Shown here piece after piece: positions 1-64,000 of a DNA stretch of 64,000 nucleotides. The notes under the pieces were generated by a model. The model had not been told where the DNA came from and did not search any database. It was given only the letters and a program-made list of their open reading frames with translations. The number at the start of each line of letters is the position of its first letter. Position 1 is the stretch's first letter. The DNA is from Bacillota bacterium (GTDB lineage: Bacteria; Bacillota_I; Bacilli_A; RF39; UBA660). The DNA is taken from positions 1 through 64,000 of the forward strand of contig JAETPN010000005.1 of assembly GCA_021771185.1 (NCBI GenBank), given 5' to 3'. Made by a program: the position numbers and the translations under genes.

Positions 1-647
1 ATAATACGAACTGCATTTTTAAATTCTTTCTTTGCTTCTTCTGCCATTAAATCATCACCCACAATTTCCCATAACTCTTCCTCATTCGTCGTTTCAAACA
101 CGGAAGCCCACCTAGTTATGTTATCTCTAACACCATTATACCATGCTTTCTTGCATTCAGGGATATTTATTGTGTGGATTTCAAAGTTATCAATAAATGT
201 TTCACTGTTTTCACTTTGGATTTTATAAATCGAAATCATTCTACAGTTTTTTTCTTTATATGCATTAAAATTAATTTGAAGATATCTAATATTTTGGTCA
301 TAAATTTCTTCCGTTTTCTTTCCTTTCTGTACTTTAAATTCTTCCAAATAATTTCTAATGGCATATAAGAAATTTCTTTGATTCGTCCAATGACGTGGAA
401 TACGATTCATTTCGATTTGAATTTTGTTTCCATTTGGCATACGCACTAAAACATCTACAGTTTGATTAATTAAATTAGGCTCAGGATCTATTTCTTGTTT
501 TAAAAGTTCAATATTATCTTTTAAATAGCTATAAGGTATTTTCAAGTAAGAACTTAAGAAAGATGTAACAATATGAATGTTACTATTACTGCCAAAAAGT
601 ATTTTAAAATTTTGATCTTTTGTTAAAATATTTATTTTTTCGTTCAT
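1..647 (-). CDS. PD-(D/E)XK nuclease family transposase (Rpn/PDDEXK_2-like), cut by the left window edge
   Basis: An open frame runs leftward from an ATG at 645-647 to the window edge with no stop, so only about 215 N-terminal residues are visible. The start has a good ribosome binding site (AAAGGAGATA). The protein opens MNEKINILTKDQNFKILFG and contains VDVLVRMPNGNKIQIEMNR, the D...x-I-E-M core expected of the PD-(D/E)XK-like fold in 'PDDEXK family nuclease/transposase' proteins, followed by HWTNQRNFLYAIRNYLEE. These proteins are common, multi-copy and mobile-element-like in gut Bacillota. It lies 47 bp downstream of the kinase-like gene on the same strand and may be co-transcribed with it. 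The family assignment is from motif recognition; the C-terminus is not visible. Confidence 0.7.
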   Translation of the reverse strand, partial: MNEKINILTKDQNFKILFGSNSNIHIVTSFLSSYLKIPYSYLKDNIELLKQEIDPEPNLINQTVDVLVRMPNGNKIQIEMNRIPRHWTNQRNFLYAIRNYLEEFKVQKGKKTEEIYDQNIRYLQINFNAYKEKNCRMISIYKIQSENSETFIDNFEIHTINIPECKKAWYNGVRDNITRWASVFETTNEEELWEIVGDDLMAEEAKKEFKNAVRI

Positions 648-694
648 AAATATCTCCTTTCAAGGGACTACCTTACAGGAACGAACTTTCGGAG

Positions 695-1774
695 TCAAAC
701 GGCACTTTTAATCTTTCTGAACTTCTTTTTTAACTTTTTATATATTTTTTGATATTCTTTTTCATATCTTTGATATTGAAAATAGAAAACATTTTCTAAT
801 TTTTTATTTTCTTTATTGTTTATCGTTGTATCGATGTAGTAGTCTATATCTAAGTATTTTACTTCACCACGTTTGGTATCACTTAAATCAAAATAGTCAA
901 TGCCTAAAAATTGTTTTCCCAATAATGATATATTTTTATAAGGATGAATAAAATCTTCTTTATATTTACCGAAGTTTTCTTTTTTTGCGTCTAGTAATAA
1001 AACATGATCTAGACGAGCTTTAATAAAAGCTTCAGCGCATTCGTCAAAATTAGTTTCGTGACTAAGTAGTGGTGATATAGAAATCTGTAAGGGTCCAAAA
1101 AGTTTGAATAAAATAGGAGCACAAATACTTGATGTTTTTGGGAAGTTATTAATATGTGGTCCTTCACCAATTTGTAAAACATAATTATCAATGATAAAAA
1201 CATTTTTATATCCACCACTACCATAATATTGGATTGTGAAGGAATTTTGTTTTGTTAAATCATTTAAAAGTAGGCGAATAAAATCAAAATAATTTTTCAC
1301 ATCATCATCTAAAATACGTTGAATGTGGTATTCCATTTGAAGTAAGAATAACATATTGTGATATTCTGTTCTCATAAAATTTTTGATAATTTTTAAGTTG
1401 GCGACATTGTAACTTTTAATAACAAAATGAAGTAAGCGATATTGATAATGATCATCTTCTAGAATCTCTGATGGATGAAATAATTCTAATATTTTAAAAA
1501 GTGAGTTTGAATCGATGATAGAGGTGGATAAAATGGTTGATAGAGAATTCTTTAATGAATTTCTTAAAAAATAATGTTCTAATAAAAAGTGATAAAATTG
1601 ATAAGCTTCCTCTGAATTTGTTATTTTAGTGACTTTGATAAAGTTAATTAAATGATCTTGAAGTTCATCTAATAATTGTGATCTACCAGGTAAATGATAA
1701 TTTTTAAAATATTCTTTTAAATAACAAAATTGATTACTAAAAGAAGATAATTTTTGGTAATTTTCTAAGTGCAT
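695..1774 (-). CDS. Hypothetical protein with a protein-kinase-like glycine loop
   Basis: 359 residues with no signal peptide or membrane segment. The first 170 residues look all-helical. Residues 183-203 (YYGSGGYKNVFIIDNYVLQIG) resemble the Gly-rich loop, beta2 and VAIK-like strand of a eukaryotic-type kinase fold, with Q rather than the usual Lys in the last strand. A later YLDIDYYID segment could be a DFG-like element, and the tail is very lysine-rich. The start has an AAAGGAGA ribosome site. I do not recognise an orthologue; a kinase or pseudokinase fold is an inference from this short pattern only. It sits upstream of the PD-(D/E)XK gene on the same strand. Confidence 0.5.
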   Translation of the reverse strand: MHLENYQKLSSFSNQFCYLKEYFKNYHLPGRSQLLDELQDHLINFIKVTKITNSEEAYQFYHFLLEHYFLRNSLKNSLSTILSTSIIDSNSLFKILELFHPSEILEDDHYQYRLLHFVIKSYNVANLKIIKNFMRTEYHNMLFLLQMEYHIQRILDDDVKNYFDFIRLLLNDLTKQNSFTIQYYGSGGYKNVFIIDNYVLQIGEGPHINNFPKTSSICAPILFKLFGPLQISISPLLSHETNFDECAEAFIKARLDHVLLLDAKKENFGKYKEDFIHPYKNISLLGKQFLGIDYFDLSDTKRGEVKYLDIDYYIDTTINNKENKKLENVFYFQYQRYEKEYQKIYKKLKKKFRKIKSAV

Positions 1775-1920
1775 TATAGTCTCCTTTGTTCATGTTTCAT
1801 ACTTATAGTATATCATTAATTAATATGGTGTGTAAATTTTTAGATTTATTGTTGTTATTTTATAAAATTGATATTCAAAGTGAACATAAATAATGAATGA
1901 AAAATAGGGGAAAAATAACA

Positions 1921-2081
1921 ATGGATAAGAATATAATGAATCATACTATGAAAAATCTAAAGTTTACGTAAAACAAATGCATACATCGGCTGGATATGTG
2001 AATATGCTTTTGATTTCTTTCTTAACGGGAATCATTGGTGGTTGTATTTTATTTGTTATGCAATCGATGATTGGTATATAG
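1921..2081 (+). pseudogene. Small single-membrane-segment protein broken by a one-base deletion
   Basis: An ATG at 1921, preceded by an AGGGGA ribosome site, reads into a stop after 16 codons. Starting at base 1929, a second frame stays open to TAG at 2079-2081 and encodes EYNESYYEKSKVYVKQMHTS, then a hydrophobic stretch with LLISFLTGIIGGCILFVMQ. Inserting one A into the AA run at 1927-1928 joins start and tail into a coherent protein of about 53 residues with a polar head and one membrane segment. This is the best explanation for the otherwise empty 1.78-2.13 kb interval. A sequencing error would look the same. An internal ATG at 1977 could still give a 34-residue product, but no good ribosome site precedes it. 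Confidence 0.55.
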
Positions 2082-2090
2082 GATGATTAG

Positions 2091-2117
2091 AAACTAGAGT
2101 ACACTCTAGTTTTAAAT
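2091..2117 (+). terminator. Intrinsic terminator-like hairpin
   Basis: Perfect 10-bp arms AAACTAGAGT / ACTCTAGTTT around a 2-base centre, followed by TTAAATTTT. It closes the small broken gene and separates it from the lipid operon. Confidence 0.6.
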
Positions 2118-2163
2118 TTTAATAAATTTTGATATAATAGTGTATAGAAAATCGGGTGATAAG

Positions 2164-2742
2164 ATGGATCCATTATTTTATAAATTAGTTCGACCATTAC
2201 TTTTTTTATTCATGAAGGTTGTATATCGTCCAACGATCCTTGGAAGAGAACATATTCCAACCAAAGGACCCGTGGTGCTCGCAGGAAATCATACGAATAA
2301 TTTTGATTGTCTACTTTTGATTGCTTCTACCAAAAGATGTATTCATTTTCTTGCAAAAGATTCTTTATATAAAGGATGGAAAAAGCCTATTTTTAAACAT
2401 ATGGGGATTATTCCTGTGAATCGTAAGATTCATGATAAAAGTGTAATTCCTAAAGCTAAAGAGGTTTTAAGTACTCAAGGTGTAGTGGGAATTTTTCCTG
2501 AGGGAACATTTAACCAAACAGATGATATTGTTATGCCATTTAAAATAGGTGCGGTTAAAATTTCCAGTGAAATAGGGTGTCCCATTGTTCCTTTTGCGAT
2601 TGTAGGTAAGTATCAACCATTTAAAAAGGGACTGCTTATTTCTTTTGGAAGGCCTATGGATATTGGTGATGATTTAGAAAAAGAGAATAAAAGGTTAATG
2701 GATGAAGTATCAAAACATATCATAAAGTATAAGGAGAAATAA
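2164..2742 (+). CDS. plsC: 1-acyl-sn-glycerol-3-phosphate acyltransferase (PlsC family)
   Basis: Transfers an acyl chain to lysophosphatidate at the membrane to make phosphatidate, the second acylation of phospholipid synthesis. Of 192 residues, the family motifs are clear: GNHTNNFD (the catalytic NHx4D), IPVNRKIHDKS, FPEGTFNQ (substrate-binding EGT block) and IVPFAIVGKY. I start it at ATG 2164, with GGTGAT at 2155-2160; an upstream in-frame GTG at 2140 overlaps the likely -10 box TATAAT (2133-2138) and cannot be translated from that promoter. It is followed after 1 bp by an acyl-CoA ligase-type gene and then a second PlsC paralogue, so the three probably form one operon. Which paralogue is the housekeeping enzyme cannot be told. 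Confidence 0.85.
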   Translation: MDPLFYKLVRPLLFLFMKVVYRPTILGREHIPTKGPVVLAGNHTNNFDCLLLIASTKRCIHFLAKDSLYKGWKKPIFKHMGIIPVNRKIHDKSVIPKAKEVLSTQGVVGIFPEGTFNQTDDIVMPFKIGAVKISSEIGCPIVPFAIVGKYQPFKKGLLISFGRPMDIGDDLEKENKRLMDEVSKHIIKYKEK

Positions 2743-2743
2743 T

Positions 2744-4492
2744 ATGCGAATCATTAAAAATTTTATTACAAAAGTTACAAAGAAGAAATATGAAAATGAA
2801 CCTTGGTTATCGTATTATTCTAAAGAGGAACGTAAGATCGAATTTACGAGTAAAACGATTTATGATTATTTAAAATCTTGTGTTGGTGGAGATTTAGATT
2901 ATATTGCACTAAATTATTTTGGGCGTAGAATTAGCTATAATGAATTTTTTGATAAAATTGAACAGGCAAGTAAAGCTTTTAGAAATTTAGGTGTAAAACC
3001 AAAAGATGTAGTTACGATTTGTATGCCTAATACCCCAGAAGCTGTTATTAGTTTTTACGCGATTAATAAAATTGGTGCAATTGCAGATATGATTCATCCG
3101 TTATCTGCGGTAGAGGAAATTAAGTATTATTTACAAGAATCAAAATCAAAGTTTTTAATTTTAGTTGATATGAATTATGAAAAAGTAAAACCTATTTTAT
3201 CGGAAACGAATGTGTTGAAAACGGTAGTTGTTTCTCCAAAAGAGTCGATGCCTTTTCTTACAACAATTGGTTATCAGGTAACTAGGGGATATAAGATTAA
3301 ATCCCTACATATTGGAAATGGAAAGTTTTTAACATGGAAAGAATTTATGTTATGTGGATTAACATCAAGTAAGAAGAATATACATATGATGCGTTCTAAG
3401 GATGTTGCGATTATTTTACATAGTGGAGGAACTACCGGGAAACCTAAGGGGATTATGGTCAGTAATTATAACTTTAATGCACTTGCGCAACAAGGTGCAG
3501 TTAATGTTTATAATGTGCGTCCAAAAGATAAAATTATGACCATTTTACCTATCTTTCATGGCTTTGGTTTAGGTGTTTGTATTCACTGTCCTTTATGTCT
3601 AAAAGTAGAAACGATTTTAGTTCCAGAGTTTGATGGTAAACGTTTTCATCGTATGATGAAAAACGATAAACCAAATGTACTTGCGGGTGTCCCAACCCTT
3701 TGGGAAGCTATGATGGAGAATAAACGTTTTGATGATGTAGATTTATCTTGTTTAAAATATGTGATTAGTGGTGGCGATTATTTAACCATTCCCATGGAAC
3801 ACCGAATGAATAAATTTTTACGTAGTCATGGCGCAAGCATTTCGATTTCAAAGGGATATGGAATGACTGAAAGTGTTGCGGCTACCGCTTATACCTTTGA
3901 TGGAACTAATGAACCAGGATCGATTGGTATTCCGATGGTTGGAAATGAATTTATGATTTGTGATCCAGAAACAGGTGAAAAGTTACCTTTTGGTGAAGAA
4001 GGGGAAATCTGTGTTCATGGACCAACCGTTATGGTAGGTTATTTAAATAACAAAAAAGAAACGAAAAAAGTATTAAGGCGTCATGAAGATGGGAAAATTT
4101 GGTTACACACAGGAGATATTGGTTATATTTCCTTGAATGGAATTATTTATTTTACAGGAAGATTAAAACGAATGATTGTTTCCAGTGGATTTAATATTTA
4201 TCCTAGTCAAATTGAAGAGGTAATTGAACGTCATCCAAAGGTGAAAAAATGTTGTGTGATTGGTATTCCACATCCTTATAAAATGCATGTTGCCAAAGCA
4301 CTCATTATTTTAGAAGATGATAAAACACCAAAATCTAAAATTAAATTAGAAATTAAGAAATTATGTCGTGAAAATTTAGCAGCCTATTCTCAACCTAGAG
4401 AATACGAATTTAGAGAGTCTTTCCCAAAAACACTTTATAATAAAGTAGATTATAAGAAGTTGGAGCGTGAGGAACTTGAAAAAGTTAAATAA
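2744..4492 (+). CDS. AMP-forming acyl-CoA / acyl-ACP ligase (ANL superfamily)
   Basis: Activates a carboxylic acid, most likely a fatty acid, through an acyl-adenylate. The 582-residue protein has the A3 phosphate loop at 226-237 (HSGGTTGKPKG), the GYGMTES A5 motif, HTGDIG (A7), GRLKRMIVSSGFNIYPSQIEE (A8/hinge) and a C-terminal PKTLYNKVDYKKL region that carries the A10 lysine but has N where G is usual. The placement between two PlsC-type acyltransferases suggests it supplies or recycles acyl groups for lysophospholipid acylation, as in acyltransferase-ligase fusions such as Aas. That pathway link is inference; the adenylation chemistry is well supported. Confidence 0.85.
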   Translation: MRIIKNFITKVTKKKYENEPWLSYYSKEERKIEFTSKTIYDYLKSCVGGDLDYIALNYFGRRISYNEFFDKIEQASKAFRNLGVKPKDVVTICMPNTPEAVISFYAINKIGAIADMIHPLSAVEEIKYYLQESKSKFLILVDMNYEKVKPILSETNVLKTVVVSPKESMPFLTTIGYQVTRGYKIKSLHIGNGKFLTWKEFMLCGLTSSKKNIHMMRSKDVAIILHSGGTTGKPKGIMVSNYNFNALAQQGAVNVYNVRPKDKIMTILPIFHGFGLGVCIHCPLCLKVETILVPEFDGKRFHRMMKNDKPNVLAGVPTLWEAMMENKRFDDVDLSCLKYVISGGDYLTIPMEHRMNKFLRSHGASISISKGYGMTESVAATAYTFDGTNEPGSIGIPMVGNEFMICDPETGEKLPFGEEGEICVHGPTVMVGYLNNKKETKKVLRRHEDGKIWLHTGDIGYISLNGIIYFTGRLKRMIVSSGFNIYPSQIEEVIERHPKVKKCCVIGIPHPYKMHVAKALIILEDDKTPKSKIKLEIKKLCRENLAAYSQPREYEFRESFPKTLYNKVDYKKLEREELEKVK

Positions 4493-5054
4493 TTTTGGTT
4501 ATCGCTTACTTCGTCCTATCTTGTCTCCGCTTTTTAAATTTTATTATTGTCCTACCATTATCAATAAAGAGGTGATTCCAACTTCTGGTCCCATTGTAGT
4601 GGTTGGAAATCATAAACACATTATGGACCAATGTTTAGCAATTCTTTCTACTAAAAGGGTCTTGCATTATATGGCAAAGAAAGAATATTTTGATGGACCA
4701 TATCGTTTTTTCTTTCGTTTTGTAGGTTGTATTCCAGTAAATCGTAAAATTCATGATGAATCAGCGAAAAGTGCCGCACTTTCTGTTTTAGAACAAAAAG
4801 GAGCGATTGGACTATTCCCAGAGGGTACTAGAAATAAAACAAAAAAAGTTTTATTACCTTTTAAATTTGGTGCAGTATCGATGGCTAAGAAAACAAGTGC
4901 GACCATTGTTCCCTTTGGAATTACTGGGGATTATAAATTTCGTAGTAAAAATTTAACGATTCGATTTGGAACACCTTTTAAAGTTGCTGGTATGTCTTTA
5001 GAAGAAGCAAATCAAAAATTAGAACAAGAAGTTTTAAATTTAATCCAAAAATAA
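4467..5054 (+). CDS. Second PlsC-family acyltransferase
   Basis: Up to 195 residues with GNHKHIMDQ (NHx4D), CIPVNRKIHDES, FPEGTRNKTKK and IVPFGITGDY, all diagnostic of lysophosphatidate acyltransferases. The frame overlaps the end of the ligase gene by 26 bases. The first start codon is a GTG at 4467 with GGAG too close upstream. A TTG at 4476 preceded by GTGAGG is an alternative that would shorten the protein by 3 residues, so the exact start is unsettled. The protein is clearly paralogous to the 2164-2742 product, and the pair flanking a ligase suggests a specialised lipid-remodelling operon. A bidirectional terminator follows at once. Confidence 0.82.
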   Translation: MRNLKKLNNFGYRLLRPILSPLFKFYYCPTIINKEVIPTSGPIVVVGNHKHIMDQCLAILSTKRVLHYMAKKEYFDGPYRFFFRFVGCIPVNRKIHDESAKSAALSVLEQKGAIGLFPEGTRNKTKKVLLPFKFGAVSMAKKTSATIVPFGITGDYKFRSKNLTIRFGTPFKVAGMSLEEANQKLEQEVLNLIQK

Positions 5055-5076
5055 AATCCCATTTGGGATTTTTTTT
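5054..5076. terminator. Bidirectional intrinsic terminator
   Basis: Arms AAATCCCA (5054-5061) and TGGGATTT (5064-5071) with T-runs in both directions. It closes the lipid operon on the plus strand and sspI on the minus strand. Confidence 0.8.
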
Positions 5077-5278
5077 ATAATGATTTTTTGATGGTTGATA
5101 GAATATAATCTTTACTATTATCGTCACTACCATTCCATAGAAGTTCAAAAAATACACCTAATCCAGGAAGGGTTACTTCTTTTCCATCATGAATCGATGA
5201 GACAATGGAAGACTTAATTTCATCAATTCCTGCCCCTTTAAAATTTGTTATAATATTTTCTCGTATATCAAGATTCAT
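5075..5278 (-). CDS. sspI: Small acid-soluble spore protein, SspI family
   Basis: 67 residues, close to the usual 69-71 of SspI. It opens MNLDIRENIITNFKGAG and carries the family core LPGLGVFFELLWNGSDDNSKDYIL, which matches the LPGLGVLFEVIWKNA pattern of Bacillus SspI. In Bacillus this minor SASP is made in the forespore; its precise role is unclear, but it marks a sporulating lineage. The ATG has a strong AAGGAGG seven bases upstream. A close match to a sigma-G promoter sits directly in front (separate entry), so forespore expression is predicted from the sequence itself. Confidence 0.85.
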   Translation of the reverse strand: MNLDIRENIITNFKGAGIDEIKSSIVSSIHDGKEVTLPGLGVFFELLWNGSDDNSKDYILSTIKKSL

Positions 5279-5297
5279 ACTTTTCCTCCTTTATTGA

Positions 5298-5327
5298 TAT
5301 TATGTAGTAAGATGTAAAGAAATATAC
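5298..5327 (-). promoter_or_regulatory. Predicted sigma-G (forespore) promoter of sspI
   Basis: On the minus strand: -35 GTATA (5327-5323), an 18-base spacer, and -10 CATAATA (5304-5298). This matches the sigma-G pattern GYATR-N18-CATNNTA known from Bacillus. The start would fall about a dozen bases before the ribosome site. Confidence 0.65.
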
Positions 5328-5343
5328 AATGATAAAAAATAAA

Positions 5344-5372
5344 TTGTATATTTTAGTTGTTTATGATATGAT
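5344..5372 (+). promoter_or_regulatory. Vegetative promoter of lemA
   Basis: -35 TTGTAT (5344-5349), 17-base spacer, -10 TATGAT (5367-5372), 22 bases before the lemA start. Confidence 0.55.
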
Positions 5373-5394
5373 GATTTTAGGATGGAGGAATAAT

Positions 5395-5949
5395 ATGAAT
5401 ACAATGTTAATTGTAATTGTGGTGATTGTTGTTTTATTATTACTATATGTAGTTTCTGCATATAATGGATTAGTAAGACTACGCAATATGGTTCGAGATC
5501 AATGGTCTCAAATTGATGTACATTTAAAAAAACGTGCAGATTTAATCCCAAATTTAGTTGAAACAGTAAAGGGGTATGCTTCTCATGAAAAAGAAACATT
5601 AGAAGCTGTCATCAATGCCCGTAATAAGGCAGTAAATGCGACAACCAAAGAAGATGAAATGCAGGCGAATGGTGAACTTAGTCATGCTTTAGGACGTTTA
5701 CTTGCAATTAGTGAAAGCTATCCAGATTTAAAAGCAAACACAAATTTTATTGATTTACAAAATAGTTTAAAAGATGTGGAAGAAAAAATTGCTTATGCTC
5801 GTCAATTTTATAATGATGCTGTAATGAAGTATCAAAATAAAAGGGAAATGTTCCCAACGAATATCATTGCGGGAATGTTCGGATTTAAACCAGAAGCATT
5901 TTTTCAAGCCAATGAAGCGGATAAAGAAACACCACAAGTGAAATTTTAA
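5395..5949 (+). CDS. lemA: LemA family membrane protein
   Basis: 184 residues with one N-terminal membrane segment (MLIVIVVIVVLLLLYVVSAYNG) followed by the LemA signature: YNGLVRLRNMVRDQWSQIDV, KKRADLIPNLVETVKGYASHE, and the C-terminal ARQFYNDAVMKYQNK. The family has an N-out topology with a long helical domain; its molecular role is not settled. I start at ATG 5395, with GGAGG at 5384-5388; an upstream in-frame ATG lies within the promoter region. It precedes a DUF2207 gene, a pairing seen in many bacteria and suggestive of a shared envelope function. The two are separated by an attenuator-like hairpin. Confidence 0.88.
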   Translation: MNTMLIVIVVIVVLLLLYVVSAYNGLVRLRNMVRDQWSQIDVHLKKRADLIPNLVETVKGYASHEKETLEAVINARNKAVNATTKEDEMQANGELSHALGRLLAISESYPDLKANTNFIDLQNSLKDVEEKIAYARQFYNDAVMKYQNKREMFPTNIIAGMFGFKPEAFFQANEADKETPQVKF

Positions 5950-5973
5950 GCTTACAATTTGTAAGCTTTTTTA
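5948..5973 (+). terminator. Hairpin between lemA and the DUF2207 gene
   Basis: AAGCTTACA / TGTAAGCTT arms with a 3-base centre (5948-5968) and a following T-run. It probably reduces read-through into the downstream gene, which is only 20 bases further on. Confidence 0.65.
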
Positions 5974-5993
5974 TTAAGAAGAGGAGTGTTTTT

Positions 5994-7709
5994 ATGAAGA
6001 AAAAAAATTTGTTTCTATATTTATTTTTATTACTAGGTAGTTTCTTCTTCTGTTCTTTTCAAGTATCTGCATCTAATCATATTTCTAAGATTGATATGGA
6101 TATTTATCTTGACCAACAAGGAAATGCGCATGTAACAGAACGTTGGGATGCTAATTTAAGTGATGGAACAGAAGGATATAAACCGTATTATAATTTAGGA
6201 AATAGTAAGATTTTAGATTACCGAGTAACCATGGATGGAAAAGCTTATACTACATTATCTACATGGGATGTAGATGCATCTTTCCATGAAAAAGCATTTA
6301 AAAATGGTATTCACGAAATAAATGATGGGGTAGAATTATGTTGGGGAATTAGTGATTATGGAACTCATCGTTATGTATTAACTTATACGATTACCAATTT
6401 TGTTTCTGCACTTACAGATGCAGATATGGCGTATTGGACCCTAATTCCTTATGAACTTTCTTCCAAACCAGGTCAGGTAGATATTAAAATTCATGCCGAT
6501 ATTCCTTTTGAAGATACACTAGATGTCTGGGGATTTGGAAATTATGGTGGACTTGCTTATGTGGCTGATGGGGCTATTTATATGTCCAGTGAAGGAACTT
6601 TAGATTCTAAAGAATACATGACAATTCTAGTAAAATTTCCAAAAGATATGTTTCAATCACAAAATCAATTAGATCATGATTTTTCTTATTACTTATCGAT
6701 GGCAGAAGAAGGTGCTAAAAAGTATCAACCAGGATTCATGGAAAGATTTGCACAACTTTTTCTAATGATTCTTCCGTTTTTGATTTTCTTTGTTCTACTT
6801 TTAGTCGTTATTATTTATAGTATACGTGAAAGTGGTTGTAAAAGAATCGGAAGTAAAAAACTATATTTAGGTGCGAAGGCTAATTTATCTTCCAGTATTC
6901 CTTATTTTAGAGATCTTCCATGTAATAAAAATATTGAAAAAGCATATTGGATCTCAACAGCTTATTCTTTAACGAAACAAAAAACAGATGTTTTAGGTGC
7001 GTATCTTTTAGATTGGATTAACAAAGATTATATCACAGTAAAGAAAGTAGTTAAGAATGGTATTTTTAAAGAAAAAGAGGATCATCACTTGATTTTAAAA
7101 CCAGAAACCGAAGTTTCACTAACAGGAAAACCTTTAGAACTTTATCAAATGTTAGTAAGTGCTAGTAAAGATTTGGTGTTAGAGCCAAAGGAATTTGAAC
7201 AATGGTGTGAAAAAAATTATAGTAAAGTATTAAACTGGTTTGATCGTTTATTAGATGATGTTTCTAGTACTTTGGAACAGGAAGGTCATTTTCCAGAAAT
7301 TACTTATAAAAAAATGGGAATGACACTTCATAATCAAACCATTGATGATGCGATTTATGAAGATGCCAAACAGATGAAAGGATTAAAAAAATTTCTTAAT
7401 GATTTTTCAAATATTAAAGATCGTGAAGCGATTGAGGTTAAGTTATGGCAAGAATATTTAATTTACGCTCAAATTTTTGGTATTGCTGAAAAAGTAGCTA
7501 AGCAATTTAAACGTTTATATCCAGATGTTATTACAGATACTTCTTATGATAGTATTATCTTTATTCATACGATGTCTTATCATTCTATCTATCATGCAGA
7601 AAGTGCAAGATCTCGTGCTGAAAGTTATTCTTCTGGTGGCGGAGGATTTTCTTCTGGTGGCGGAGGAGGAGGTTCCTTCGGTGGCGGAGGAGGAGGAGGC
7701 TTCCGTTAG
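5994..7709 (+). CDS. DUF2207 domain membrane protein with a glycine-rich tail
   Basis: 571 residues. A signal peptide (about 1-26) leads into an extracytoplasmic beta-rich DUF2207 domain (about 30-220, ISKIDMDIYLDQQGNAHVTERW at its start). A membrane segment at about 254-276 follows, then a cytoplasmic mixed domain. The tail from about 546 is built of SSGGGG / SFGGGGGGG repeats and ends FR, typical of this family. The gene follows lemA, the usual partner. The DNA of the tail is a GGTGGCGGAGGA-type microsatellite, far richer in GC than its surroundings and prone to slippage. The biochemical role of the family is unknown. Confidence 0.85.
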   Translation: MKKKNLFLYLFLLLGSFFFCSFQVSASNHISKIDMDIYLDQQGNAHVTERWDANLSDGTEGYKPYYNLGNSKILDYRVTMDGKAYTTLSTWDVDASFHEKAFKNGIHEINDGVELCWGISDYGTHRYVLTYTITNFVSALTDADMAYWTLIPYELSSKPGQVDIKIHADIPFEDTLDVWGFGNYGGLAYVADGAIYMSSEGTLDSKEYMTILVKFPKDMFQSQNQLDHDFSYYLSMAEEGAKKYQPGFMERFAQLFLMILPFLIFFVLLLVVIIYSIRESGCKRIGSKKLYLGAKANLSSSIPYFRDLPCNKNIEKAYWISTAYSLTKQKTDVLGAYLLDWINKDYITVKKVVKNGIFKEKEDHHLILKPETEVSLTGKPLELYQMLVSASKDLVLEPKEFEQWCEKNYSKVLNWFDRLLDDVSSTLEQEGHFPEITYKKMGMTLHNQTIDDAIYEDAKQMKGLKKFLNDFSNIKDREAIEVKLWQEYLIYAQIFGIAEKVAKQFKRLYPDVITDTSYDSIIFIHTMSYHSIYHAESARSRAESYSSGGGGFSSGGGGGGSFGGGGGGGFR

Positions 7710-7726
7710 ACTAAAAAATTGAAATA

Positions 7727-7751
7727 AAAAGAGTGATGTTATCACTCTTTT
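7727..7751. terminator. Bidirectional intrinsic terminator
   Basis: AAAAGAGTGAT (7727-7737) and ATCACTCTTTT (7741-7751) with loop GTT and T-rich flanks on both strands, between two convergent genes. Confidence 0.8.
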
Positions 7752-7755
7752 ATTT

Positions 7756-8067
7756 TTATATCATTTGAACATTAGAATCATTGTAATTATTATAGTTATT
7801 GTATGGTGTTGCAACTGGTTGATTGTTCTCTAACATACAAACACGACGTTCTAAATTATTTATTTGTTGTTTTAAACGATTTATTTCACTGGAACAGTTA
7901 CATCCAGTGTTGGCGTTTCCACCACAACCACATCCAGAAGATGGATTCATTGATGGACTCATCATCACAGGTCCTACGCCAACTGGTGCTGGACCCATCA
8001 TAGGGTAAGGGACCATCATACCTTGTGCAGGCATCATTCCAGCATTACAATTTCGATCTTTTTTCAT
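7756..8067 (-). CDS. Small Met/Pro/Cys-Gly-rich protein, possibly a spore coat component
   Basis: 103 residues from ATG at 8067 (AAAGGAGTG upstream; a second ATG 24 bases earlier lacks a good site). The order is: a methionine- and proline-rich stretch (GMMPAQGMMVPYPMMGPAPV), a Cys/Gly cluster (SGCGCGGNANTGCNCSS), a short coiled coil (INRLKQQINNLERRVCMLE), and an Asn/Tyr-rich tail. No signal peptide. Low-complexity cysteine-rich proteins of this type are often spore-coat or morphogenetic proteins. A CATATAATG box about 30 bases before the start fits either a vegetative -10 or a sigma-K/E-type -10. Family membership is not recognised; coat function is a guess from composition and the presence of other spore genes nearby. 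Confidence 0.55.
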   Translation of the reverse strand: MKKDRNCNAGMMPAQGMMVPYPMMGPAPVGVGPVMMSPSMNPSSGCGCGGNANTGCNCSSEINRLKQQINNLERRVCMLENNQPVATPYNNYNNYNDSNVQMI

Positions 8068-8139
8068 AAACACACTCCTTTTCATTAACATTATATGTTT
8101 TTAGGTAAATTTAGTGTATAATATTTTTGGGTGATTTAA

Positions 8140-8766
8140 ATGAGACTAAAACATGTAAAAGGTGCAAGTGAAAAAATAGAACAGTCCGATATGGTTATTA
8201 AGGATTATATAAAATATCGTGGTCAATTTTATGAAGTATTTGAAAAAAAACAACCACTCCATATCGAAATAGGAATGGGGAAGGGTGATTTCATTCTTGG
8301 AATGGCCCGTAAGTATCCAGAAATTAATTTTATTGGTATTGAAAAATATGATAGTGTATTGGTTCGTGCTTTAGATAAATTAGTAGAACCACTTCCTAAT
8401 TTAAAATTTATTCGTATGGATGCGACAATGATTGATGAAGTATTTGATCATGAGGTAGATGTGATCTATTTAAATTTTTCTGATCCATGGCCAAAAAAGA
8501 AACATGCGCATCGTCGTTTATCAAGTCCAGTATTTCTTAAACGTTATGATGAATTATTTCAAGATACAAAACGAATTGTAATGAAAACAGATAATCGTAA
8601 ATTATTTGAATATTCTTTAATTTCTATGAATGAATATGGATATCACTTTGATGAAGTTTCTTTAGATTTGTATCAAGATAATGTCGAAGAGAATGTACAG
8701 ACGGAATATGAAAAGAAGTTTCATGGTTTGGGATTTCCAATATATAAAATAAGTGTTTATAAATAG
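8140..8766 (+). CDS. trmB: tRNA (guanine-N7-)-methyltransferase
   Basis: 208 residues. Methylates G46 in the tRNA variable loop using S-adenosylmethionine. Clear motifs: the SAM loop HIEIGMGKGDFILGMA (about 42-57), FIGIEKY, and the family hallmark LNFSDPWPKKKHAHRRL, followed by KTDNRKLFEYSL. GGTGAT lies five bases before the ATG, and a TATAAT box is at 8117-8122. It is a single gene flanked by unrelated transcripts. Confidence 0.95.
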   Translation: MRLKHVKGASEKIEQSDMVIKDYIKYRGQFYEVFEKKQPLHIEIGMGKGDFILGMARKYPEINFIGIEKYDSVLVRALDKLVEPLPNLKFIRMDATMIDEVFDHEVDVIYLNFSDPWPKKKHAHRRLSSPVFLKRYDELFQDTKRIVMKTDNRKLFEYSLISMNEYGYHFDEVSLDLYQDNVEENVQTEYEKKFHGLGFPIYKISVYK

Positions 8767-8852
8767 AAATTAACATTTTATTTACATGTAAAATAGTTCT
8801 TTTTTTGGTGAAAAGAATAAAGTTTGATATAATCTAAATAAGTAGGTGAGAT

Positions 8853-9500
8853 ATGAAAAAACTAGGAATCCTGTTGCTTACATGCCTGGTACTTTCTGGA
8901 TGTACTGCTGTTCGAATAGATACCAAAGATATTGATAATACAGTAAATGTTATTCTTTCCAAAAAGAATACTTTATATAATCATGTTGGAAAAGGTTATA
9001 AGTATTATGTTCCAAGAGGTGTAACTTATATCGATACCAACGAATTTAATGAAAAGCTTTATTCGAATGGAAATTATTATTATTTATATGTTGATGCGGT
9101 AAGTTATTTTTATAAAAAAGATATTGATTATCAAGTAAATAAAGATGCTTATTATGCTAAAAAATTTAATATTCGTGATAAAACAGCCTATTTAGAAATT
9201 AATAAGTCTGAAAAAAATAATAAATATTTTATTGAATTTATGTATAATTATGCCAAAATTGAAACATTAGTAGATAAAGGGGAAATTAATCATGCCATTA
9301 TGAATGCTTCCTATATTTTATCTACGGTGAAATTCAATTCTAAAGTTATTCGACTTATGTTAAATGAAAATTATTTTACGAATAAAGAAGAAACCTATGA
9401 TGTATTTACATCAAAGAAAAAAGAAAATGATACAGATGATTTCTTACAATATTCGGATAAAGATAATGAAAACAAAGAAAAGGACAAGAAAAAAGATTGA
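8853..9500 (+). CDS. Putative lipoprotein of unknown function
   Basis: 215 residues with a classical type II signal: MKK, a hydrophobic stretch, and the lipobox LSGC with the acylated Cys at position 17. The mature part is Tyr/Lys/Asn-rich without a domain I recognise, and the last 30 residues are highly charged (KEKDKKKD). A promoter TTGGTG-17-TATAAT lies at 8805-8833. It starts a tight cluster with a cytoplasmic acidic protein, a DUF948-like protein and a YtxH protein, so an envelope-associated role is likely. Membrane anchoring is well supported; function is not. Confidence 0.75.
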   Translation: MKKLGILLLTCLVLSGCTAVRIDTKDIDNTVNVILSKKNTLYNHVGKGYKYYVPRGVTYIDTNEFNEKLYSNGNYYYLYVDAVSYFYKKDIDYQVNKDAYYAKKFNIRDKTAYLEINKSEKNNKYFIEFMYNYAKIETLVDKGEINHAIMNASYILSTVKFNSKVIRLMLNENYFTNKEETYDVFTSKKKENDTDDFLQYSDKDNENKEKDKKKD

Positions 9501-9510
9501 GGTGTAGAAA

Positions 9511-10281
9511 ATGAAATTTGTGGACAAGCTAAAAAATTTATTTACAGAAGAAGAGGAAGAATTTGAAGAAGCGCCTATTAAAAAGGAAGTGATTCATGTT
9601 GATATTCCAGCGCCTGTAAAAACAAAAGAGGAACCTGTACAACCTCCTGTAGAAGAAAAGGAAGAGGAAAAATTTAAATTTCCAGTTTATTTTGACGACA
9701 AAGACTTTGATGAGTTAAAACCAGCACCTAAGGTAGAATCTAAACGTGAAACACGTGTGGTGGAAGATCGTGCGATGAAGAAACCTTATCAAGGAAATGT
9801 TCGTCAAAGTACAACGTCAATAAGTAAAAAGAAAAAAGGTTTTGCTCCATCTCCAATTATTTCTCCAGTGTATGGGGTGTTAGATAAAAATTATCATAAA
9901 GAAGAAATTGTAGATAAGAATGAAGTAAAAGTAACGCCAATTATTTCTCATACGAATAGTAAAATTACAATTGATGATGTACGTAATAAAGCGTATGGTA
10001 CGTTGGAAGATGATTTAGAGACAACATTATTTGGTAAAAATTCTATTTTGTTTAATGAAAAAGAAGAAAAGAAAGAAACAGAGGATTTCTTTGACGATTT
10101 AGGATTTGGTTTAGATGATGATAATGAAAATGAAGAAGTAAATACCAAAGAAGTGGTAGATCTTGATGAAATGGACATGAATACAGAAACTGTGGATCGT
10201 GATGAACATGAAGAATTAAAAGAGGATGACTTATTTAATTTGATTGATTCAATGTATGAAAAAAGAGAGGATAATGAGTAA
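9511..10281 (+). CDS. Acidic low-complexity protein with a conserved SPVYGVLDKNY-type core
   Basis: 256 residues, soluble, very rich in Glu, Asp and Lys. It opens with a short amphipathic helix (MKFVDKLKNLFTEEEEE). A Lys-rich spacer leads to an ordered-looking island, GFAPSPIISPVYGVLDKNYH, and later ITIDDVRNKAYGTLEDDLETTLFG, before an acidic tail. I cannot assign a named family. The disordered charge-rich layout with a few short conserved motifs suggests a scaffold or division/wall-associated adaptor, but that is inference. Its stop codon overlaps the start of the next gene (TAATG). Confidence 0.6.
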   Translation: MKFVDKLKNLFTEEEEEFEEAPIKKEVIHVDIPAPVKTKEEPVQPPVEEKEEEKFKFPVYFDDKDFDELKPAPKVESKRETRVVEDRAMKKPYQGNVRQSTTSISKKKKGFAPSPIISPVYGVLDKNYHKEEIVDKNEVKVTPIISHTNSKITIDDVRNKAYGTLEDDLETTLFGKNSILFNEKEEKKETEDFFDDLGFGLDDDNENEEVNTKEVVDLDEMDMNTETVDRDEHEELKEDDLFNLIDSMYEKREDNE

Positions 10282-10571
10282 TGAATTGTTTTAATGTTGT
10301 TTTTCCTGTCATATTGTATGTTTTATTGTTCATATTATTAATAGTATTAATTGTATTTATTATTAAAATGATGGGGACATTAAATAAAGTAGACCGTGTG
10401 ATTGATGATATTAATAATAAGTCTAACAAATTAAATGGTTTATTTGATATTGTGGATCATACCACTGATATGATAGCGAGTGTTAGTGATGTTGCGGTTG
10501 GTTTTATTACAAATGGACTTACCAATTTATTTAGTAAAAGAACTAGAAAAGAGGATGATATTAATGAGTAA
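10281..10571 (+). CDS. Small membrane protein, DUF948-like
   Basis: 96 residues. One long N-terminal membrane segment (about 7-30, VILYVLLFILLIVLIVFIIKM) is followed by a helical cytoplasmic part with regularly spaced polar and hydrophobic residues, ending in a basic/acidic tail. Small proteins of this shape (DUF948) often precede YtxH-family genes, as here. The start overlaps the previous stop by one base and the end overlaps the YtxH start by eight, indicating coupled translation. Confidence 0.65.
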   Translation: MNCFNVVFPVILYVLLFILLIVLIVFIIKMMGTLNKVDRVIDDINNKSNKLNGLFDIVDHTTDMIASVSDVAVGFITNGLTNLFSKRTRKEDDINE

Positions 10572-10986
10572 TAAGAAGAGTCGTGGATTTGGAAAATTTT
10601 TAGCAGGTGCTGCTATTGGTGCAGGATTAGGGGTTTTATTTGCTCCTAAAAAAGGTAGTGAAACTAGAAATGATTTAAAATCTTATATGGATGATTTCGT
10701 TGCTAAAGTAAAAGGTTTAGATAAAGCTGAAGTAAAAGAAGAATTAGAAGCAAAATTATATGATATTAAGGATGCTTTAGATGAATTAGATAAAGAAAAA
10801 GTTTTAAAAGCAGCTAAAAAACAGGCAAAAAAATTACAAGATATGGCTTCAGAACTTGTTGATTATGCGATAGAAAAGGGAACACCAATGTTAGAAGAAG
10901 CTGCAAATAAAGTAAAAGAGGCTTGTATCGATACAGCTAATAAAGTAGTGGAAAAATTAGAGGTAAAAGAAAAAGAGTCTAAATAA
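10564..10986 (+). CDS. YtxH domain-containing protein
   Basis: 140 residues from ATG 10564. The YtxH signature is at the N-terminus: FLAGAAIGAGLGVLFAPKKGSETRNDL, a glycine-rich hydrophobic segment followed by APKKG. The rest is one long charged helix (apolipoprotein-like or coiled coil). In Bacillus, YtxH belongs to the general stress regulon; the biochemical role is unknown. An earlier in-frame start at 10480 lies inside the upstream gene and has no ribosome site. Confidence 0.8.
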   Translation: MSNKKSRGFGKFLAGAAIGAGLGVLFAPKKGSETRNDLKSYMDDFVAKVKGLDKAEVKEELEAKLYDIKDALDELDKEKVLKAAKKQAKKLQDMASELVDYAIEKGTPMLEEAANKVKEACIDTANKVVEKLEVKEKESK

Positions 10987-10998
10987 GACTCTTTTTTT
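10975..10998 (+). terminator. Intrinsic terminator
   Basis: GAGTCT (10975-10980) and AGACTC (10986-10991) with a T-run; it overlaps the end of the YtxH gene. Confidence 0.8.
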
Positions 10999-11012
10999 AG
11001 AAATGAGGAAGT

Positions 11013-11927
11013 ATGGAACACAAAAAAACTAGAGGGGTTTATCGTTTGATTTTAAAAATAGGACATTCGAAGAAAGAACTTTGTATTCCTGTGTTTGAGC
11101 GAGGACAATATCGATATAGTGTTGATTTAATTACGATTGATCATTTGTTGTTTTCATCATGGATGCGCGCACAGGATAAAAAGGAATTACGTGAAAAATT
11201 ATTATCTTATGTTCTTGGTATTTCTAATCAACTCTCTAAAAAAGATAAGCTTTTAGCTCAAGATAAAAGTTTACTAAATCATTGTAATGAAGTCGCACAA
11301 GAACTTCATATTTTAAGACATAACTATGATTTTTTCATTGAAGGACCAGTTCCTGGAAAAAAGAATACTAAAAAATCCTACGAAGTTCTTTATGATCCAA
11401 CAATGCTTTTATTTTATTTTAATGAACTTTATTATCATGTAGAAAAAAAGTTTAATTATCAAAAGGAAGCATTTCGAAAACATATTAGAGAAGAGAATTC
11501 TGCATGGCATAACCTATCTTCAGAACTTTTTACCGCACTTCTTTATAACCATGAGATATATCAAACGTTGAAAGATAAAGAAGGAGATTATTTATATCGC
11601 TTATTTGATTGTTTAAGTGTATATAAGTCTTATCAAAAAGAGGACTATCATATGTCTACGGAACAGGGAAAAGAAGATTATAAACAATTCTTTTTAGAGG
11701 AATTATCAAGGTATCCTGTATTAAGAAGTATTTTAAATCATGAAGTTATTTTAAAAAATGAGGAAATTCATCGTTTAAATTTTAAGATTGGGCAATATTA
11801 TGAACAGTTATCCTCATCTATGGAACACAAAGATTTAGATGAATTTTATAGTATATATGATTTAGAAGATCTTCCTTCGGATGTTCGTGGTTATGCCGAT
11901 GGTAGTGGAGAACGAAAACATTTATGA
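11013..11927 (+). CDS. Conserved-looking hypothetical protein upstream of xerD
   Basis: 304 residues, soluble, no signal peptide. The N-terminal third is beta-rich (GVYRLILKIGHSKKELCIPVFERGQY); the rest is helical with many aromatic and charged residues. I recognise no catalytic motif. The stop overlaps the xerD start (ATGA), so the two are translationally coupled. A link to recombination or chromosome segregation follows only from that position. Confidence 0.6.
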   Translation: MEHKKTRGVYRLILKIGHSKKELCIPVFERGQYRYSVDLITIDHLLFSSWMRAQDKKELREKLLSYVLGISNQLSKKDKLLAQDKSLLNHCNEVAQELHILRHNYDFFIEGPVPGKKNTKKSYEVLYDPTMLLFYFNELYYHVEKKFNYQKEAFRKHIREENSAWHNLSSELFTALLYNHEIYQTLKDKEGDYLYRLFDCLSVYKSYQKEDYHMSTEQGKEDYKQFFLEELSRYPVLRSILNHEVILKNEEIHRLNFKIGQYYEQLSSSMEHKDLDEFYSIYDLEDLPSDVRGYADGSGERKHL

Positions 11928-12811
11928 ATTTCTTAGTTGAAGCATTTATTTCTTATTTGAATATTGAAAAAGCATATTCTAGCGAAACCACAAAAAATTA
12001 TGAACGTGATTTAGAGTTATTTTGTTCCTTTCTTGAACGGGAACATATTTCTGACTTAACTAAAGTAAACCACCAACATTTACGTAGTTATTTGATGTTT
12101 TTGTATGATCAAAAATATAGCAAGAAAACGATTTCTAGAAATATTAGTTCTCTTCGTAGTTTTTATAAATACTTATGTAGTGAAGGGCATGTAAAAAATA
12201 ATCCATGTACGTTAATTACTAGTCCTAAATTAGATAAAAAACTTCCAAATTATGTGAATTATCAAGAATTAGAGAACTTAATGAGTATACCTGATACGAA
12301 AACACCTTTAGGACAGAGGGATGCGCTTATTTTAGAAATGCTATATTCTACAGGAATGCGTGTAAGTGAACTAGTAAATTTAAAGCTAGTTGATATTCAA
12401 CATGGGGAAATTCGTGTTTTTGGAAAAGGAAAAAAAGAACGTATTGTTTTATATGGAAAAGTATGTGAAAAAAAATTAATTACATATGCGAAAGATGGGC
12501 GAAATAAATTACTGAAAGACCCTAGTGTTCAATATTTATTCTTAAATAAAAATGGTAAAAAATTAAGTGTTCGTGGAGTAGAACTTATATTTGAAAATAT
12601 TGTGAAGAAGAGTGGCCTTAAAATTCATGTGAGTCCTCATACATTTAGGCATACGTTTGCGACACATATGTTAAATGAGGGTGCAGATTTAAAAAGTGTA
12701 CAAGAGCTTTTAGGACATGAAAACTTATCAACGACACAAGTATATACTCACGTATCTAATGAACGTATTAGAAATGTTTATTTACATGCTCATCCACGGG
12801 CAAAAAAGTAA
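11924..12811 (+). CDS. xerD: Tyrosine recombinase XerD/XerC family
   Basis: 295 residues, the normal length for Xer proteins. Strand exchange residues are all present: R146 (TGMRVSEL), K168 (FGKGKKER), H239 and R242 (SPHTFRHTFATHML), H265 (LLGHENLSTTQVYTHVS) and the nucleophile Y274. The N-terminal core-binding domain (about 1-100) is typical. Xer enzymes resolve chromosome dimers at dif sites during division. XerD versus XerC cannot be decided from one copy; the symbol reflects overall resemblance. No phage or transposon genes lie next to it, so a housekeeping role is favoured over an integrase. Confidence 0.85.
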   Translation: MNFLVEAFISYLNIEKAYSSETTKNYERDLELFCSFLEREHISDLTKVNHQHLRSYLMFLYDQKYSKKTISRNISSLRSFYKYLCSEGHVKNNPCTLITSPKLDKKLPNYVNYQELENLMSIPDTKTPLGQRDALILEMLYSTGMRVSELVNLKLVDIQHGEIRVFGKGKKERIVLYGKVCEKKLITYAKDGRNKLLKDPSVQYLFLNKNGKKLSVRGVELIFENIVKKSGLKIHVSPHTFRHTFATHMLNEGADLKSVQELLGHENLSTTQVYTHVSNERIRNVYLHAHPRAKK

Positions 12812-12821
12812 GAATTATTTT

Positions 12822-12851
12822 AAAGATTTAACATTGTTTAAATCTTTTTAT
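12822..12851 (+). terminator. Intrinsic terminator
   Basis: AAAGATTTAA (12822-12831) and TTAAATCTTT (12838-12847) with trailing T residues, downstream of xerD. Confidence 0.75.
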
Positions 12852-12887
12852 TTGACAATTTTTTCCTCGTTTTTCAAGCATAGACCC

Positions 12888-12916
12888 TTGTGCCAGTGGA
12901 TTTGTTTTGTTATAAT
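12888..12916 (+). promoter_or_regulatory. Promoter of ppdK
   Basis: -35 TTGTGC (12888-12893), 17-base spacer, -10 TATAAT (12911-12916), 30 bases before the start codon. Confidence 0.6.
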
Positions 12917-12945
12917 GAGGATGGGACAATGTGAGGAGGATATAT

Positions 12946-15573
12946 ATGACAAAATATGTTTACCTATTTAAAGAAGGTAATAAAGACATGCGTAACCTAC
13001 TTGGAGGTAAGGGAGCAAACCTTGCTGAAATGACAAATATTGGGTTACCAGTTCCACAAGGTTTTACTGTTACAACAGAAGCTTGTACAAAGTATTATGA
13101 AGACGGTAAAATGATTAGTAAAGAAGTAGAAGAGGAAATTTTTGAACGCCTTAGTGCTTTAGAAGAAATCACTGGTAAAAAAATGGGTGATCAAACCAAT
13201 CCGCTTTTAGTATCTGTACGTAGTGGTGCAAGAACAAGTATGCCAGGAATGATGGATACGGTATTAAACTTAGGGCTAAATGATGAGGTAGCAAAAGGAT
13301 TTGTAGAAGCTACCAATAATCCTCGTTTTGTATACGACAGTTATCGTAGATTTATTCAAATGTTTGCGGATGTTGTTATGGGATTTCCAAAAAGTGATTT
13401 TGAACATCAATTTGATCGTATTAAAGAAGAAAAAGGTGTAGAATTTGATACAGATTTAACTGCCGAAGATTTGATGGAAGTTGTAGAAATTTATAAAAAA
13501 GAATATGAAAAACATGCAGGTAGTGCATTTCCGCAAGATCCTAAAGTACAACTTTTGGAAGCTGTAAAAGCAGTATTTAGAAGTTGGAACAATGATCGTG
13601 CGATTACATATCGAAGACTTAATGATATTCCAGGAAGTTGGGGTACTGCGGTAAATGTGCAAGAAATGGTTTATGGAAATCGTGGTGAAACTTCAGGAAC
13701 AGGAGTAGCGTTTACACGTAATCCAGCAACTGGGGAAAAGAAACTTTATGGGGAATACTTGATGAATGCGCAAGGAGAAGATGTTGTTGCGGGTATTCGT
13801 ACACCTAAGTCCATTGACACTTTAAAAGAAGTTATGCCAGATTGCTACGATGAATTTGTTCATATTTGTGGTATTTTAGAAGATCATTATCGTGATATGC
13901 AAGATATGGAATTTACGATTGAAGATGGTAAACTTTATATGCTTCAAACACGTAATGGAAAACGTACTGCACAGGCAGCTCTTCGTATTGCGGTTGAACT
14001 TGTTGAAGAAGGTATGTGTTCAAAAGAAGAAGCCTTACTTAAAGTTGAACCAAAACAATTAGATCAATTATTACATAAAAACTTTGATCAAAAAGCATTA
14101 AAAGAAGCAACACCAATTGCCAAAGGACTTGCTGCATCTCCAGGTGCTGCAACAGGTAAGATTTACTTTACTGCAGAAGATGTTATTGAAGCTTCTAAAG
14201 CAGGTGTAAAAGATATGTTACTTGTCCGTATGGAAACAAGTCCAGAAGATATTGAAGGAATGAATCTTGCCCATGGTATTTTAACAACACGTGGAGGAAT
14301 GACTAGTCATGCTGCTGTTGTTGCTCGTGGAATGGGAACTTGTTGTGTTTGTGGTTGCGGAGAACTTCGTATTGATGAAGCTTCAAAAACCATTACAACA
14401 AAAGATGGTAAAACATATCATGAAGGGGATTATATGAGTCTTGATGGTTCTACTGGTAATGTGTATGGTGAAGAAATCGCAACGGTAGATCCAGAAATTA
14501 GTGGAAACTTTGAAACCTTTATGGGATGGGCAGATGCAACACGTAAATTACAAGTGCGTGCAAATGCAGATACTCCAAAAGATGCGAAGTCAGCACGTGA
14601 GTTTGGGGCTGAAGGTATTGGACTTTGTCGTACGGAACACATGTTCTTTGAGGAAGAGAGAATTTTCAATTTCCGTCGTATGATTACTGCAGAAACAGAA
14701 GAGGCTAGAGTAGAAGCTCTTGAAAAAATTCTTCCATATCAACGTAATGACTTTGAAGGTTTATTTAAAGCAATGGCTGGATATGGTGTAACAATTCGTT
14801 TCTTAGATCCACCACTACACGAATTCCTACCTCACACAGATGAAGAAATTAAACCACTTGCAGAAAGTTTAGGAATGACTTTTGAAGCATTAAAAGTTCG
14901 TGTAGAATCTTTAAAAGAATTTAACCCAATGATGGGACATCGTGGATGTCGTCTAGCTGTAACTTATCCAGAAATCGCTAGAATGCAAACACGTGCAGTT
15001 ATTGAAGCTGCGATTAATGTAAATAAAGAAGGACTAACTGTAGAACCAGAAATTATGATTCCACTTGTTGGTGATATCAAAGAATTACAATATGTAAAAG
15101 AACAAGTTGTTCAAACAGCAGATGAAATTATTAAAGATTCTGGTGTAGATTTAAAATATAAAGTTGGAACTATGATTGAAATTCCAAGAGCTGCTTTAAC
15201 TGCAGATAAAATTGCCAAAGAAGCAGAGTTCTTCTCCTTTGGAACGAATGACTTAACGCAAATGACTTATGGATTTAGCCGTGATGATGCTGGTAAATTC
15301 TTAGATGATTACTATAAAAAGAATATCTTTGAATCAGATCCATTTGCGAAAGTCGATCAAGAAGGTGTTGGAGAACTTATGAAAATAGCTGTAGAAAAAG
15401 GTCGTAGTGTTCGTCCTGACATTAAACTTGGTATTTGTGGTGAACATGGGGGAGAACCATCGAGTGTAGAGTTCTGCCATGATTTAGGACTTACTTATGT
15501 ATCTTGTAGTCCATTTAGAGTGCCAATTGCTCGCTTAGCTGCAGCACAAGCACAAATAAAAAATCAAAAATAA
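12946..15573 (+). CDS. ppdK: Pyruvate, phosphate dikinase
   Basis: Interconverts pyruvate + ATP + phosphate and PEP + AMP + pyrophosphate, linking glycolysis to PPi metabolism. 875 residues, the standard length. Nucleotide-grasp motifs GGKGANLAEM and SVRSGARTSMPGMMDTVLNLG lie at the N-terminus. The phosphocarrier His455 sits in GGMTSHAAVVARGMG, at the same number as in the classic clostridial enzyme. The PEP/pyruvate domain has GTNDLTQMTYGFSRDD and the catalytic Cys in GICGEHGGEP near 830. I start at ATG 12946, seven bases after AGGAGG; a GTG at 12931 would swallow the ribosome site. It is monocistronic, with its own promoter and terminator. Confidence 0.96.
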   Translation: MTKYVYLFKEGNKDMRNLLGGKGANLAEMTNIGLPVPQGFTVTTEACTKYYEDGKMISKEVEEEIFERLSALEEITGKKMGDQTNPLLVSVRSGARTSMPGMMDTVLNLGLNDEVAKGFVEATNNPRFVYDSYRRFIQMFADVVMGFPKSDFEHQFDRIKEEKGVEFDTDLTAEDLMEVVEIYKKEYEKHAGSAFPQDPKVQLLEAVKAVFRSWNNDRAITYRRLNDIPGSWGTAVNVQEMVYGNRGETSGTGVAFTRNPATGEKKLYGEYLMNAQGEDVVAGIRTPKSIDTLKEVMPDCYDEFVHICGILEDHYRDMQDMEFTIEDGKLYMLQTRNGKRTAQAALRIAVELVEEGMCSKEEALLKVEPKQLDQLLHKNFDQKALKEATPIAKGLAASPGAATGKIYFTAEDVIEASKAGVKDMLLVRMETSPEDIEGMNLAHGILTTRGGMTSHAAVVARGMGTCCVCGCGELRIDEASKTITTKDGKTYHEGDYMSLDGSTGNVYGEEIATVDPEISGNFETFMGWADATRKLQVRANADTPKDAKSAREFGAEGIGLCRTEHMFFEEERIFNFRRMITAETEEARVEALEKILPYQRNDFEGLFKAMAGYGVTIRFLDPPLHEFLPHTDEEIKPLAESLGMTFEALKVRVESLKEFNPMMGHRGCRLAVTYPEIARMQTRAVIEAAINVNKEGLTVEPEIMIPLVGDIKELQYVKEQVVQTADEIIKDSGVDLKYKVGTMIEIPRAALTADKIAKEAEFFSFGTNDLTQMTYGFSRDDAGKFLDDYYKKNIFESDPFAKVDQEGVGELMKIAVEKGRSVRPDIKLGICGEHGGEPSSVEFCHDLGLTYVSCSPFRVPIARLAAAQAQIKNQK

Positions 15574-15604
15574 TTAAAAAGATGTGCCTGTCACATCTTT
15601 TTAA
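15574..15604 (+). terminator. Strong intrinsic terminator
   Basis: Thirteen-bp perfect arms, TTAAAAAGATGTG (15574-15586) and CACATCTTTTTAA (15592-15604), with loop CCTGT. Confidence 0.85.
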
Positions 15605-15605
15605 T

Positions 15606-15633
15606 TTGACAAATCAGGAAAATATGTTAGAAT
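15606..15633 (+). promoter_or_regulatory. Promoter of the 74-residue gene
   Basis: -35 TTGACA (15606-15611), 16-base spacer, -10 TAGAAT (15628-15633). Confidence 0.6.
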
Positions 15634-15661
15634 ACATAACTTAGTGAAAGGGGAGATTACC

Positions 15662-15886
15662 ATGTATTTAATAAATTTACCAGAAAACAAAGTAGATGAA
15701 ACATTAAAAATAATGTCTAATAACGAATTAATTCATGCAAAAGAAGAGTTAATGAATACATATATTAAGCGTGAAAGTTCTATGAATATAGGGTTTGCTA
15801 CAAAAATTTATGCATTATTATTAAAAGTAGCAAATCAACTTCATATAAATCATGAAGCTACGATGGTTGCTTTTAGAACAAAATAA
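15662..15886 (+). CDS. Small hypothetical protein
   Basis: 74 residues from ATG 15662 with AAAGGGGAG upstream; the in-frame GTG at 15644 would precede the ribosome site. Mostly helical (IMSNNELIHAKEELMNTYIK), no membrane segment, no motif that I recognise. It has its own promoter and terminator, so it is expressed as a stand-alone unit and is very likely a true gene. Confidence 0.6.
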   Translation: MYLINLPENKVDETLKIMSNNELIHAKEELMNTYIKRESSMNIGFATKIYALLLKVANQLHINHEATMVAFRTK

Positions 15887-15907
15887 AGAGTTTAAAACTC
15901 TTTTTTT
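15885..15907 (+). terminator. Intrinsic terminator
   Basis: AAAGAGTTT / AAACTCTTT arms followed by T residues. Confidence 0.75.
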
Positions 15908-16013
15908 CTTTCTTTATGAAATATTTTAAAATAAAGTGCAATATAATGTAAAAAAGAGCGAAAAGTTACCGCTTTTTTTTCAAATTTATGGTATGATTAT
16001 TATAGGTGATAAT

Positions 16014-16907
16014 ATGAAAATTGTGTGCATTGGTCATGCCTCATATGATATCACATTTCCAGTAGACGAATATCCGAAAGAAAATACGAAAAATCGTATT
16101 CAAAAAAGAGTTGAATGTGGAGGAGGACCTGCATCCAATGCGGCCTATTTACTTGGAAAATGGGGATTACCTACATCCTTTTTAGGTGTTGTTGGTAATG
16201 ATGAATATGGGGAAGTTATTAAACAGGAATTTGAAGAAGTTGGTGTTGATACAACGTATTTAGAAGTAAATAATCGAATGACTACAACAAATAGTGTGAT
16301 TATTGCGAATACAAATACAGGTTCTAGAACCATATTAACGTATCGACCTGAAACAATTAAGATGAAACCAGTAACTTTAGAAATTCATCCAGATATCATT
16401 TTAACAGATGGGCAAGAAGTGGAGGAAACAAATCATCTATTTCAGGAATATCCAGAAGCGATTCGTGTGATTGACGCTAGTAGACCAACGAAAGATATTA
16501 TCGCACTGGCTAAACAATGTCATTTTGTTGTTTGTTCTTATCAATTTGCTTTAGATGTAACAAAGTTAACGAAGAGTAAGAGTTTACAACATTATCAACA
16601 ATTATATGCCAAAATGAAAGAACAATTTAGGGGAAGAATTATCATTACTTTAGAAGAAGATGGTTGTCTTTATGAAAGTGATGGTGTCTTGAAGCGAATT
16701 CCATCTTTAAAAATGAATGCAGTCGATACGACAGCTGCGGGAGATATTTTCCATGGTGCTTTTGTTTTTGGATTAGCAAAAGGTTATACCTTAGAACAAA
16801 CCATTCGTATTGCGACCATTGCAGGTGCTTTATCTGTAACTAAAATTGGTGGAAGATATTCGGTACCTAAATTAGAGGAAGTACTTTATTATGGACAATC
16901 TAAATAA
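16014..16907 (+). CDS. PfkB-family carbohydrate kinase
   Basis: 297 residues from ATG 16014 (GGTGAT upstream). Ribokinase fold: an N-terminal MKIVCIGHASYDITFPVDEYP, the PfkB-1 region ECGGGPASNAAYLLGKWG, and the catalytic PfkB-2 motif as DTTAAGDIFHGAFVFGLAKG, where Asp of AAGD is the base and the usual DTxGAGD has Ala in place of the first Gly. The substrate cannot be assigned; sugars or nucleosides are typical. The last 17 bases overlap the Smr gene, implying co-translation, though no functional tie is evident. Confidence 0.85.
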   Translation: MKIVCIGHASYDITFPVDEYPKENTKNRIQKRVECGGGPASNAAYLLGKWGLPTSFLGVVGNDEYGEVIKQEFEEVGVDTTYLEVNNRMTTTNSVIIANTNTGSRTILTYRPETIKMKPVTLEIHPDIILTDGQEVEETNHLFQEYPEAIRVIDASRPTKDIIALAKQCHFVVCSYQFALDVTKLTKSKSLQHYQQLYAKMKEQFRGRIIITLEEDGCLYESDGVLKRIPSLKMNAVDTTAAGDIFHGAFVFGLAKGYTLEQTIRIATIAGALSVTKIGGRYSVPKLEEVLYYGQSK

Positions 16908-17160
16908 TATCATGTTTATTGAACGTTATCCCTCACTGGATCTCCATGGATACGACCGTGAAAGTGCTAGAGTCGCGGTTTTAGACTTTATCAGAGAAAA
17001 TATACGTTTGAAAAATCAAATTTTTGTGATTATTCATGGACGTGGTAGTGGTGTTTTAAAAGATACCGTTCATACGACTTTAAGAAGGAATCGAAATGTA
17101 AAAGAGTTTAAGACATACTATTTTAATCAAGGATGCACGGTTGTGCTTCTTGCAAATTGA
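16891..17160 (+). CDS. Stand-alone Smr-domain protein
   Basis: 89 residues, essentially one Smr (MutS2 C-terminal) domain: SLDLHGYDRESARVAVLDFI, then VIIHGRGSGVLKDTVHTTL, which are the two signature motifs (LDLHG and HGxGxG). Smr domains are nucleases or nucleic-acid binders; in MutS2 they act on collided ribosomes or branched DNA. Here there is no MutS2 ATPase part. The start ATG lies inside the end of the kinase gene. Confidence 0.85.
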   Translation: MDNLNNIMFIERYPSLDLHGYDRESARVAVLDFIRENIRLKNQIFVIIHGRGSGVLKDTVHTTLRRNRNVKEFKTYYFNQGCTVVLLAN

Positions 17161-17185
17161 CAAAAGTGGCATTTTGTGTTAGTAT
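17157..17185 (+). promoter_or_regulatory. Promoter of the 503-residue surface protein
   Basis: -35 TTGACA (17157-17162, overlapping the Smr stop codon), 17-base spacer, -10 TAGTAT (17180-17185). Confidence 0.55.
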
Positions 17186-17200
17186 AAGCCACAAAGAAAG

Positions 17201-17232
17201 CCGTATGGCCATAGTCATATGGATAAATATGG
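17201..17232 (+). promoter_or_regulatory. Structured 5' leader with alternative hairpins
   Basis: CCGTATG (17201-17207) can pair with CATATGG (17216-17222). The CCATA within the loop can instead pair with either of two TATGG copies (near 17218 and 17228), just before the ribosome site. The mutually exclusive pairings suggest translational control. I could not match it to a known riboswitch, and the leader is only about 50 bases long. Confidence 0.35.
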
Positions 17233-17244
17233 AAGGGTGTTATT

Positions 17245-18756
17245 ATGTACGAAGAAAAAAATAATCGTTTTTCAATGAAGGATCTAGTAGTTCAATTACT
17301 ATTTGTCGTTCTATTAGTCTTTATTTTGATGTATTTATTTCCATCAAAACAATTCATTAAAGATTCTGTACAACCATTGTATGATCGTATCTTTAATGAA
17401 AATATTTTAATGATGAAAGATGGGGCAAAAGCTTATTTTACAACGCCACGGTTACCTCAAAATAAAGGGGATAAAGTAAAACTAACGTTAGGAGAAATGT
17501 TAGATAAAAAAATCGTTCTACCATTTACAGATAGTAGTGGTAAAACCTGTGATAATACAGCGTCTTATGTAGAAGTAGAGAAAAAAGATGATGAATATGT
17601 CATGAAAGTTAACCTAAAATGTGGGGAACAAGAAAACTATTTATTAGTTTATATGGGATGCTATGATTACTGTAAAACAACAATTTGTGAAAAAAATAAG
17701 GAAGATGTGAAAACACCACTTATTCAACCAGCAAAACCATGTTCAACTTGTGGAAATGTTACAAATAATTATATTAATAATATTATTAATAATGTTGTTA
17801 ATGTGGTTAAGCCAGATCCAGAACCACAAAAATATTATTGTTCTGTCGTGAATGGTAAATATTATGGTAAAAATGGAAATGAAGTTGATGAAGCAGTATA
17901 TAAAGCAGAATGTACTACGGAACAAAAGTACTATTGTTCTATCGTCAATGGAAATTATTATGATAAAGCCGGAAATAAAGTAGATAAAACTGCTTATGAA
18001 AAAGATTGCCAAAATAATCCAGATCCAGTAATTACTTATGAATATGAATATTTAAAGAAAACAGGTGGAACTTGTGAATGGAGTAATAATTGGTCTGATT
18101 GGACAGAAAAAGTATTATATCCAAATGAAGTAACACAAGTAAAAACAAAAACAAGAACCACAACACTTACTTATAAAAAAGTAATTAAGTATAAAGTTAC
18201 ACAATACTATGATACTTCGAAGCCAATTTATGAGAAAAAGAAAGTTCAAACTGGTTCTTATGATGAAAAAAAATGTTCTTCATATAAAACAGAAACTGTA
18301 GGAACTGGTCAATATAAAGAAGAATGGGTTGATCGTGGATTATTACAACCTACAAGTGATACTTTAGTTAATACAGCAACTAAAAAATATGAGCTATTTA
18401 ACTCTTATATGGATGATTGTAATAATACTTGTTCATCACGTTTAATGAAAGTTTATCGTATGGCTGAATTAGTACGTACAGAAATAAAGAAGGAACAGAC
18501 TGTGTGTGCAAAATGGACAACAAAGACCATTCCAACTTATGGTTATATTGATGAATTTGTTGGTTTTGAAATTGTAACAAAAAGGGAACCTGTTTATGGT
18601 TATGTGGATGAAGTTGTTAAAACACCATTATATGCATCAAGAACTTGTACACCAAAAGATGGAACAACAACAATTAAATGGTCAACAAATAAAAATGATT
18701 CTAGCTTATTAAATAATGGTTATGTTTTAACTGGAAATAAACGTCAAAAAAAATAA
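17245..18756 (+). CDS. Membrane-anchored, cysteine-containing surface protein of unknown function
   Basis: 503 residues. A short cytoplasmic head is followed by one membrane segment (about 16-35, VVQLLFVVLLVFILMYLFPSK), and the rest is probably outside. Two tandem repeats YYCS(V/I)VNG(K/N)YYxKxGNxVD lie near 192-245, after an Asn-rich linker (NNYINNIINNVVNVV). The C-terminal half is Thr/Lys/Tyr-rich with several GxYxEE/GYxDE-like units (TYGYIDEFVG, VYGYVDEVVK) and scattered Cys. No LPXTG signal. It is the first gene of a two-gene unit with the 662-residue protein. I do not recognise a family. Confidence 0.65.
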   Translation: MYEEKNNRFSMKDLVVQLLFVVLLVFILMYLFPSKQFIKDSVQPLYDRIFNENILMMKDGAKAYFTTPRLPQNKGDKVKLTLGEMLDKKIVLPFTDSSGKTCDNTASYVEVEKKDDEYVMKVNLKCGEQENYLLVYMGCYDYCKTTICEKNKEDVKTPLIQPAKPCSTCGNVTNNYINNIINNVVNVVKPDPEPQKYYCSVVNGKYYGKNGNEVDEAVYKAECTTEQKYYCSIVNGNYYDKAGNKVDKTAYEKDCQNNPDPVITYEYEYLKKTGGTCEWSNNWSDWTEKVLYPNEVTQVKTKTRTTTLTYKKVIKYKVTQYYDTSKPIYEKKKVQTGSYDEKKCSSYKTETVGTGQYKEEWVDRGLLQPTSDTLVNTATKKYELFNSYMDDCNNTCSSRLMKVYRMAELVRTEIKKEQTVCAKWTTKTIPTYGYIDEFVGFEIVTKREPVYGYVDEVVKTPLYASRTCTPKDGTTTIKWSTNKNDSSLLNNGYVLTGNKRQKK

Positions 18757-18776
18757 AATTTTAGGAGGATAAAAAG

Positions 18777-20765
18777 ATGAATTTAGAAGAAAAAAGAAAA
18801 GCGTTGGAAGCGTTAAAAACATCTGGTGGAGAAGTTAAAATTAATAAGAAAGCGTTGAAAAAAGCTTTACTTGCTGGCGGACTTCTTTTTAGTAATATAG
18901 GCCTTGGGGTTGTTGCTCATAATATTTCTACCCCTGATGATACTAATGTTTTAGCGATTACAGAAGAAACCAAAGAAGAAAAAACGTATGATGTTTCTGT
19001 TGGTTATGAATTTGCTGTAATTGATTCAAAGGAAGAAATAACCAGAACTTCGCAATTAGGAATTGAATTATTAAATAATGGATTTTATTCTCTTTCTGAG
19101 CAAGATACAACGCTTAATGATCGTTCAATTGATCAAGCAACATTGAATACTACTGCTTTTTATGAGGTTATTAATAATGCAGATTTTGATAAGTTAACTG
19201 TTAGCGAAAGAAATTTTAAACGTAATGCAAATTCTGTTATGGATGATTTTCAAGATTTAGCAATACGTATGGGACTACAAGGTCAATATGGTGCTACTAT
19301 CCCTGAACTACATAATTCAGTTGGTCATAAACTAACTAGAAGTTTTGTTCAAGAATTTACAACAAAAATAAATGCTTATATAACAGATAAATCTAATGCG
19401 AAAAATAAACAAGATTATAAAAAATTTATTGAGTCTATTCAAGTGGATCCAAAATACAATGACGTTGATGAGAGTGCTAAATATTTTTGTGTAATTATTG
19501 GGAATTTAGCTACTCCAGAAGTATTCACTGAATATTTCCAAGATTTATATTTTGAAAATATTGCACAATGTATTGAACAAAAAGATGGCAAATATAATAT
19601 GAAACAAAAAGAATTATTAGATGCTAAAAATTTACTTAGTGTTTGGTATTCTGATACAATGGCATCTTTAGAAAGCAATTATGATATTAAAATGGTATCT
19701 CCTGTCGCTCCTGGCAAATTAAATGCTTATGGTCATAAAGTAGTGACAGAGGTTCAAATCCAACAAGAAGTACGTAATAATATTGCAAAAGGATATGATT
19801 TAAATATAGCAATCTCTAATTTAAATAAACTTGAAAAGGAAAGAAATAATAATGAATATCATCAAGTTTTGAAGAGTGGTGGTAAAAATTTAGATAAACC
19901 TTCTGTTATTAGAGAAACTAGTTCAGAAAGAAAACAAAGAATTCAAGATATTAAGGATCAAGAAAAAAATGTTGTTGATAATGGTGATACTGGTAATGTC
20001 ATAGATAACAACAATGTTGTTATTGAAATTGAAAAGGATAAAGATGGGGACGAAGCTGCTGATTTAACTTTCCAACAAGGTATTATGGCAGCACAAGCTA
20101 TTCGAGCTAAGTATAAAGTAGTTGATGCAAAATGCATTAAGGAATTAGAAAATCATAAAAAAAGTGATATATACAAAAAAAATAAAGCATACCGTAATGG
20201 ATTCGATCAACAGATGAAACAATATGTTAATGAATATAACAAAATGAATGAGAAATGGGAAAATCGTCTTCCTGATGAAAAGCCAAATGGTGATGAGGAA
20301 AAAGAATTGGTAAATAAAAAAGAGGAAGATAGTCCTGAAACAAATATAGAACATAAAAAGGATGATCCTAAAAAAGATAATAATAACACCAATGATAAGA
20401 AAGAAGAACAAGTAAAACCTTCTACACCTTCTAAACCAACGGATACAACAAATAATAATACAGATAAAACTGATAAAGAAGAAAAACTTCCAGATACATA
20501 TATTCCAATTGGTGATAGTACTTATGAAGATGCTGATGATAATAAAGAATTAGTTGGTGAAAAAGTAGAAGATAGTGAAGAAACAATTATTGATTATAAT
20601 CCAGAAAAACATGTTTCAAAAACATCTACGCAAGAAACAAAAACTGAATCTAAGGCAACTAGTACAAGAAGTCAAAGATTAGCGGCTTATAAAGAGTTAA
20701 GAAGCAATACAGAACAAGTTAAAAATGTAATTGAAAATCAAAATGAAGTAGGAAAAACAAAATAG
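18777..20765 (+). CDS. Large helical protein with a disordered charged C-terminus
   Basis: 662 residues with AGGAGG seven bases upstream. An N-terminal Lys-rich helix (MNLEEKRKALEALKTSGGEVK) precedes one hydrophobic segment (about 30-48, ALLAGGLLFSNIGLGVVAH), so it may be a type II membrane protein. Residues 60-400 are mixed helical; beyond about 400 the chain is Asp/Glu/Lys/Asn-rich and surely disordered, with two similar units (ELVNKKEEDSPETNIEHK and ELVGEKVEDSEETIIDY). It probably works with the 503-residue protein encoded just before it. Function unknown. Confidence 0.6.
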   Translation: MNLEEKRKALEALKTSGGEVKINKKALKKALLAGGLLFSNIGLGVVAHNISTPDDTNVLAITEETKEEKTYDVSVGYEFAVIDSKEEITRTSQLGIELLNNGFYSLSEQDTTLNDRSIDQATLNTTAFYEVINNADFDKLTVSERNFKRNANSVMDDFQDLAIRMGLQGQYGATIPELHNSVGHKLTRSFVQEFTTKINAYITDKSNAKNKQDYKKFIESIQVDPKYNDVDESAKYFCVIIGNLATPEVFTEYFQDLYFENIAQCIEQKDGKYNMKQKELLDAKNLLSVWYSDTMASLESNYDIKMVSPVAPGKLNAYGHKVVTEVQIQQEVRNNIAKGYDLNIAISNLNKLEKERNNNEYHQVLKSGGKNLDKPSVIRETSSERKQRIQDIKDQEKNVVDNGDTGNVIDNNNVVIEIEKDKDGDEAADLTFQQGIMAAQAIRAKYKVVDAKCIKELENHKKSDIYKKNKAYRNGFDQQMKQYVNEYNKMNEKWENRLPDEKPNGDEEKELVNKKEEDSPETNIEHKKDDPKKDNNNTNDKKEEQVKPSTPSKPTDTTNNNTDKTDKEEKLPDTYIPIGDSTYEDADDNKELVGEKVEDSEETIIDYNPEKHVSKTSTQETKTESKATSTRSQRLAAYKELRSNTEQVKNVIENQNEVGKTK

Positions 20766-20772
20766 GAAAAAG

Positions 20773-20797
20773 GGAATACTTAGTATTCCTTTTTTTT
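20773..20797 (+). terminator. Intrinsic terminator
   Basis: GGAATAC (20773-20779) and GTATTCC (20783-20789) with an eight-base T-run; it ends the two-gene surface operon. Confidence 0.85.
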
Positions 20798-20829
20798 GTT
20801 GATAAAGAGGAATAGGATAGATGAAAGGA

Positions 20830-20857
20830 TTGACTTCCATAGGTGTTTTATGATAAT
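20830..20857 (+). promoter_or_regulatory. Promoter of the 139-residue gene
   Basis: -35 TTGACT (20830-20835), 16-base spacer, -10 GATAAT (20852-20857) with an upstream T. Confidence 0.5.
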
Positions 20858-20896
20858 ATAATGTTGTATATACTCACTATAGAAGAAGGGGATTTT

Positions 20897-21316
20897 ATGA
20901 AGGAAACATATGTCTTTGATTATATTAATGAGAATGAATTTCATAAGTTAGAACGTTCATTAAAAAAGTATAATATGTTAGCTTTTAAGAGATTAAATTT
21001 TACTTATTATCCACAATTAAAGAATGGCCAATTTCTAGGTGAAATTGTTTCAAAAAATAAGGATAAGGGTACTGTAACTTATGAGTTGAAATTACCTACA
21101 GATGTTATGTTTTCTAAAGTTCATGGTGATATTAAATTACATTATCATGTGTATGAAAAGGATCATGTGGTAATGTTAGATAAGCTTACACCAGAAGAAA
21201 TTCTATCTGAAGGGCATCAATCGGAGTTAGAAACATATAAGGGTGTTATGGTTTCTAAACAACATTCTGATAAAGATATTTTTAAAATTAATTTATTAAA
21301 TATGATTCAAAAATAA
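20897..21316 (+). CDS. Hypothetical protein
   Basis: 139 residues from ATG 20897 (AAGGGGAT upstream); the more 5' in-frame start lies in the promoter. Mixed alpha/beta with a beta-rich centre (GTVTYELKLPTDVMFSKVHGDIKLHYHVYE), no membrane segment and no Cys. Not recognised. It has its own promoter and shares a terminator with the convergent GH25 gene. Confidence 0.6.
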   Translation: MKETYVFDYINENEFHKLERSLKKYNMLAFKRLNFTYYPQLKNGQFLGEIVSKNKDKGTVTYELKLPTDVMFSKVHGDIKLHYHVYEKDHVVMLDKLTPEEILSEGHQSELETYKGVMVSKQHSDKDIFKINLLNMIQK

Positions 21317-21345
21317 AAAGGTAAATTGTAAATAATTTACCTTTT
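21316..21345. terminator. Bidirectional intrinsic terminator
   Basis: AAAAGGTAAATT (21316-21327) and AATTTACCTTTT (21334-21345), serving two convergent genes; it overlaps the last codons of the minus-strand gene. Confidence 0.8.
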
Positions 21346-23139
21346 AAAATTCCCAAAAATACTAATATCCACATTACCTTGAATACCATGTACTTGCCCC
21401 GTTGATGTATATTGCCACCCTTCATAAAATCCTGTCCATGTACAGATAGAATTGTATTGAGCAATCCAAGTAATTTCTTTGGTTAGATTTTCTGAATATA
21501 ATTTTTCATTCGCAAGACTTTTATAAGTATAGACATTTGTTTTGTAATTTGAAGTTCTTACTCTTTGTAAAAAAATAGGAATAATCATTTCATAATCTAA
21601 GATACTTAAATGATTGGTAATATCATTTCGTTCAATATCATAATAAATTCCTAAAGTAGGGGTTATTTGATATTTTTCTAACATCGATAATACAAAGTTT
21701 GCTTCACTTTCTGCTTCTTGTTTGTTTACAGCATAACTATATAAATAAATACCATAGGGGATACCTAAACGTTTTAATTCTTGTAGATTTCGCTCAAACA
21801 TTGTATCTACACTATAACTTCCAAATCCTAAGCGCAAAATAACACCATCTACGTCACTTTGTTTTACTTGATCCCAATCAATGATTCCTTGAAATTTAGA
21901 TACATCAATCACTTTTTTCGCATTAGTTGCTAGAATACTTCCGTCTTCTTTATAAAAAGTTTTACCAATTTGTTCTTCTTTTATGACATGACCTTCCTGA
22001 TTAAATTGATATTTTTTCTGTTCAGTGATTAATTCAGTGGTGTTCATTTTCCCATCTGGGTTAAAATATTTTTTTTGATTATTAATTGTTTGCCATCCCA
22101 CTTGCATCATCCCTTGTTCATTAAAATAGTAAGTATCTTGTTCAATCTTTACTAGACCAGTTTTTAAGGTTTGATTGGTATCTAAATAATAGGTATGATG
22201 ATTTTCCTTAATGAACCCCGTCTCACTTTGTCCTTGTTCATTAAAGTAATAGGTTTTATCTTCTAGGGTAATAAAACCATGAACCATTTTTCCTTCTGAA
22301 TCAAAATAATAAAGAGCGTTGTCTATTTCTTTTAAACCTGTTTCACGGATTCCATCACTATTAAAATAATAAGTATCATTTTCAATGGTTTGAATGCCTT
22401 TAAAAAGTGTCGTATCACTTAAATAGTAAATATTATTTTGATCTTGAATCCATCCTGTTTCACGCCATCCGTGCTCATTAAAATAATAAACCTGATTTTC
22501 TATTTCTTTAAAACCAGTAATCATTGTACCATCTTGATCAAAGTAATATTCATGGTCATCAATTTTTTGAAAAGAGGTAAGTCGTCCTTTTTCTGGATCT
22601 ACATAATACATTACCTCATTTATTTTTAAGAATCCTGTTTGTTTGCCATTTTCAGAAAAATAAAAAATTTTATTATCGATCGGAATAAAACCTAACGTTA
22701 ATTTTCCTTGATCATTAAAGTAATATTCTTTTTTATCAAGAGTTATAAGTCCACGTGCCATATATCCCTGATCATTAAAATAATAGGTATCTTCACCAAT
22801 TGTTGTCCATCCGTGCGCTAATCCTTTCTTATCAAATAAGTAATAAGTATTTCCTTCGAATGTAATAAACCCTGTATGTGGAACACCTAATTCATCGAAG
22901 AAATAAATAGATTGATTAATGGAATAAAATCCTGGTTTCATTGAAATAGATGTGATAGATCCTTTTTTATTTACGCTAGGTTGTGTAGCGAAATGTTGCT
23001 TGATATTTGTCTCTTCCTTTGCCTCCTTTCTTTTTTGTGCTGCCTTAACTTTTTGTGTTGTTTCATTTTTTGTACTCATAAACCCAGTACTTAGTAGGCA
23101 TATGGTTGAAACAACAAGTAACATATTTGTCTTTTTCAT
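21337..23139 (-). CDS. GH25 muramidase with about 16 cell-wall-binding repeats
   Basis: 600 residues. A signal peptide (MKKTNMLLVVSTICLLSTGF) is followed by a Lys/Glu-rich linker. Some 16 repeats of roughly 20 residues (TYYFNEQGxxxTGxxxI pattern) of the choline/glucan-binding CW type fill residues 70-390. The catalytic GH25 domain is C-terminal (from about 408): VIDVSKFQG, LRLGFGS and YYDIE, the last carrying the Asp/Glu active-site pair. It cleaves the MurNAc-GlcNAc bond of peptidoglycan. The domain order (repeats first, lysozyme last) suggests a secreted autolysin. The repeats lack the full aromatic set of true choline-binding modules, so the ligand is unclear. No phage genes are nearby. 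Confidence 0.88.
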   Translation of the reverse strand: MKKTNMLLVVSTICLLSTGFMSTKNETTQKVKAAQKRKEAKEETNIKQHFATQPSVNKKGSITSISMKPGFYSINQSIYFFDELGVPHTGFITFEGNTYYLFDKKGLAHGWTTIGEDTYYFNDQGYMARGLITLDKKEYYFNDQGKLTLGFIPIDNKIFYFSENGKQTGFLKINEVMYYVDPEKGRLTSFQKIDDHEYYFDQDGTMITGFKEIENQVYYFNEHGWRETGWIQDQNNIYYLSDTTLFKGIQTIENDTYYFNSDGIRETGLKEIDNALYYFDSEGKMVHGFITLEDKTYYFNEQGQSETGFIKENHHTYYLDTNQTLKTGLVKIEQDTYYFNEQGMMQVGWQTINNQKKYFNPDGKMNTTELITEQKKYQFNQEGHVIKEEQIGKTFYKEDGSILATNAKKVIDVSKFQGIIDWDQVKQSDVDGVILRLGFGSYSVDTMFERNLQELKRLGIPYGIYLYSYAVNKQEAESEANFVLSMLEKYQITPTLGIYYDIERNDITNHLSILDYEMIIPIFLQRVRTSNYKTNVYTYKSLANEKLYSENLTKEITWIAQYNSICTWTGFYEGWQYTSTGQVHGIQGNVDISIFGNFKR

Positions 23140-23284
23140 ATATCCCTCCTGACATCGTCATTATATAAGGGACAAAGAGACTTTGTAAAGGAAATTAACT
23201 AAAGTTATCTAAACTTATCTAGGGGATAACAAAAAGGGGCTAAAAAACAAACTTTTTAATCATTTAGTTCATCTAAGTAAACAA

Positions 23285-23313
23285 AAAAACTCAATGAGAG
23301 ATATTGAGTTTTT
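23285..23313 (-). terminator. Intrinsic terminator of sleC
   Basis: AAAAACTCAAT (23285-23295) and ATTGAGTTTTT (23303-23313); on the minus strand the hairpin overlaps the stop codon and ends in a T-run. Confidence 0.75.
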
Positions 23314-24532
23314 ATTCAAAAATACCTTTTAACATGTTAGAAACAGCAACAAAGATTGCCGATATTCGGTACCAAGTCGCAAAGTTGACAATTCCGGTAA
23401 CAGGTAGGTTAAAAACACTTTGAAATTTTCTAACAGAGGCTTCGGTATCTGCATCAAAAATACCATTCGTGTTTTTGATCAAGGGAAGGGCAGGGTAGCT
23501 TTCTCTAATTTTATTCAAAGCATTTTGCAGTAATTGTACTTCTTCACCACAAGCGCCAACACTTAAATTATAGCCCGGAAATGAAGTTGGTAAACCAGGA
23601 ACAAGTTCAGCTTCTGCAAGTCCAATAGTATTCCCGTAATAGTATCTGACAATCTGTAATGAATTATAACCTTGATCTCCTAATGTTTTTGATCCCCACT
23701 GACTTAACCATCCTTTTCTTACAACATTAATACCATCACTATATTGAGCAAAGAAGGGAAAATTACGATTAGGAAATTTTAAATATTCTGTAAATATTTC
23801 ATCTACAACATTGGAAATTGTATCAAAGATGGTTCGATTGTGTGTATATTTTTGATCATAAGCCGTCGATGATGTAATCGTAAAATTATATCCTTTGGAG
23901 AAATACCATTCTGTAAAAACACGATTTAAAGTAAAAGATACAATCGCATGAACATTGGCTTTTAATGTTTCGCGTGGCCATGTTGGGTAAATCTCAGAAG
24001 AGGCGACATTTTTAACGTAATCAGAAAATGATACATAATAATTAGGTGCATTCGTATCGGTTGGAATTCCATCATGAACAATGATGTATTCTGGAATAAT
24101 AACTCGTGGCAAAACTTTTTCATCCGTAGTTAATGCGAGTGGATTTTCTTGAATCTTTGGAGGATTACTTTGCCAAATTGCGGGTGGTGTAACAACAGTT
24201 ACATTTTTTCCAGAGTCTCCAGGAATGGTACTTAGGAAAACATCTTGAAAAGAAGTAATCCCATCATAAATTTGAACTCCCAAAATAGAGGCACTTCCTA
24301 AACCTTCTTTTGACACATAAATATTATAATTACTAAATGGTAGTACAGTATTTTGTGGTTCTAGGGTATACTCTATATCTGGGGCATTCAACTCAATGAC
24401 ATTTGTTTTTCCAGATTCGTCTGTGATTAAGTTAATATTTGTATTTTCACCGCTGATATTAACGAGTGCTCCTTCTAAGGGAAGTGCAACATTATCAACA
24501 AATACACTAATGACTAAACGTCCAACTGCCAT
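23312..24532 (-). CDS. sleC: Spore-cortex-lytic enzyme, SleC type
   Basis: 406 residues. It resembles clostridial SleC along its whole length: an N-terminal beta-sandwich pro-region (GRLVISVFVDNVALPLEGA), the ITVHxGxP-like element (IIVHDGIPTDTNAPNYYVSF), the SpoIID-related core YVKNVASSEIYPTWPRETLK, then ISVSFTLNR-type and YNFTITSSTAYDQKYTHNR segments, and LSQWGSKTLGDQG. A C-terminal peptidoglycan-binding domain (about 330-395, GEEVQLLQNALNKI) follows. SleC degrades spore cortex during germination after proteolytic activation by Csp proteases, which are not in this window. Made in the mother cell, as the promoter in front suggests. Start ATG at 24532 has GAAAGGA upstream. Confidence 0.88.
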   Translation of the reverse strand: MAVGRLVISVFVDNVALPLEGALVNISGENTNINLITDESGKTNVIELNAPDIEYTLEPQNTVLPFSNYNIYVSKEGLGSASILGVQIYDGITSFQDVFLSTIPGDSGKNVTVVTPPAIWQSNPPKIQENPLALTTDEKVLPRVIIPEYIIVHDGIPTDTNAPNYYVSFSDYVKNVASSEIYPTWPRETLKANVHAIVSFTLNRVFTEWYFSKGYNFTITSSTAYDQKYTHNRTIFDTISNVVDEIFTEYLKFPNRNFPFFAQYSDGINVVRKGWLSQWGSKTLGDQGYNSLQIVRYYYGNTIGLAEAELVPGLPTSFPGYNLSVGACGEEVQLLQNALNKIRESYPALPLIKNTNGIFDADTEASVRKFQSVFNLPVTGIVNFATWYRISAIFVAVSNMLKGIFE

Positions 24533-24557
24533 AAAACCAAATCCTTTCTATCACCAC

Positions 24558-24588
24558 TACTATATGCTTGTGATCTCTTATTTATCAA
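24558..24588 (-). promoter_or_regulatory. Predicted sigma-E/K (mother-cell) promoter of sleC
   Basis: On the minus strand: TTGATA (24588-24583), a 16-base spacer, and CATATAGTA (24566-24558). The latter matches the CATANNNTA -10 of mother-cell sigma factors, and ATA at -35 fits sigma-E. Known consensus, position inferred. Confidence 0.55.
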
Positions 24589-24642
24589 TTTAGATGAACC
24601 ATTTACCCAAGAATTAATATAATGACAGTAGTGGAGGGGTTT

Positions 24643-25632
24643 ATGAATACAAATGAGTTATTAAATGAAACTGAATTAAATCCTACAATTCAAATGGGCG
24701 ATACGGGAAGTGCGGTTATTATTTTACAAAGTAAATTAAAAGATTTGGGATATTATTTTGCTAGCATCACAGGAAGTTTTGATAATTATACAAAAAATGC
24801 TGTTATTCAATTTCAACAAGATCATCAGTTAACACCAAGTGGTGTGGTGGATCAAGAAACGTGGAATGTATTAAATAGCTTAACTGCTTCACCAGAAATC
24901 ATCGCAGAAATAAATACGAGACCCGTGCTTAGATTAGGTAGTACTGGGCCCTATGTAACAGAGGTCCAAACAGTTTTAACATCTTTGCTTTATTATACGG
25001 GACAGATTGATGGTAATTTTGGTACTAGCACACAAAATGCGGTAAAAAGATTTCAAACGAATAATCGATTAACACCTGATGGAATCGTTGGAAGAGATAC
25101 ATGGAGTGCACTTTCTACTTTATATGAACCACTTGCTGACTGTAATGGAGAAACGCCAGATGATCATATCGTTTATACAGTGGTTGCAGGGGATTCTTTA
25201 TGGGCTTTAGCAAGAAGGTTTAATACAACGGTAGATGCGATTAAACGATTAAATAATTTAACGAGTGATACGATCTTTGTTGGTCAAAAACTTTTAATTC
25301 CAAGAACAAATGGAAATGAGCCAACACCAGATTACATCATTTATACAGTGGTTGCTGGAGACTCTTTATGGGCTTTAGCTAGAAGATTTAATACAACGGT
25401 AGATGCGATTAAAAGTTTAAATAATTTAACAAGTAATAATTTAAGTATTGGCCAACAATTAAAAATTCCTACAGGGAACCAACCGAATATTACTTATATT
25501 GTTGTAGCAGGAGATACTTTATGGGCTTTAGCTAGAAGATTTAATACAACCGTAGATGCGATTAAACGATTAAATAATTTAACGAGTGATAATTTGAGTA
25601 TTGGTCAACAGTTACTAATTCCAAGGACATAA
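24643..25632 (+). CDS. Peptidoglycan-binding protein: two PG_binding_1 domains and three LysM domains
   Basis: 329 residues from ATG 24643 (GGAGGGG upstream; an ATG at 24622 overlaps the TATAAT box at 24618-24623). Domain order: two PG_binding_1 modules (about 10-75 and 90-155, GDTGSAVIILQSKLKDLGYY and GSTGPYVTEVQTVLTSLLYY), then three LysM modules (VVAGDSLWALARRFNTTVDA repeated). There is no signal peptide and no catalytic domain. Secretion without a signal peptide is common for spore-coat or cortex-associated LysM proteins, and the gene is head-to-head with sleC, so a spore-envelope role is plausible. A cytosolic or otherwise exported wall protein is the alternative. Confidence 0.85.
   Translation: MNTNELLNETELNPTIQMGDTGSAVIILQSKLKDLGYYFASITGSFDNYTKNAVIQFQQDHQLTPSGVVDQETWNVLNSLTASPEIIAEINTRPVLRLGSTGPYVTEVQTVLTSLLYYTGQIDGNFGTSTQNAVKRFQTNNRLTPDGIVGRDTWSALSTLYEPLADCNGETPDDHIVYTVVAGDSLWALARRFNTTVDAIKRLNNLTSDTIFVGQKLLIPRTNGNEPTPDYIIYTVVAGDSLWALARRFNTTVDAIKSLNNLTSNNLSIGQQLKIPTGNQPNITYIVVAGDTLWALARRFNTTVDAIKRLNNLTSDNLSIGQQLLIPRT
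25171..25630 (+). repeat. Three near-identical LysM-coding tandem repeats
   Basis: Units start near 25171, 25340 and 25493. Blocks such as TGGGCTTTAGC and ACGGTAGATGCGATTAAA recur with only a few silent changes, indicating recent duplication or gene conversion and a locus able to gain or lose modules. Confidence 0.85.
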
Positions 25633-25635
25633 AAT

Positions 25636-25663
25636 AAAACTACTTTTTTATAAAAGTAGTTTT
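25636..25663 (+). terminator. Intrinsic terminator
   Basis: AAAACTACTTTT (25636-25647) and AAAAGTAGTTTT (25652-25663). Confidence 0.75.
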
Positions 25664-25693
25664 TAAGTGTTAGAAAGACTATTTCATTTAAAA

Positions 25694-26383
25694 TTAAATA
25701 TGAAAAAAATTATCAATACCAATCACACCATCATAATAATTATTCATAATTTCAATACATAATTTCATCTTATCGTTGTTAATTATTCCATTGTCTTTAT
25801 AATCAGTTACAATTTGATTAAATAAATTATCATAATAGAATGTTATGGAACCATATTTGGATTGAATTAAAATATCTATTAAATCATTAATTTTATTTTT
25901 TATCTCATCTTCTAGGTTAGATAATAGATAATCATTTATATTTACTTTTTCTCCATCTATTTCCATTTCATTACCAAGAATTTCTGATAATTTTTTTTGC
26001 AATGGCAATTTTTCATTTTTAATATCATTAATTAAATAATTTTTGTATTGTAATGTTTTTTCAACGGTATATTTTGATAGTTCTTGTTGTTTATTTTCTA
26101 CATTTTTAGGGATTACATCACCAATAACAAAGTCTTTATCACTTGTTTTGTTGAATTCTACAATCGTATCATTATTTATATCTATTAAAGCCCAATATTC
26201 AGATTTTATTTGTTCTTCTTTGCTCCAAACATTATCATTTTCTTCTGTTATCATTACTCCAATATACAATTTTCCATTTTCTATTCTTAGCATAGGGTAT
26301 AGTGGAATATAAGTTTCTAAACCTCTTTTTACTTTTTCATCATTGACAATATTTAAATATTTGTCTAAATTTAAGTTATTCAT
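25694..26383 (-). CDS. Hypothetical protein co-transcribed with an ECF sigma factor
   Basis: 229 residues, soluble, Asn/Lys/Ile-rich, with no membrane segment and no zinc-binding HxxxCxxC, so it is not a standard membrane anti-sigma factor. The N-terminal half looks beta-rich (PLYPMLRIENGKLYIGVMITEE, SEYWALIDINNDTIVEFNK), resembling an immunity/response-type domain; the C-terminal half is helical. It overlaps the sigma gene by eight bases, so the two are co-translated. It could be the sigma factor's partner or target; I cannot tell which. Confidence 0.55.
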   Translation of the reverse strand: MNNLNLDKYLNIVNDEKVKRGLETYIPLYPMLRIENGKLYIGVMITEENDNVWSKEEQIKSEYWALIDINNDTIVEFNKTSDKDFVIGDVIPKNVENKQQELSKYTVEKTLQYKNYLINDIKNEKLPLQKKLSEILGNEMEIDGEKVNINDYLLSNLEDEIKNKINDLIDILIQSKYGSITFYYDNLFNQIVTDYKDNGIINNDKMKLCIEIMNNYYDGVIGIDNFFHI

Positions 26384-26849
26384 AATATCTCTCCTTTATC
26401 TTATTTCTAGCACGATATAAATAAAATTTTATATTTGCTTCTTTTGTATTTAAATTCTTGCTGATATCTTTGATTGAAAGGTCTTTAAGATAGTACATTT
26501 GAAATGAAACTTTTTCATTTTTTGTTAAACCTATATTATCAAGATTATCTATAATTTCTCTATATATTATTTTATCTATCATATTTGGTTCATATCCCAT
26601 TTGATATTCTTCATCAAACGTAATGTTGGTTTTCTCTTTAATATATTTTTTTGCTTTGGTGCACCATAAATTATAAGCAATTTTCCATATTAAATTTTCC
26701 AACTTTTCGGGTTTAATATTTTTATTTAAATATTCAAAGATGGATAAGAAAACATTATTTGTAAGATCTTCTGCATCTTCTTTATTATTTGTTTTCTTAA
26801 TAGCCCAATGATATATTTTATAATAATATTCATCATAGATTCTATCCAT
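26376..26849 (-). CDS. ECF-type RNA polymerase sigma factor
   Basis: 157 residues with both essential regions: region 2 (DEYYYKIYHWAIKKTNNKEDAEDLTNNVFLSIFEYL, with the DAEDLTQ-like -10 recognition helix) and region 4 (LTKNEKVSFQMYYLKDLSIKDISKNLNTKEANIKFYLYRARNKI, a helix-turn-helix). GGTGA lies before the ATG at 26849. It is followed by an overlapping gene without anti-sigma features. As group 4 sigma factors usually control their own operon, the 240-base gap upstream probably holds an autoregulated promoter. Confidence 0.82.
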   Translation of the reverse strand: MDRIYDEYYYKIYHWAIKKTNNKEDAEDLTNNVFLSIFEYLNKNIKPEKLENLIWKIAYNLWCTKAKKYIKEKTNITFDEEYQMGYEPNMIDKIIYREIIDNLDNIGLTKNEKVSFQMYYLKDLSIKDISKNLNTKEANIKFYLYRARNKIKERYYE

Positions 26850-27066
26850 AAATAATCACCTTTCACCCATATAGTATAAAAAAAATCATTTTGGTTAGAA
26901 ATTTTTAAAAATTTCTTTTTTTTATGTAAATCTTTATAATACTCTTATATACAATATATCATATTTTCTCTAAATTTTTAATCTTTTAAGTGTAGAGAGA
27001 TAAGAGTAAAAGAAACCTTAGTGGTTTAAAACAATATAGTATTCTAATCGTTTATCAGATACTAAA

Positions 27067-27087
27067 AAAATCACTAAATGTGATTTT
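27067..27087 (-). terminator. Intrinsic terminator of the AAA ATPase gene
   Basis: AAAATCAC (27067-27074) and GTGATTTT (27080-27087), with a T-run on the minus strand. A further imperfect stem (AGTAT...ATACT, about 27038-27063) lies just beyond. Confidence 0.6.
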
Positions 27088-27089
27088 AA

Positions 27090-27944
27090 TTAAAATTCAT
27101 CTTTGTGATTATTAAAGAAGTCATAATAAATTCTGACGTTTTTAAGTTCCGTCCATTTTTTAGATTTTACAGGAACCTCATCTAAATCATAAATTTTAGC
27201 GTCTCTTAAGCCTAATAGAAAAGGGGAGTGGGTAGATATAATAAACTGGCAATTATAAAATCTTGCGGATTCTTCTATAAATTGTGCTAGTTTAACTTGA
27301 TTTTCTGCGGACAAACTATTTTCTGGTTCATCTAATAAATATATAGAATTATCTTTAATTTCGTTTTCCCAAAATTCTAAAGCGGATTCCCCATTAGACT
27401 GTTCAATGATATTATTGTTACCTAATCTAGTTCTGATATATTTTGATACTGTCATTTGTTTAGCGTCCACTTCATTTTTTAATTCCTCGTAAGCGAATAA
27501 ATTAGTGGTTCCCTCATTATATTTATTATTATAATATTCCTTTTCTAAAGCAGCCTTTCTTCTATTTACTTGATTATTGATTGCGCGTAAATCTAGGAGA
27601 TAATCAAAGACATCATCGCTAGAGATCATCTTTATTTCTCGGAGATTTATTTCGTCTATATCATAAGAATCGATTTTATCAACATATATATCAAACAATT
27701 CACCCTTTTTATCAATGTTCTTTTTTGTTGCTTTTAATTTTGCGCCTACTATGTTAAGTAAAGTTGTTTTTCCTGAACCATTCCCACCGTAAAAAATAGT
27801 TATAGGTTCAAATTTTATATGTCTAAATTCTTTAGTAGGAAATATTTTAAGAGGGTAGAGGGTGTTAAATATACGTTTCTTTTCACATATCATTTCATAT
27901 TCTACCTCATCACTTAATAATTGAAAAGATTTTAAATATACCAT
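27090..27944 (-). CDS. AAA-family (ABC/SMC-like) ATPase
   Basis: 284 residues from ATG 27944, placed right after AAAGGAGAAG; an ATG 15 bases further upstream overlaps that site. Walker A is GGNGSGKTTLLN, a signature-like SNGESALEFW follows, Walker B is IYLLDEPENSLS, and the switch His is in IISTHSPFLLG. This is the compact RecF/OLD-like AAA_15/AAA_21 type, not a transporter. Such stand-alone ATPases are common in defence islands and mobile regions; there is no adjacent nuclease, so a defence role is unproven. A D-loop-proximal ENSLS is typical of the family. Confidence 0.8.
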   Translation of the reverse strand: MVYLKSFQLLSDEVEYEMICEKKRIFNTLYPLKIFPTKEFRHIKFEPITIFYGGNGSGKTTLLNIVGAKLKATKKNIDKKGELFDIYVDKIDSYDIDEINLREIKMISSDDVFDYLLDLRAINNQVNRRKAALEKEYYNNKYNEGTTNLFAYEELKNEVDAKQMTVSKYIRTRLGNNNIIEQSNGESALEFWENEIKDNSIYLLDEPENSLSAENQVKLAQFIEESARFYNCQFIISTHSPFLLGLRDAKIYDLDEVPVKSKKWTELKNVRIYYDFFNNHKDEF

Positions 27945-28133
27945 AACTTCTCCTTTCATAAATATAACTTTAATTTGTCTATAAATATTTTATCATAAAC
28001 TTTTGTATAATAAAACACTAATGTTTATAGTAAGCGTTTAATTTTATTAATAGATTAAGATTTAATGAACTTTTATAAGCTAATTGATTTATTTATATTC
28101 GTATAATATAATAATGATTGAAGGGAGAGAATC

Positions 28134-28406
28134 ATGGAAATATTTGATGGATTAGAGATAATTTTAACAATCATATATGAATTTCTATATGATAAAGCTT
28201 TCAATAGAAACAAAAAATTAGTTCATAGATTGTTTTATATAATATTATATGTAGGAACCTTAAGCTCAATTATTTGTGGTTTAATTTATTTAAGTATTAT
28301 TTTAATTAATGATAAAAATATTTTATTTGGCTCCATTTTACTAGGAATATCTATTTTATGTATTATGATGTTAATATATCCATTTTTTGAAAAGAAAGAA
28401 AAATAA
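28134..28406 (+). CDS. Small membrane protein with two hydrophobic segments
   Basis: 90 residues: a mixed N-terminus (MEIFDGLEIILTIIYEFLYD), then two membrane segments (about 33-54 and 62-83), and a basic-acidic end FFEKKEK. GGGAGAG lies before the ATG and a plausible promoter (TTGATT ... TATAAT near 28087-28111) precedes it. No family recognised. It sits in the accessory patch between the ATPase and an ABC-exporter remnant. Confidence 0.5.
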   Translation: MEIFDGLEIILTIIYEFLYDKAFNRNKKLVHRLFYIILYVGTLSSIICGLIYLSIILINDKNILFGSILLGISILCIMMLIYPFFEKKEK

Positions 28407-28427
28407 TTCTGACTAAATTGTTGATTT

Positions 28428-28590
28428 TTATAACTTTTTATATGTTTCATTATTTTTAATAAGATCATTATGAGTGCTTTGTCCAATAATTTTTCCCTTA
28501 TCTACTTGATACAGTCTCAATAATAGATTAAATATAGTTGTTTTACCACTTCCAGTTTTTTCAACTATAGTAGTTATTTGTACTTTTTTA
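28428..28590 (-). pseudogene. Remnant of an ABC exporter ATPase with an internal deletion
   Basis: Reading the minus strand down to TAA at 28430-28428 gives VQITTIVEKTGSGKTTIFNL then LLLRLYQVDKGKI and, directly, IGQSTHNDLIKNNETYKKL. The first part is the Walker A region of a multidrug/peptide exporter (KVTTIVGKTGSGKTT type, with Gly changed to Glu). The second is the extreme C-terminus (IGQGTHEELL type). Everything between, including the signature and Walker B, and all membrane segments are missing, and there is no start codon. It is a clear fossil left by a large internal deletion. Confidence 0.75.
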
Positions 28591-28677
28591 TTGTTATAAA
28601 TTGTAACAATATAATAAACAACAATTATTTTTTATTTAAAAAGATGATATAATCTTGTATGAAAGGAGTTGCATCAT

Positions 28678-29445
28678 ATGATTACTAAAATTAAATTTAG
28701 AGAAATGACATTGAGAGAAAACATAGACATTATTAAATGGGCTTATTATGAAGGAAATGGTGTATTAAGTGTTCATAATTATACCATTCAATATTTTCCT
28801 GAATTAGCTAATTTTGATAATAATGCTTCAAAAGAAGAAGTTATGAAAAAAATAGAAGAAGTTGTTACAAAAAAATATAAACAATATAGAAATAGAATTA
28901 AAAGTGAAACAAAAAGATATAACGAGATATGGAATCAATATAATGACAAATATTTTTCATTATTGTCTAATTATCTAGGAATAGATTTTTCCGATGTTGA
29001 AATTGTTGATGGTTCGGTTGGTTTAATACCTGTTTTTCCAAGAAATTTAGATAAATTTTCGTTTTCAGTTAGTACTGGCTTGGATGACTGGTTTTTAATT
29101 AGAGTATCTGCCCATGAAACTTTACATTTTATGTGGTTTGAAAAATGGAAACAAATTCATCCGGAAATTTCAAGGCGAGAATATGATTCTCCGTATATAT
29201 CATGGCAATATAGCGAAATGGTAACAGATCCAATATTAAACAATAAACCGTTTTCTGAAATGTTTGGGGATATATTTGTTGAACGTGGATATGATAGTTT
29301 TTATGAACTATATGACGGAGATCATTTAGTTATGGATAAATTAAGAAATCTCTATAGTGAAAATATTTCTGTTGAGGATAAAATAAACAAAGGGTTTGAA
29401 TATATAAATAATATTTTATCACAAGAAAGTAGTAAAAATATTTGA
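28678..29445 (+). CDS. Putative zinc metallopeptidase-like protein (HExxH)
   Basis: 255 residues from ATG 28678, nine bases after AAGGAG; a TATAAT box lies at 28648-28653. The motif SAHETLHFMWFE gives H146-E-T-L-H150, a zincin core, and Glu180 in YSEMVTDPIL is a candidate third ligand. There is no signal peptide or membrane segment, so it would act in the cytosol. Length and context differ from known peptidase families that I recall. The active-site reading is good; substrate and function are unknown. Confidence 0.6.
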   Translation: MITKIKFREMTLRENIDIIKWAYYEGNGVLSVHNYTIQYFPELANFDNNASKEEVMKKIEEVVTKKYKQYRNRIKSETKRYNEIWNQYNDKYFSLLSNYLGIDFSDVEIVDGSVGLIPVFPRNLDKFSFSVSTGLDDWFLIRVSAHETLHFMWFEKWKQIHPEISRREYDSPYISWQYSEMVTDPILNNKPFSEMFGDIFVERGYDSFYELYDGDHLVMDKLRNLYSENISVEDKINKGFEYINNILSQESSKNI

Positions 29446-29492
29446 TCTTAGATCTTTTGAGACAAGGATCAAAATTGTATGTTTAAAAAAAG

Positions 29493-29515
29493 CAGTCTTC
29501 TTTTAGACTGTTTTT
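29493..29515 (+). terminator. Intrinsic terminator
   Basis: CAGTCT (29493-29498) and AGACTG (29505-29510) with TTTTT; it ends the zincin transcript. Confidence 0.7.
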
Positions 29516-29606
29516 GTCAAGTTTAAATTTTATGGTGGCTTGTAAAATAGTTCTTTGCTAAAATTTATTATGTTAAATGATTAGTTGACTAATTTTTCTT
29601 TGATGT

Positions 29607-29637
29607 GGTTGTTGTCGATATCTACAACCTTTTTTTT
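29607..29637 (+). terminator. Orphan terminator-like hairpin
   Basis: GGTTGT (29607-29612) and ACAACC (29624-29629) with an eight-base T-run. No plus-strand gene ends here, so it may be a backup terminator or what is left of a lost gene. Confidence 0.45.
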
Positions 29638-29671
29638 ACTAAAGACCATTAAATAATTATTTCTAATCTAC

Positions 29672-30314
29672 TTAATTTATAACATCAACATCTATTATCT
29701 TGTTAGTATCATCATAAACAATTTTATAGACACCAGGGCTTTTTGGTTTAGAATCTATAATCAATTTTCCATTATATTTTGCGAAAGTATTTTTTTCATC
29801 AAATTCATAATCACATATATTAGCTAAAAAGGATAATAACATAATACCATGAATAACTACTATCATTTTTTCATTAGTTTGATTTAACAATTCATGAATA
29901 AAGTTATTAAATCTTAAATCCATTTCGTTTAAAGATTCACCATCAAAAATTTTATAGTTTTTATCATCAAAAGATCTCTTTGTAAAATCTTTTGGAAGTT
30001 GATTTAAATATTCACATCCAAAATTTCTTTCATTTATTCTATCATCTAATCTAATTTTAGTATGATTATTTTCTGCTAAATACTTTGCGGTTGCAATCGC
30101 TCTAAATGAATTACTTGAATATATGATATCAATATTTTTTAATTCTTCAATTTCACATAATTTTTCTGCTTTTCTTTCACCTTCAACAGATAAAATCATA
30201 TTTTTGTTATATTCTTCCCATTTAACATTTTCATAATCTTCATAATTTTTAATATTTACAAAAGGATTAGAATGTCTAATTAAATAAATAAATCGTGTTC
30301 AATATATCATCCAT
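29672..30314 (-). pseudogene. Histidine phosphatase family protein, out of frame at the N-terminus through an extra AAAT unit
   Basis: The main frame (stop at 29672) reads as a phosphoglycerate-mutase-type phosphatase: IYLIRHSNPF (the RHG-like catalytic His motif), IDIIYSSNSFRAIATAKYLAE, DDRINERNFG, DGESLNEMDLRF and VVIHGIMLLSFL (second catalytic His). No start codon precedes the RHS motif in frame. The natural ATG (30314-30312) reads MDDILNT and then runs into a stop. Removing one four-base unit of the (AAAT)3 run at 30282-30293 restores MDDILNTIYLIRHS. As sequenced, the longest product would start at an internal ATG (30199) and lack the catalytic N-terminus. Confidence 0.75.
30282..30293. 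repeat. AAAT tetranucleotide repeat (three units) in the phosphatase start region
   Basis: Three perfect AAAT units within the first codons of the phosphatase gene; with two units the reading frame is intact, with three it is broken. Confidence 0.85.
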
Positions 30315-30412
30315 TTTCTTTCTCTATTATTATAACATAGATTTATATGATATATCTATTGTAAATAAATGAAAAAAATATATAATGATTATAGAAAGGG
30401 TAGGAATAGGCG

Positions 30413-30763
30413 ATGTCAAAAAATAAAAAAATAGATTTTGAAAAAGTAGTTCGAAATGTTTTAATTGTTTTAACAGCGATTAGTTTAATTATCTTAATGT
30501 TAAATTTTTCATATTTGATTTATCAACATTTAAATATTGAAAAAATTAATAATTTTTTATTAAAATATGTGAATGGAATCGTTCTTTGGAGTAATACCAT
30601 ATTATTATATATCTGTGCAATTGTATATATAATTATGGGTATCAAGTCAAAAAAAGAAGTTGCATTAAAAGTTTCTTTCAGTGTTTTTTCAATTCTAACA
30701 AATATACTAACAATTACTATGATCATTAATCAAATAGCCACATGGTTTGGAATGTTTGACTAA
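30413..30763 (+). CDS. Small membrane protein with three hydrophobic segments
   Basis: 116 residues: a Lys-rich start (MSKNKKIDFEKVVRNVL), then membrane segments at about 17-37, 55-75 and 85-108. AGGAATAGG lies upstream of the ATG. No motif or family recognised. It is flanked by a good terminator and stands alone between the broken phosphatase and the putative toxin locus. Confidence 0.5.
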   Translation: MSKNKKIDFEKVVRNVLIVLTAISLIILMLNFSYLIYQHLNIEKINNFLLKYVNGIVLWSNTILLYICAIVYIIMGIKSKKEVALKVSFSVFSILTNILTITMIINQIATWFGMFD

Positions 30764-30796
30764 AAAAATGAATTTTATCTTTCAAATTCATTTTTT
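30763..30796 (+). terminator. Intrinsic terminator
   Basis: AAAAAATGAATTT (30763-30775) and AAATTCATTTTTT (30784-30796). Confidence 0.75.
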
Positions 30797-30864
30797 CTTT
30801 TTGATTCTTTATTGTAGTAATAAATAAGTGTATTTATTAAATTAATGAAAATTAGTATAAGTTA

Positions 30865-30893
30865 TTGTGTCACAAACATTTGTTTTGTATAAT
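30865..30893 (+). promoter_or_regulatory. Promoter of the 30-residue peptide gene
   Basis: -35 TTGTGT (30865-30870), 17-base spacer, -10 TATAAT (30888-30893). The transcript would start near 30900, giving a leader of about 57 bases in which TCCTT (30923-30927) can pair with the AAGGA of the ribosome site (30943-30947). Confidence 0.6.
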
Positions 30894-30956
30894 TGATTTA
30901 GGAACATTTGATGTGAGTGTCGTCCTTCGATCTTAAGAAAGAAAGGAGGGATAAAA

Positions 30957-31049
30957 ATGAAGAAAAGAACTTTTATTGTAAAATTCCTTCGATACATTGC
31001 TATCATTTTATTACTCCTTACCTTATTGGTAATAGCAATAAAAAAATGA
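30957..31049 (+). CDS. 30-residue hydrophobic peptide, candidate type I toxin
   Basis: The frame begins MKKRTFIVKFLRY and ends LVIAIKK: a basic N-terminus, one membrane span of about 16 residues rich in Leu/Ile, and a basic end. A very strong ribosome site (AAAGGAGGG, 30942-30950) lies seven bases before the ATG. It has a promoter, a leader that can mask the ribosome site, and its own terminator (31090-31135). A minus-strand RNA is predicted to overlap its 3' half. Size, charge pattern, masked ribosome site and convergent antisense together match type I toxins such as TxpA, BsrG or Fst in layout, though the peptide does not match any that I recall in sequence. A plain small membrane protein is the alternative. 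Confidence 0.6.
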   Translation: MKKRTFIVKFLRYIAIILLLLTLLVIAIKK

Positions 31050-31152
31050 CACTTAATTCTATGAATTAAATGTCCACTTAATGAAATTTGGGTAGACATT
31101 CAACTAGCAAAACTGAATGTTCCCTTTTTTCTTTTATGCAAGGTTCCTTGCC
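31040..31152 (-). ncRNA. Predicted antisense RNA overlapping the 3' end of the small-peptide transcript
   Basis: A minus-strand promoter (31187-31159) would start an RNA near 31152. A hairpin GACATTTAATTC / GAATTAAGTGTC (31074-31063 and 31059-31048, with one G-U pair) followed by seven T residues on the minus strand would end it near 31040. The RNA of about 112 bases would have a 5' stem GGCAAGG/CCTTGC and a central CATTCA/TGAATG stem, complementary to the last codons and the whole 3' trailer of the peptide mRNA. On the plus strand the terminator stem has a C-A mismatch and no T-run, so it is directional. Predicted from sequence only. Confidence 0.5.
31090..31135 (+). terminator. Terminator of the small-peptide mRNA
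   Basis: ACATTCA (31096-31102) and TGAATGT (31114-31120), an outer GGG/CCC pairing, then TTTTTTCTTTT. Confidence 0.6.
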
Positions 31153-31158
31153 ATATTC

Positions 31159-31187
31159 ATCATAACATAAAAACGACTTTTTGACAA
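31159..31187 (-). promoter_or_regulatory. Promoter of the predicted antisense RNA
   Basis: On the minus strand: TTGTCA (31187-31182), 17-base spacer, TATGAT (31164-31159). It overlaps the terminator of the upstream tRNA-Leu transcript. Confidence 0.5.
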
Positions 31188-31195
31188 GCCGTTTT
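31169..31195 (-). terminator. Terminator downstream of tRNA-Leu
   Basis: On the minus strand AAAACGGCTT / AAGTCGTTTT with one G-U pair, a 6-base loop and five T residues. Confidence 0.55.
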
Positions 31196-31230
31196 ACTTA
31201 TACTCGAAAACTTCGAGTTATCATTCAATC

Positions 31231-31315
31231 TGGTGCGGGTGAAGGGACTCGAACCCCCATGCCGTAAAGCGCTAGATCCTAAGTCTAGTGCGTCTACCAA
31301 TTTCGCCACACCCGC
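31231..31315 (-). tRNA. tRNA-Leu (anticodon TAG)
   Basis: 85 bases including an encoded CCA. Acceptor stem GCGGGTG / CACCCGC with discriminator A, D-arm with GGTAGAC, anticodon stem CTAGA/TCTAG with loop CTTAGGA, a long class II variable arm, and GGTTCGAGTCC T-arm. The long variable arm and TAG anticodon identify it as leucine. Confidence 0.93.
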
Positions 31316-31415
31316 ATGTGTTTGACATGTTTAATTATACAACAAAAATATTTTTTTATCAATAACTTTTTATTATTTTATGTGAAAATCATAAAAAGAT
31401 GAAAGAAATAAAGAA

Positions 31416-31443
31416 AAAAAGATTTGTATTTCCAAATCTTTTT
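31416..31443. terminator. Intrinsic terminator between the two tRNA genes
   Basis: AAAAAGATTTG (31416-31426) and CAAATCTTTTT (31433-31443); on the minus strand it ends the upstream CAT tRNA, so the two tRNAs are separate transcripts. Confidence 0.75.
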
Positions 31444-31453
31444 ATTTCTTATA

Positions 31454-31530
31454 TGGTGGACCTTGATGGACTCGAACCATCGACCGTCCGGTTATGAGCC
31501 GGATGCTCTAACCAACTGAGCTAAAGGTCC
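31454..31530 (-). tRNA. tRNA with CAT anticodon, probably tRNA-Ile2 (k2C) rather than elongator Met
   Basis: 77 bases including CCA. Acceptor GGACCTT / AAGGTCC, D-arm GCTCAGTTGGTTAGAGC, anticodon stem CCGG with loop CTCATAA, T-arm GGTTCGAGTCC. The C4-G69 and C5-G68 acceptor pairs and the CTCATAA loop resemble the minor isoleucine tRNA whose C34 is changed to lysidine by TilS, and the acceptor agrees with Bacillus tRNA-Ile2 as I remember it. Elongator tRNA-Met is the alternative. Confidence 0.85.
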
Positions 31531-31634
31531 ACTTGCTATTTAATAATAACATAAACTGAATTATTATGCAATAAAAAAACGGAAAAACGTGTCAAAAATA
31601 AGATCAATACATTATATGATAATAGGAGGAATTT

Positions 31635-32582
31635 ATGAAAGAACTAATTGGAAATACACCACTTTTACAAATATTTTATAAATTAAATGGTGAAGAACAC
31701 TCTTTTTTCACAAAGTTAGAGTATTATAATTATACAGGAAGTATTAAGGATCGTGTGGTATCCTATATTTTAAAAAAGATGGAAGAGGAAGGTATATTAA
31801 AAGATGGAATGCCTTTAGTTGAAGCAACCAGTGGGAATACTGGAATTTCTTTAGCATCTTTTGGAGCTTTATTGAAGCATCCTGTAAAAATTTTTATGCC
31901 AGACTGGGTTAGTAAGGAACGAGCTTTACTTATGCGTAGTTATGGAGCAGATGTTACCTTAATCTCAAGAGAAGAGGGTGGATTTAAGACTTGTATTGAA
32001 ATGGCTAGAGATTATTCTTTAAAGCACCATGGTTTTTTATTAAACCAATTTAGTAATAGATATAATCTAGAAGCTCATGAAAAGACAACGGCAAAAGAAC
32101 TTTTAAATACTATTACAAATATTGATATTTTTGTATCAGGAATTGGAACAGGTGGAACTTTAATTGGTACAGGAAGAAAGTTAAAAGAAGAGTATGGAAC
32201 TAAAATTATTGCGATGGAACCAGAAAATATGTCTTTATTAAAAAATCATACGTATGGTTCACATAAAATCGAAGGAATAGGGGATGACTTTATTCCAGAA
32301 ATTGTTGATCAATCGATCATTGATGAGGTGATTACAATTTCTGATGATGAAGCTATTTATCTTAGTCAAAAATTAGCTCATGATCTAGGTTTAGGTGTTG
32401 GAATTTCTAGTGGAGCTAATGCAGCTGCTGCTATTTTATTACGTGATCAAGGAGAAAAAATTGTGACTGTATTTGCAGATGACAACAAAAAATATTTAAG
32501 TGGCGACTTAATGAAGGACATTTTAGTACCAGATCGCTTTCAAGAACTTTATTTTACGCATTTTAAAGTTGTAACGAAATAG
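31635..32582 (+). CDS. Cysteine synthase-family PLP enzyme
   Basis: 315 residues of the fold-type II PLP family. PLP lysine in YTGSIKDRV, substrate loop EATSGNTGISLASFG, phosphate-binding GIGTGGTLIGTGRKLKE, and the C-terminal GISSGANAAAA. This matches O-acetylserine sulfhydrylase (CysK/CysM), which makes cysteine from O-acetylserine and sulfide; cystathionine beta-synthase-type activity cannot be excluded. It has AGGAGG before the ATG. It is followed by cysS after a 34-base gap with a separate TATAAT (32594-32599), so cysteine production and charging are adjacent. Confidence 0.88.
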   Translation: MKELIGNTPLLQIFYKLNGEEHSFFTKLEYYNYTGSIKDRVVSYILKKMEEEGILKDGMPLVEATSGNTGISLASFGALLKHPVKIFMPDWVSKERALLMRSYGADVTLISREEGGFKTCIEMARDYSLKHHGFLLNQFSNRYNLEAHEKTTAKELLNTITNIDIFVSGIGTGGTLIGTGRKLKEEYGTKIIAMEPENMSLLKNHTYGSHKIEGIGDDFIPEIVDQSIIDEVITISDDEAIYLSQKLAHDLGLGVGISSGANAAAAILLRDQGEKIVTVFADDNKKYLSGDLMKDILVPDRFQELYFTHFKVVTK

Positions 32583-32616
32583 GTAAAATATGTTATAATG
32601 ATAACGAGGTGGAACG

Positions 32617-34017
32617 ATGAAACTTTATAATACCTTAGGAAGAAAAGTAGAGGAATTTATTCCTTATAATAAAAAAGAAGTAACCATGTATACGTGTGGC
32701 CCAACGGTATACCATTATGCACATATAGGAAATTTACGTACTTATATATTTGAAGATATTTTAGAAAAAACACTTCATTATATTGGTTATTCTGTTAAAA
32801 GAGCGATGAATATTACGGATGTAGGGCATCTAACTAGTGATGCGGATACTGGAGAAGATAAAATGGTCAAGGGTGCCATTCGTGAACATAAAACAGTATG
32901 GGAGATTGCTGATTTTTATACAGAGGCCTTCAAACGTGATACAGAAAAATTAAATATTAAATGGCCAGAGATTGTATCAAAAGCGACGGATCATATTGAT
33001 GATTATATTCAAATGATTCAAGTTTTATTAGACCGTGATATTGCTTATCCAGCCGGTGGGAATATTTACTTTGATGTATCTAAAGTAAGTGATTATTATG
33101 AACTGTCTGGAAAGAATGCAGAAGATTTAATGGTTGGTGTTCGTGATGATGTGGAAGAAGATATTCACAAACGAAATCCTGCGGATTTTGGTTTATGGTT
33201 TACAAGTTCAAAATTTGATGATCAGGCTATGAAATGGGATTCACCATGGGGTGTTGGATATCCTGGGTGGCATATTGAATGTTCTTGTATTTCCATGGCA
33301 TATTTAGGAGAACACTTAGATATTCATTGTGGTGGTGTTGATAATATTTTCCCACATCACACCAATGAAATTGCCCAAAGTGAGGCTTTATTAAATCATC
33401 AGTGGTGTAAATATTGGTGTCATGGGGAACACTTAAATGATTCTACCGGAAAAATGAGTAAATCAAAAGGTGAATTTTTAACGGTTTCTCTATTAGAAGA
33501 AAAGGGATTTCACCCACTTAGTTACCGCTATTTCTGTTTAAAGAGTCATTATCGTAATCAATTAGTATTTAGTTATGAATCTTTAAAACAGGCAGAAAAT
33601 GAATATAAAAAACTTTTACAAAGAGTAGCGAAAGTAAAAGAAACGCGCTTTGGAGAAAAAGATATCGATGCTTTTAAGAAATATCAAGATCGATTTAAAG
33701 AAGCGTTAGAAAATGATTTAAATACATCAAGTGCACTTACTGTTCTTTATGATGTTTTAAAAGATGATATCAATCATGAAACAAAATATGCTTTAATTGA
33801 ATCTTTTGATCAAGTATTATCTCTAGATTTGCTTTTAACAGAAAAAAAAGAAATTGATGCCCAATTTGAAGCTTGGATTTTAGAAAAAATAGAAGAACGT
33901 AAACAAGCAAAGGTAAACAAAGATTTTGCACGTGCCGATGAAATTCGTGAAGAATTAAAAGAAAAAAATGTGCTCATTAAAGATACAAGGGAAGGAACTA
34001 TATACGAAATAGTATAG
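32617..34017 (+). CDS. cysS: Cysteinyl-tRNA synthetase
   Basis: 466 residues, normal for the family. Class I features: the zinc Cys in TCGPTVYHYAHIGNLRTYI with a HIGH-equivalent HIGN, GWHIECSC with further zinc ligands, HHTNEIAQSEA, and the KMSKSKGEF signature. The C-terminal part has the ERKQAKVNKDFARADEIREEL helix typical of CysRS. No T-box leader is visible upstream. Confidence 0.96.
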   Translation: MKLYNTLGRKVEEFIPYNKKEVTMYTCGPTVYHYAHIGNLRTYIFEDILEKTLHYIGYSVKRAMNITDVGHLTSDADTGEDKMVKGAIREHKTVWEIADFYTEAFKRDTEKLNIKWPEIVSKATDHIDDYIQMIQVLLDRDIAYPAGGNIYFDVSKVSDYYELSGKNAEDLMVGVRDDVEEDIHKRNPADFGLWFTSSKFDDQAMKWDSPWGVGYPGWHIECSCISMAYLGEHLDIHCGGVDNIFPHHTNEIAQSEALLNHQWCKYWCHGEHLNDSTGKMSKSKGEFLTVSLLEEKGFHPLSYRYFCLKSHYRNQLVFSYESLKQAENEYKKLLQRVAKVKETRFGEKDIDAFKKYQDRFKEALENDLNTSSALTVLYDVLKDDINHETKYALIESFDQVLSLDLLLTEKKEIDAQFEAWILEKIEERKQAKVNKDFARADEIREELKEKNVLIKDTREGTIYEIV

Positions 34018-34025
34018 GAGGATTT

Positions 34026-34721
34026 ATGATATATTACGGATTAGATACGCTAGTAACTTATGGATTAATGATTTTCTCGTTTATCCTTGTGTTATGGGCT
34101 CAAACAAGAATTAGTAGTGCTTATAAGAAATACCGTTCAGTAGATACTAAAGGAAATTTATCTGGGCAAGAAGTAGCTCGAAAGATTTTAGATGAACATG
34201 GATTAAAAGATATTCATATTGTTGAAGTCAAAGGTGAATTAACGGATCATTATGATCCAAACAGAAAAGTGGTACGTCTATCCCATGATGTGTTTCATGG
34301 AACAAGTATTGCTTCTGTTAGTGTTGCAGCGCATGAATGTGGTCATGCGATTCAAGATAAAGTAGGATACTCTATGATGCAAATTCGTAGTGCCTTAGTA
34401 CCATTTGTTAACTTTATTAGTTACCTAGGATATTTTGGTTTAATTGTTTCTATTTTAGGAGGAGTTACAGGCTATATTACACTTAGTATCTTAATACTAT
34501 GTGCGACGGTTTTATTTCAACTCGTTACTTTACCTGTTGAATTTGATGCATCCAAACGAGCACTTCATGAACTTGAGCATCTTCAATTAGTAGAACCTAG
34601 TGAAAAAGAAAACGCTAAAGATATGTTAACTGCCGCAGCGTTTACTTATGTAGCTAGTTTAATCTCAACTATTTTAAATTTATTACGATTAATTTTAATC
34701 TTAAATGATCGTGAACGCTAA
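34026..34721 (+). CDS. Membrane zinc metallopeptidase, YugP family
   Basis: 231 residues. An N-terminal membrane segment (about 11-26) precedes a soluble segment with the zincin motif SVAAHECGHAIQDKVGY (HExxH), then two or more membrane segments (about 125-165 and 205-225) and FDASKRALHELE between them. This is the DUF/Peptidase_U-type YugP protein; physiological targets are unknown. AGGAGG seven bases upstream, nine bases after cysS, so it is probably in that operon. Confidence 0.88.
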   Translation: MIYYGLDTLVTYGLMIFSFILVLWAQTRISSAYKKYRSVDTKGNLSGQEVARKILDEHGLKDIHIVEVKGELTDHYDPNRKVVRLSHDVFHGTSIASVSVAAHECGHAIQDKVGYSMMQIRSALVPFVNFISYLGYFGLIVSILGGVTGYITLSILILCATVLFQLVTLPVEFDASKRALHELEHLQLVEPSEKENAKDMLTAAAFTYVASLISTILNLLRLILILNDRER

Positions 34722-34748
34722 TATAAGTAGAAATACTTATATTTTTTT
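34721..34748 (+). terminator. Intrinsic terminator with GAAA loop
   Basis: ATATAAGTA (34721-34729), GAAA tetraloop, TACTTATAT (34734-34742), T-run. Confidence 0.85.
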
Positions 34749-34774
34749 AGTATAATAAAAGTGTTGGTGATCTT

Positions 34775-35656
34775 ATGAATGGAATATTAGTAATAAATAA
34801 AGAACAAAATTATACCAGTAGAGATGTTGTAAATGTTGTATCGAAAAAATTAGGTACCAAAAAAATAGGTCATACAGGAACACTAGATCCTATGGCTACT
34901 GGTGTTTTAGTTTTATGTATTGGACAGGCTACAAAATTAGTGGAACTTTTAATGGATCATGAGAAAGAATATATCGCAGGAGTTACTTTAGGAATTTTAA
35001 CGGATACCCTAGATGTTACTGGAACTGTTTTAAAAGAAGAAGAGGTCGCACGTACTAAAGAAAACATCGAACAAGCATTAACTTCTTTTTTAGGAAGTTA
35101 TGATCAAGAAGTTCCCATTTATTCTGCAGTGAAAGTAAAAGGAAAAAAACTATATGAATATGCTCGTGAAAAAAAAGAAGTTGAACTTCCTAAAAAGAAA
35201 GTAACGATTTCTTCGATTGAATTACTAGATGAACCTACGTGTCATGATGGTAAAATATCTTTTACTTTTAAAACTACAGTTAGTAAAGGAACCTATATTA
35301 GAAGCCTAATTCGTGATATTGCTTCTAGGCTAAATACTATCGGAGTGATGACTTCATTAGAAAGAACGAGGGTAGGAGAATATACTTTAGAAGATACCTG
35401 TTTTTTGGATCAAGTAGATCATGAAACGAGATTACTTCCATTAAAAACAGCTTTGACCCAGTATCAACAAGTAGAAGTAAAAGATGATCTTTTAAAAAAG
35501 ATAAAAAATGGTGCGAAAGTATCCCATTCTTATGAGTCTGATATCATCCTTTTTGTAAATCAACAAGGGACTCCTTTAGCTCTTTACAAAAAAGATGAAA
35601 AAAACGGAAAAATGTTAAAATCATGGAAAATGTTTGTTTCCAGTGATTCAATTTAA
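34775..35656 (+). CDS. truB: tRNA pseudouridine(55) synthase
   Basis: 293 residues. MNGILVINKEQNYTSRDVVN at the start, the catalytic Asp in KIGHTGTLDPMATGVLVLCIG, YSAVKVKGKKLYEYAREK, and SKGTYIRSLIRDI are all TruB hallmarks. It makes pseudouridine at position 55 in the T-loop of tRNAs. A TATAAT box at 34751-34756 and GGTGAT lie directly upstream. Confidence 0.95.
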   Translation: MNGILVINKEQNYTSRDVVNVVSKKLGTKKIGHTGTLDPMATGVLVLCIGQATKLVELLMDHEKEYIAGVTLGILTDTLDVTGTVLKEEEVARTKENIEQALTSFLGSYDQEVPIYSAVKVKGKKLYEYAREKKEVELPKKKVTISSIELLDEPTCHDGKISFTFKTTVSKGTYIRSLIRDIASRLNTIGVMTSLERTRVGEYTLEDTCFLDQVDHETRLLPLKTALTQYQQVEVKDDLLKKIKNGAKVSHSYESDIILFVNQQGTPLALYKKDEKNGKMLKSWKMFVSSDSI

Positions 35657-35667
35657 AGAAATGTTAA

Positions 35668-35694
35668 AACAGATTTTAAAAATCTGTTCTTTTT
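35668..35694 (+). terminator. Intrinsic terminator
   Basis: AACAGATTTT (35668-35677) and AAAATCTGTT (35679-35688), then TTTTT. Confidence 0.75.
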
Positions 35695-35722
35695 CTAAGT
35701 TTAAAAATATAAAATTTGTCAT

Positions 35723-35751
35723 TTGTATGATCTTATTTCGTTTGTTATAGT
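35723..35751 (+). promoter_or_regulatory. Promoter of the 145-residue gene
   Basis: -35 TTGTAT (35723-35728), 17-base spacer, -10 TATAGT (35746-35751). Confidence 0.6.
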
Positions 35752-35770
35752 ACTTTACGAGGTGAGAAAT

Positions 35771-36208
35771 ATGTATGATAATAAAGCAGAAAAAATGATG
35801 GATTTTGTGGAACTTTTAAGATGTCAAAATTATGATGAAGTTTTCTCTTTAAAAAAGAGTATTGGAGAAGATCGATTTCGTGAATTAGAGGAAATGTATG
35901 AACGTTTAAAAGAAGAAGATCAAATTGATGTTGTGGGAAGTTCTATTGAGGTGTATGATCAAGAGAAGGTGGTTGACCTTAGTCGTTTAGAAGATATGGA
36001 GAAAGATCTTATTGATATTTTAAGAATGATGTTATGTACTACGACAAGTGAATTATCTTCACTTCGTCTTTCAAGTAAGAACTACTATGTTGTGGAAACT
36101 TATCATGATATTTATAATTATTTAAAAATGTATCCAGATCACACACCATTAATTGTTCGAATTAAAGTATCATCATTAGTTAGTGACATAACTAAAAATA
36201 AAAAATAA
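35771..36208 (+). CDS. Hypothetical acidic protein upstream of rpsO
   Basis: 145 residues from ATG 35771 (GAGGTGAG upstream); an earlier in-frame start lies inside the promoter. Acidic and helical in the first 100 residues (SLKKSIGEDRFRELEEMYERLKEEDQ), no membrane segment, no recognised motif. It has its own promoter; rpsO follows with another promoter, so there is no strict operon. Confidence 0.6.
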   Translation: MYDNKAEKMMDFVELLRCQNYDEVFSLKKSIGEDRFRELEEMYERLKEEDQIDVVGSSIEVYDQEKVVDLSRLEDMEKDLIDILRMMLCTTTSELSSLRLSSKNYYVVETYHDIYNYLKMYPDHTPLIVRIKVSSLVSDITKNKK

Positions 36209-36222
36209 ATATGTAATATCAC

Positions 36223-36251
36223 TTGCACAATTTCATAAAATAGTGTATATT
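36223..36251 (+). promoter_or_regulatory. Promoter of rpsO
   Basis: -35 TTGCAC (36223-36228), 17-base spacer, -10 TATATT (36246-36251). Confidence 0.6.
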
Positions 36252-36260
36252 ATATTTGTA

Positions 36261-36325
36261 CTTTTACTTAGTTGAATGCGCCTCCGTATTCTACCCAGTA
36301 AAAGCGTATTGAAAGTAAGGAGGAA
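36261..36325 (+). promoter_or_regulatory. Structured rpsO leader, candidate S15 autoregulatory element
   Basis: An outer stem CTTTTACT (36261-36268) / AGTAAAAG (36297-36304) encloses GAATGCG (36274-36280) / CGTATTC (36285-36291) with a CCTC loop. The TTACTT of the outer stem could alternatively pair with AAGTAA, which adjoins the ribosome site (36315-36322). Alternative pairings over the ribosome site fit the known habit of S15 mRNAs to be repressed by S15; the particular fold is my inference. Confidence 0.5.
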
Positions 36326-36332
36326 AAAAAAC

Positions 36333-36602
36333 ATGGCTTTAACAAAAGAAGCGAAAGCTGAAATCATTAAGAAATATGGAAGAGGAACAAATGATACTGG
36401 TTCTGCAGAAGTTCAAATTGCAATTCTTACAGAAGAAATTAAGAATTTAACAGAACATTTAAAAGAACATAAACAAGACTTCCATACAAGACGTGGACTA
36501 CTTAAGAAAGTAGGACAAAGAAGAAGCATGTTAAACTATTTATTCAAAACAGATGTTACAAGATATCGTAAGATTGTTGCGGATTTAGGTTTAAGAAAAT
36601 AA
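36333..36602 (+). CDS. rpsO: 30S ribosomal protein S15
   Basis: 89 residues, exactly the usual length. [60 protein letters not shown] are canonical S15 and bind the 16S central domain. Start ATG 36333 follows AAGGAGG. Directly upstream of pnp, the usual neighbour across bacteria. Confidence 0.97.
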
Positions 36603-36613
36603 TTGAAAAAGTA

Positions 36614-36643
36614 GGCACTAATTTTTTAGTGTCTTTATTTTTT
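36614..36643 (+). terminator. Terminator/attenuator between rpsO and pnp
   Basis: GGCACTAA (36614-36621) and TTAGTGTC (36626-36633) with a following T-rich stretch. Partial read-through would feed pnp, for which I see no strong separate promoter. Confidence 0.65.
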
Positions 36644-36672
36644 CATATTAGAGATAAAATAGGAGATAAAAA

Positions 36673-38802
36673 ATGAAAAAAGTATTTGAATTAGATTTTA
36701 GAGGAAAGAAACTTGTGGTAGAGCATGGAGAGCTTGCCAAACAAGCAAGTGGAGCAGTTCTTGTTCGCTATGAAGATACTGTAGTATTATCTACTTCTGT
36801 GGTATCAAAGAATGTAAATGTGCTTGCAAGTTTTTTTCCATTAATGGTGTTATATCAAGAAAAGTTATATTCTGTAGGTAAAATACCAGGTGGTTTTATT
36901 AAAAGAGAAGGTCGACCTACAGAAAATGCAACACTTGCAGCTCGTATGATTGATCGTCCAATGAGACCATTATTCCCAGAAGACTTTAAACATGAAGTAC
37001 AAATTGTAAATACTGTGCTTTCCGTAGATCCAGATCATTCACCAGAAATGGCTGCTTTATTTGGTTCTTCACTAGCAACCTGCATTAGTAAGATTCCATT
37101 TGATGGACCTGTGGCTGCGGTTAAAGTGGGACGTGTAAACGGGGAATTTATAATTAATCCAAGTGTGGAAGAGTTAGAACAAAGTGATATTGACCTTACG
37201 GTTGCTGGAACCAAAGATGCAATCAACATGGTAGAGGCAGGGGCTAAGGAAGTATCTGAAGAAGATATGTTAGAAGCTTTAATGTTTGGTCATGAAGCAA
37301 TTAAAGAACTCGTTTTATTCCAAGAGAGTATTATTGCTGAAATCGGTGAAGAAAAGATGGAATATGAAGTTCTAGAAATTTCTGATGAAGTAAAAGAAAA
37401 CGTACGTACTTTATCTAAAGATCGTTTAGACCAGGCACTTCGCATTAAAGATAAATTAGAAAAATATGCGGCGATTGATCAAATCAAAGAAGAAATTGTA
37501 TCAAAATATGAAACCGAAAATGAAGATATGAAACCAGAGGAATTAAAAAAATTAATTACTGGTGTAAAACTTGTTTTAGAAGAAGTAGAATATGAGTTAT
37601 TTAGAAGTATTGTTGTTCGTGAACACACCCGTGCAGATGGACGAGCTATGGATGAAATTAGACCATTATCTACGGATATTGACTTACTTCCAAGAACACA
37701 TGGTTCGGCATTATTTACACGAGGGCAAACACAATCTCTTAGTGTGGTAACCCTAGGTGCGTTAGGAGAACATCAAATTTTAGATGGACTAGACCTTGAA
37801 ACTGAAAAACGCTTTATGTTACATTATAACTTCCCACAATTTAGTGTAGGAGAAACAGGTAGATATGGAGCTCCTGGAAGAAGAGAAGTAGGACATGGAG
37901 CTTTAGGAGAACGTGCACTTCTTCAAGTAATTCCTAGTGAAGACGAATTTCCATATACGATTCGTGTTGTATCTGAAATTTTAGAAAGTAACGGTTCATC
38001 TAGTCAAGCAAGTATTTGTGCAGGATGTATGGCATTAATGACTGCCGGGGTTCCAATTAAAGCACCAGTTGCTGGTATTGCGATGGGGTTAATTACCGAT
38101 GGTGATGATTATACCATTTTAACCGATATTCAAGGAATGGAAGATCATTTAGGGGATATGGACTTCAAAGTAGCTGGAACAACTACAGGTATTTGTGCAT
38201 TACAAATGGATATTAAAATTAAAGGGATTACAAAAGCAATTCTAAAAGAAGCTTTAGCGCAAGCAAAAAAAGCACGTATGCAAATTTTAGATGTAATTAC
38301 AAATACAATTTCAGAACCACGTAAAGAAGTTAGTAAATATGCACCAAAAACAATGACTTTCATGATTGATCCAAATAAGATTAAAGAAGTTATTGGTAAA
38401 GGTGGGGAAATGATTACAAAAATTATCTTAGAAGCTAGTAATGTTACTGCTGTTACAGATGTAAATGCGGTTAAAGTAGACTTAGAAGATGATGGACGAG
38501 TAATTATTTATCATACAGATCAAGATATTATCAATAAAACAGCAGAAATGATTAAAGATGTTGTTCGTGAAGTGGAAGAAGGTAAAATTTATTCTGGTAA
38601 GGTTGTAAAAGTAGAAGACTTTGGATGCTTTGTAGAACTTTGGCCAGGAACTGAAGGACTTGTCCATGTATCACAACTTGCGAAAGAACGTGTAGAAAAA
38701 CCTAGTGATATTGTAAAGGTAGGAGATGAAATCCTGGTTAAATCATTAGGTTATGATAAACGTGGAAGACTTAATTTATCTAGAAAAGAAGCGATTAAAT
38801 AA
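36673..38802 (+). CDS. pnp: Polyribonucleotide nucleotidyltransferase (PNPase)
   Basis: 709 residues in the family order: two RNase PH domains ([24 protein letters not shown]; later [24 protein letters not shown]), the linker helix, a KH domain ([24 protein letters not shown]) and a C-terminal S1 domain ([33 protein letters not shown]). Degrades RNA 3' to 5' by phosphorolysis and can add tails in reverse. Ends with [11 protein letters not shown], as expected. The terminator overlaps the stop. Confidence 0.97.
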
Positions 38803-38815
38803 GCTTCTTTTTTTT
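38788..38815 (+). terminator. Intrinsic terminator of pnp
   Basis: GAAGC (38788-38792) and GCTTC (38803-38807), spanning the stop codon, with an eight-base T-run. Confidence 0.7.
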
Positions 38816-38860
38816 GTGAAGTTAAAAGGTTTTAAAATCGTTGTTTTAAGTTCTTTGTGA

Positions 38861-38889
38861 TTGACAAAAGGCGTGGATTTCTCTATAAT
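38861..38889 (+). promoter_or_regulatory. Consensus vegetative promoter of the NrtR-like gene
   Basis: -35 TTGACA (38861-38866), a 17-base spacer, -10 TATAAT (38884-38889): a perfect match to the sigma-A consensus and the best promoter in the window. Confidence 0.85.
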
Positions 38890-38893
38890 ATAC

Positions 38894-38910
38894 TGTGTAA
38901 TTTGGACACA
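38894..38910 (+). promoter_or_regulatory. Candidate operator: interrupted palindrome at the transcription start
   Basis: TGTGT (38894-38898), a 7-base gap, ACACA (38906-38910). It lies over the expected +1 of a very strong promoter that drives a transcription-factor-like gene, the right place for autorepression. Not proven. Confidence 0.4.
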
Positions 38911-38925
38911 AAGGGATGATGAACG

Positions 38926-39573
38926 ATGAAGAACACAGTAGAAACATTAATTAATTTATTTACAGTGCATGAAGGCAAAATTAGTATTTTATTGTTTCAT
39001 AAAAAAGATGATCCTTATAAAGGATATTGGATGTTACCAACTTCAATTGTCAGAAATAATGAGACGATCGAAGAAAATATGATGAATTGTTTAGAACGCT
39101 CTTTTCCTCATCATACAATTACATTAACCCAAAATGAAGTGTATAGTGATTTAGATAGAAATCCTGATAATCGTGTGATTGGTGTATCATACGTTGGACT
39201 TGTAGATGCTAAAACAATTGAATTAAGTAGTCAAGATGGTCGTATGGAAATGGAATGGTTTGATATTACGATGTTACCGAAATTAGCTTATGATCATGCC
39301 AGAGTTATCGGAGATGGGGTTCATTATTTAAGAAAAAAATTTAAAGAAACATCTACGTTAACAGAATTATATCCTTCAGATTTTACTTTACCAGAATTAC
39401 AACATATTTATGAGATTATTTTTAATAAACAAATAGATCGAAGAAATTTTCGAAAAAAATTTATACGTTTTGGTTTAATTGAAGAAACTGGAGATATTGT
39501 GAAAGGTTCAACTGGAAGACCTGCAAAACTTTATCGTTTTAAAGATGATATTGAAAAAGAAGAATTATTTTAA
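38926..39573 (+). CDS. NrtR-family transcriptional regulator (Nudix-like domain plus winged helix)
   Basis: 215 residues. The N-terminal 140 residues have a Nudix fold pattern (ISILLFHKKDDPYKGYWMLPTS), but the Nudix box is degenerate: NNETIEENMMNCLERSF lacks the REUxEE glutamates, so hydrolysis is unlikely. The C-terminus (LPELQHIYEIIFNKQIDRRNFRKKF... then STGRPAKLYRF) is the DNA-binding winged helix typical of NrtR proteins, which sense ADP-ribose-like ligands and control NAD or sugar genes. No NAD genes are in the window. It is followed by a membrane protein gene in the same unit. Confidence 0.85.
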   Translation: MKNTVETLINLFTVHEGKISILLFHKKDDPYKGYWMLPTSIVRNNETIEENMMNCLERSFPHHTITLTQNEVYSDLDRNPDNRVIGVSYVGLVDAKTIELSSQDGRMEMEWFDITMLPKLAYDHARVIGDGVHYLRKKFKETSTLTELYPSDFTLPELQHIYEIIFNKQIDRRNFRKKFIRFGLIEETGDIVKGSTGRPAKLYRFKDDIEKEELF

Positions 39574-39583
39574 GGAGGTTTTT

Positions 39584-40081
39584 ATGAATAATAAAGGTTG
39601 GGGAATGACGGATATGTTATGGATATTGGCTGCTTTTGGTATTGCACTTATTGTAGTGACTATTCTTTATGTTCAAAACTTTAAAAATTTTTCTAGTCCT
39701 ACAAAGATGCCAGAAACATCTCCCAATATTCAAGTGACATCACCAACAATGGCTAAAGAAGAAGAAAAAGAGAAAGAAGAACATGAAGAAACAAGTAAAA
39801 ATTCTAATTTATCCTATACAGAAATCGAAGAATTATTAAAAAGTGCAGCGATCGATTATGTAAAACAATTTTATAATGATGAGAGTGTTAGTGAAGTGAT
39901 TATTAAGGTCAGTGACTTAGAAAGAGAATCGTTGATTTCTGGAATTTATGATTATAATGATCCTACGTCTTCTTGTGAGGGATATGTTCGTTATAAAAAA
40001 GAAGGAAATACTTATGACCCCTATGTACGTTGTGGAAATAATTATGTTACCGCTGGTTTTAATGATAATTTAGCAAAATAA
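39584..40081 (+). CDS. Hypothetical membrane-anchored secreted protein
   Basis: 165 residues from ATG 39584 (AAGGAGG upstream). One membrane segment (about 10-30, MLWILAAFGIALIVVTILYV), a Ser/Thr/Pro and Glu/Lys linker, then a small folded domain with two Cys (SSCEGYVRYKKEGNTYDPYVRCGNNY) that could form a disulfide outside the cell. The head MNNKGWGMTDML resembles prepilin-like starts, but there is no clear prepilin peptidase site, so pilin identity is not claimed. Ten bases after the NrtR-like gene, same operon. Confidence 0.6.
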   Translation: MNNKGWGMTDMLWILAAFGIALIVVTILYVQNFKNFSSPTKMPETSPNIQVTSPTMAKEEEKEKEEHEETSKNSNLSYTEIEELLKSAAIDYVKQFYNDESVSEVIIKVSDLERESLISGIYDYNDPTSSCEGYVRYKKEGNTYDPYVRCGNNYVTAGFNDNLAK

Positions 40082-40143
40082 AGAAACGAAAAAGTTTCTT
40101 TAGAAGAAATTGAAAAACTTTAAAGTAAACTTTTGTTTACTTT
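40081..40143 (+). terminator. Two tandem intrinsic terminators
   Basis: First AAGAAAC (40081-40087) / GTTTCTT (40094-40100); second AAAGTAAAC (40122-40130) / GTTTACTTT (40135-40143). They insulate the str operon from upstream reading. Confidence 0.7.
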
Positions 40144-40154
40144 TTAATATTTAA

Positions 40155-40212
40155 AGAGATGATGTAAAACATATCATATGTTATTGGAAATTTCATCTTC
40201 TTTTTTTTTTCT
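40155..40212 (+). other. Long interrupted hairpin followed by a poly-T run
   Basis: AGATGA (near 40158) can pair with TCATCT (near 40193), enclosing a smaller ACATAT/ATATGT palindrome (about 40170-40182), followed by more than ten T residues from about 40200. It is either a third terminator or the end of a short RNA; no gene ends here and no reading frame is visible. Confidence 0.4.
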
Positions 40213-40243
40213 TGTAAATAAAACATTTTATGCATGAAAGGTA

Positions 40244-40369
40244 TTGACTTTCATATAATGAAAGTGGTATATTATTGTTGCGTTTGGAAAGATTTATAGA
40301 AAAGTAAATCTTTTCTTAAGAAAAAGTATGAAACGCCTGGATATGTGTAAAGAGAGAGGAGGAAACCAA
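40244..40369 (+). promoter_or_regulatory. Promoter and structured leader of the str operon
   Basis: -35 TTGACT (40244-40249) and -10 TATATT (40268-40273). The leader has an outer pair GCGTTT (40280-40285) / AAACGC (40331-40336) and an inner stem AAAGATTTA (40288-40296) / TAAATCTTT (40305-40313). It may be a site for autoregulation by S7 or S12; that role is inferred from position. Confidence 0.5.
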
Positions 40370-40789
40370 ATGCCAACAATTAATCAATTAGTTCGTAAGC
40401 GTAGAGGAAGTAAAACGAAGAAGAGTAAATCACCAGTATTAAATATTGGATACAACAGTCGTGAGAAAAAACAAACAAAGTTAAATGCACCACAAAAACG
40501 TGGAGTTTGTACACGTGTTGGAACCATGACACCAAAGAAACCAAACTCAGCACTTCGTAAGTATGCGCGTGTTCGTCTTTCAAACGGAATGGAAGTAACT
40601 GCTTATATTCCTGGAGAAGGACACAATTTACAAGAACATAGTGTTGTACTTATTCGTGGAGGACGTGTTAAAGACTTAATCGGTGTTCGTTATCACATTG
40701 TTCGTGGTACGATGGATACTGCTGGAGTAGATGCTCGTCGTCAAGGACGTTCTAAATATGGAACAAAAAAACCAAAAGATAAAAAATAA
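40370..40789 (+). CDS. rpsL: 30S ribosomal protein S12
   Basis: 139 residues from ATG 40370 (GAGGAGG upstream; the earlier in-frame ATG at 40328 is in the leader). [12 protein letters not shown], the decoding-centre loop [19 protein letters not shown] and the [28 protein letters not shown] stretch are canonical. The Lys in PKKPN, where streptomycin resistance changes occur, has its wild-type residue. Confidence 0.97.
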
Positions 40790-40823
40790 TTGTAAAAATA
40801 AATAAACGAGAGGAGGATATAAG

Positions 40824-41291
40824 ATGCGTAAAAGACGTGCTGTAAAACGTGATGTTTTAGCAGATCCTATGTATGATTCTAAATTAGTTACAAAGTTAGT
40901 AAATACAATCATGTTAGATGGTAAAAAAGGAAAAGCTCAAACAATCGTATATAAAGCATTTGACATGGTAAAAGAAAAAACAGGAAAAGATCCTATGGAA
41001 GTTTTTGAAGCTGCTATGGCAAATATCAAACCAGCATTAGAGGTTAAATCTCGTCGTGTTGGTGGAGCAAACTATCAAGTACCAGTAGAAGTTAGAGCGG
41101 ACAGAAGTCAAGCTTTAGGTCTTCGTTGGTTAGTGAATTATTCACGTTTAAGAGGTGGACACACAATGGCTGAAAACTTAGCAAACGAACTTATCGATGC
41201 TAGTGAAGGTGTTGGTGGAGCTGTTAAGAAACGTGAAGATACTCACAGAATGGCGGAAGCAAATAAAGCATTTGCTCACTACCGTTGGTAA
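40824..41291 (+). CDS. rpsG: 30S ribosomal protein S7
   Basis: 155 residues. [27 protein letters not shown], the [14 protein letters not shown] loop and [28 protein letters not shown] end are standard S7, primary 16S 3'-domain binder. AGGAGG upstream. Second gene of the str operon. Confidence 0.97.
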
Positions 41292-41320
41292 TAAATATTT
41301 AAGAAAGGAAATAATAGTAT

Positions 41321-43393
41321 ATGGCTCGTGAATATAGTTTAGATAAAACACGTAATTTAGGTATTATGGCCCATATTGATGCAGGTAAAACAACTTGTAC
41401 AGAACGTGTTTTATTTCACACTCATAAAATCCATAAAATTGGTGAAACTCATGATGGTGCTTCACAAATGGACTGGATGGAACAAGAACAAGAACGTGGA
41501 ATCACGATTACATCTGCTGCAACTACTGCTTTCTGGAAAGGGTATCGCTTAAACATTATCGATACTCCAGGGCACGTAGACTTTACAGTAGAAGTTTCTC
41601 GTTCACTTCGTGTACTTGATGGTGCTGTTGCACTGTTAGATGCGCAAGCTGGTGTAGAACCACAAACAGAAACTGTTTGGCGTCAAGCTACTGAATTCAA
41701 AGTTCCTCGTATGATCTTCTGTAATAAGATGGATAAAATGGGTGCAAACTTTGAATATAGTTTAAAGACAATTGATGAGCGTTTAGGAGTTAACGCTAAA
41801 CCAATCCAATGGCCAATTGGAGCTGAAAGTGAATTTGATGGAATTATCGACTTAGTTACGATGAAGGCTTATCATTATGATAGAAAACCTGAAGAAAATC
41901 CAACTGAAATTGAAATTCCAGCAGACTTACTTGATGTTGCAACAGAAAAACGTAATGAACTTATTGAAGCTGTTGCAGAATTTGATGACAACTTAATGGA
42001 AAAATATTTATCTGATGAAGAAATCAGTGTAGAAGAACTTAAAGGAGCAATCCGTAAGGGAACGCTTGCTGTTGAATTCTTCCCAGTAATGTGTGGTACG
42101 GCTTTAGGAAATACTGGTGTTAAGTTATTACTTGATGCAGTACTTGACTACATGCCTGCACCAACAGATATTGAATCTATTAAGGGATTTGATATGGATG
42201 GTAATGAAACTGTTCGTCATCCAAGTGATAGTGAACCATTTAGTGCATTAGCATTTAAAGTAATGACAGACCCATATGTTGGAAAATTAACATTCTTCCG
42301 TGTATATTCTGGACATTTATCAAGTGGTTCTTATATCTTAAACTCAACTAAAGATAGTAAAGAACGTATTGGACGTATTTTGCAAATGCATGCAAATTCT
42401 CGTACTGAAATTACAGAAGTATGGACAGGAGATATTGCTGCTGCTGTAGGACTTAAAAATACAACAACTGGGGATACTTTATGTGATGAGAAGAAAGCTT
42501 GTATTCTAGAATCTATGGAATTCCCAGAACCAGTAATTGAACTTGCTGTTGAACCTAAATCTAAAGGGGATCAAGATAAAATGGCTACAGCTCTTCAAAA
42601 ATTAGCGGAAGAGGATCCAACATTTAGAGCAAGTACAAATCATGAAACTGGACAAACAATTATTGCTGGTATGGGTGAGTTACACCTTGATATTATCGTT
42701 GACAGAATGAAACGTGAATTCGGTGTAGAAGCAAACATTGGTCAACCACAAGTATCTTATCGTGAAACTATTACTCAAGCTGGTGATTGTGAAGGTAAAT
42801 TCATTAAACAATCAGGTGGACGTGGACAATACGGACATGTTTGGATCAAATTTGAACCAAATCCAGAAAAAGGTTATGAATTTGTTGATGCCATTGTTGG
42901 TGGAGTTGTTCCTCGTGAATATATTCCAGTAACAGATAAGGGATTACAAGATGCAATGAAAACAGGTGTTCTTGCTGGATACCCAATGGTAGATGTTAAG
43001 GCTACATTATTTGATGGATCATACCATGATGTAGACTCTAGTGAAGCAGCATTTAAAGTTGCCGCTAGTTTAGCACTTAAAGAAGCTAAGAATAAATGTA
43101 AACCTGTGCTTCTTGAACCAATTATGAAGGTGCAAGTAATTACACCAGATGAATATTTCGGAAATGTTATGGGAGATATTACATCTCGTCGTGGACGTCC
43201 AATGGGACAAGAAACCAGAGGAAATGCACAAGCAATTAATGCGATGGTTCCACTTTCTGAAATGTTTGGATATGCAACAAGCTTACGTTCAAATACACAA
43301 GGACGTGGACAATTCACTATGGAATTTGATCATTATGAAGAAGTTCCAAAGGGAATTTCTGAAGACATCATTAAAAAGAATGGTGGAAACTAA
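41321..43393 (+). CDS. fusA: Elongation factor G
   Basis: 690 residues. GTPase motifs G1 [10 protein letters not shown]3 DTPGH, G4 NKMD; the effector region [11 protein letters not shown]; domain IV with [15 protein letters not shown] and a C-terminal [20 protein letters not shown]. Catalyses ribosomal translocation. Third gene of the str operon; tuf follows with its own promoter. Confidence 0.97.
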
Positions 43394-43400
43394 AATATTT

Positions 43401-43428
43401 ATGGGGTTCGTTTTGTAGCGAACCTCAT
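43401..43428 (+). other. Hairpin after fusA without a T-run
   Basis: ATGGGGTTCG (43401-43410) and CGAACCTCAT (43419-43428), followed by A residues rather than T. Too A-rich downstream for a classic terminator on the plus strand; it may stabilise or process the mRNA. Confidence 0.45.
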
Positions 43429-43457
43429 AAAAAACATTGAAATTTATTTAAAAAGTA

Positions 43458-43486
43458 TTGCTATTTTTAATTTAATCATATAAAAT
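43458..43486 (+). promoter_or_regulatory. Promoter of tuf
   Basis: -35 TTGCTA (43458-43463), 17-base spacer, -10 TAAAAT (43481-43486). Confidence 0.55.
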
Positions 43487-43525
43487 AATAGTGTATGAAT
43501 GAAATAAGGAGGAAAGAAAATTATT

Positions 43526-44707
43526 ATGGCAAAAGAAAAATTTGACCGTTCTAAGGAACACGTTAACATTGGTACCATTGGACACGTTGACCATGGTAAA
43601 ACAACTTTAACAGCTGCAATTAGTAGTGTTTTAGCTGGTAAAAATGGTAACGAACAAGTTGAGTTCGCTAATATCGATAGCGCACCAGAAGAAAGAGAAC
43701 GTGGTATTACAATTAATACTGCACATATCGAATATAACACTGAAAAGAGACATTATGCTCACGTAGACTGTCCAGGACACGCCGATTATGTTAAAAACAT
43801 GATTACAGGTGCTGCTCAAATGGATGGAGCAATCTTAGTTATTGCTGCTACAGATGGACCTATGGCTCAAACTCGTGAACATATCTTATTATCACGTCAA
43901 GTTGGAGTACCTCGTATGGTTGTATTCTTAAACAAATGTGATATGGTTGATGATGAAGAGTTATTAGACTTAGTAGAAATGGAAGTTCGTGAATTATTAG
44001 TTGAATATGGATATGAAGAAGATACTCCAATTATTCGTGGTTCAGCTCTTAAAGCTCTTGAAGGAGATGCAGCTTATGTTGCTAAAGTTGAAGAGTTAAT
44101 GGATGCTGTTGATACATGGATCGAAACTCCAGAAAGAGATACAGATAAACCATTCTTAATGCCAATCGAAGACGTATTTACAATTACAGGACGTGGTACT
44201 GTAGTTACAGGACGTGTTGAACGTGGTCAATTAAGATTAAATGAAGAAGTTGAAATCGTTGGTCTTAAAGAAACTCAAAAATCAGTAGTTACTGGAATTG
44301 AAATGTTCCGTAAACAATTAGACTATGCAGAAAGTGGAGATAATGCCGGAGTATTATTACGTGGTATTGCTCGTGAAGATGTTGAACGTGGTCAAGTACT
44401 TGCTAAACCAGGTACCGTTACACCTCATACTAAGTTTAAAGCACAAGTTTATGTTTTAACTAAAGAAGAAGGTGGACGTCACACTCCATTCTTCTCAAAC
44501 TACCGTCCACAATTCTACTTCCGTACAACAGATGTTACAGGTGTTATTGAATTACCAGAAGGTACTGAAATGGTAATGCCAGGTGACAATATTGAAATGA
44601 CTGTAGAATTAATTGCTCCTATCGCTATCGAAAATGGAACGAAGTTCTCTATTCGTGAAGGTGGTAGAACAGTTGGTGCTGGTAACGTTTCAGAAGTTAT
44701 TAAATAA
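43526..44707 (+). CDS. tuf: Elongation factor Tu
   Basis: 393 residues. GTP-binding motifs [33 protein letters not shown] and NKCDM; domain II with [14 protein letters not shown]-terminal [45 protein letters not shown]. Delivers aminoacyl-tRNA to the ribosome. AAGGAGG lies 13 bases before the ATG, a slightly long spacing. Confidence 0.97.
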
Positions 44708-44721
44708 TTAATAAAAAAAAG

Positions 44722-44745
44722 TACGAATTATTTCGTATTTTTTTT
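44722..44745 (+). terminator. Intrinsic terminator of tuf
   Basis: TACGAA (44722-44727) and TTCGTA (44732-44737) inside A-run and T-run flanks that extend the stem. Confidence 0.75.
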
Positions 44746-44775
44746 GTATAACTACTGTGTATTTTTTAAAAAATA

Positions 44776-44805
44776 TTGACAAATAAAATAGGGAGAAGGT
44801 ATAAT
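44776..44805 (+). promoter_or_regulatory. Promoter of the 445-residue surface protein
   Basis: -35 TTGACA (44776-44781), 18-base spacer, -10 TATAAT (44800-44805). Confidence 0.65.
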
Positions 44806-44828
44806 TGTTTTAGAATAGGAGTAGGAAT

Positions 44829-46166
44829 ATGAAGACAAGAAAGAAACAAAAAGTGATCATAGGAACACTAGTCGCAATCATTTTAGGAATGTGTGTGGGA
44901 TATGCTGCTTTAAGTCAAATTTTAACGATCACAGGAACATCCGGAATTTCAGGAGATTTTAACATTGAATTTACCAAAATTGATGAAAACACCATGGTAA
45001 ATGCTAAAACAATAACGAAAGATGGCATTGGCTCAACAACAGCGAACTTTACTGTAGATCTTGAAAAACCAGGAAGTAGTGCTATCTACGATTTAACTGT
45101 AGAGAATAAAGGAACCATAGATGCTATTTTAACAAGTATTGAAGGTGTAGATGAAAGCAACAATAAAGAACCCGTAGATATTACTTATACAGTTACCGGA
45201 ATACAAGAGAGGGCTTCTCTAAATGCTGGAGAACAAGAAAAGTTTCAAGTAAAAGTCGTATGGAATGCAAGTTCCACAAGTGTACCTACAACTAGTAAGA
45301 GTTTAACATTAAAACTAAATTATGAACAAAAAATATTTGATGGAAGTATTAGTGGAATTGCTAGTGAGATATTAATTGATGAAAAACTAGAAAGTGATGT
45401 GCCATCTGGAGGAAGTGGACTCGTTGCAATTGGTAACAATGGTGAAATTACAACATCAATAACTCCACGTGAATATCGCTATATTGGACCAAACCCAGAT
45501 AATTATATACAGTTTAATAATGAACTATGGCGTATTATAGGAATCTTTGATGGGCAGTTAAAAATCATCAAAAAAGATTCAATCGGGAGTATGGGTTGGA
45601 ATAGTACTAACGTTAATGACTGGACAGGTGCAACTCTTCAAACATACTTGAATGGTGAATATTATGCTGGGATAAGTAGTGATAATCAAATGAAAATATC
45701 AGATTATTTGTGGAAACTAGGTGCAGCTAAAAGTTATACCTCAGCAGCGAATGGTCTTGCCCAACATTTTTATAATTATGAGAGAGGATCAGACGCATAT
45801 GACGAGATTAGACCTAGAGAATGGACGGGTAAAATAACATTAATGTATCCTAGTGACTATGGATTTGCAACAAGTGGGGGAACAACCACTAATAGGACCA
45901 AATGTTTGGCAAAGGAATTATATGGCTGGGATGGGGTAAGTGATTGTAAAAACAATAGCTGGCTCTATGATAGTATATCTAGTCAGTGGACTTTGACCTC
46001 CTATGCGAGTAGTAACATAGGCGTGTTTATTGTGAACAACGGTGGTTATGTAAGTCACAGCAGTGTGAATAATCAGATGGGCGTCCGCCCTGTCTTGTAT
46101 TTGACATCCAATACAGAAATAACTTCAGGAATTGGAATAGAAACTAAGCCATATATTTTGAAGTAA
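44829..46166 (+). CDS. Membrane-anchored surface protein with a C-terminal lectin-like (GVRP) domain
   Basis: 445 residues. A basic start (MKTRKKQKVIIG) leads to one membrane segment that continues into CVGYAALSQILTITGTSG, a form seen in many gut Bacillota surface proteins and reminiscent of TasA/camelysin-type secreted beta proteins. A beta-sandwich follows (about 45-170, ending LTLKLNYEQ). The second half (from about 200: REYRYIGPNPDNYIQFNNELWRIIGIF) carries several Cys/Trp motifs and ends VNNQMGVRPVLYLTS, as in DUF6273-like / formylglycine-enzyme-type lectin folds. Bases 45800-46130 look less AT-rich than the flanks, compatible with exchange of this module between paralogues. Function (adhesion or ligand binding) is inferred. 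Confidence 0.65.
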   Translation: MKTRKKQKVIIGTLVAIILGMCVGYAALSQILTITGTSGISGDFNIEFTKIDENTMVNAKTITKDGIGSTTANFTVDLEKPGSSAIYDLTVENKGTIDAILTSIEGVDESNNKEPVDITYTVTGIQERASLNAGEQEKFQVKVVWNASSTSVPTTSKSLTLKLNYEQKIFDGSISGIASEILIDEKLESDVPSGGSGLVAIGNNGEITTSITPREYRYIGPNPDNYIQFNNELWRIIGIFDGQLKIIKKDSIGSMGWNSTNVNDWTGATLQTYLNGEYYAGISSDNQMKISDYLWKLGAAKSYTSAANGLAQHFYNYERGSDAYDEIRPREWTGKITLMYPSDYGFATSGGTTTNRTKCLAKELYGWDGVSDCKNNSWLYDSISSQWTLTSYASSNIGVFIVNNGGYVSHSSVNNQMGVRPVLYLTSNTEITSGIGIETKPYILK

Positions 46167-46273
46167 TACCTACAGCATTTAATTATAATAAATATATTAA
46201 ATACGGGAGGATATTATCGCAAATAAATAATACGCTTGTTTTAGCTAGGTCAATGTCAACAAAAAAAGATATT

Positions 46274-46305
46274 AAAAAAAATAGTGTAATTTACACTATT
46301 TTTTT
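46274..46305. terminator. Bidirectional intrinsic terminator
   Basis: ATAGTGTAA (46281-46289) and TTACACTAT (46291-46299), extended by A and T runs; it serves the surface protein and the convergent femX-like gene. Confidence 0.8.
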
Positions 46306-47540
46306 AAGATTCCACGAAGTGGGGCAGTTCTACGATACATGAAGTATAAGGCTTGATTTGTAACTAATTCTAAATCACCTAAGTATTCATAAACGATTGG
46401 ATTGAAATTTAATTTTGCTTTATTTAAACTTTCATATTTATTCTGTGGTAAATTTAATTCAGTAAGACCACCTAAATTAAAGAAGTTGTATTTTTGATTA
46501 CAATACTTTTCTATGAGTTTCCACATTAATAAAACTTTAGGATTGGTATCTTTAATATCTTTATTAAATGAATCACGAATAACATAAATTTCATCACGAA
46601 ACTTAAGAACTAATACACAGGCGGCGATAATCCCTTCAGGATATTCGCGTAATAATTTAGTCGCACGTACTAAATCTTTTTTATATTTATCGAACTTTTT
46701 ATCAACAATTAATTTTTTATTTAAGATATGATCACGTTTTTTTCCAGTTTGTTCAATCATTTCTTGATTGACAATAGAACTTAATCGTTCATAATGTTCA
46801 TATTTTTTCTTAATATGTGTTAAATAAATATTGGTATCTAATTTAGCGTAATAAATTTCTGCCATATTTTGTTTTCCAAAAAATTGATATAAATCTTGAT
46901 AAAATGTTAAACTTTCTTGCTTTAATTCATCATTTAAGAATAAATAATTTAGATGAGATTCATCACCACGATAGATTTTAACACCTTTCATTGTGGCGCT
47001 TCTTACTTTTGTACGATAATTTTTTTTCATTTGACTGAATACCATATAATAGGGTTTATTTAAATCTACTTTGGCAATAAAACGAGGTCTTAAACTTTCA
47101 AAAAAGTGATTATATCCAAAATGGAAATAGCCTAATTTATGAAGTGTTTGAAAAATCATATCATAGTTTGGATTAGGTATTTGATTGCCATTTTGATACG
47201 TACTTCGAACAATATTAGGACTTAATTTAATAGCGATGATATCTTTTTTACTACAAAATTTTTTCATGAGTTTTGTAAACGTTTCAACGAGGGAAGCGTT
47301 GGTATAATCAATTAAGAATCCACGAGGGGCATATGCATATTTAAACATCATATTTTTTTCAACTAATAGTAAGGTAGCCGCATAGATAGTATTATTTTCG
47401 TCAACCATTCCTAAGATAAAAGGTTCAAACGCATGATTATTCATTGTATATCCGTACATACTTGTTTGATAGATAGAATGATCTGGATAATTTTGGGTAA
47501 AAATATCAAATTCTTGAACAGTTAATTCTCTAATATGCAT
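46296..47540 (-). CDS. FemAB-family peptidyltransferase (peptidoglycan bridge or related)
   Basis: 414 residues from ATG 47540 with a strong GGAGGTGA site. FemABX pattern: MHIRELTVQEFDIF, the SIYQTSMYGYTM segment, YAPRGFLIDY, QMKKNYRTKVRSA near the centre, a coiled-coil arm (about 225-300), and a C-terminal GNAT-like lobe with YNFFNLGGLTELNLPQNKYESLNKAKLNFNP. These enzymes add amino acids from charged tRNAs to the lipid II stem peptide. Which residue is added cannot be predicted. Divergent from murD, another wall gene. Confidence 0.85.
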   Translation of the reverse strand: MHIRELTVQEFDIFTQNYPDHSIYQTSMYGYTMNNHAFEPFILGMVDENNTIYAATLLLVEKNMMFKYAYAPRGFLIDYTNASLVETFTKLMKKFCSKKDIIAIKLSPNIVRSTYQNGNQIPNPNYDMIFQTLHKLGYFHFGYNHFFESLRPRFIAKVDLNKPYYMVFSQMKKNYRTKVRSATMKGVKIYRGDESHLNYLFLNDELKQESLTFYQDLYQFFGKQNMAEIYYAKLDTNIYLTHIKKKYEHYERLSSIVNQEMIEQTGKKRDHILNKKLIVDKKFDKYKKDLVRATKLLREYPEGIIAACVLVLKFRDEIYVIRDSFNKDIKDTNPKVLLMWKLIEKYCNQKYNFFNLGGLTELNLPQNKYESLNKAKLNFNPIVYEYLGDLELVTNQALYFMYRRTAPLRGILKK

Positions 47541-47667
47541 AAACTCACCTCCAAACGTTAATATTATATCATACCAGTAAATAAAAGGCAAAAGAACTTA
47601 AAGATGAAAAATTAAAAAGAGATATTTTTTAGAAGTCGTGATATAATGATAAAGAAGGGTGATAAAT

Positions 47668-49002
47668 ATGTATGAACATAAAAAAATTTTTATTTTAGGA
47701 ATGGCTCGTAGTGGCTATGAAGCTGCGAAATTATTAAGTAAATATCATAATCAAATTTTAGTAACCGATCGTACAGATCAGGATAAGGCGCAGGTAGAAG
47801 AGCTTCGCTCTTTAGGAATTGAAGTAATTATTACCAATAACCCAGAAGAGTTATTAGATGATAGTTATGATGTAATGATCAAAAATCCAGGGATTATTAA
47901 AACCCATCCTTGTGTAGAAAAGGCTCATAGTTTAAAAATTCCAGTGATGAATGAAGTAGAGATGGCTTATCATTATTTACCTAAAGATATTACTATTATC
48001 GCGATTACTGGAAGTAATGGGAAAACAACTACGACAACGATTATTTATGAATTATTAAAACATGGAGAAAAACATGTTCATTTGGGTGGAAATATTGGAA
48101 CTCCATTATCTAAGTTAGTGGAACAAATTGAATCTGGTGATTTATTAGTAATGGAAATATCTGATCATCAATTGGTTGATATGAAGGAATTTCATCCTAA
48201 TGTGGCTGTTTTTACCAATTTAAGTGAAGTTCACTTGGATTTCCATGGTGGCAGTTATGAAAACTATAAAAATGTAAAAAAGAAATTATTTTTACCAATG
48301 ACGGAAAAGGATCTTGCGATTCTTAATTTAGAAAATCAAGATGTTGTTGAACTTACAAAGGATATTAAAGCAACAAAAAAATATTTTTCTAGTCAAAGAA
48401 AGGCGGATATTTATCTTAAAGATCGTTCCATTTATTTAAACGAAGAAGAACTTATTTCTTTACATGATATTCGCGTTAAGGGTGTTCATAATTATGAAAA
48501 TATTATGTGTGCATTAATGGTGGGACATGTTTTCGGAATATCTAAAGAAGCGATTCATGAAGTGTTAGAGAATTTTGGTGGGGTAGAACACCGTATTGAA
48601 TTTGTTACAAAATTAAATCAGCGTGAATTTTATAACGATTCAAAAGCAACCAATAATCAATCTACTATCATCGCTTTACGTTCTTTTGATACACCGGTTG
48701 TATTAATTCTAGGTGGATTAGATCGTGGTCAAACCTTCGATGAATTAACCCCTGATATGGATCATGTTTCTCATGTGGTTTGTTACGGTGAAACGAAAGA
48801 AAAAATTAAAGCTTATTGTGATTCTATAAAGAAAGACTGTATTGTTTTAGATTGCTTAGAAGAAGCAGTTCATGCAGCTTATCGTTTAAGTAATGAAGGA
48901 GATACCATTTTATTTAGTCCTGCGTGTGCATCTTGGGATCAATATAAAACATTTGAAGAACGTGGAAATGAATTTAAAAACGTTGTCGAATCATTAAAAT
49001 AA
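47668..49002 (+). CDS. murD: UDP-N-acetylmuramoyl-L-alanine--D-glutamate ligase
   Basis: 444 residues from ATG 47668 (AAGGGTGAT; TATAAT at 47642-47647). N-terminal UDP-binding Rossmann part (FILGMARSGYEAAKLLSKY), ATP loop ITGSNGKTTTTTI, HLGGNIGTPL, LSEVHLDFHGGSYENYKNVK, and the C-terminal YNDSKATNNQSTIIAL and LILGGLDRG. Adds D-glutamate to UDP-MurNAc-L-Ala. HGGSYENY-type residues before K(KKL) agree with the carbamylated-Lys region. Confidence 0.93.
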   Translation: MYEHKKIFILGMARSGYEAAKLLSKYHNQILVTDRTDQDKAQVEELRSLGIEVIITNNPEELLDDSYDVMIKNPGIIKTHPCVEKAHSLKIPVMNEVEMAYHYLPKDITIIAITGSNGKTTTTTIIYELLKHGEKHVHLGGNIGTPLSKLVEQIESGDLLVMEISDHQLVDMKEFHPNVAVFTNLSEVHLDFHGGSYENYKNVKKKLFLPMTEKDLAILNLENQDVVELTKDIKATKKYFSSQRKADIYLKDRSIYLNEEELISLHDIRVKGVHNYENIMCALMVGHVFGISKEAIHEVLENFGGVEHRIEFVTKLNQREFYNDSKATNNQSTIIALRSFDTPVVLILGGLDRGQTFDELTPDMDHVSHVVCYGETKEKIKAYCDSIKKDCIVLDCLEEAVHAAYRLSNEGDTILFSPACASWDQYKTFEERGNEFKNVVESLK

Positions 49003-49017
49003 GAAAGGGTGAAATCA

Positions 49018-50247
49018 ATGTCAAAAATTATAGAAGTTAGAGGAAGAGAAGTATTGGATTCGAGAGGAAATCCAACCGTTGAAGTAGAGGTTACTTTAGA
49101 AAGTGGGGCACGTGGTAGAGCGATCGTTCCATCAGGGGCTTCTACTGGGGAAAGAGAAGCTTTAGAATTACGAGACGGAGGAACCCGTTACATGGGAAAA
49201 GGGGTCTTAAAAGCTGTATCTCATGTGAATGGACCGTTACGAGATCTTGTCCTTGGTATGGATGGAATGAATCAAGAAACACTTGATCATGCGATGATTG
49301 ATGCCGATCACACAGAAACAAAATCAACGTATGGTGCGAATGCGATTTTAGGTATTTCCATGGCTACCTTAAAGGCTGCAGCAAAAGAAGCAGGTAAACC
49401 ATTATATGCCTATGTTGGAGATGGAAAAACACTTCCAAAACCAATGATGAATATTTTAAATGGTGGAGCTCATGCGGATAATCGCCTAGATTTTCAAGAA
49501 TTTATGATTATTCCAGAAGCGACAACTGTTCGTGAACGTATTCGTATTGGTGCAGAAGTCTTCCATCATTTGAAGACAGTATTAAATAAGAGAGGACTTT
49601 CAACAGGTGTAGGTGATGAGGGAGGATTTGCCCCTAATTTAGAAAGTAATACCGAAGGTTTTGAACTTATTATGGAAGCTATCCGTAATGCTGGATATAC
49701 CCCTGGTGTCGATGTTTATTTAGCGATTGATGTTGCTGCCAGTGAATTTTATAAAGATGGAAAATATGAACTTGTAGGTGAAAATAGAAGTTTAACAACG
49801 GAAGAACTCATTGCGTTTTATGAAGAACTTGTTTCTAAATATCCAATTATATCAATTGAAGATCCAGTAGATGAAAATGATTGGGAAGGATTTACTTTAA
49901 TTACCCAAAAATTAGGTGATAAAATTCAACTTGTTGGGGATGACCTTTTTGTTACAAATAAAAAATGTTTACAACAAGGAATTGATTTAGGTGCTGGAAA
50001 TGCTATTCTTTTAAAGGTAAATCAAATTGGAACGATCACAGAAACATTAGAAACAATTCGTTTAGCGAAAGAACATGGATATAAAACTATTATTTCACAT
50101 CGTAGTGGAGAAACAGAAGATACAACGATTGCGGATTTGGCCGTAGGATTAGATTTAGGACAAATTAAAACAGGATCGATGTCTCGTACCGATCGTATTT
50201 GTAAGTATAATCAATTAATGCGTATTGAAGAAGAACTAATGGATTAG
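49018..50247 (+). CDS. eno: Enolase
   Basis: 409 residues from ATG 49018, slightly shorter than the usual 420-435. [25 protein letters not shown], the mobile loop [15 protein letters not shown], catalytic [12 protein letters not shown], metal ligands in [13 protein letters not shown] and VGDDLFVTN, the [15 protein letters not shown] Lys, and [18 protein letters not shown]. Converts 2-phosphoglycerate to PEP. An in-frame GTG at 49009 precedes the proper ribosome spacing. Only 15 bases after murD, so the two may be co-transcribed. Confidence 0.96.
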
Positions 50248-50256
50248 TTCTTTTTT
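50231..50256 (+). terminator. Intrinsic terminator of eno
   Basis: AAGAACTAAT (50231-50240) and ATTAGTTCTT (50243-50252), overlapping the stop codon, followed by T residues. Confidence 0.8.
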
Positions 50257-50316
50257 ACTTGTTGTAAAATTAAAACAAGAAGGATTAAAATATGTTACAA
50301 TAAGAATGGTGATAAT

Positions 50317-52479
50317 ATGTACGCTGAAATTCTTGTTGAAATTATGGCACGTACCATGGATAAAACTTTTACTTATTTCGTTCCTAAAAATTTAGAGACA
50401 GAAGTAATGGTTGGGAAGCGTGTTTTGGTTCCATTCTCTAATCGCAAGTTAGAGGGTTTTGTCATAGGCTTACATCGTGAAAAGCCAGATTACAAGGTAA
50501 AAGAAATTTCCGAGGTAATCGATGATCATCCTGTCTTAAATGAAGAGTTATTAGAATTAGGAAAATATATGCATCGTAAGACTTTTGCCAATTTAATTAG
50601 TTGTTACCAAACCATGTTACCAGTTGCTTTAAAAGCGCATCAAAAAGTGGAAGTAAAAAAACGCTATGAATCGTGGCTTCGTTTAGAAAAAAGGGAACCA
50701 GGCACTTCTAAGAAACAACAAGAAATTTTAAACTTATTTACAAAAGAAGTTGAAATACCAAAACGTAGAGCGATTGACTGTAGTGCTAGTGCGGTAAAAA
50801 CACTTCTTGATAAAGGAATTTTAGTAGAGATTAAAAAAGAAGTGTATCGCCTAGATCAGGAAGAAGAAAAAGAAGAAAAAAGAATTGTTTTAAATGAAGA
50901 ACAAGAAGGTGCTTTAAAAGCGGTATTAGATAAAAAAAATATGTTTCAACCTTTCTTACTTTATGGAGTAACAGGAAGTGGTAAAACCGAAGTTTATATG
51001 CACATTATTGAAGAAATTTTAAGTGATCAAAAAGAAGTGATTGTTTTAGTTCCAGAAATTAGTTTAACACCACAAATGGTTCATGTATTTAAAAAACGAT
51101 TTGGAAATCAAGTCGCTATTTTACATAGTCGTTTATCTCGTGGCGAAAAGTATGATGAATGGCGTAAAATTGAGCGAAAAGAAGTTTCAATTGTGATTGG
51201 TGCTAGAAGTGCGATTTTTGCGCCCTTCACTAATTTAGGATGTATTATTATTGATGAGGAACAAACAGATACCTATCGTCAAGAAAATAATCCAAGGTAT
51301 CATGCGATTGATATTGCTTTATGGAGGGCAAAAAAACATCAGTGTCCTGTGGTTTTAGGAAGTGCAACACCTAGTATTGAGAGTTTTACTAGGGCGAAGG
51401 TTGGAGTTTATCAATTACTCCAGTTAAAACATCGAATTAATCATACGCTACCCCAGGTGACTTTAGTAGATATGAAAGATGTTGTACGAACGAAAAATAA
51501 AGTTTTAAGTACTGTTTTATTAGAAAAAATCAAGGAAACACTAGTGCATAAGGAACAAGTGATTTTATTATTGAATCGTCGTGGTTTTTCAACGATTATT
51601 ACATGCAAAGATTGTGGATATGTCCATAAATGTCCAAATTGTGATATTCCACTTACTTATCATAAGGGTACGAATTCGATGCGTTGTCATTATTGTGGAT
51701 ATACACATTATCGATATCAAACTTGTCCAGAATGTAATGGTACCAATTTAAACGAGTATGGGATGGGAACAGAAAAGTTGGAACAAACCGTACAAGCACT
51801 TTTTAAAGATGCAAGAATTTTACGTATGGATGTAGATACTACAAGAACTAAGGGGAGTCATGAACGTTTAATCACAAAATTTCGACACCATGAAGCGGAT
51901 ATTTTAATTGGAACACAAATGATTTCTAAAGGGCTTGATTTTCCAAATGTTACTTTAGTTGGCGTATTAAACGGAGACGCTTCTTTAAATATTCCAGATT
52001 TTCGAAGTAGTGAACGAACGTTTCAATTATTAAATCAAGTTTCTGGACGTGCTGGAAGAGGGGATAAACCAGGACAAGTTTATATTCAAAGTTTTAATAT
52101 TGATCACTATAGTATTGTACTTGCGGCCCGTCATGACTATGAATCATTTTATGCGGAGGAAATGAAGATTCGAAAAAAACTAAATTATCCACCTTATACT
52201 AATTTATTAGTTTTGCGCTTACAAGGTAAAAATTTAGATCATATTGTAGAAGAAGCGCATAAAATTACAACCTTCTTACATAAACAGTTAAAAGATGTTT
52301 CTATTTTAGGACCTGGAATGGCTCAGATGCCCAAAGTAAATAATATTTATCATATGCAGATTATTTTAAAATATAAACGCCGTCAAGATGTTTTAAAGCC
52401 AATCCTTTATTTAAATAAGCATTATCAAAAGCATAAACAGGTGACCTTGGAAGTAGATGTAGAGCCTCTTCGAATTTAA
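50317..52479 (+). CDS. priA: Primosomal replication restart helicase PriA
   Basis: 720 residues. The N-terminal 3' DNA-binding domain (FTYFVPKNLETEVMVGKRVLVPF) is followed by Walker A GVTGSGKTEVYM. Motif II is IIIDEEQTD, with Gln in place of the usual DEEH. An eight-Cys zinc module (CKDCGYVHKCPNCDIPLTYH ... CHYCGY ... CPECNG) and helicase motifs V/VI (GTQMISKGLDFPNVTLVG, QVSGRAGRGDKPGQV) follow. PriA reloads the replisome at stalled forks. GGTGAT before the ATG. Confidence 0.93.
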   Translation: MYAEILVEIMARTMDKTFTYFVPKNLETEVMVGKRVLVPFSNRKLEGFVIGLHREKPDYKVKEISEVIDDHPVLNEELLELGKYMHRKTFANLISCYQTMLPVALKAHQKVEVKKRYESWLRLEKREPGTSKKQQEILNLFTKEVEIPKRRAIDCSASAVKTLLDKGILVEIKKEVYRLDQEEEKEEKRIVLNEEQEGALKAVLDKKNMFQPFLLYGVTGSGKTEVYMHIIEEILSDQKEVIVLVPEISLTPQMVHVFKKRFGNQVAILHSRLSRGEKYDEWRKIERKEVSIVIGARSAIFAPFTNLGCIIIDEEQTDTYRQENNPRYHAIDIALWRAKKHQCPVVLGSATPSIESFTRAKVGVYQLLQLKHRINHTLPQVTLVDMKDVVRTKNKVLSTVLLEKIKETLVHKEQVILLLNRRGFSTIITCKDCGYVHKCPNCDIPLTYHKGTNSMRCHYCGYTHYRYQTCPECNGTNLNEYGMGTEKLEQTVQALFKDARILRMDVDTTRTKGSHERLITKFRHHEADILIGTQMISKGLDFPNVTLVGVLNGDASLNIPDFRSSERTFQLLNQVSGRAGRGDKPGQVYIQSFNIDHYSIVLAARHDYESFYAEEMKIRKKLNYPPYTNLLVLRLQGKNLDHIVEEAHKITTFLHKQLKDVSILGPGMAQMPKVNNIYHMQIILKYKRRQDVLKPILYLNKHYQKHKQVTLEVDVEPLRI

Positions 52480-52533
52480 ATTGGAATAATTAAAAAAAAT
52501 ATAGTATAATAAAGAAAGAAAATAGGTGATTAG

Positions 52534-53511
52534 ATGGAAGATAATTTTAATTTAGAAGATCTTCATGTTGAAAAAGAATTAAAGATTGTATATATGGGAA
52601 CCCCAGAATTTAGTGCGACAGTGTTAAAGGGAGTATTAGAACATTACAAAGTTCGTGCGGTAGTAACACAACCAGATCGTAAGGTTGGACGTAGTGGGAA
52701 GATTGTTTATTCTCCTGTAAAACAAGTAGCGCTTGATCATACCATATTAGTTTTACAACCAGAACGAATTCGCACGGATATTGAACAAGTGATGGAGTTA
52801 AGACCTGACCTTATTATTACTTGTGCATACGGACAGATTATTCCTAAGGGACTATTAGAATTACCTCGTTTAGGTTGTATTAATGTCCATGCGTCTCTTT
52901 TACCTAAATTAAGGGGAGGGGCACCTATTCATCGTGCGATTTTAAATGGAGAGAAAGAAACCGGAATTACTATTATGTATATGAATGAACAAATGGATGA
53001 AGGCGATATGATTGCGCAAGAAAAGGTAGAAATTACAGATACAGATACCGCTGAAACACTTCATGATAAGTTAAGTGTATTAGGAAGAGACTTACTATTA
53101 AAAACACTTCCCTCTATTTTAGATGGTACCAACGGGAGAATTCCTCAAGATCATGAGAAAGCAACCTATGGGTATGTGATTGAAAGAGAAGATGAACACT
53201 TAAATTTTAGTAAAAACAAGCGTCAACTTTATAATCAAATTCGTGGTTTAAATTCCTGGCCAGGCGCATATTGTATGTTAGATGGAAATGTATTAAAGGT
53301 TTGGGAAAGTTATACAACCGATCGTGTTTTTTCAACGCTAATGGATGGTCAAATTACAGCCATTTATAAAGATGGCATAGGAGTTAAGGTCAGTAATGGT
53401 GAAATTGTTTTAAAGACGGTTCAATTTGCTGGAAAAAAACGAATGAATGCGGCGGATTTTGCACGTGGATATTCAAATAAAGCTTCGATGATTGGAAAAG
53501 TATTAAGTTAG
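52534..53511 (+). CDS. fmt: Methionyl-tRNA formyltransferase
   Basis: 325 residues. KIVYMGTPEFSATVLKG, VTQPDRKVGRSGK, CAYGQIIPKGLLELPRLGCINVHASLLPKLRGGAPIHRAI (catalytic Asn/His region), and a C-terminal OB-like domain. Formylates Met-tRNAfMet for initiation. About 15 residues (MEDNFNLEDLHVEKEL) precede the normal start of the fold; the ATG at 52534 has GGTGAT, so the extension seems genuine. priA-fmt is a common order. Confidence 0.94.
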   Translation: MEDNFNLEDLHVEKELKIVYMGTPEFSATVLKGVLEHYKVRAVVTQPDRKVGRSGKIVYSPVKQVALDHTILVLQPERIRTDIEQVMELRPDLIITCAYGQIIPKGLLELPRLGCINVHASLLPKLRGGAPIHRAILNGEKETGITIMYMNEQMDEGDMIAQEKVEITDTDTAETLHDKLSVLGRDLLLKTLPSILDGTNGRIPQDHEKATYGYVIEREDEHLNFSKNKRQLYNQIRGLNSWPGAYCMLDGNVLKVWESYTTDRVFSTLMDGQITAIYKDGIGVKVSNGEIVLKTVQFAGKKRMNAADFARGYSNKASMIGKVLS

Positions 53512-53519
53512 GTGATAAA

Positions 53520-54254
53520 ATGAGTAAAGAGAAAAAAAAACAATCCAATGTTATTTTATTTTTTAAACGTGTGAAAGAACTTTGGGCAAATCCTAGAGGA
53601 CGAGCAGCTATTCTGTTAGGTTTTTATGGGTGTTTCTTACTTTTTGTCGTGGGTGGTGTTAGGACTTCATTATCGAATGAACAAAAAAATATGAATGATG
53701 AACCATCCATAAAACAAGAAGAAACAACTTCCTTTGATACCATGACCAATTATGAGTTTGAGATGAAAGTAAGCAAAAATAACGAAATGATCGCATTTCA
53801 AGGAAAACGAAATGGAACTTCACAATATTTTGTAAATAAAGAAACAAATCAGGCATATTATGTGGAAGAGAAAACCATTTATCAAGTAATAGATGGTGTG
53901 AAAAAACCACTAGTAGATCCTTTGTTTTCCATTGATATTACGAAGTTTCAACCAGATTTTATTGCGAAATTATTAGATCAATCAACCTTAGATTATACAA
54001 CAAATTATTCTAGTGGAGTGGTAAAGAAAAGTTATATTTTATCTCTTCCAGCTTTTATGAAGTTCATGTATGGAACTACAGTTAGTAGTAATGAGGTTAT
54101 TACACTGGTAACGACAGAAAAAAATAAGAAAATGGAACAAGTGGTTCTTGATCTTTTGAACTATCAAAAAACAGTGGATATGGATAGTACAAAAATGTCT
54201 ATTGAAATTACTTATAAAAATGTTGATGCTGTAGAAGCATTTCATATTGACTAA
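53520..54254 (+). CDS. Hypothetical membrane-anchored protein
   Basis: 244 residues. A Lys-rich cytoplasmic head (MSKEKKKQSN...), one membrane segment (about 30-48, AAILLGFYGCFLLFVVGGV), then an extracytoplasmic beta-rich domain (YEFEMKVSKNNEMIAFQGKR, IEITYKNVD). It resembles lipoprotein-like carriers only in general shape. Eight bases after fmt with GGTGAT; it may be in that operon. Not recognised. Confidence 0.6.
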   Translation: MSKEKKKQSNVILFFKRVKELWANPRGRAAILLGFYGCFLLFVVGGVRTSLSNEQKNMNDEPSIKQEETTSFDTMTNYEFEMKVSKNNEMIAFQGKRNGTSQYFVNKETNQAYYVEEKTIYQVIDGVKKPLVDPLFSIDITKFQPDFIAKLLDQSTLDYTTNYSSGVVKKSYILSLPAFMKFMYGTTVSSNEVITLVTTEKNKKMEQVVLDLLNYQKTVDMDSTKMSIEITYKNVDAVEAFHID

Positions 54255-54298
54255 GTGCTTTAAATATGATAAATTATTAGATGTGTTAGGAGGTAATT

Positions 54299-54505
54299 AT
54301 GGACCTTTTGTTAATTATTATTTGTGTTTTATTAATTGCAGTTGTACTACTTCAAAGTGGAAAAGCAGAAAGTGCTTCCTTAACTGGAGCTAGTGAACAC
54401 TTATTTACAAATCGTAAAGAACGTGGTGGAGAATTGTTTATGACAAGACTTACGTTTCTTTTAGGAGCTGCATTCTTTATTATTTGTTTGATTATGGGAT
54501 TTTAG
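54299..54505 (+). CDS. secG: Preprotein translocase subunit SecG
   Basis: 68 residues with two membrane segments and the family signature between them: LLQSGKAESASLTGASEHLFTNRKERGGE. SecG assists SecYEG in protein export. TTAGGAGG lies upstream. The usual rnr/smpB neighbours are absent here. Confidence 0.92.
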   Translation: MDLLLIIICVLLIAVVLLQSGKAESASLTGASEHLFTNRKERGGELFMTRLTFLLGAAFFIICLIMGF

Positions 54506-54525
54506 ATAGCTATGCTATCTTTTTT
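54504..54525 (+). terminator. Intrinsic terminator of secG
   Basis: AGATAGC (54504-54510) and GCTATCT (54514-54520) with a T-run. Confidence 0.8.
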
Positions 54526-54562
54526 CGTGACAACATTGTCACATTTTTTTGATGATTAAAAA

Positions 54563-54591
54563 TTGCCAAAGTTTCTAAAAAATGGTATACT
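54563..54591 (+). promoter_or_regulatory. Promoter of the LTA-synthase-like gene
   Basis: -35 TTGCCA (54563-54568), 17-base spacer, -10 TATACT (54586-54591). Confidence 0.55.
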
Positions 54592-54614
54592 TATATAGTT
54601 AATGAGGTGAGGTA

Positions 54615-56648
54615 ATGAAAGAATTTATAAATACGTTTAAAGTTCATTCGAAGAGTTATGTAAAAACCAATATTTTATTTTTTACATTTGTCATTTGTTC
54701 TGTATTAAATGGTTGTTTACTTCGTTTTCTTACAGTAAGAAACTATTTTGATATTAGGCCTGTGATTGCAGATATGGCAGTTGTATTAATTGTTGGTGCT
54801 TTTGGTTATTTCTTTAAACCAAAACATCAAGCTAAATATTTTACCTTCTGGTCTATTGTCTTTATTATGATCTGTATTATTAATTCTATTTATTATAAGA
54901 ATTATATTTCTTTTGTGTCTCTTTCTTTACTTGGAACCTCAACACAACTTGGTAGTGTGGCAGATGCTGTTTTTGAAAATATTATGGAGTTAGAAGACTT
55001 ATCTTATATTTGGCAATTGTTTGTACTACTAATGGTCAATCATTCATTAAAGAAAAAATCTTATTTTACAAAGGTGGCAAAAATTGAAAATGGAAAATTA
55101 AGAGCACTCAATACTTTAGTAGCTGGATTAATTTCCATTGGTGTCTTTATTTCAATGCTTACAACTGTAGATATTTCAAGATTAGGAAAACAATGGAACC
55201 GCGAATTTATCGTGATGCGTTTTGGTATTTATACTTATCAATTTAATGATGTTATTGCTAGTTTAAAACCACAAATTAGTCCATTATTTGGTTATGATGA
55301 AAAAGCAAAAGCTTTTCGTGAATATTATGAAACAAGAGAGAATACTTCGAAAGAAAATAAATATACTAATGTATTTAAAGGAAAAAATTTACTAGTTATT
55401 CATGCAGAAAGTATTCAAAATTTTACACTAGATACTAGTTTTAATGGTGTTCCCGTTGCACCTAATTTAAAACGTTTAGCGAGTGAAGGATTATACTTTT
55501 CTAACTTTTATTCACAGGAGAGTGTAGGAACCAGTAGTGATACAGAGTTTACATTAAATACCTCTTTAATGCCTGCAAGTAGTGGAACAGTAAATGTTAG
55601 TTATTGGGACCGTGAATATGTTACAATTCCAAAGTTATTAAAAGAACAAGGATATTATGCCTTTAGTATGCATGGCAATAATGGCTCTATGTGGAATCGT
55701 TTGAATGTTCATAAAAGTTTTGGATACGATAAGTTTTATAATTATAAAAATGATTTTAAAATTGATGAAACGTTTGGTTTAGGACTTAGTGACAAATCAT
55801 TCTTTAAACAAGCAGTACCAAAAATTAAAAAGATTTCAGAAACAAAGGGAAATTTCTATGGAACGATGATTATGCTTACCAATCATACACCATGGACGGA
55901 TGCTGATAAATTAGATGAACAACTTGATCTTTCAATGCATTATAAAAAAGTAAATGAAGAAACTGGTGAAACTGAAGAGCTAGAAGCACCTTATATGACA
56001 GGAACAACGCTAGGAAATTATTTTACTTCAGTTCATTATGCAGATAGTGCCATTGGACAGTTTATTGAAGATCTAGATGAGGCTGGTTTATTAGAAAATA
56101 CAGTGGTTGTGATTTATGGAGATCATGATGCAAAAATTAAAAAATCAGAGTATCGTCGCTTTTATAATTATGATCCAGAAACGAATGGTTTGAAATCAAG
56201 TGAAGATCCAACGTATGTAGATGTAGATACTTACTTTTATGAGTTAAATAGAAAAGTACCATTTATTATTTGGACGAAAGATCAAGCTTATCAAGAAGAA
56301 ATTACGGAAGTAATGGGAATGGTTGATGTTTTACCAACGTTAGGAAATATGTTTGGATTTAGAAGTCCATACCAATTAGGACATGATATTTTTAGTGTTG
56401 ATAAAAACTTGGTAGTGTTTCCTAGTGGGAATTGGTTAACAAATAATATGTACTATAATGCCCAAAAGGGTGAGAGTAAATTATTAAAAGAAGATGCTAC
56501 AGTTAGTGTAGAAGAAATAAAAAATAACAATGCTTATGCAGAAAAAATGATTGATATTTCAAATTCAATTATTGTGTATGATATGATTAAAAAGACAAAG
56601 GAAACGCAAACTTTATTAGATCAGTATCAAAAATCACAGAGTAATTAG
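54615..56648 (+). CDS. LTA synthase-family phosphoglycerol transferase (sulfatase fold)
   Basis: 677 residues. Several N-terminal membrane segments (about 18-36, 50-68, 78-95, 130-145, 165-185) lead to a large extracellular sulfatase-like domain. Catalytic features: ESIQNF (metal Glu), the nucleophile loop SVGTSSDTEFTLNTSLMP, MHGNNGSMWNR, HADSAIG-like HYADSAIGQF and GDHDAK. In the family nucleophile position (KTSD in S. aureus LtaS) the aligned residue is Ser307, with Thr306 just before. It should polymerise glycerol phosphate or transfer it to another acceptor. It stands upstream of a small membrane protein gene. Confidence 0.88.
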   Translation: MKEFINTFKVHSKSYVKTNILFFTFVICSVLNGCLLRFLTVRNYFDIRPVIADMAVVLIVGAFGYFFKPKHQAKYFTFWSIVFIMICIINSIYYKNYISFVSLSLLGTSTQLGSVADAVFENIMELEDLSYIWQLFVLLMVNHSLKKKSYFTKVAKIENGKLRALNTLVAGLISIGVFISMLTTVDISRLGKQWNREFIVMRFGIYTYQFNDVIASLKPQISPLFGYDEKAKAFREYYETRENTSKENKYTNVFKGKNLLVIHAESIQNFTLDTSFNGVPVAPNLKRLASEGLYFSNFYSQESVGTSSDTEFTLNTSLMPASSGTVNVSYWDREYVTIPKLLKEQGYYAFSMHGNNGSMWNRLNVHKSFGYDKFYNYKNDFKIDETFGLGLSDKSFFKQAVPKIKKISETKGNFYGTMIMLTNHTPWTDADKLDEQLDLSMHYKKVNEETGETEELEAPYMTGTTLGNYFTSVHYADSAIGQFIEDLDEAGLLENTVVVIYGDHDAKIKKSEYRRFYNYDPETNGLKSSEDPTYVDVDTYFYELNRKVPFIIWTKDQAYQEEITEVMGMVDVLPTLGNMFGFRSPYQLGHDIFSVDKNLVVFPSGNWLTNNMYYNAQKGESKLLKEDATVSVEEIKNNNAYAEKMIDISNSIIVYDMIKKTKETQTLLDQYQKSQSN

Positions 56649-56658
56649 GAGGTTGTTT

Positions 56659-57294
56659 ATGGCAAAAAAAAGTAAAAAAAGAAAATTAAAAAAGAGTGTA
56701 AAAATGATTATTGTTCTTCTTGTCCTTCTTGTTGTTGGAGGTATTCTTTGGATCGTAAAACCATTTCATACAGATAAAGTAGAGAAGAAAGTAAAAGTTG
56801 AAGATTCACTAGAAGATTATGGTTATGTGCTAAATGAAAATGAAACTGCATATTATAAAGAACTATTTAAAGAATTAAAAGCTGAATTAAATAAAGAAGA
56901 AGTGGATGAAGAGGCCTATGCGACGTTAGTTGCTAAGTTATTTTTAGCAGATTTCTTTAATTTAGATAATAAAATTACGAAAAATGATATTGGCGGTGTT
57001 CAATTTGTTTATCAAGATTATCAAGCAGATTTTTCAAAATACGCAGTTGAAGGAATGTATCACTATGTTAAAAGTAATATCTATAAAAAAAGAGAACAAG
57101 AGTTACCTGTTGTTTCAAGTGTAGAAGTATCTAATATAGAACAAACTTCTTTTGATTATGGTGATACAACAGATAAAGAAGCTTATACTTTAAATTATAC
57201 GATTACTTATGAGAAAGATTTAGGATATCAAGATGAAGGTGAGATGACACTAATTCATCATGATAAAAAGTTAGAAATTGCATCTTTAAAATAG
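56659..57294 (+). CDS. Hypothetical membrane-anchored protein
   Basis: 211 residues from ATG 56659 (AGGAGG upstream; a TTG at 56653 is too close to it). A highly basic head (MAKKSKKRKLKKSVK), one membrane segment (about 17-36, MIIVLLVLLVVGGILWIV) and an extracellular mixed domain with YGYVLNENETAYYKELFKELK. It starts ten bases after the LTA-synthase-like gene and probably belongs to that operon. Not recognised. Confidence 0.6.
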   Translation: MAKKSKKRKLKKSVKMIIVLLVLLVVGGILWIVKPFHTDKVEKKVKVEDSLEDYGYVLNENETAYYKELFKELKAELNKEEVDEEAYATLVAKLFLADFFNLDNKITKNDIGGVQFVYQDYQADFSKYAVEGMYHYVKSNIYKKREQELPVVSSVEVSNIEQTSFDYGDTTDKEAYTLNYTITYEKDLGYQDEGEMTLIHHDKKLEIASLK

Positions 57295-57317
57295 AGGTTT
57301 TAAACTTCTATTTTTTT
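57291..57317 (+). terminator. Intrinsic terminator
   Basis: ATAGAGGTTT (57291-57300) and AAACTTCTAT (57302-57311) with one G-U pair and a T-run. Confidence 0.65.
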
Positions 57318-57404
57318 GTAAAATAAATGTCAATTTATAACATGTTTCTTTTTCTATCGAAATAAAAATGGTATACTTAAGATGAATCATAGAAGGGTGA
57401 TTAT

Positions 57405-58592
57405 ATGGGACATAATAGTTATAATTCAAGTTATCGTATCGCATTGTATCAATTACCAGATGAATATCAAAACTTATTGAAAAAAACTTTTGATGACCAA
57501 CAACAATATTCTAAGCATACTTATGATTTGAAAGTATTAAATAAATTAAGTGATGTCCAATCTTCGGATTTAATCTCACAACCAGATGTTTTATTAATTG
57601 ATGAAGTATCTGAAATTACACCAGAGCTTCAAGAATATTCTCGTAAAAATTTAATACAAATTATTCGTGTTCATGGATCGATGTTTACAAATAATTATCC
57701 TCAGGATTTTAGTCTTTCTTTAAGCACAGATATTATTGAAACGAAAAAATTGACATCTTCCTATTCGGAGTTTGTTACAGAAATTGATCAAAGTGTGCAT
57801 TTTATTAAATTGAGTGCTCAAATGGCAAATTTCGAAAAGTTAAGATATATTAGTCAAAAAGTAATGAATCTAGAATCTTCTCAAGTAGTAAATATGAGTG
57901 ATAAAGATCAATTAATTAATACACTTTTAAGATTAAATCATTTTATTTCTTTAAAAGATGATTATACAAAAATGCATTGTGATCATGTATCTGATTATGC
58001 AACACTTCTAGCACAAGAAATAGGATTATCTGAAGAGGAAATTCGATTTATTCAAATTGGGGGAGAACTCCATGATATTGGTAAAGTCGGTATCCCAAAT
58101 GCAATTTTGCAAAAACGTGATAAACTAACAGATGAGGAATTTGAAATCATGAAGAGCCATACGGTGTTAGGAGATTCTTTACTACCTAATGAAGGGTTTG
58201 ATCAAATTAAAGAAATGATTCGATTTCATCATGAGCGAATGGATGGTCGGGGATATCCAGATAAGTTAAAAGGGGAAGAAATTCCTCTGGCAGCCCGTAT
58301 TTTAGCCGTTGCAGATACTTTTGACGCAATGACAACACAACGTAGTTATAATCGAAAAAAAACTTTACAAGAAGCTTTCAATGAATTATATAAAGCAGCC
58401 AAAGTTGAAACAAATGTACATGGGCAAGTAAGTCAGCAATTAGATCCTGTATTAGTAGAAAAATTTACGAATGCGATCAAGAAAAACCCATATTTAATGG
58501 ATTATTTTTCAAAACAAGATCAAGAAATATTAAAGGAAAGACAACGAAATTCCTTGAATGTATCTGAAAGTAACCTAGGAAGGATGAAGTAA
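57405..58592 (+). CDS. HD-GYP domain phosphodiesterase
   Basis: 395 residues. The first 150 residues look like a receiver-like or sensory region without the clear phospho-acceptor pattern (LLIDEVSEITPELQEYSRKN resembles a degenerate receiver). The HD-GYP domain follows: CDHVSDYATLLAQEIGL, GGELHDIGKVGIPNAIL (HD), HHERMDGRGYPDKLKGEEIP (GYP), and ARILAVADTFDAMTTQRSY. These enzymes usually degrade cyclic di-GMP; no GGDEF protein is in the window. It is in tandem (2 bases) with a small hypothetical gene. Confidence 0.88.
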   Translation: MGHNSYNSSYRIALYQLPDEYQNLLKKTFDDQQQYSKHTYDLKVLNKLSDVQSSDLISQPDVLLIDEVSEITPELQEYSRKNLIQIIRVHGSMFTNNYPQDFSLSLSTDIIETKKLTSSYSEFVTEIDQSVHFIKLSAQMANFEKLRYISQKVMNLESSQVVNMSDKDQLINTLLRLNHFISLKDDYTKMHCDHVSDYATLLAQEIGLSEEEIRFIQIGGELHDIGKVGIPNAILQKRDKLTDEEFEIMKSHTVLGDSLLPNEGFDQIKEMIRFHHERMDGRGYPDKLKGEEIPLAARILAVADTFDAMTTQRSYNRKKTLQEAFNELYKAAKVETNVHGQVSQQLDPVLVEKFTNAIKKNPYLMDYFSKQDQEILKERQRNSLNVSESNLGRMK

Positions 58593-58593
58593 A

Positions 58594-59007
58594 ATGAATC
58601 AAAATATTACCTATGAACAGGTTTGGAACTTTTTACAACAAATAGGTTCAAAATTATCTTTAGAAGAATTAACTGTGCTAGAAAGTTTATTTCAATTAAT
58701 CTTTTTAGATTATACATTAAAACAAAAATTTGGAGAAGCAAAAATTGGTTATACTCTGGTAAAGAAAGAAAAATCATATCAAGTTGAGCATAAAGAATCT
58801 GTAACGCTTAATCAAGATTTAAAGGATTCTGTAAAAAAGATGTTACAAAGTTTTTATGTTGCGCGAAATCATATGGATCAAAATGAATTATATTGTATTC
58901 AATATCTTTTAAATATGATTAATGAATGTCATATGACACTTCACCTAAGTAATGAAAATGGGGAATATCAGTTAAACCTTTCTAGTCCCCAACAGAAAAA
59001 AAAGTAA
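58594..59007 (+). CDS. Hypothetical protein downstream of the HD-GYP gene
   Basis: 137 residues, soluble and mostly helical (YEQVWNFLQQIGSKLSLEELTVLESLFQ), Gln- and Lys-rich, with a Lys-rich tail. No motif recognised. Translation is coupled to the HD-GYP gene (one base between stop and start), suggesting a shared signalling role. Confidence 0.55.
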   Translation: MNQNITYEQVWNFLQQIGSKLSLEELTVLESLFQLIFLDYTLKQKFGEAKIGYTLVKKEKSYQVEHKESVTLNQDLKDSVKKMLQSFYVARNHMDQNELYCIQYLLNMINECHMTLHLSNENGEYQLNLSSPQQKKK

Positions 59008-59076
59008 TATAAAAATTTTTGTTGTTTCTATTTTAAAAAATGATGATATAATATATTTATAATAGGAGTTGGTTAG

Positions 59077-59484
59077 ATGAAAGAATTTACGAAAGATGAT
59101 TTAAATGTTCTTGCCCTTAAAACATTGAAGAAACATGGTATAAAGAGTCCTTATTACGATGTAATTCCTTTTTTAAAAAAAGAGGGATTTATTGTTCGTA
59201 CATTAAAAATAGATAAGCGAACGGAAAGTGCTTGTTTAGTAAATCCTGAAATGCGTCAAAAAATTATCGTTTTAAATAGCCAATTGATTGAACGTTTAGA
59301 TTATTTAGAAACCTTAAATTGTGGCCGTTATCTTGTAATGTATGAATATGCAAAATATTTATTAAGTAATGAAGAAAATTATCAAAATAAAACCTATATT
59401 TTCGATAAAAAAGATCCAGAAGCTTTGGAACTTGCAAAATATTTTTTATTTCCGGATTTGTATGAATTAACTAGGGGTAATTAA
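59077..59484 (+). CDS. Degenerate ImmA/IrrE-like protein (peptidase motif lost)
   Basis: 135 residues. The layout follows ImmA/IrrE peptidases: an N-terminal helical/beta part (YYDVIPFLKKEGFIVRTL), a strand IIVLNSQL, then RYLVMYEYAKYLLSNEE where RFTLAHELGHYLL is expected, and LELAKYFLFPDLYEL matching the EANxFAxxLLMP end. The zinc motif HExxH is Y89-E-Y-A-K93, so both His ligands are gone and the protein cannot be an active zinc protease of this type. It may act as a regulator. Remote-homology call from pattern only. TATAAT near 59046. Confidence 0.55.
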   Translation: MKEFTKDDLNVLALKTLKKHGIKSPYYDVIPFLKKEGFIVRTLKIDKRTESACLVNPEMRQKIIVLNSQLIERLDYLETLNCGRYLVMYEYAKYLLSNEENYQNKTYIFDKKDPEALELAKYFLFPDLYELTRGN

Positions 59485-59514
59485 AATTAGATGAGATTCA
59501 TCTAATTTTTTTTG
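59484..59514 (+). terminator. Intrinsic terminator
   Basis: AAATTAGATGA (59484-59494) and TCATCTAATTT (59498-59508) with a T-run. Confidence 0.85.
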
Positions 59515-59595
59515 AAAAACAATATTTTCCAGGATTCTTAGCTTCCTTGGAGACCAATTTTGTGATAAACTAATAGTAGTTAGAGGAGGTTGTTT

Positions 59596-60879
59596 ATGAC
59601 AAAGTATACCATATTACCTGCAGATACTTATCTTGTTCGAAATCGTACCGTATTTTCAGAACAAGATCGTGTTTTATTAATTATGTTATATCAACCTTTA
59701 TTAGGGAATAGTGCAATTAGTTTGTATTTTACTTTATGGTCTTATTTAGATAAATCAGAAGTTTTATCAAGAGAGTGGACACATCATCATTTAATGACAA
59801 ATATGCGTGCAAAATTAGAAGAAATTTTGGTTGCTCGTGAGAAACTAGAAGCCATTGGTTTACTTCGTACCTTAGTAAAATCAGATCACATTAATCATTA
59901 TATTTATGAACTATATTCTCCATTATCTGCGAGTGAATTTTTAAATAATCCTATTTTATCGACGAGTCTATATAACAATGTAGGGGCCCTAGAATATGAA
60001 AAAATTGTAGATTATTTTAAATTACCTAAATTAAATACCAAAGAATATGAGGATATTACTAAATCTTTTAATGATGTTTTTGAATCTGTTAGTGTCAGTT
60101 CATTAGAACATGTATTAGAGGATATACGTGCGAAAAAGAAACGTACACATACGTTATCTACCAATCTTGATCTTCAAGGTGTACTAGCGATGATTCCAGA
60201 AGAAATTCTAAATCCACGAAGTATTACAAAAGAGATGCGTGAATTAATTGATAAGCTCGTATTTATTTACCAATTAGATCACGATGCCTGTGTTGATTTA
60301 TTACGTAATTCTGTAACACTAAAACGAACACTTGATAAATCGTTATTAAAAAAGAATGCACGTAATTATTATGGATTTGAACATGGCGGTAAATTACCAA
60401 GTATTGTTTACAGAAATCAACCAGAATATTTACGTAAACCAGCAGGGGATGGTTCAAAGAAAGCTAAAATGATTTATACGTTTGAAACAATTTCACCTTA
60501 TGATTTTTTGAAGGCAAAAAATCAAGGTGTAAAACCTTCAAAAAATGATTTAAAAATTGTTGAATATTTAATGGTAGAGTTTGAATTAAAACCAGGCGTT
60601 GTTAATGTTTTATTAGATTTTGTTTTGCGTGTAAATAATAATAAATTAAATCGTTCGTATATTGAATCGATTGCGTCACAGTGGAAACGTAGTAAAATTG
60701 AGACTGTAGAAGCCGCGATGGATTTGGCGAATAAGGAATATCGTAAAAGAGCTAAAGGAAAAGTAAAAACAAAAATAAAAGAAGAGGCTCCTGAATGGTT
60801 TGATCAAGACTTAGAATCGAAAAAACCATCGGAGGAACGTCTAAAAGAAATGAAAGAATTATTAAATGAATTTAAGTAG
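59596..60879 (+). CDS. dnaB: Replication initiation and membrane attachment protein DnaB (DnaB/DnaD type)
   Basis: 427 residues from ATG 59596 (AGAGGAGG upstream). It has a winged-helix N-terminal domain (LVRNRTVFSEQDRVLLIMLYQPLLGNSAISLYFTLW) and a C-terminal DnaB_2 domain (SPYDFLKAKNQGVKPSKNDLKIVEYLMVEFELKPGVVNVLLDFVLRVNNNKLNRSYIESIASQWKR) with the YxxxIxxxW-type signature. In Bacillus it helps DnaD and DnaI load the replicative helicase (there called DnaC) at oriC and restart sites. Seven bases before dnaI. Confidence 0.9.
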   Translation: MTKYTILPADTYLVRNRTVFSEQDRVLLIMLYQPLLGNSAISLYFTLWSYLDKSEVLSREWTHHHLMTNMRAKLEEILVAREKLEAIGLLRTLVKSDHINHYIYELYSPLSASEFLNNPILSTSLYNNVGALEYEKIVDYFKLPKLNTKEYEDITKSFNDVFESVSVSSLEHVLEDIRAKKKRTHTLSTNLDLQGVLAMIPEEILNPRSITKEMRELIDKLVFIYQLDHDACVDLLRNSVTLKRTLDKSLLKKNARNYYGFEHGGKLPSIVYRNQPEYLRKPAGDGSKKAKMIYTFETISPYDFLKAKNQGVKPSKNDLKIVEYLMVEFELKPGVVNVLLDFVLRVNNNKLNRSYIESIASQWKRSKIETVEAAMDLANKEYRKRAKGKVKTKIKEEAPEWFDQDLESKKPSEERLKEMKELLNEFK

Positions 60880-60886
60880 GTGAATT

Positions 60887-61807
60887 ATGAAAACAGTTAA
60901 GGAAGCAATTACTTTTCATGTAACAGATAAAGTGAAAAGTGATTTACAAAAAGAGTATGTGAAAGCACTAGAAAATACGAAATTTAAACAGATGGTTAAG
61001 GAAATTCATTTACCTGATGAAATTTTAATGCAATATACTTCAAATTTAGAAGAATCAGCTATAGAATATGATCACTGTAAACACTGTAAAAATTTACTTT
61101 GTTGTAAAAATAAAATGACAGGGTATGCTTATTTACCTAAAGTTCATCCGAATTATCTTAGTTTTCATTATCAAGCGTGCCGTTATAAAAAAGAAATGGA
61201 TGATAAATACAAATATTTAGAAAATATTTATACATCGCATGAACCTGAGGAAATCAGAATGGCTAGTATGAAAGAAGTTTATATGGATGATGACCACCGT
61301 TTTGAGGCCATAAAGTATTTAACTCATTTTATTAAAACCTATCAGGATGATCCTAAACAAAAGGGCTTATATCTTCATGGCTCCTTTGGTAGTGGAAAAA
61401 CCTATTTAATTAGTGCGGCTTTTCATGAACTTGCAAAGAAAAATGTTCGTAGTGCGATTGTTTTTTGGCCAGAATTTTTAGGTGAATTAAAAGATTCTTT
61501 TAATACAGGAACGTTTCACGAAAAGATTGATATGTTGAAGAAGGTTCCGTTACTTTTAATTGATGATATTGGTGCTGAAAGTACAACCGCATGGAGTCGT
61601 GACGAAATTTTTTGTCCCATTGTTCAATATCGCATGGAAGAACATTTACCTACCTTTTTTACATCAAATTTAAATAAAAAAGAATTAGAAAGCCACTTTA
61701 GTACAAGTAAAGATGGTGTAGAAAAAGTGAAAGCTCGTCGTATTATTGAACGTATTAATCAGTTGACAGAAGACGTTTCTTTAATTAGTAAGAATCGAAG
61801 ACAATAA
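60887..61807 (+). CDS. dnaI: Primosomal protein DnaI (helicase loader)
   Basis: 306 residues. The N-terminal zinc-type domain has CKHCKNLLCC and a later ACRYKK; the AAA+ domain has Walker A HGSFGSGKTYLIS, Walker B LLLIDDIGAEST, sensor/arginine region TFFTSNLNKKELE. It loads the replicative helicase with DnaB and DnaD. The dnaB-dnaI pair is typical of Bacilli and, in Bacillus, sits near thrS, which agrees with the T-box leader further on. Confidence 0.92.
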   Translation: MKTVKEAITFHVTDKVKSDLQKEYVKALENTKFKQMVKEIHLPDEILMQYTSNLEESAIEYDHCKHCKNLLCCKNKMTGYAYLPKVHPNYLSFHYQACRYKKEMDDKYKYLENIYTSHEPEEIRMASMKEVYMDDDHRFEAIKYLTHFIKTYQDDPKQKGLYLHGSFGSGKTYLISAAFHELAKKNVRSAIVFWPEFLGELKDSFNTGTFHEKIDMLKKVPLLLIDDIGAESTTAWSRDEIFCPIVQYRMEEHLPTFFTSNLNKKELESHFSTSKDGVEKVKARRIIERINQLTEDVSLISKNRRQ

Positions 61808-61826
61808 TTAGTAAGGAAGAAATCAT

Positions 61827-63770
61827 ATGGATCAGACATTAATAAAGTTACTAGAACAACAACGTAATTATCATTGGAAAGAATTACAAGATAAATTAAA
61901 TATGTATTCTGATGAAGATTTAATTTGTGCATTATTTGATATTGTAGATGATGGAATTGAAAATTATAATCATTTAGCGAAACCAAAAAGCCATCATTAT
62001 ATCGAAAAAGCAGTTCATTATTTAAATTATCGTGGTATTAATGATATGATTGAAGATCCAAAGTTTTATATTAGGCGAATCAATCAATTAATCCATAAAA
62101 CACATTGTTTAATTGCCGGAGTTCAAATAGATCATAAAAAATATTACCATAGTGTTCAATGCTTAAATCGTATTTTATTTGGTTTAAAACAAAGTAAAAT
62201 GAAATTTATTAATCAAAAGTTTAGAAAAAGTGATTATCAAAATGAACAAGATGAAGAATTTTATTTTTTAACACGAGTTATTGAAGAAATAAATGATTAT
62301 TCATTTCTTGAAAATTTATTTGATGATTATAAGGAGCTTGTTAATTTAGTAAATAGCGAAGGGTATTGTCTGTTTGATGCGGTCATTGATCTTTATCTTA
62401 AATGCATGAAATCTAGTCGCAATGAGGAAAAAATAAGATATTATCAGGCTATTTTAAAGTTAATGATTTATTCTAAGAATTTTCGTATTAATCGTGAAAT
62501 CTTATTAGAACTTAGTGATGAATTAGATCACTTGATTTTTAAAATAAAAGATAGTGATTTAAATACCCAAGAGAAGAAGTGGCGTATTTATTATTTAGAA
62601 GAATTAATTTCTGTATTAAAGATTAAACGTGGACCACGAGAAGTAAAATTTCAGTTAGAAGAATTAAACCAAAAATACGTTGTTAAAAGAGGATATCCTA
62701 AAGAAATTATGGAAGAATTTCAACACTTAAGTTTTCCATCTGACCTTGAGGTACAAGATGATCGTGATGTATTAGTTTATACAATTGATAAAGCTGGAAC
62801 AGTGTTAAAAGATGACGGTTATGCATTTAAAAAATTTGAAGATGGATCCTACGAGTTAACAATGTATTATCCTTTAGTTGCTGATTATATTCCTAGAAAA
62901 GGTGTTCTTGACCAATTTTTAAGATCACAAGGTGAAACTCTTCGTGCATCAAATTTTGTTAAGTTTTTATTTACGAAACGTGTGAGTAGTACGTATTTTT
63001 CCTTAGATGAAGGAAAAGAAAGATATGCTCTTGCAATTCATTTTAAGTTTGATTCAAATAATCATTGTCATGATATCTCTTTTGATCGAGCTAAAATTAA
63101 GATTCACAAAAATTTCACCTTTGAAGAGGTAGATGAATTGTTACATCAGAATCTAGATTCTGATGTCAAAGAATGGCTTACATCTTTGACATCTATTATA
63201 AAAAATTTACCAACAGCGCAAGACAATCGTTGGGGACTAAATGATACGAGAGAACATATCTTTAAGTTATCCCATTTTGTGAATGTTGAAATTGCTGATT
63301 TAATGAAAAGAAAGCAAATTCCTTTTGTATATCGAAAATATGATTCCCGTTATATTTTTAAAAAATTAGTTGAACTACAACAACAAATGGGATTAGAAAA
63401 AAATTCGTTTGTAAATTCAGTGATTTATATTGCTTGTACTAGAACTTATTCAAAAAGAACTTATACAACCGATGCGAGTGAAAATCGTATTATTGCAAGC
63501 ATAACAAATCCGATTCATGAATATGCTTCAATCGTGAGTCAATATTTAATTTTGCAATATTTTATTGACCATGATAGACCCATTAAACTTTATAACAATG
63601 AGTTAGATACAGTCGCAAAACAATTAGATCATCGTCATCAATGTTATCGCCATTTTATTAGTGAACGCAAACAACTGGTTGAAACATTAGATCTGGAACA
63701 AGGTATTTTGAAACAAAAATCAGAACAAAAGGGAAAAACATTGGTAAAAAGAATTGACAAGTATAATTGA
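61827..63770 (+). CDS. Degenerate RNB-domain (RNase II/R-like) protein
   Basis: 647 residues. The first 300 are helical and not recognised. From about 310 it follows the RNase II/R catalytic domain: DDRDVLVYTIDKAGTVLKDD (family: TIDxxxxxDxDDA), YYPLVADYIP (family HIADxxxYV), GVLDQFLRSQGETL, a core with VSSTYFSLDEGKERYALAI, HFVNVEIADLMKRKQIPFVYRKYD (family AEFMIxxNxxVA... YRxH), and ASITNPIHEYASIVSQYLI (family FTSPIRRYADL). Two active-site positions differ: Asp207 of E. coli RNase II is Leu327 here and Arg500 is His564. Asp321, 329 and 330 remain. No OB/S1 domains at the ends. Activity is doubtful; a specialised RNA-binding role is possible. Twenty bases after dnaI. Confidence 0.6.
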   Translation: MDQTLIKLLEQQRNYHWKELQDKLNMYSDEDLICALFDIVDDGIENYNHLAKPKSHHYIEKAVHYLNYRGINDMIEDPKFYIRRINQLIHKTHCLIAGVQIDHKKYYHSVQCLNRILFGLKQSKMKFINQKFRKSDYQNEQDEEFYFLTRVIEEINDYSFLENLFDDYKELVNLVNSEGYCLFDAVIDLYLKCMKSSRNEEKIRYYQAILKLMIYSKNFRINREILLELSDELDHLIFKIKDSDLNTQEKKWRIYYLEELISVLKIKRGPREVKFQLEELNQKYVVKRGYPKEIMEEFQHLSFPSDLEVQDDRDVLVYTIDKAGTVLKDDGYAFKKFEDGSYELTMYYPLVADYIPRKGVLDQFLRSQGETLRASNFVKFLFTKRVSSTYFSLDEGKERYALAIHFKFDSNNHCHDISFDRAKIKIHKNFTFEEVDELLHQNLDSDVKEWLTSLTSIIKNLPTAQDNRWGLNDTREHIFKLSHFVNVEIADLMKRKQIPFVYRKYDSRYIFKKLVELQQQMGLEKNSFVNSVIYIACTRTYSKRTYTTDASENRIIASITNPIHEYASIVSQYLILQYFIDHDRPIKLYNNELDTVAKQLDHRHQCYRHFISERKQLVETLDLEQGILKQKSEQKGKTLVKRIDKYN

Positions 63771-63781
63771 TGTGGTAAAAT
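63754..63781 (+). promoter_or_regulatory. Promoter of the T-box transcript
   Basis: -35 TTGACA (63754-63759), 16-base spacer, -10 TAAAAT (63776-63781), overlapping the end of the upstream gene. Confidence 0.6.
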
Positions 63782-63787
63782 ATAAGA

Positions 63788-64000
63788 TGTAAAAGGTTTT
63801 GATTAGGACAAGACAAATGATCTCTATTTTTAAGTGAGCAAAGGATAGTGGGAACTTTGTAAAATATATGATTTGTTACTACCTATGAACTGAACTTGAA
63901 AGAGTATCCGGATGTTTCCGTTATCAAAATTAAGCGAATCCAAGGATGGTACCGCGGTTACGATGTAAACGCTCCTTATACAATTGTATAAGGAGTTTTT
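63788..64000 (+). promoter_or_regulatory. T-box riboswitch leader, probably of thrS (gene beyond the window)
   Basis: The T-box sequence AAGGATGGTACCGCGG (63942-63957) matches the conserved family motif that pairs with the tRNA acceptor end. A terminator stem CTCCTTATACAA (63972-63983) / TTGTATAAGGAG (63984-63995) ends in T residues at the window edge, and AAGGA of the T-box can pair with TCCTT to form the antiterminator. Stem I is visible: ACAAAT/ATTTGT and TATTTT/AAAATA stems, an AGTGAG motif and an AAAG/CTTT tip. Candidate specifier triplets ACT (63878-63880, followed by A) and ACC (63881-63883) are both threonine. In Bacillus the gene after dnaI is followed closely by thrS, so the controlled gene is probably threonyl-tRNA synthetase. 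The regulated gene itself is not seen. Confidence 0.85.

Follow-up and report, generated by a model that had tools for sequence, protein, structure and literature searches.

The locus at 30865-31187 of the window (the whole 64,000-nt stretch of DNA that was analysed, contig C30 of a 1.24-Mb genome) is very probably a chromosomal type I toxin-antitoxin module. It would belong to a large uncharacterised family that appears to be SOS-inducible in many copies and to have a switch-like toxin mRNA. The evidence consists of the anatomy of the locus, its conservation, coding constraint on the peptide, covariation in the mRNA, enrichment of an operator in the toxin promoters and one-sided decay of copies. 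An earlier sequence-only reading had proposed a probable new type I pair here. This is still the best reading, as the peptide, the ribosome site (SD), the minus-strand promoter and the terminators are conserved in hundreds of copies.

The features of the locus are collected in Table 1. Direct reading of the DNA bore out the plus-strand promoter, SD, 30-residue ORF, TCCTT and terminator that had been described, as well as the minus-strand promoter and seven-T terminator that predict an antisense RNA of ~112 nt. This predicted RNA spans the last codons of the ORF together with the 3′ trailer of the toxin mRNA. An alignment of 71 full-length relatives shows the elements conserved column by column, and their conservation was also seen in 277 profile matches and in whole-genome model searches. 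In the alignments the -10 of the toxin promoter, P1, is more than 90% conserved, and the family keeps both ends of the toxin mRNA (AGGAACAT..GTTCCC-T-run). Thus, the locus contains what is expected of a type I toxin gene, a small hydrophobic peptide with its own SD and promoter, kept by sequence conservation and coding constraint. It also contains a predicted antisense RNA whose own promoter and terminator are conserved.

Table 1. Features of the locus and its surroundings, in window coordinates.
Feature	Position	Strand	Details
Toxin promoter P1	30865-30893	+	-35 TTGTGT 30865-30870, 17-nt spacer, -10 TATAAT 30888-30893
LexA/SOS-box-like operator in P1 spacer	30873-30886	+	CAAACATTTGTTTT; degenerate in window copy
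Predicted toxin mRNA, ~231 nt	30900-31130	+	from promoter and terminator positions
mRNA leader arms	30901-30921	+	GGAACATT 30901-30908 and TGAGTGTC 30914-30921; covariation
Anti-SD and SD	30923-30949	+	TCCTT 30923-30927 and AGGAGG 30944-30949; complementary; local hairpin masks ribosome site
Toxin-like peptide gene, 30 aa	30957-31049	+	MKKRTFIVKFLRYIAIILLLLTLLVIAIKK; ATG 30957, stop TGA 31047-31049
mRNA 3′ region	31091-31130	+	GGTAGACATTCAAC...TGAATGTTCCC-T6; terminator hairpin, or 3′ arm of long-range interaction
mRNA terminator	hairpin 31096-31120, T-run 31125-31130	+	read from sequence
Predicted antitoxin antisense RNA, ~112 nt	31041-31152	-	start ~31152; 5′ stem-loop GCAAGGAACCTTGC 31151-31138
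Antisense-RNA terminator hairpin	31048-31074	-	GACACTTAATTC-TAT-GAATTAAATGTC (plus-strand letters); T7 at 31046-31040, minus strand
Antitoxin promoter P2	31159-31187	-	-35 TTGTCA 31187-31182, 17-nt spacer, -10 TATGAT 31164-31159
Terminator-like hairpin of upstream tRNA-Leu	31171-31194	-	P2 -35 within its loop and stem
tRNA 3′ trailer module	31202-31235	not assigned	ACTCGAAAACTTCGAGT-TATCATTCAATCTGGTG; repeats at other tRNA 3′ ends
tRNA-Leu(tag)	31231-31315	-	co-directional with antitoxin RNA; tRNA-Met upstream

An intact hydrophobic frame of 24-37 aa was found in 67 of 72 diverse representatives, nearly all with an SD upstream; the other five are truncated or broken. The main peptide types are that of the window copy (MKKRTFIVKFLRYIAIILLLLTLLVIAIKK, C-terminus IKK), MNKKDFLILSLVIIIFLLLFLLFIVLI, MKKKDLLISFLIIIIILLIVSLMILCIKK, MTKREFSLFTIILLLFLVVIILLLK and MRKQEKYLCTIIILLIIVILIILIKIVPTV. 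Among 32 genes of the first type, differences fall at codon positions in the order 3>1>2 and pN/pS is 0.60, a moderate coding constraint on the peptide. The earlier reading named no matching peptide, and the protein and RNA family libraries agree: Pfam, NCBIfam, PADLOC, PHROGs and Rfam gave no match to the peptide or the RNA, 30-aa queries having little power in such searches. No such system was found in the open-access papers and family libraries searched.

A 390-bp region matches dozens of genomes of the same taxonomic family, with several copies in each and an identity of typically 75-85% across 200-300 bp; in the rest of the class, matches were at noise level. A covariance model of the antisense RNA and P2 was positive in 212 of the 291 genomes of this family and in 116 of its 150 genera. 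In a class-wide sample, 37 of the 38 positive genomes fall within the family. The sole copy outside it (L281, in G458 of another family) lies at a contig edge beside an HTH gene and encodes a related peptide; this copy reflects either transfer or contamination. Most named records in which the P2 region is conserved belong to uncultured Bacilli and Tenericutes, others to Candidatus Ventrenecus and Candidatus Onthousia; they come largely from animal guts and suggest an RF39-type lineage. The viral, phage and plasmid collections that we searched gave no match, and an origin from a phage, plasmid or viral contig was rejected on this ground.

Copy number is high, with a maximum of 16 matches in one genome of a 27-genome sample. 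The genome of the window holds two more copies on contig C36, one of them without its 5′ half. At L065/L122 (G016:C23), L196 and L176 the pair stands in three or four tandem copies whose peptides or leader/tail sequences differ; these possibly have separate specificities.

In the toxin mRNA, leader and 3′ tail form an inverted repeat. The two leader arms, GGAACATT and TGAGTGTC, are complementary to the tail sequences AATGTTCC (31116-31123) and GACATTCA (31095-31102), and the leader is also complementary to the stop-codon sequence GACACTTA (31048-31055). We scanned every column pair in an alignment of 72 mRNAs without a prior model. The top helices were leader with stop-codon region, leader with 3′ arm, and 5′ end with 3′ end; the 3′ hairpin was within the first five. 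In counts of sequences, which are not independent events, the long-range fold shows 161 double-changed cells (shuffles 52 ± 7, slid controls 11-28; 90% of cells paired) and the alternative fold 164 (shuffles 47 ± 6, slid controls 9-21; 93% paired). The two folds are mutually exclusive because the same leader bases are used in both. The best reading of this covariation and of the folding described below is that the toxin mRNA would be switch-like.

When the mRNAs were folded singly, pairing of the 5′ end with the 3′ tail had a median probability of 0.97 and the SD an unpaired probability of 0.18. The corresponding SD value for the window copy is 0.22, in agreement with the earlier claim that its leader can mask the ribosome site. 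We considered whether 3′ trimming might free the SD. No such effect appeared in folding: the SD stayed masked in silico, with an unpaired probability near 0.2, at every 3′ truncation. The inverted-repeat relation of leader and tail means that the antitoxin contains a same-sense version of the leader sequence. Computed for 61 mRNAs, antitoxin binding raised the median cost of opening the SD from 9.4 to 11.9 kcal/mol, but in the window copy it lowered this cost from 10.8 to 9.7 kcal/mol. Thus, tighter masking of the SD by the antitoxin holds on average and fails for the window copy, and we do not take it to be a general rule.

The toxin promoters suggest a link to the SOS response. The pattern [AG]AACnnnnGTT[TC] occurs at one position of the P1 spacer in 19 of the 72 representatives (shuffles 0.2). 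Of 13 family genomes sampled, 12 have a lexA gene, in each case with one or two such boxes upstream of it. We built a weight matrix from these lexA promoters of relatives and called a box at a score of ≥10. Among 146 unique toxin promoters, 46 have a box by this criterion (shuffles 0.1), and in nearly all of them it starts 15 nt ahead of the -10. The family toxin appears to be SOS-inducible in many copies, about one-third of them having a LexA box. In the genome of the window, the exact pattern CGAACN4GTTYG occurs at only four sites. Two precede lexA, and a third (L310, G000:C17:72572-72585) lies ~100 nt upstream of a nucleotide-kinase-like gene that resembles thymidylate kinase. The fourth is the perfect box CGAACGTTTGTTTG in the toxin promoter of a C36 paralogue.

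The box of the window copy has two mismatches to CGAACN4GTTYG and a matrix score of 13.6, compared with 15.3 for the lowest training box and 21.3 for the C36 paralogue. One-mismatch sites in this genome do not exceed those of a reversed control pattern, so weak LexA sites are meaningless alone, and the window box by itself is not significant (2 sites in the window vs 5.5 by chance). What points to CAAACATTTGTTTT, a weak site, as a putative LexA operator is its position and its family. Relatives' P1 promoters contain another operator-like motif, TTGTTCG[AC]TTGTTTT, around the -35 (for example in L202, L039 and L036). The form GTTCG[ACT]TTG was found near the -35 in 30 of the 146 P1 promoters and never co-occurs with a LexA box.

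A neighbouring tRNA gene recurs systematically on the antitoxin side of the family's copies. A tRNA or tmRNA gene lies within 190 nt on the P2 side in 95 of 225 unique copies with enough flank, the adjoining genes being Leu, Met, Arg, Thr, Lys, tmRNA and eight others; only one tRNA was found on the opposite side among the 225 copies. In all 95 tRNA-adjacent copies the tRNA is transcribed towards the element, co-directionally with the antitoxin RNA, and the distances cluster at 68-70 nt. Copies with no adjoining tRNA are the majority, and P2 is conserved there too. The hairpin that holds the P2 -35 has a median of -10.7 kcal/mol in tRNA-adjacent copies vs -4.2 in the others (p 7e-10).

The 3′ end of tRNA-Leu has a trailer module, ACTCGAA..TTCGAGT-N6-TYAATCTGGTG (31202-31235; L102-L109). 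Several different tRNAs of this genome, and a tmRNA-like gene, end in the same module. It is present at tRNAs both with and without the toxin-antitoxin pair. On contig C36, two more modules are followed by degenerate tRNA-like 3′ ends, and the arrangement there is suggestive of a recombination (att) site of a tRNA-targeting cassette. Against such a reading, the module also follows a gene with a glmS-like C-terminus with no island between, and the window has no second copy of it. The genome has integrase genes, one of them at ~12 kb of the window; none adjoins the locus.

In G006, which has the same tRNA-Leu/tRNA-Met/cysK/cysS order, 0.8 kb separates tRNA-Leu from a gene homologous to that at 20.8-21.3 kb of the window. 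The corresponding distance here is 9.9 kb, so we regard 21.3-31.2 kb as variable, the pair lying at the end next to the tRNA. The tRNA link of the family may reflect integration, recombination or a coupling of antitoxin supply. The region (21317-31230) encodes a choline-binding lysozyme, SpoIID-like and LysM proteins, a sigma factor, an AAA ATPase and a phosphatase. Within the LysM-repeat gene, 25166-25629 consists of three tandem 143-nt repeats with 80-83% identity.

Toxicity is suggested by the way in which copies decay. Separate models of the toxin side (R2) and the antitoxin side (R1) were run on 27 genomes. They gave 76 pairs, 42 sites with the antitoxin side only (40 of them away from a contig start) and 18 with the toxin side only, counts to be read with a 3′ model more sensitive than the 5′ model and contig ends partly known. 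An earlier count on fetched loci, 35 antitoxin-only sites vs 4, was biased towards P2 by the way in which loci were fetched. None of seven antitoxin-only sites that we read has an intact toxin: the start and leader are missing, or there is an early stop. Eight of the 18 toxin-side-only sites lie at contig edges. Five of the ten interior ones, all in one genome (L339, L340, L342, L343 and L345 of G008), are complete diverged systems that the antitoxin model missed, with an GGAGCACTCATAAGTTGGGCGTTACC leader still matching the 3′ tail; the antisense RNA of this subfamily is without the usual 5′ stem-loop. One further interior site is probably also a diverged system. In L338, which belongs to the same diverged type, the frame is intact and a P2-like promoter is present, but the antitoxin region is shortened. 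The antitoxin region of L334 has an insertion, and its toxin promoter and SD are degraded; the toxins of L335 and L341 are broken. We therefore rejected the view that toxin-side-only matches are orphan toxins, as most of those in contig interiors proved to be complete systems that have diverged, or toxins that are broken. The count on fetched loci included one intact toxin gene without P2, L027, in a genome that has other antitoxin copies. One-sided decay would be the trace left by an addictive pair. It is indirect evidence, and the best here, for toxicity.

From these observations we infer transcription, RNA binding, toxicity and SOS induction, and propose a model. P1 would give rise to a ~231-nt mRNA for a 30-aa single-helix membrane peptide. 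Its leader may mask the ribosome site locally and pair with the mRNA 3′ tail, closing the message, and the closed mRNA would form an inert pool. P2, converging from just downstream of tRNA-Leu, would produce the ~112-nt antisense RNA, complementary along its full length to the last part of the ORF and to the 3′ trailer. As leader and tail are inverted repeats, the antisense RNA contains the leader sequence; thus, leader and antitoxin would compete for the same 3′ tail. We propose that binding of the antitoxin creates a duplex for RNase III and leaves the displaced leader free to mask the SD. Since many toxin promoters have a LexA operator, DNA damage would lift the toxin mRNA above the constitutive antitoxin, a step we propose as for tisB/istR-1.

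Part of this evidence would also fit a non-toxic small membrane peptide, such as a stress peptide, whose mRNA is under a cis-antisense RNA; the locus would then be a regulated gene and not an addiction module. Many copies do have an SOS-type operator, and some type I peptides may be mild membrane effectors. However, relics with the antitoxin alone are common, against only one intact orphan toxin, and a core regulator would not usually be multi-copy, tandem and patchily distributed. We consider this explanation unlikely. Leader/3′ tail inverted repeats, multiple copies and the frequency of tRNA 3′ ends as neighbours could also suggest a MITE-like mobile repeat, with parasitic inverted repeats and promoters and an incidental ORF. 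Yet the inverted repeats are located at the predicted transcript ends inside conserved promoters and not at element ends, the SD and the coding constraint are maintained, the compensatory changes fit RNA pairing and the LexA operator has a fixed promoter position, which makes a mobile repeat highly improbable.

There is also a variant of the toxin-antitoxin reading, in which the antitoxin comes mainly from read-through of the tRNA promoter, the pair monitors tRNA transcription and P2 is secondary. The shared direction of all 95 tRNA-adjacent copies and the 68-70 nt spacing of most would fit this, but a strong terminator-like hairpin stands between tRNA and antisense RNA in these copies and P2 is kept in the majority, which lack a tRNA. 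We find the variant distinctly improbable. A broader form of the type I reading is tentative, and we doubt it more than we believe it: a type I class wired to two housekeeping signals, with the toxin tied to SOS via LexA and the antitoxin to tRNA genes via fixed, co-directional terminator placement, with a leader that mimics and competes with the antitoxin, and spread among tRNA 3′ ends as the addiction unit of variable islands.

Read as a type I toxin-antitoxin module, the locus would add a large type I family, present in about three-quarters of the genomes of a gut-bacterial family known mostly from metagenomes. Its copies are natural mutants in bulk, and the covarying folds make the switch model directly testable, while the paralogues permit tests of specificity. 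From the LexA boxes, type I toxins induced by the SOS response are to be expected in a Gram-positive lineage. The fixed place beside tRNA and tmRNA genes raises a testable question: why would antitoxin genes lie at tRNA terminators?

A type I toxin-antitoxin pair is in itself of a known kind. The sequence-only reading had likened the layout to TxpA/RatA and BsrG/SR4 of Bacillus subtilis. The likeness stands for the convergent genes, the antisense overlap at the 3′ end of the toxin mRNA and the masked SD; it does not extend to homology, as none to TxpA or BsrG was found in the family libraries. In BsrG/SR4, binding of SR4 extends the masking of the SD (PMC6562991), and PMC6563280 reports BsrG as temperature-dependent. 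Unlike these two systems, our family has a leader that is an inverted repeat of the 3′ tail, a LexA-type operator and a link to tRNA genes. Fst/RNAII (par, Enterococcus) and Fst-like chromosomal loci are likewise convergent, with a ~33-aa single-helix membrane toxin; their two RNAs each have direct repeats (DRa/DRb) at the 5′ end and share a single bidirectional terminator (PMC8167048). Our family resembles Fst in its convergent pair and small single-helix membrane peptide. In contrast to Fst, it has inverted repeats through which the antitoxin mimics the leader, a terminator for each RNA and a peptide without an acidic tail. Fst family models gave no match, and the peptide ends IKK instead of in the charged Fst-type C-terminal tail.

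In hok/Sok and aapA/IsoA the region covered by the antisense RNA is the 5′ part of the mRNA, whereas in our family it is the 3′ part. The toxin mRNAs of these systems form a 5′-3′ long-distance interaction and alternative metastable helices (PMC6733600); folding and covariation suggest that such an interaction also exists in our family. In E. coli, tisB/istR-1, dinQ/agrB and symE/symR combine SOS-controlled toxin transcription with an RNA antitoxin, TisB having 29 aa and DinQ 27 aa, according to sections of PMC8309996 and PMC6563280, and those sections contain no mention of a LexA-controlled Gram-positive type I pair. As in these SOS systems, the toxin promoter contains a LexA operator in 46 of 146 copies of our family and in the C36 paralogue, that of the window copy being degenerate; unlike them, our family has unrelated sequence and a convergent layout. 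The Clostridioides difficile pairs (CD0977.1-RCd11 and others) are described in PMC7699646 and PMC6563280 as overlapping convergently, encoding toxins of 34-47 aa, occurring in multiple copies and, among those studied, often being prophage-linked and SigB-controlled; our family shares the convergent overlap, the small toxin-like peptide and the multiple copies, but gave no match in the viral, phage and plasmid collections that we searched. What is new lies in the combination: the family itself, an antitoxin-mimicking leader, LexA control in a Gram-positive lineage and a fixed placement at tRNA genes.
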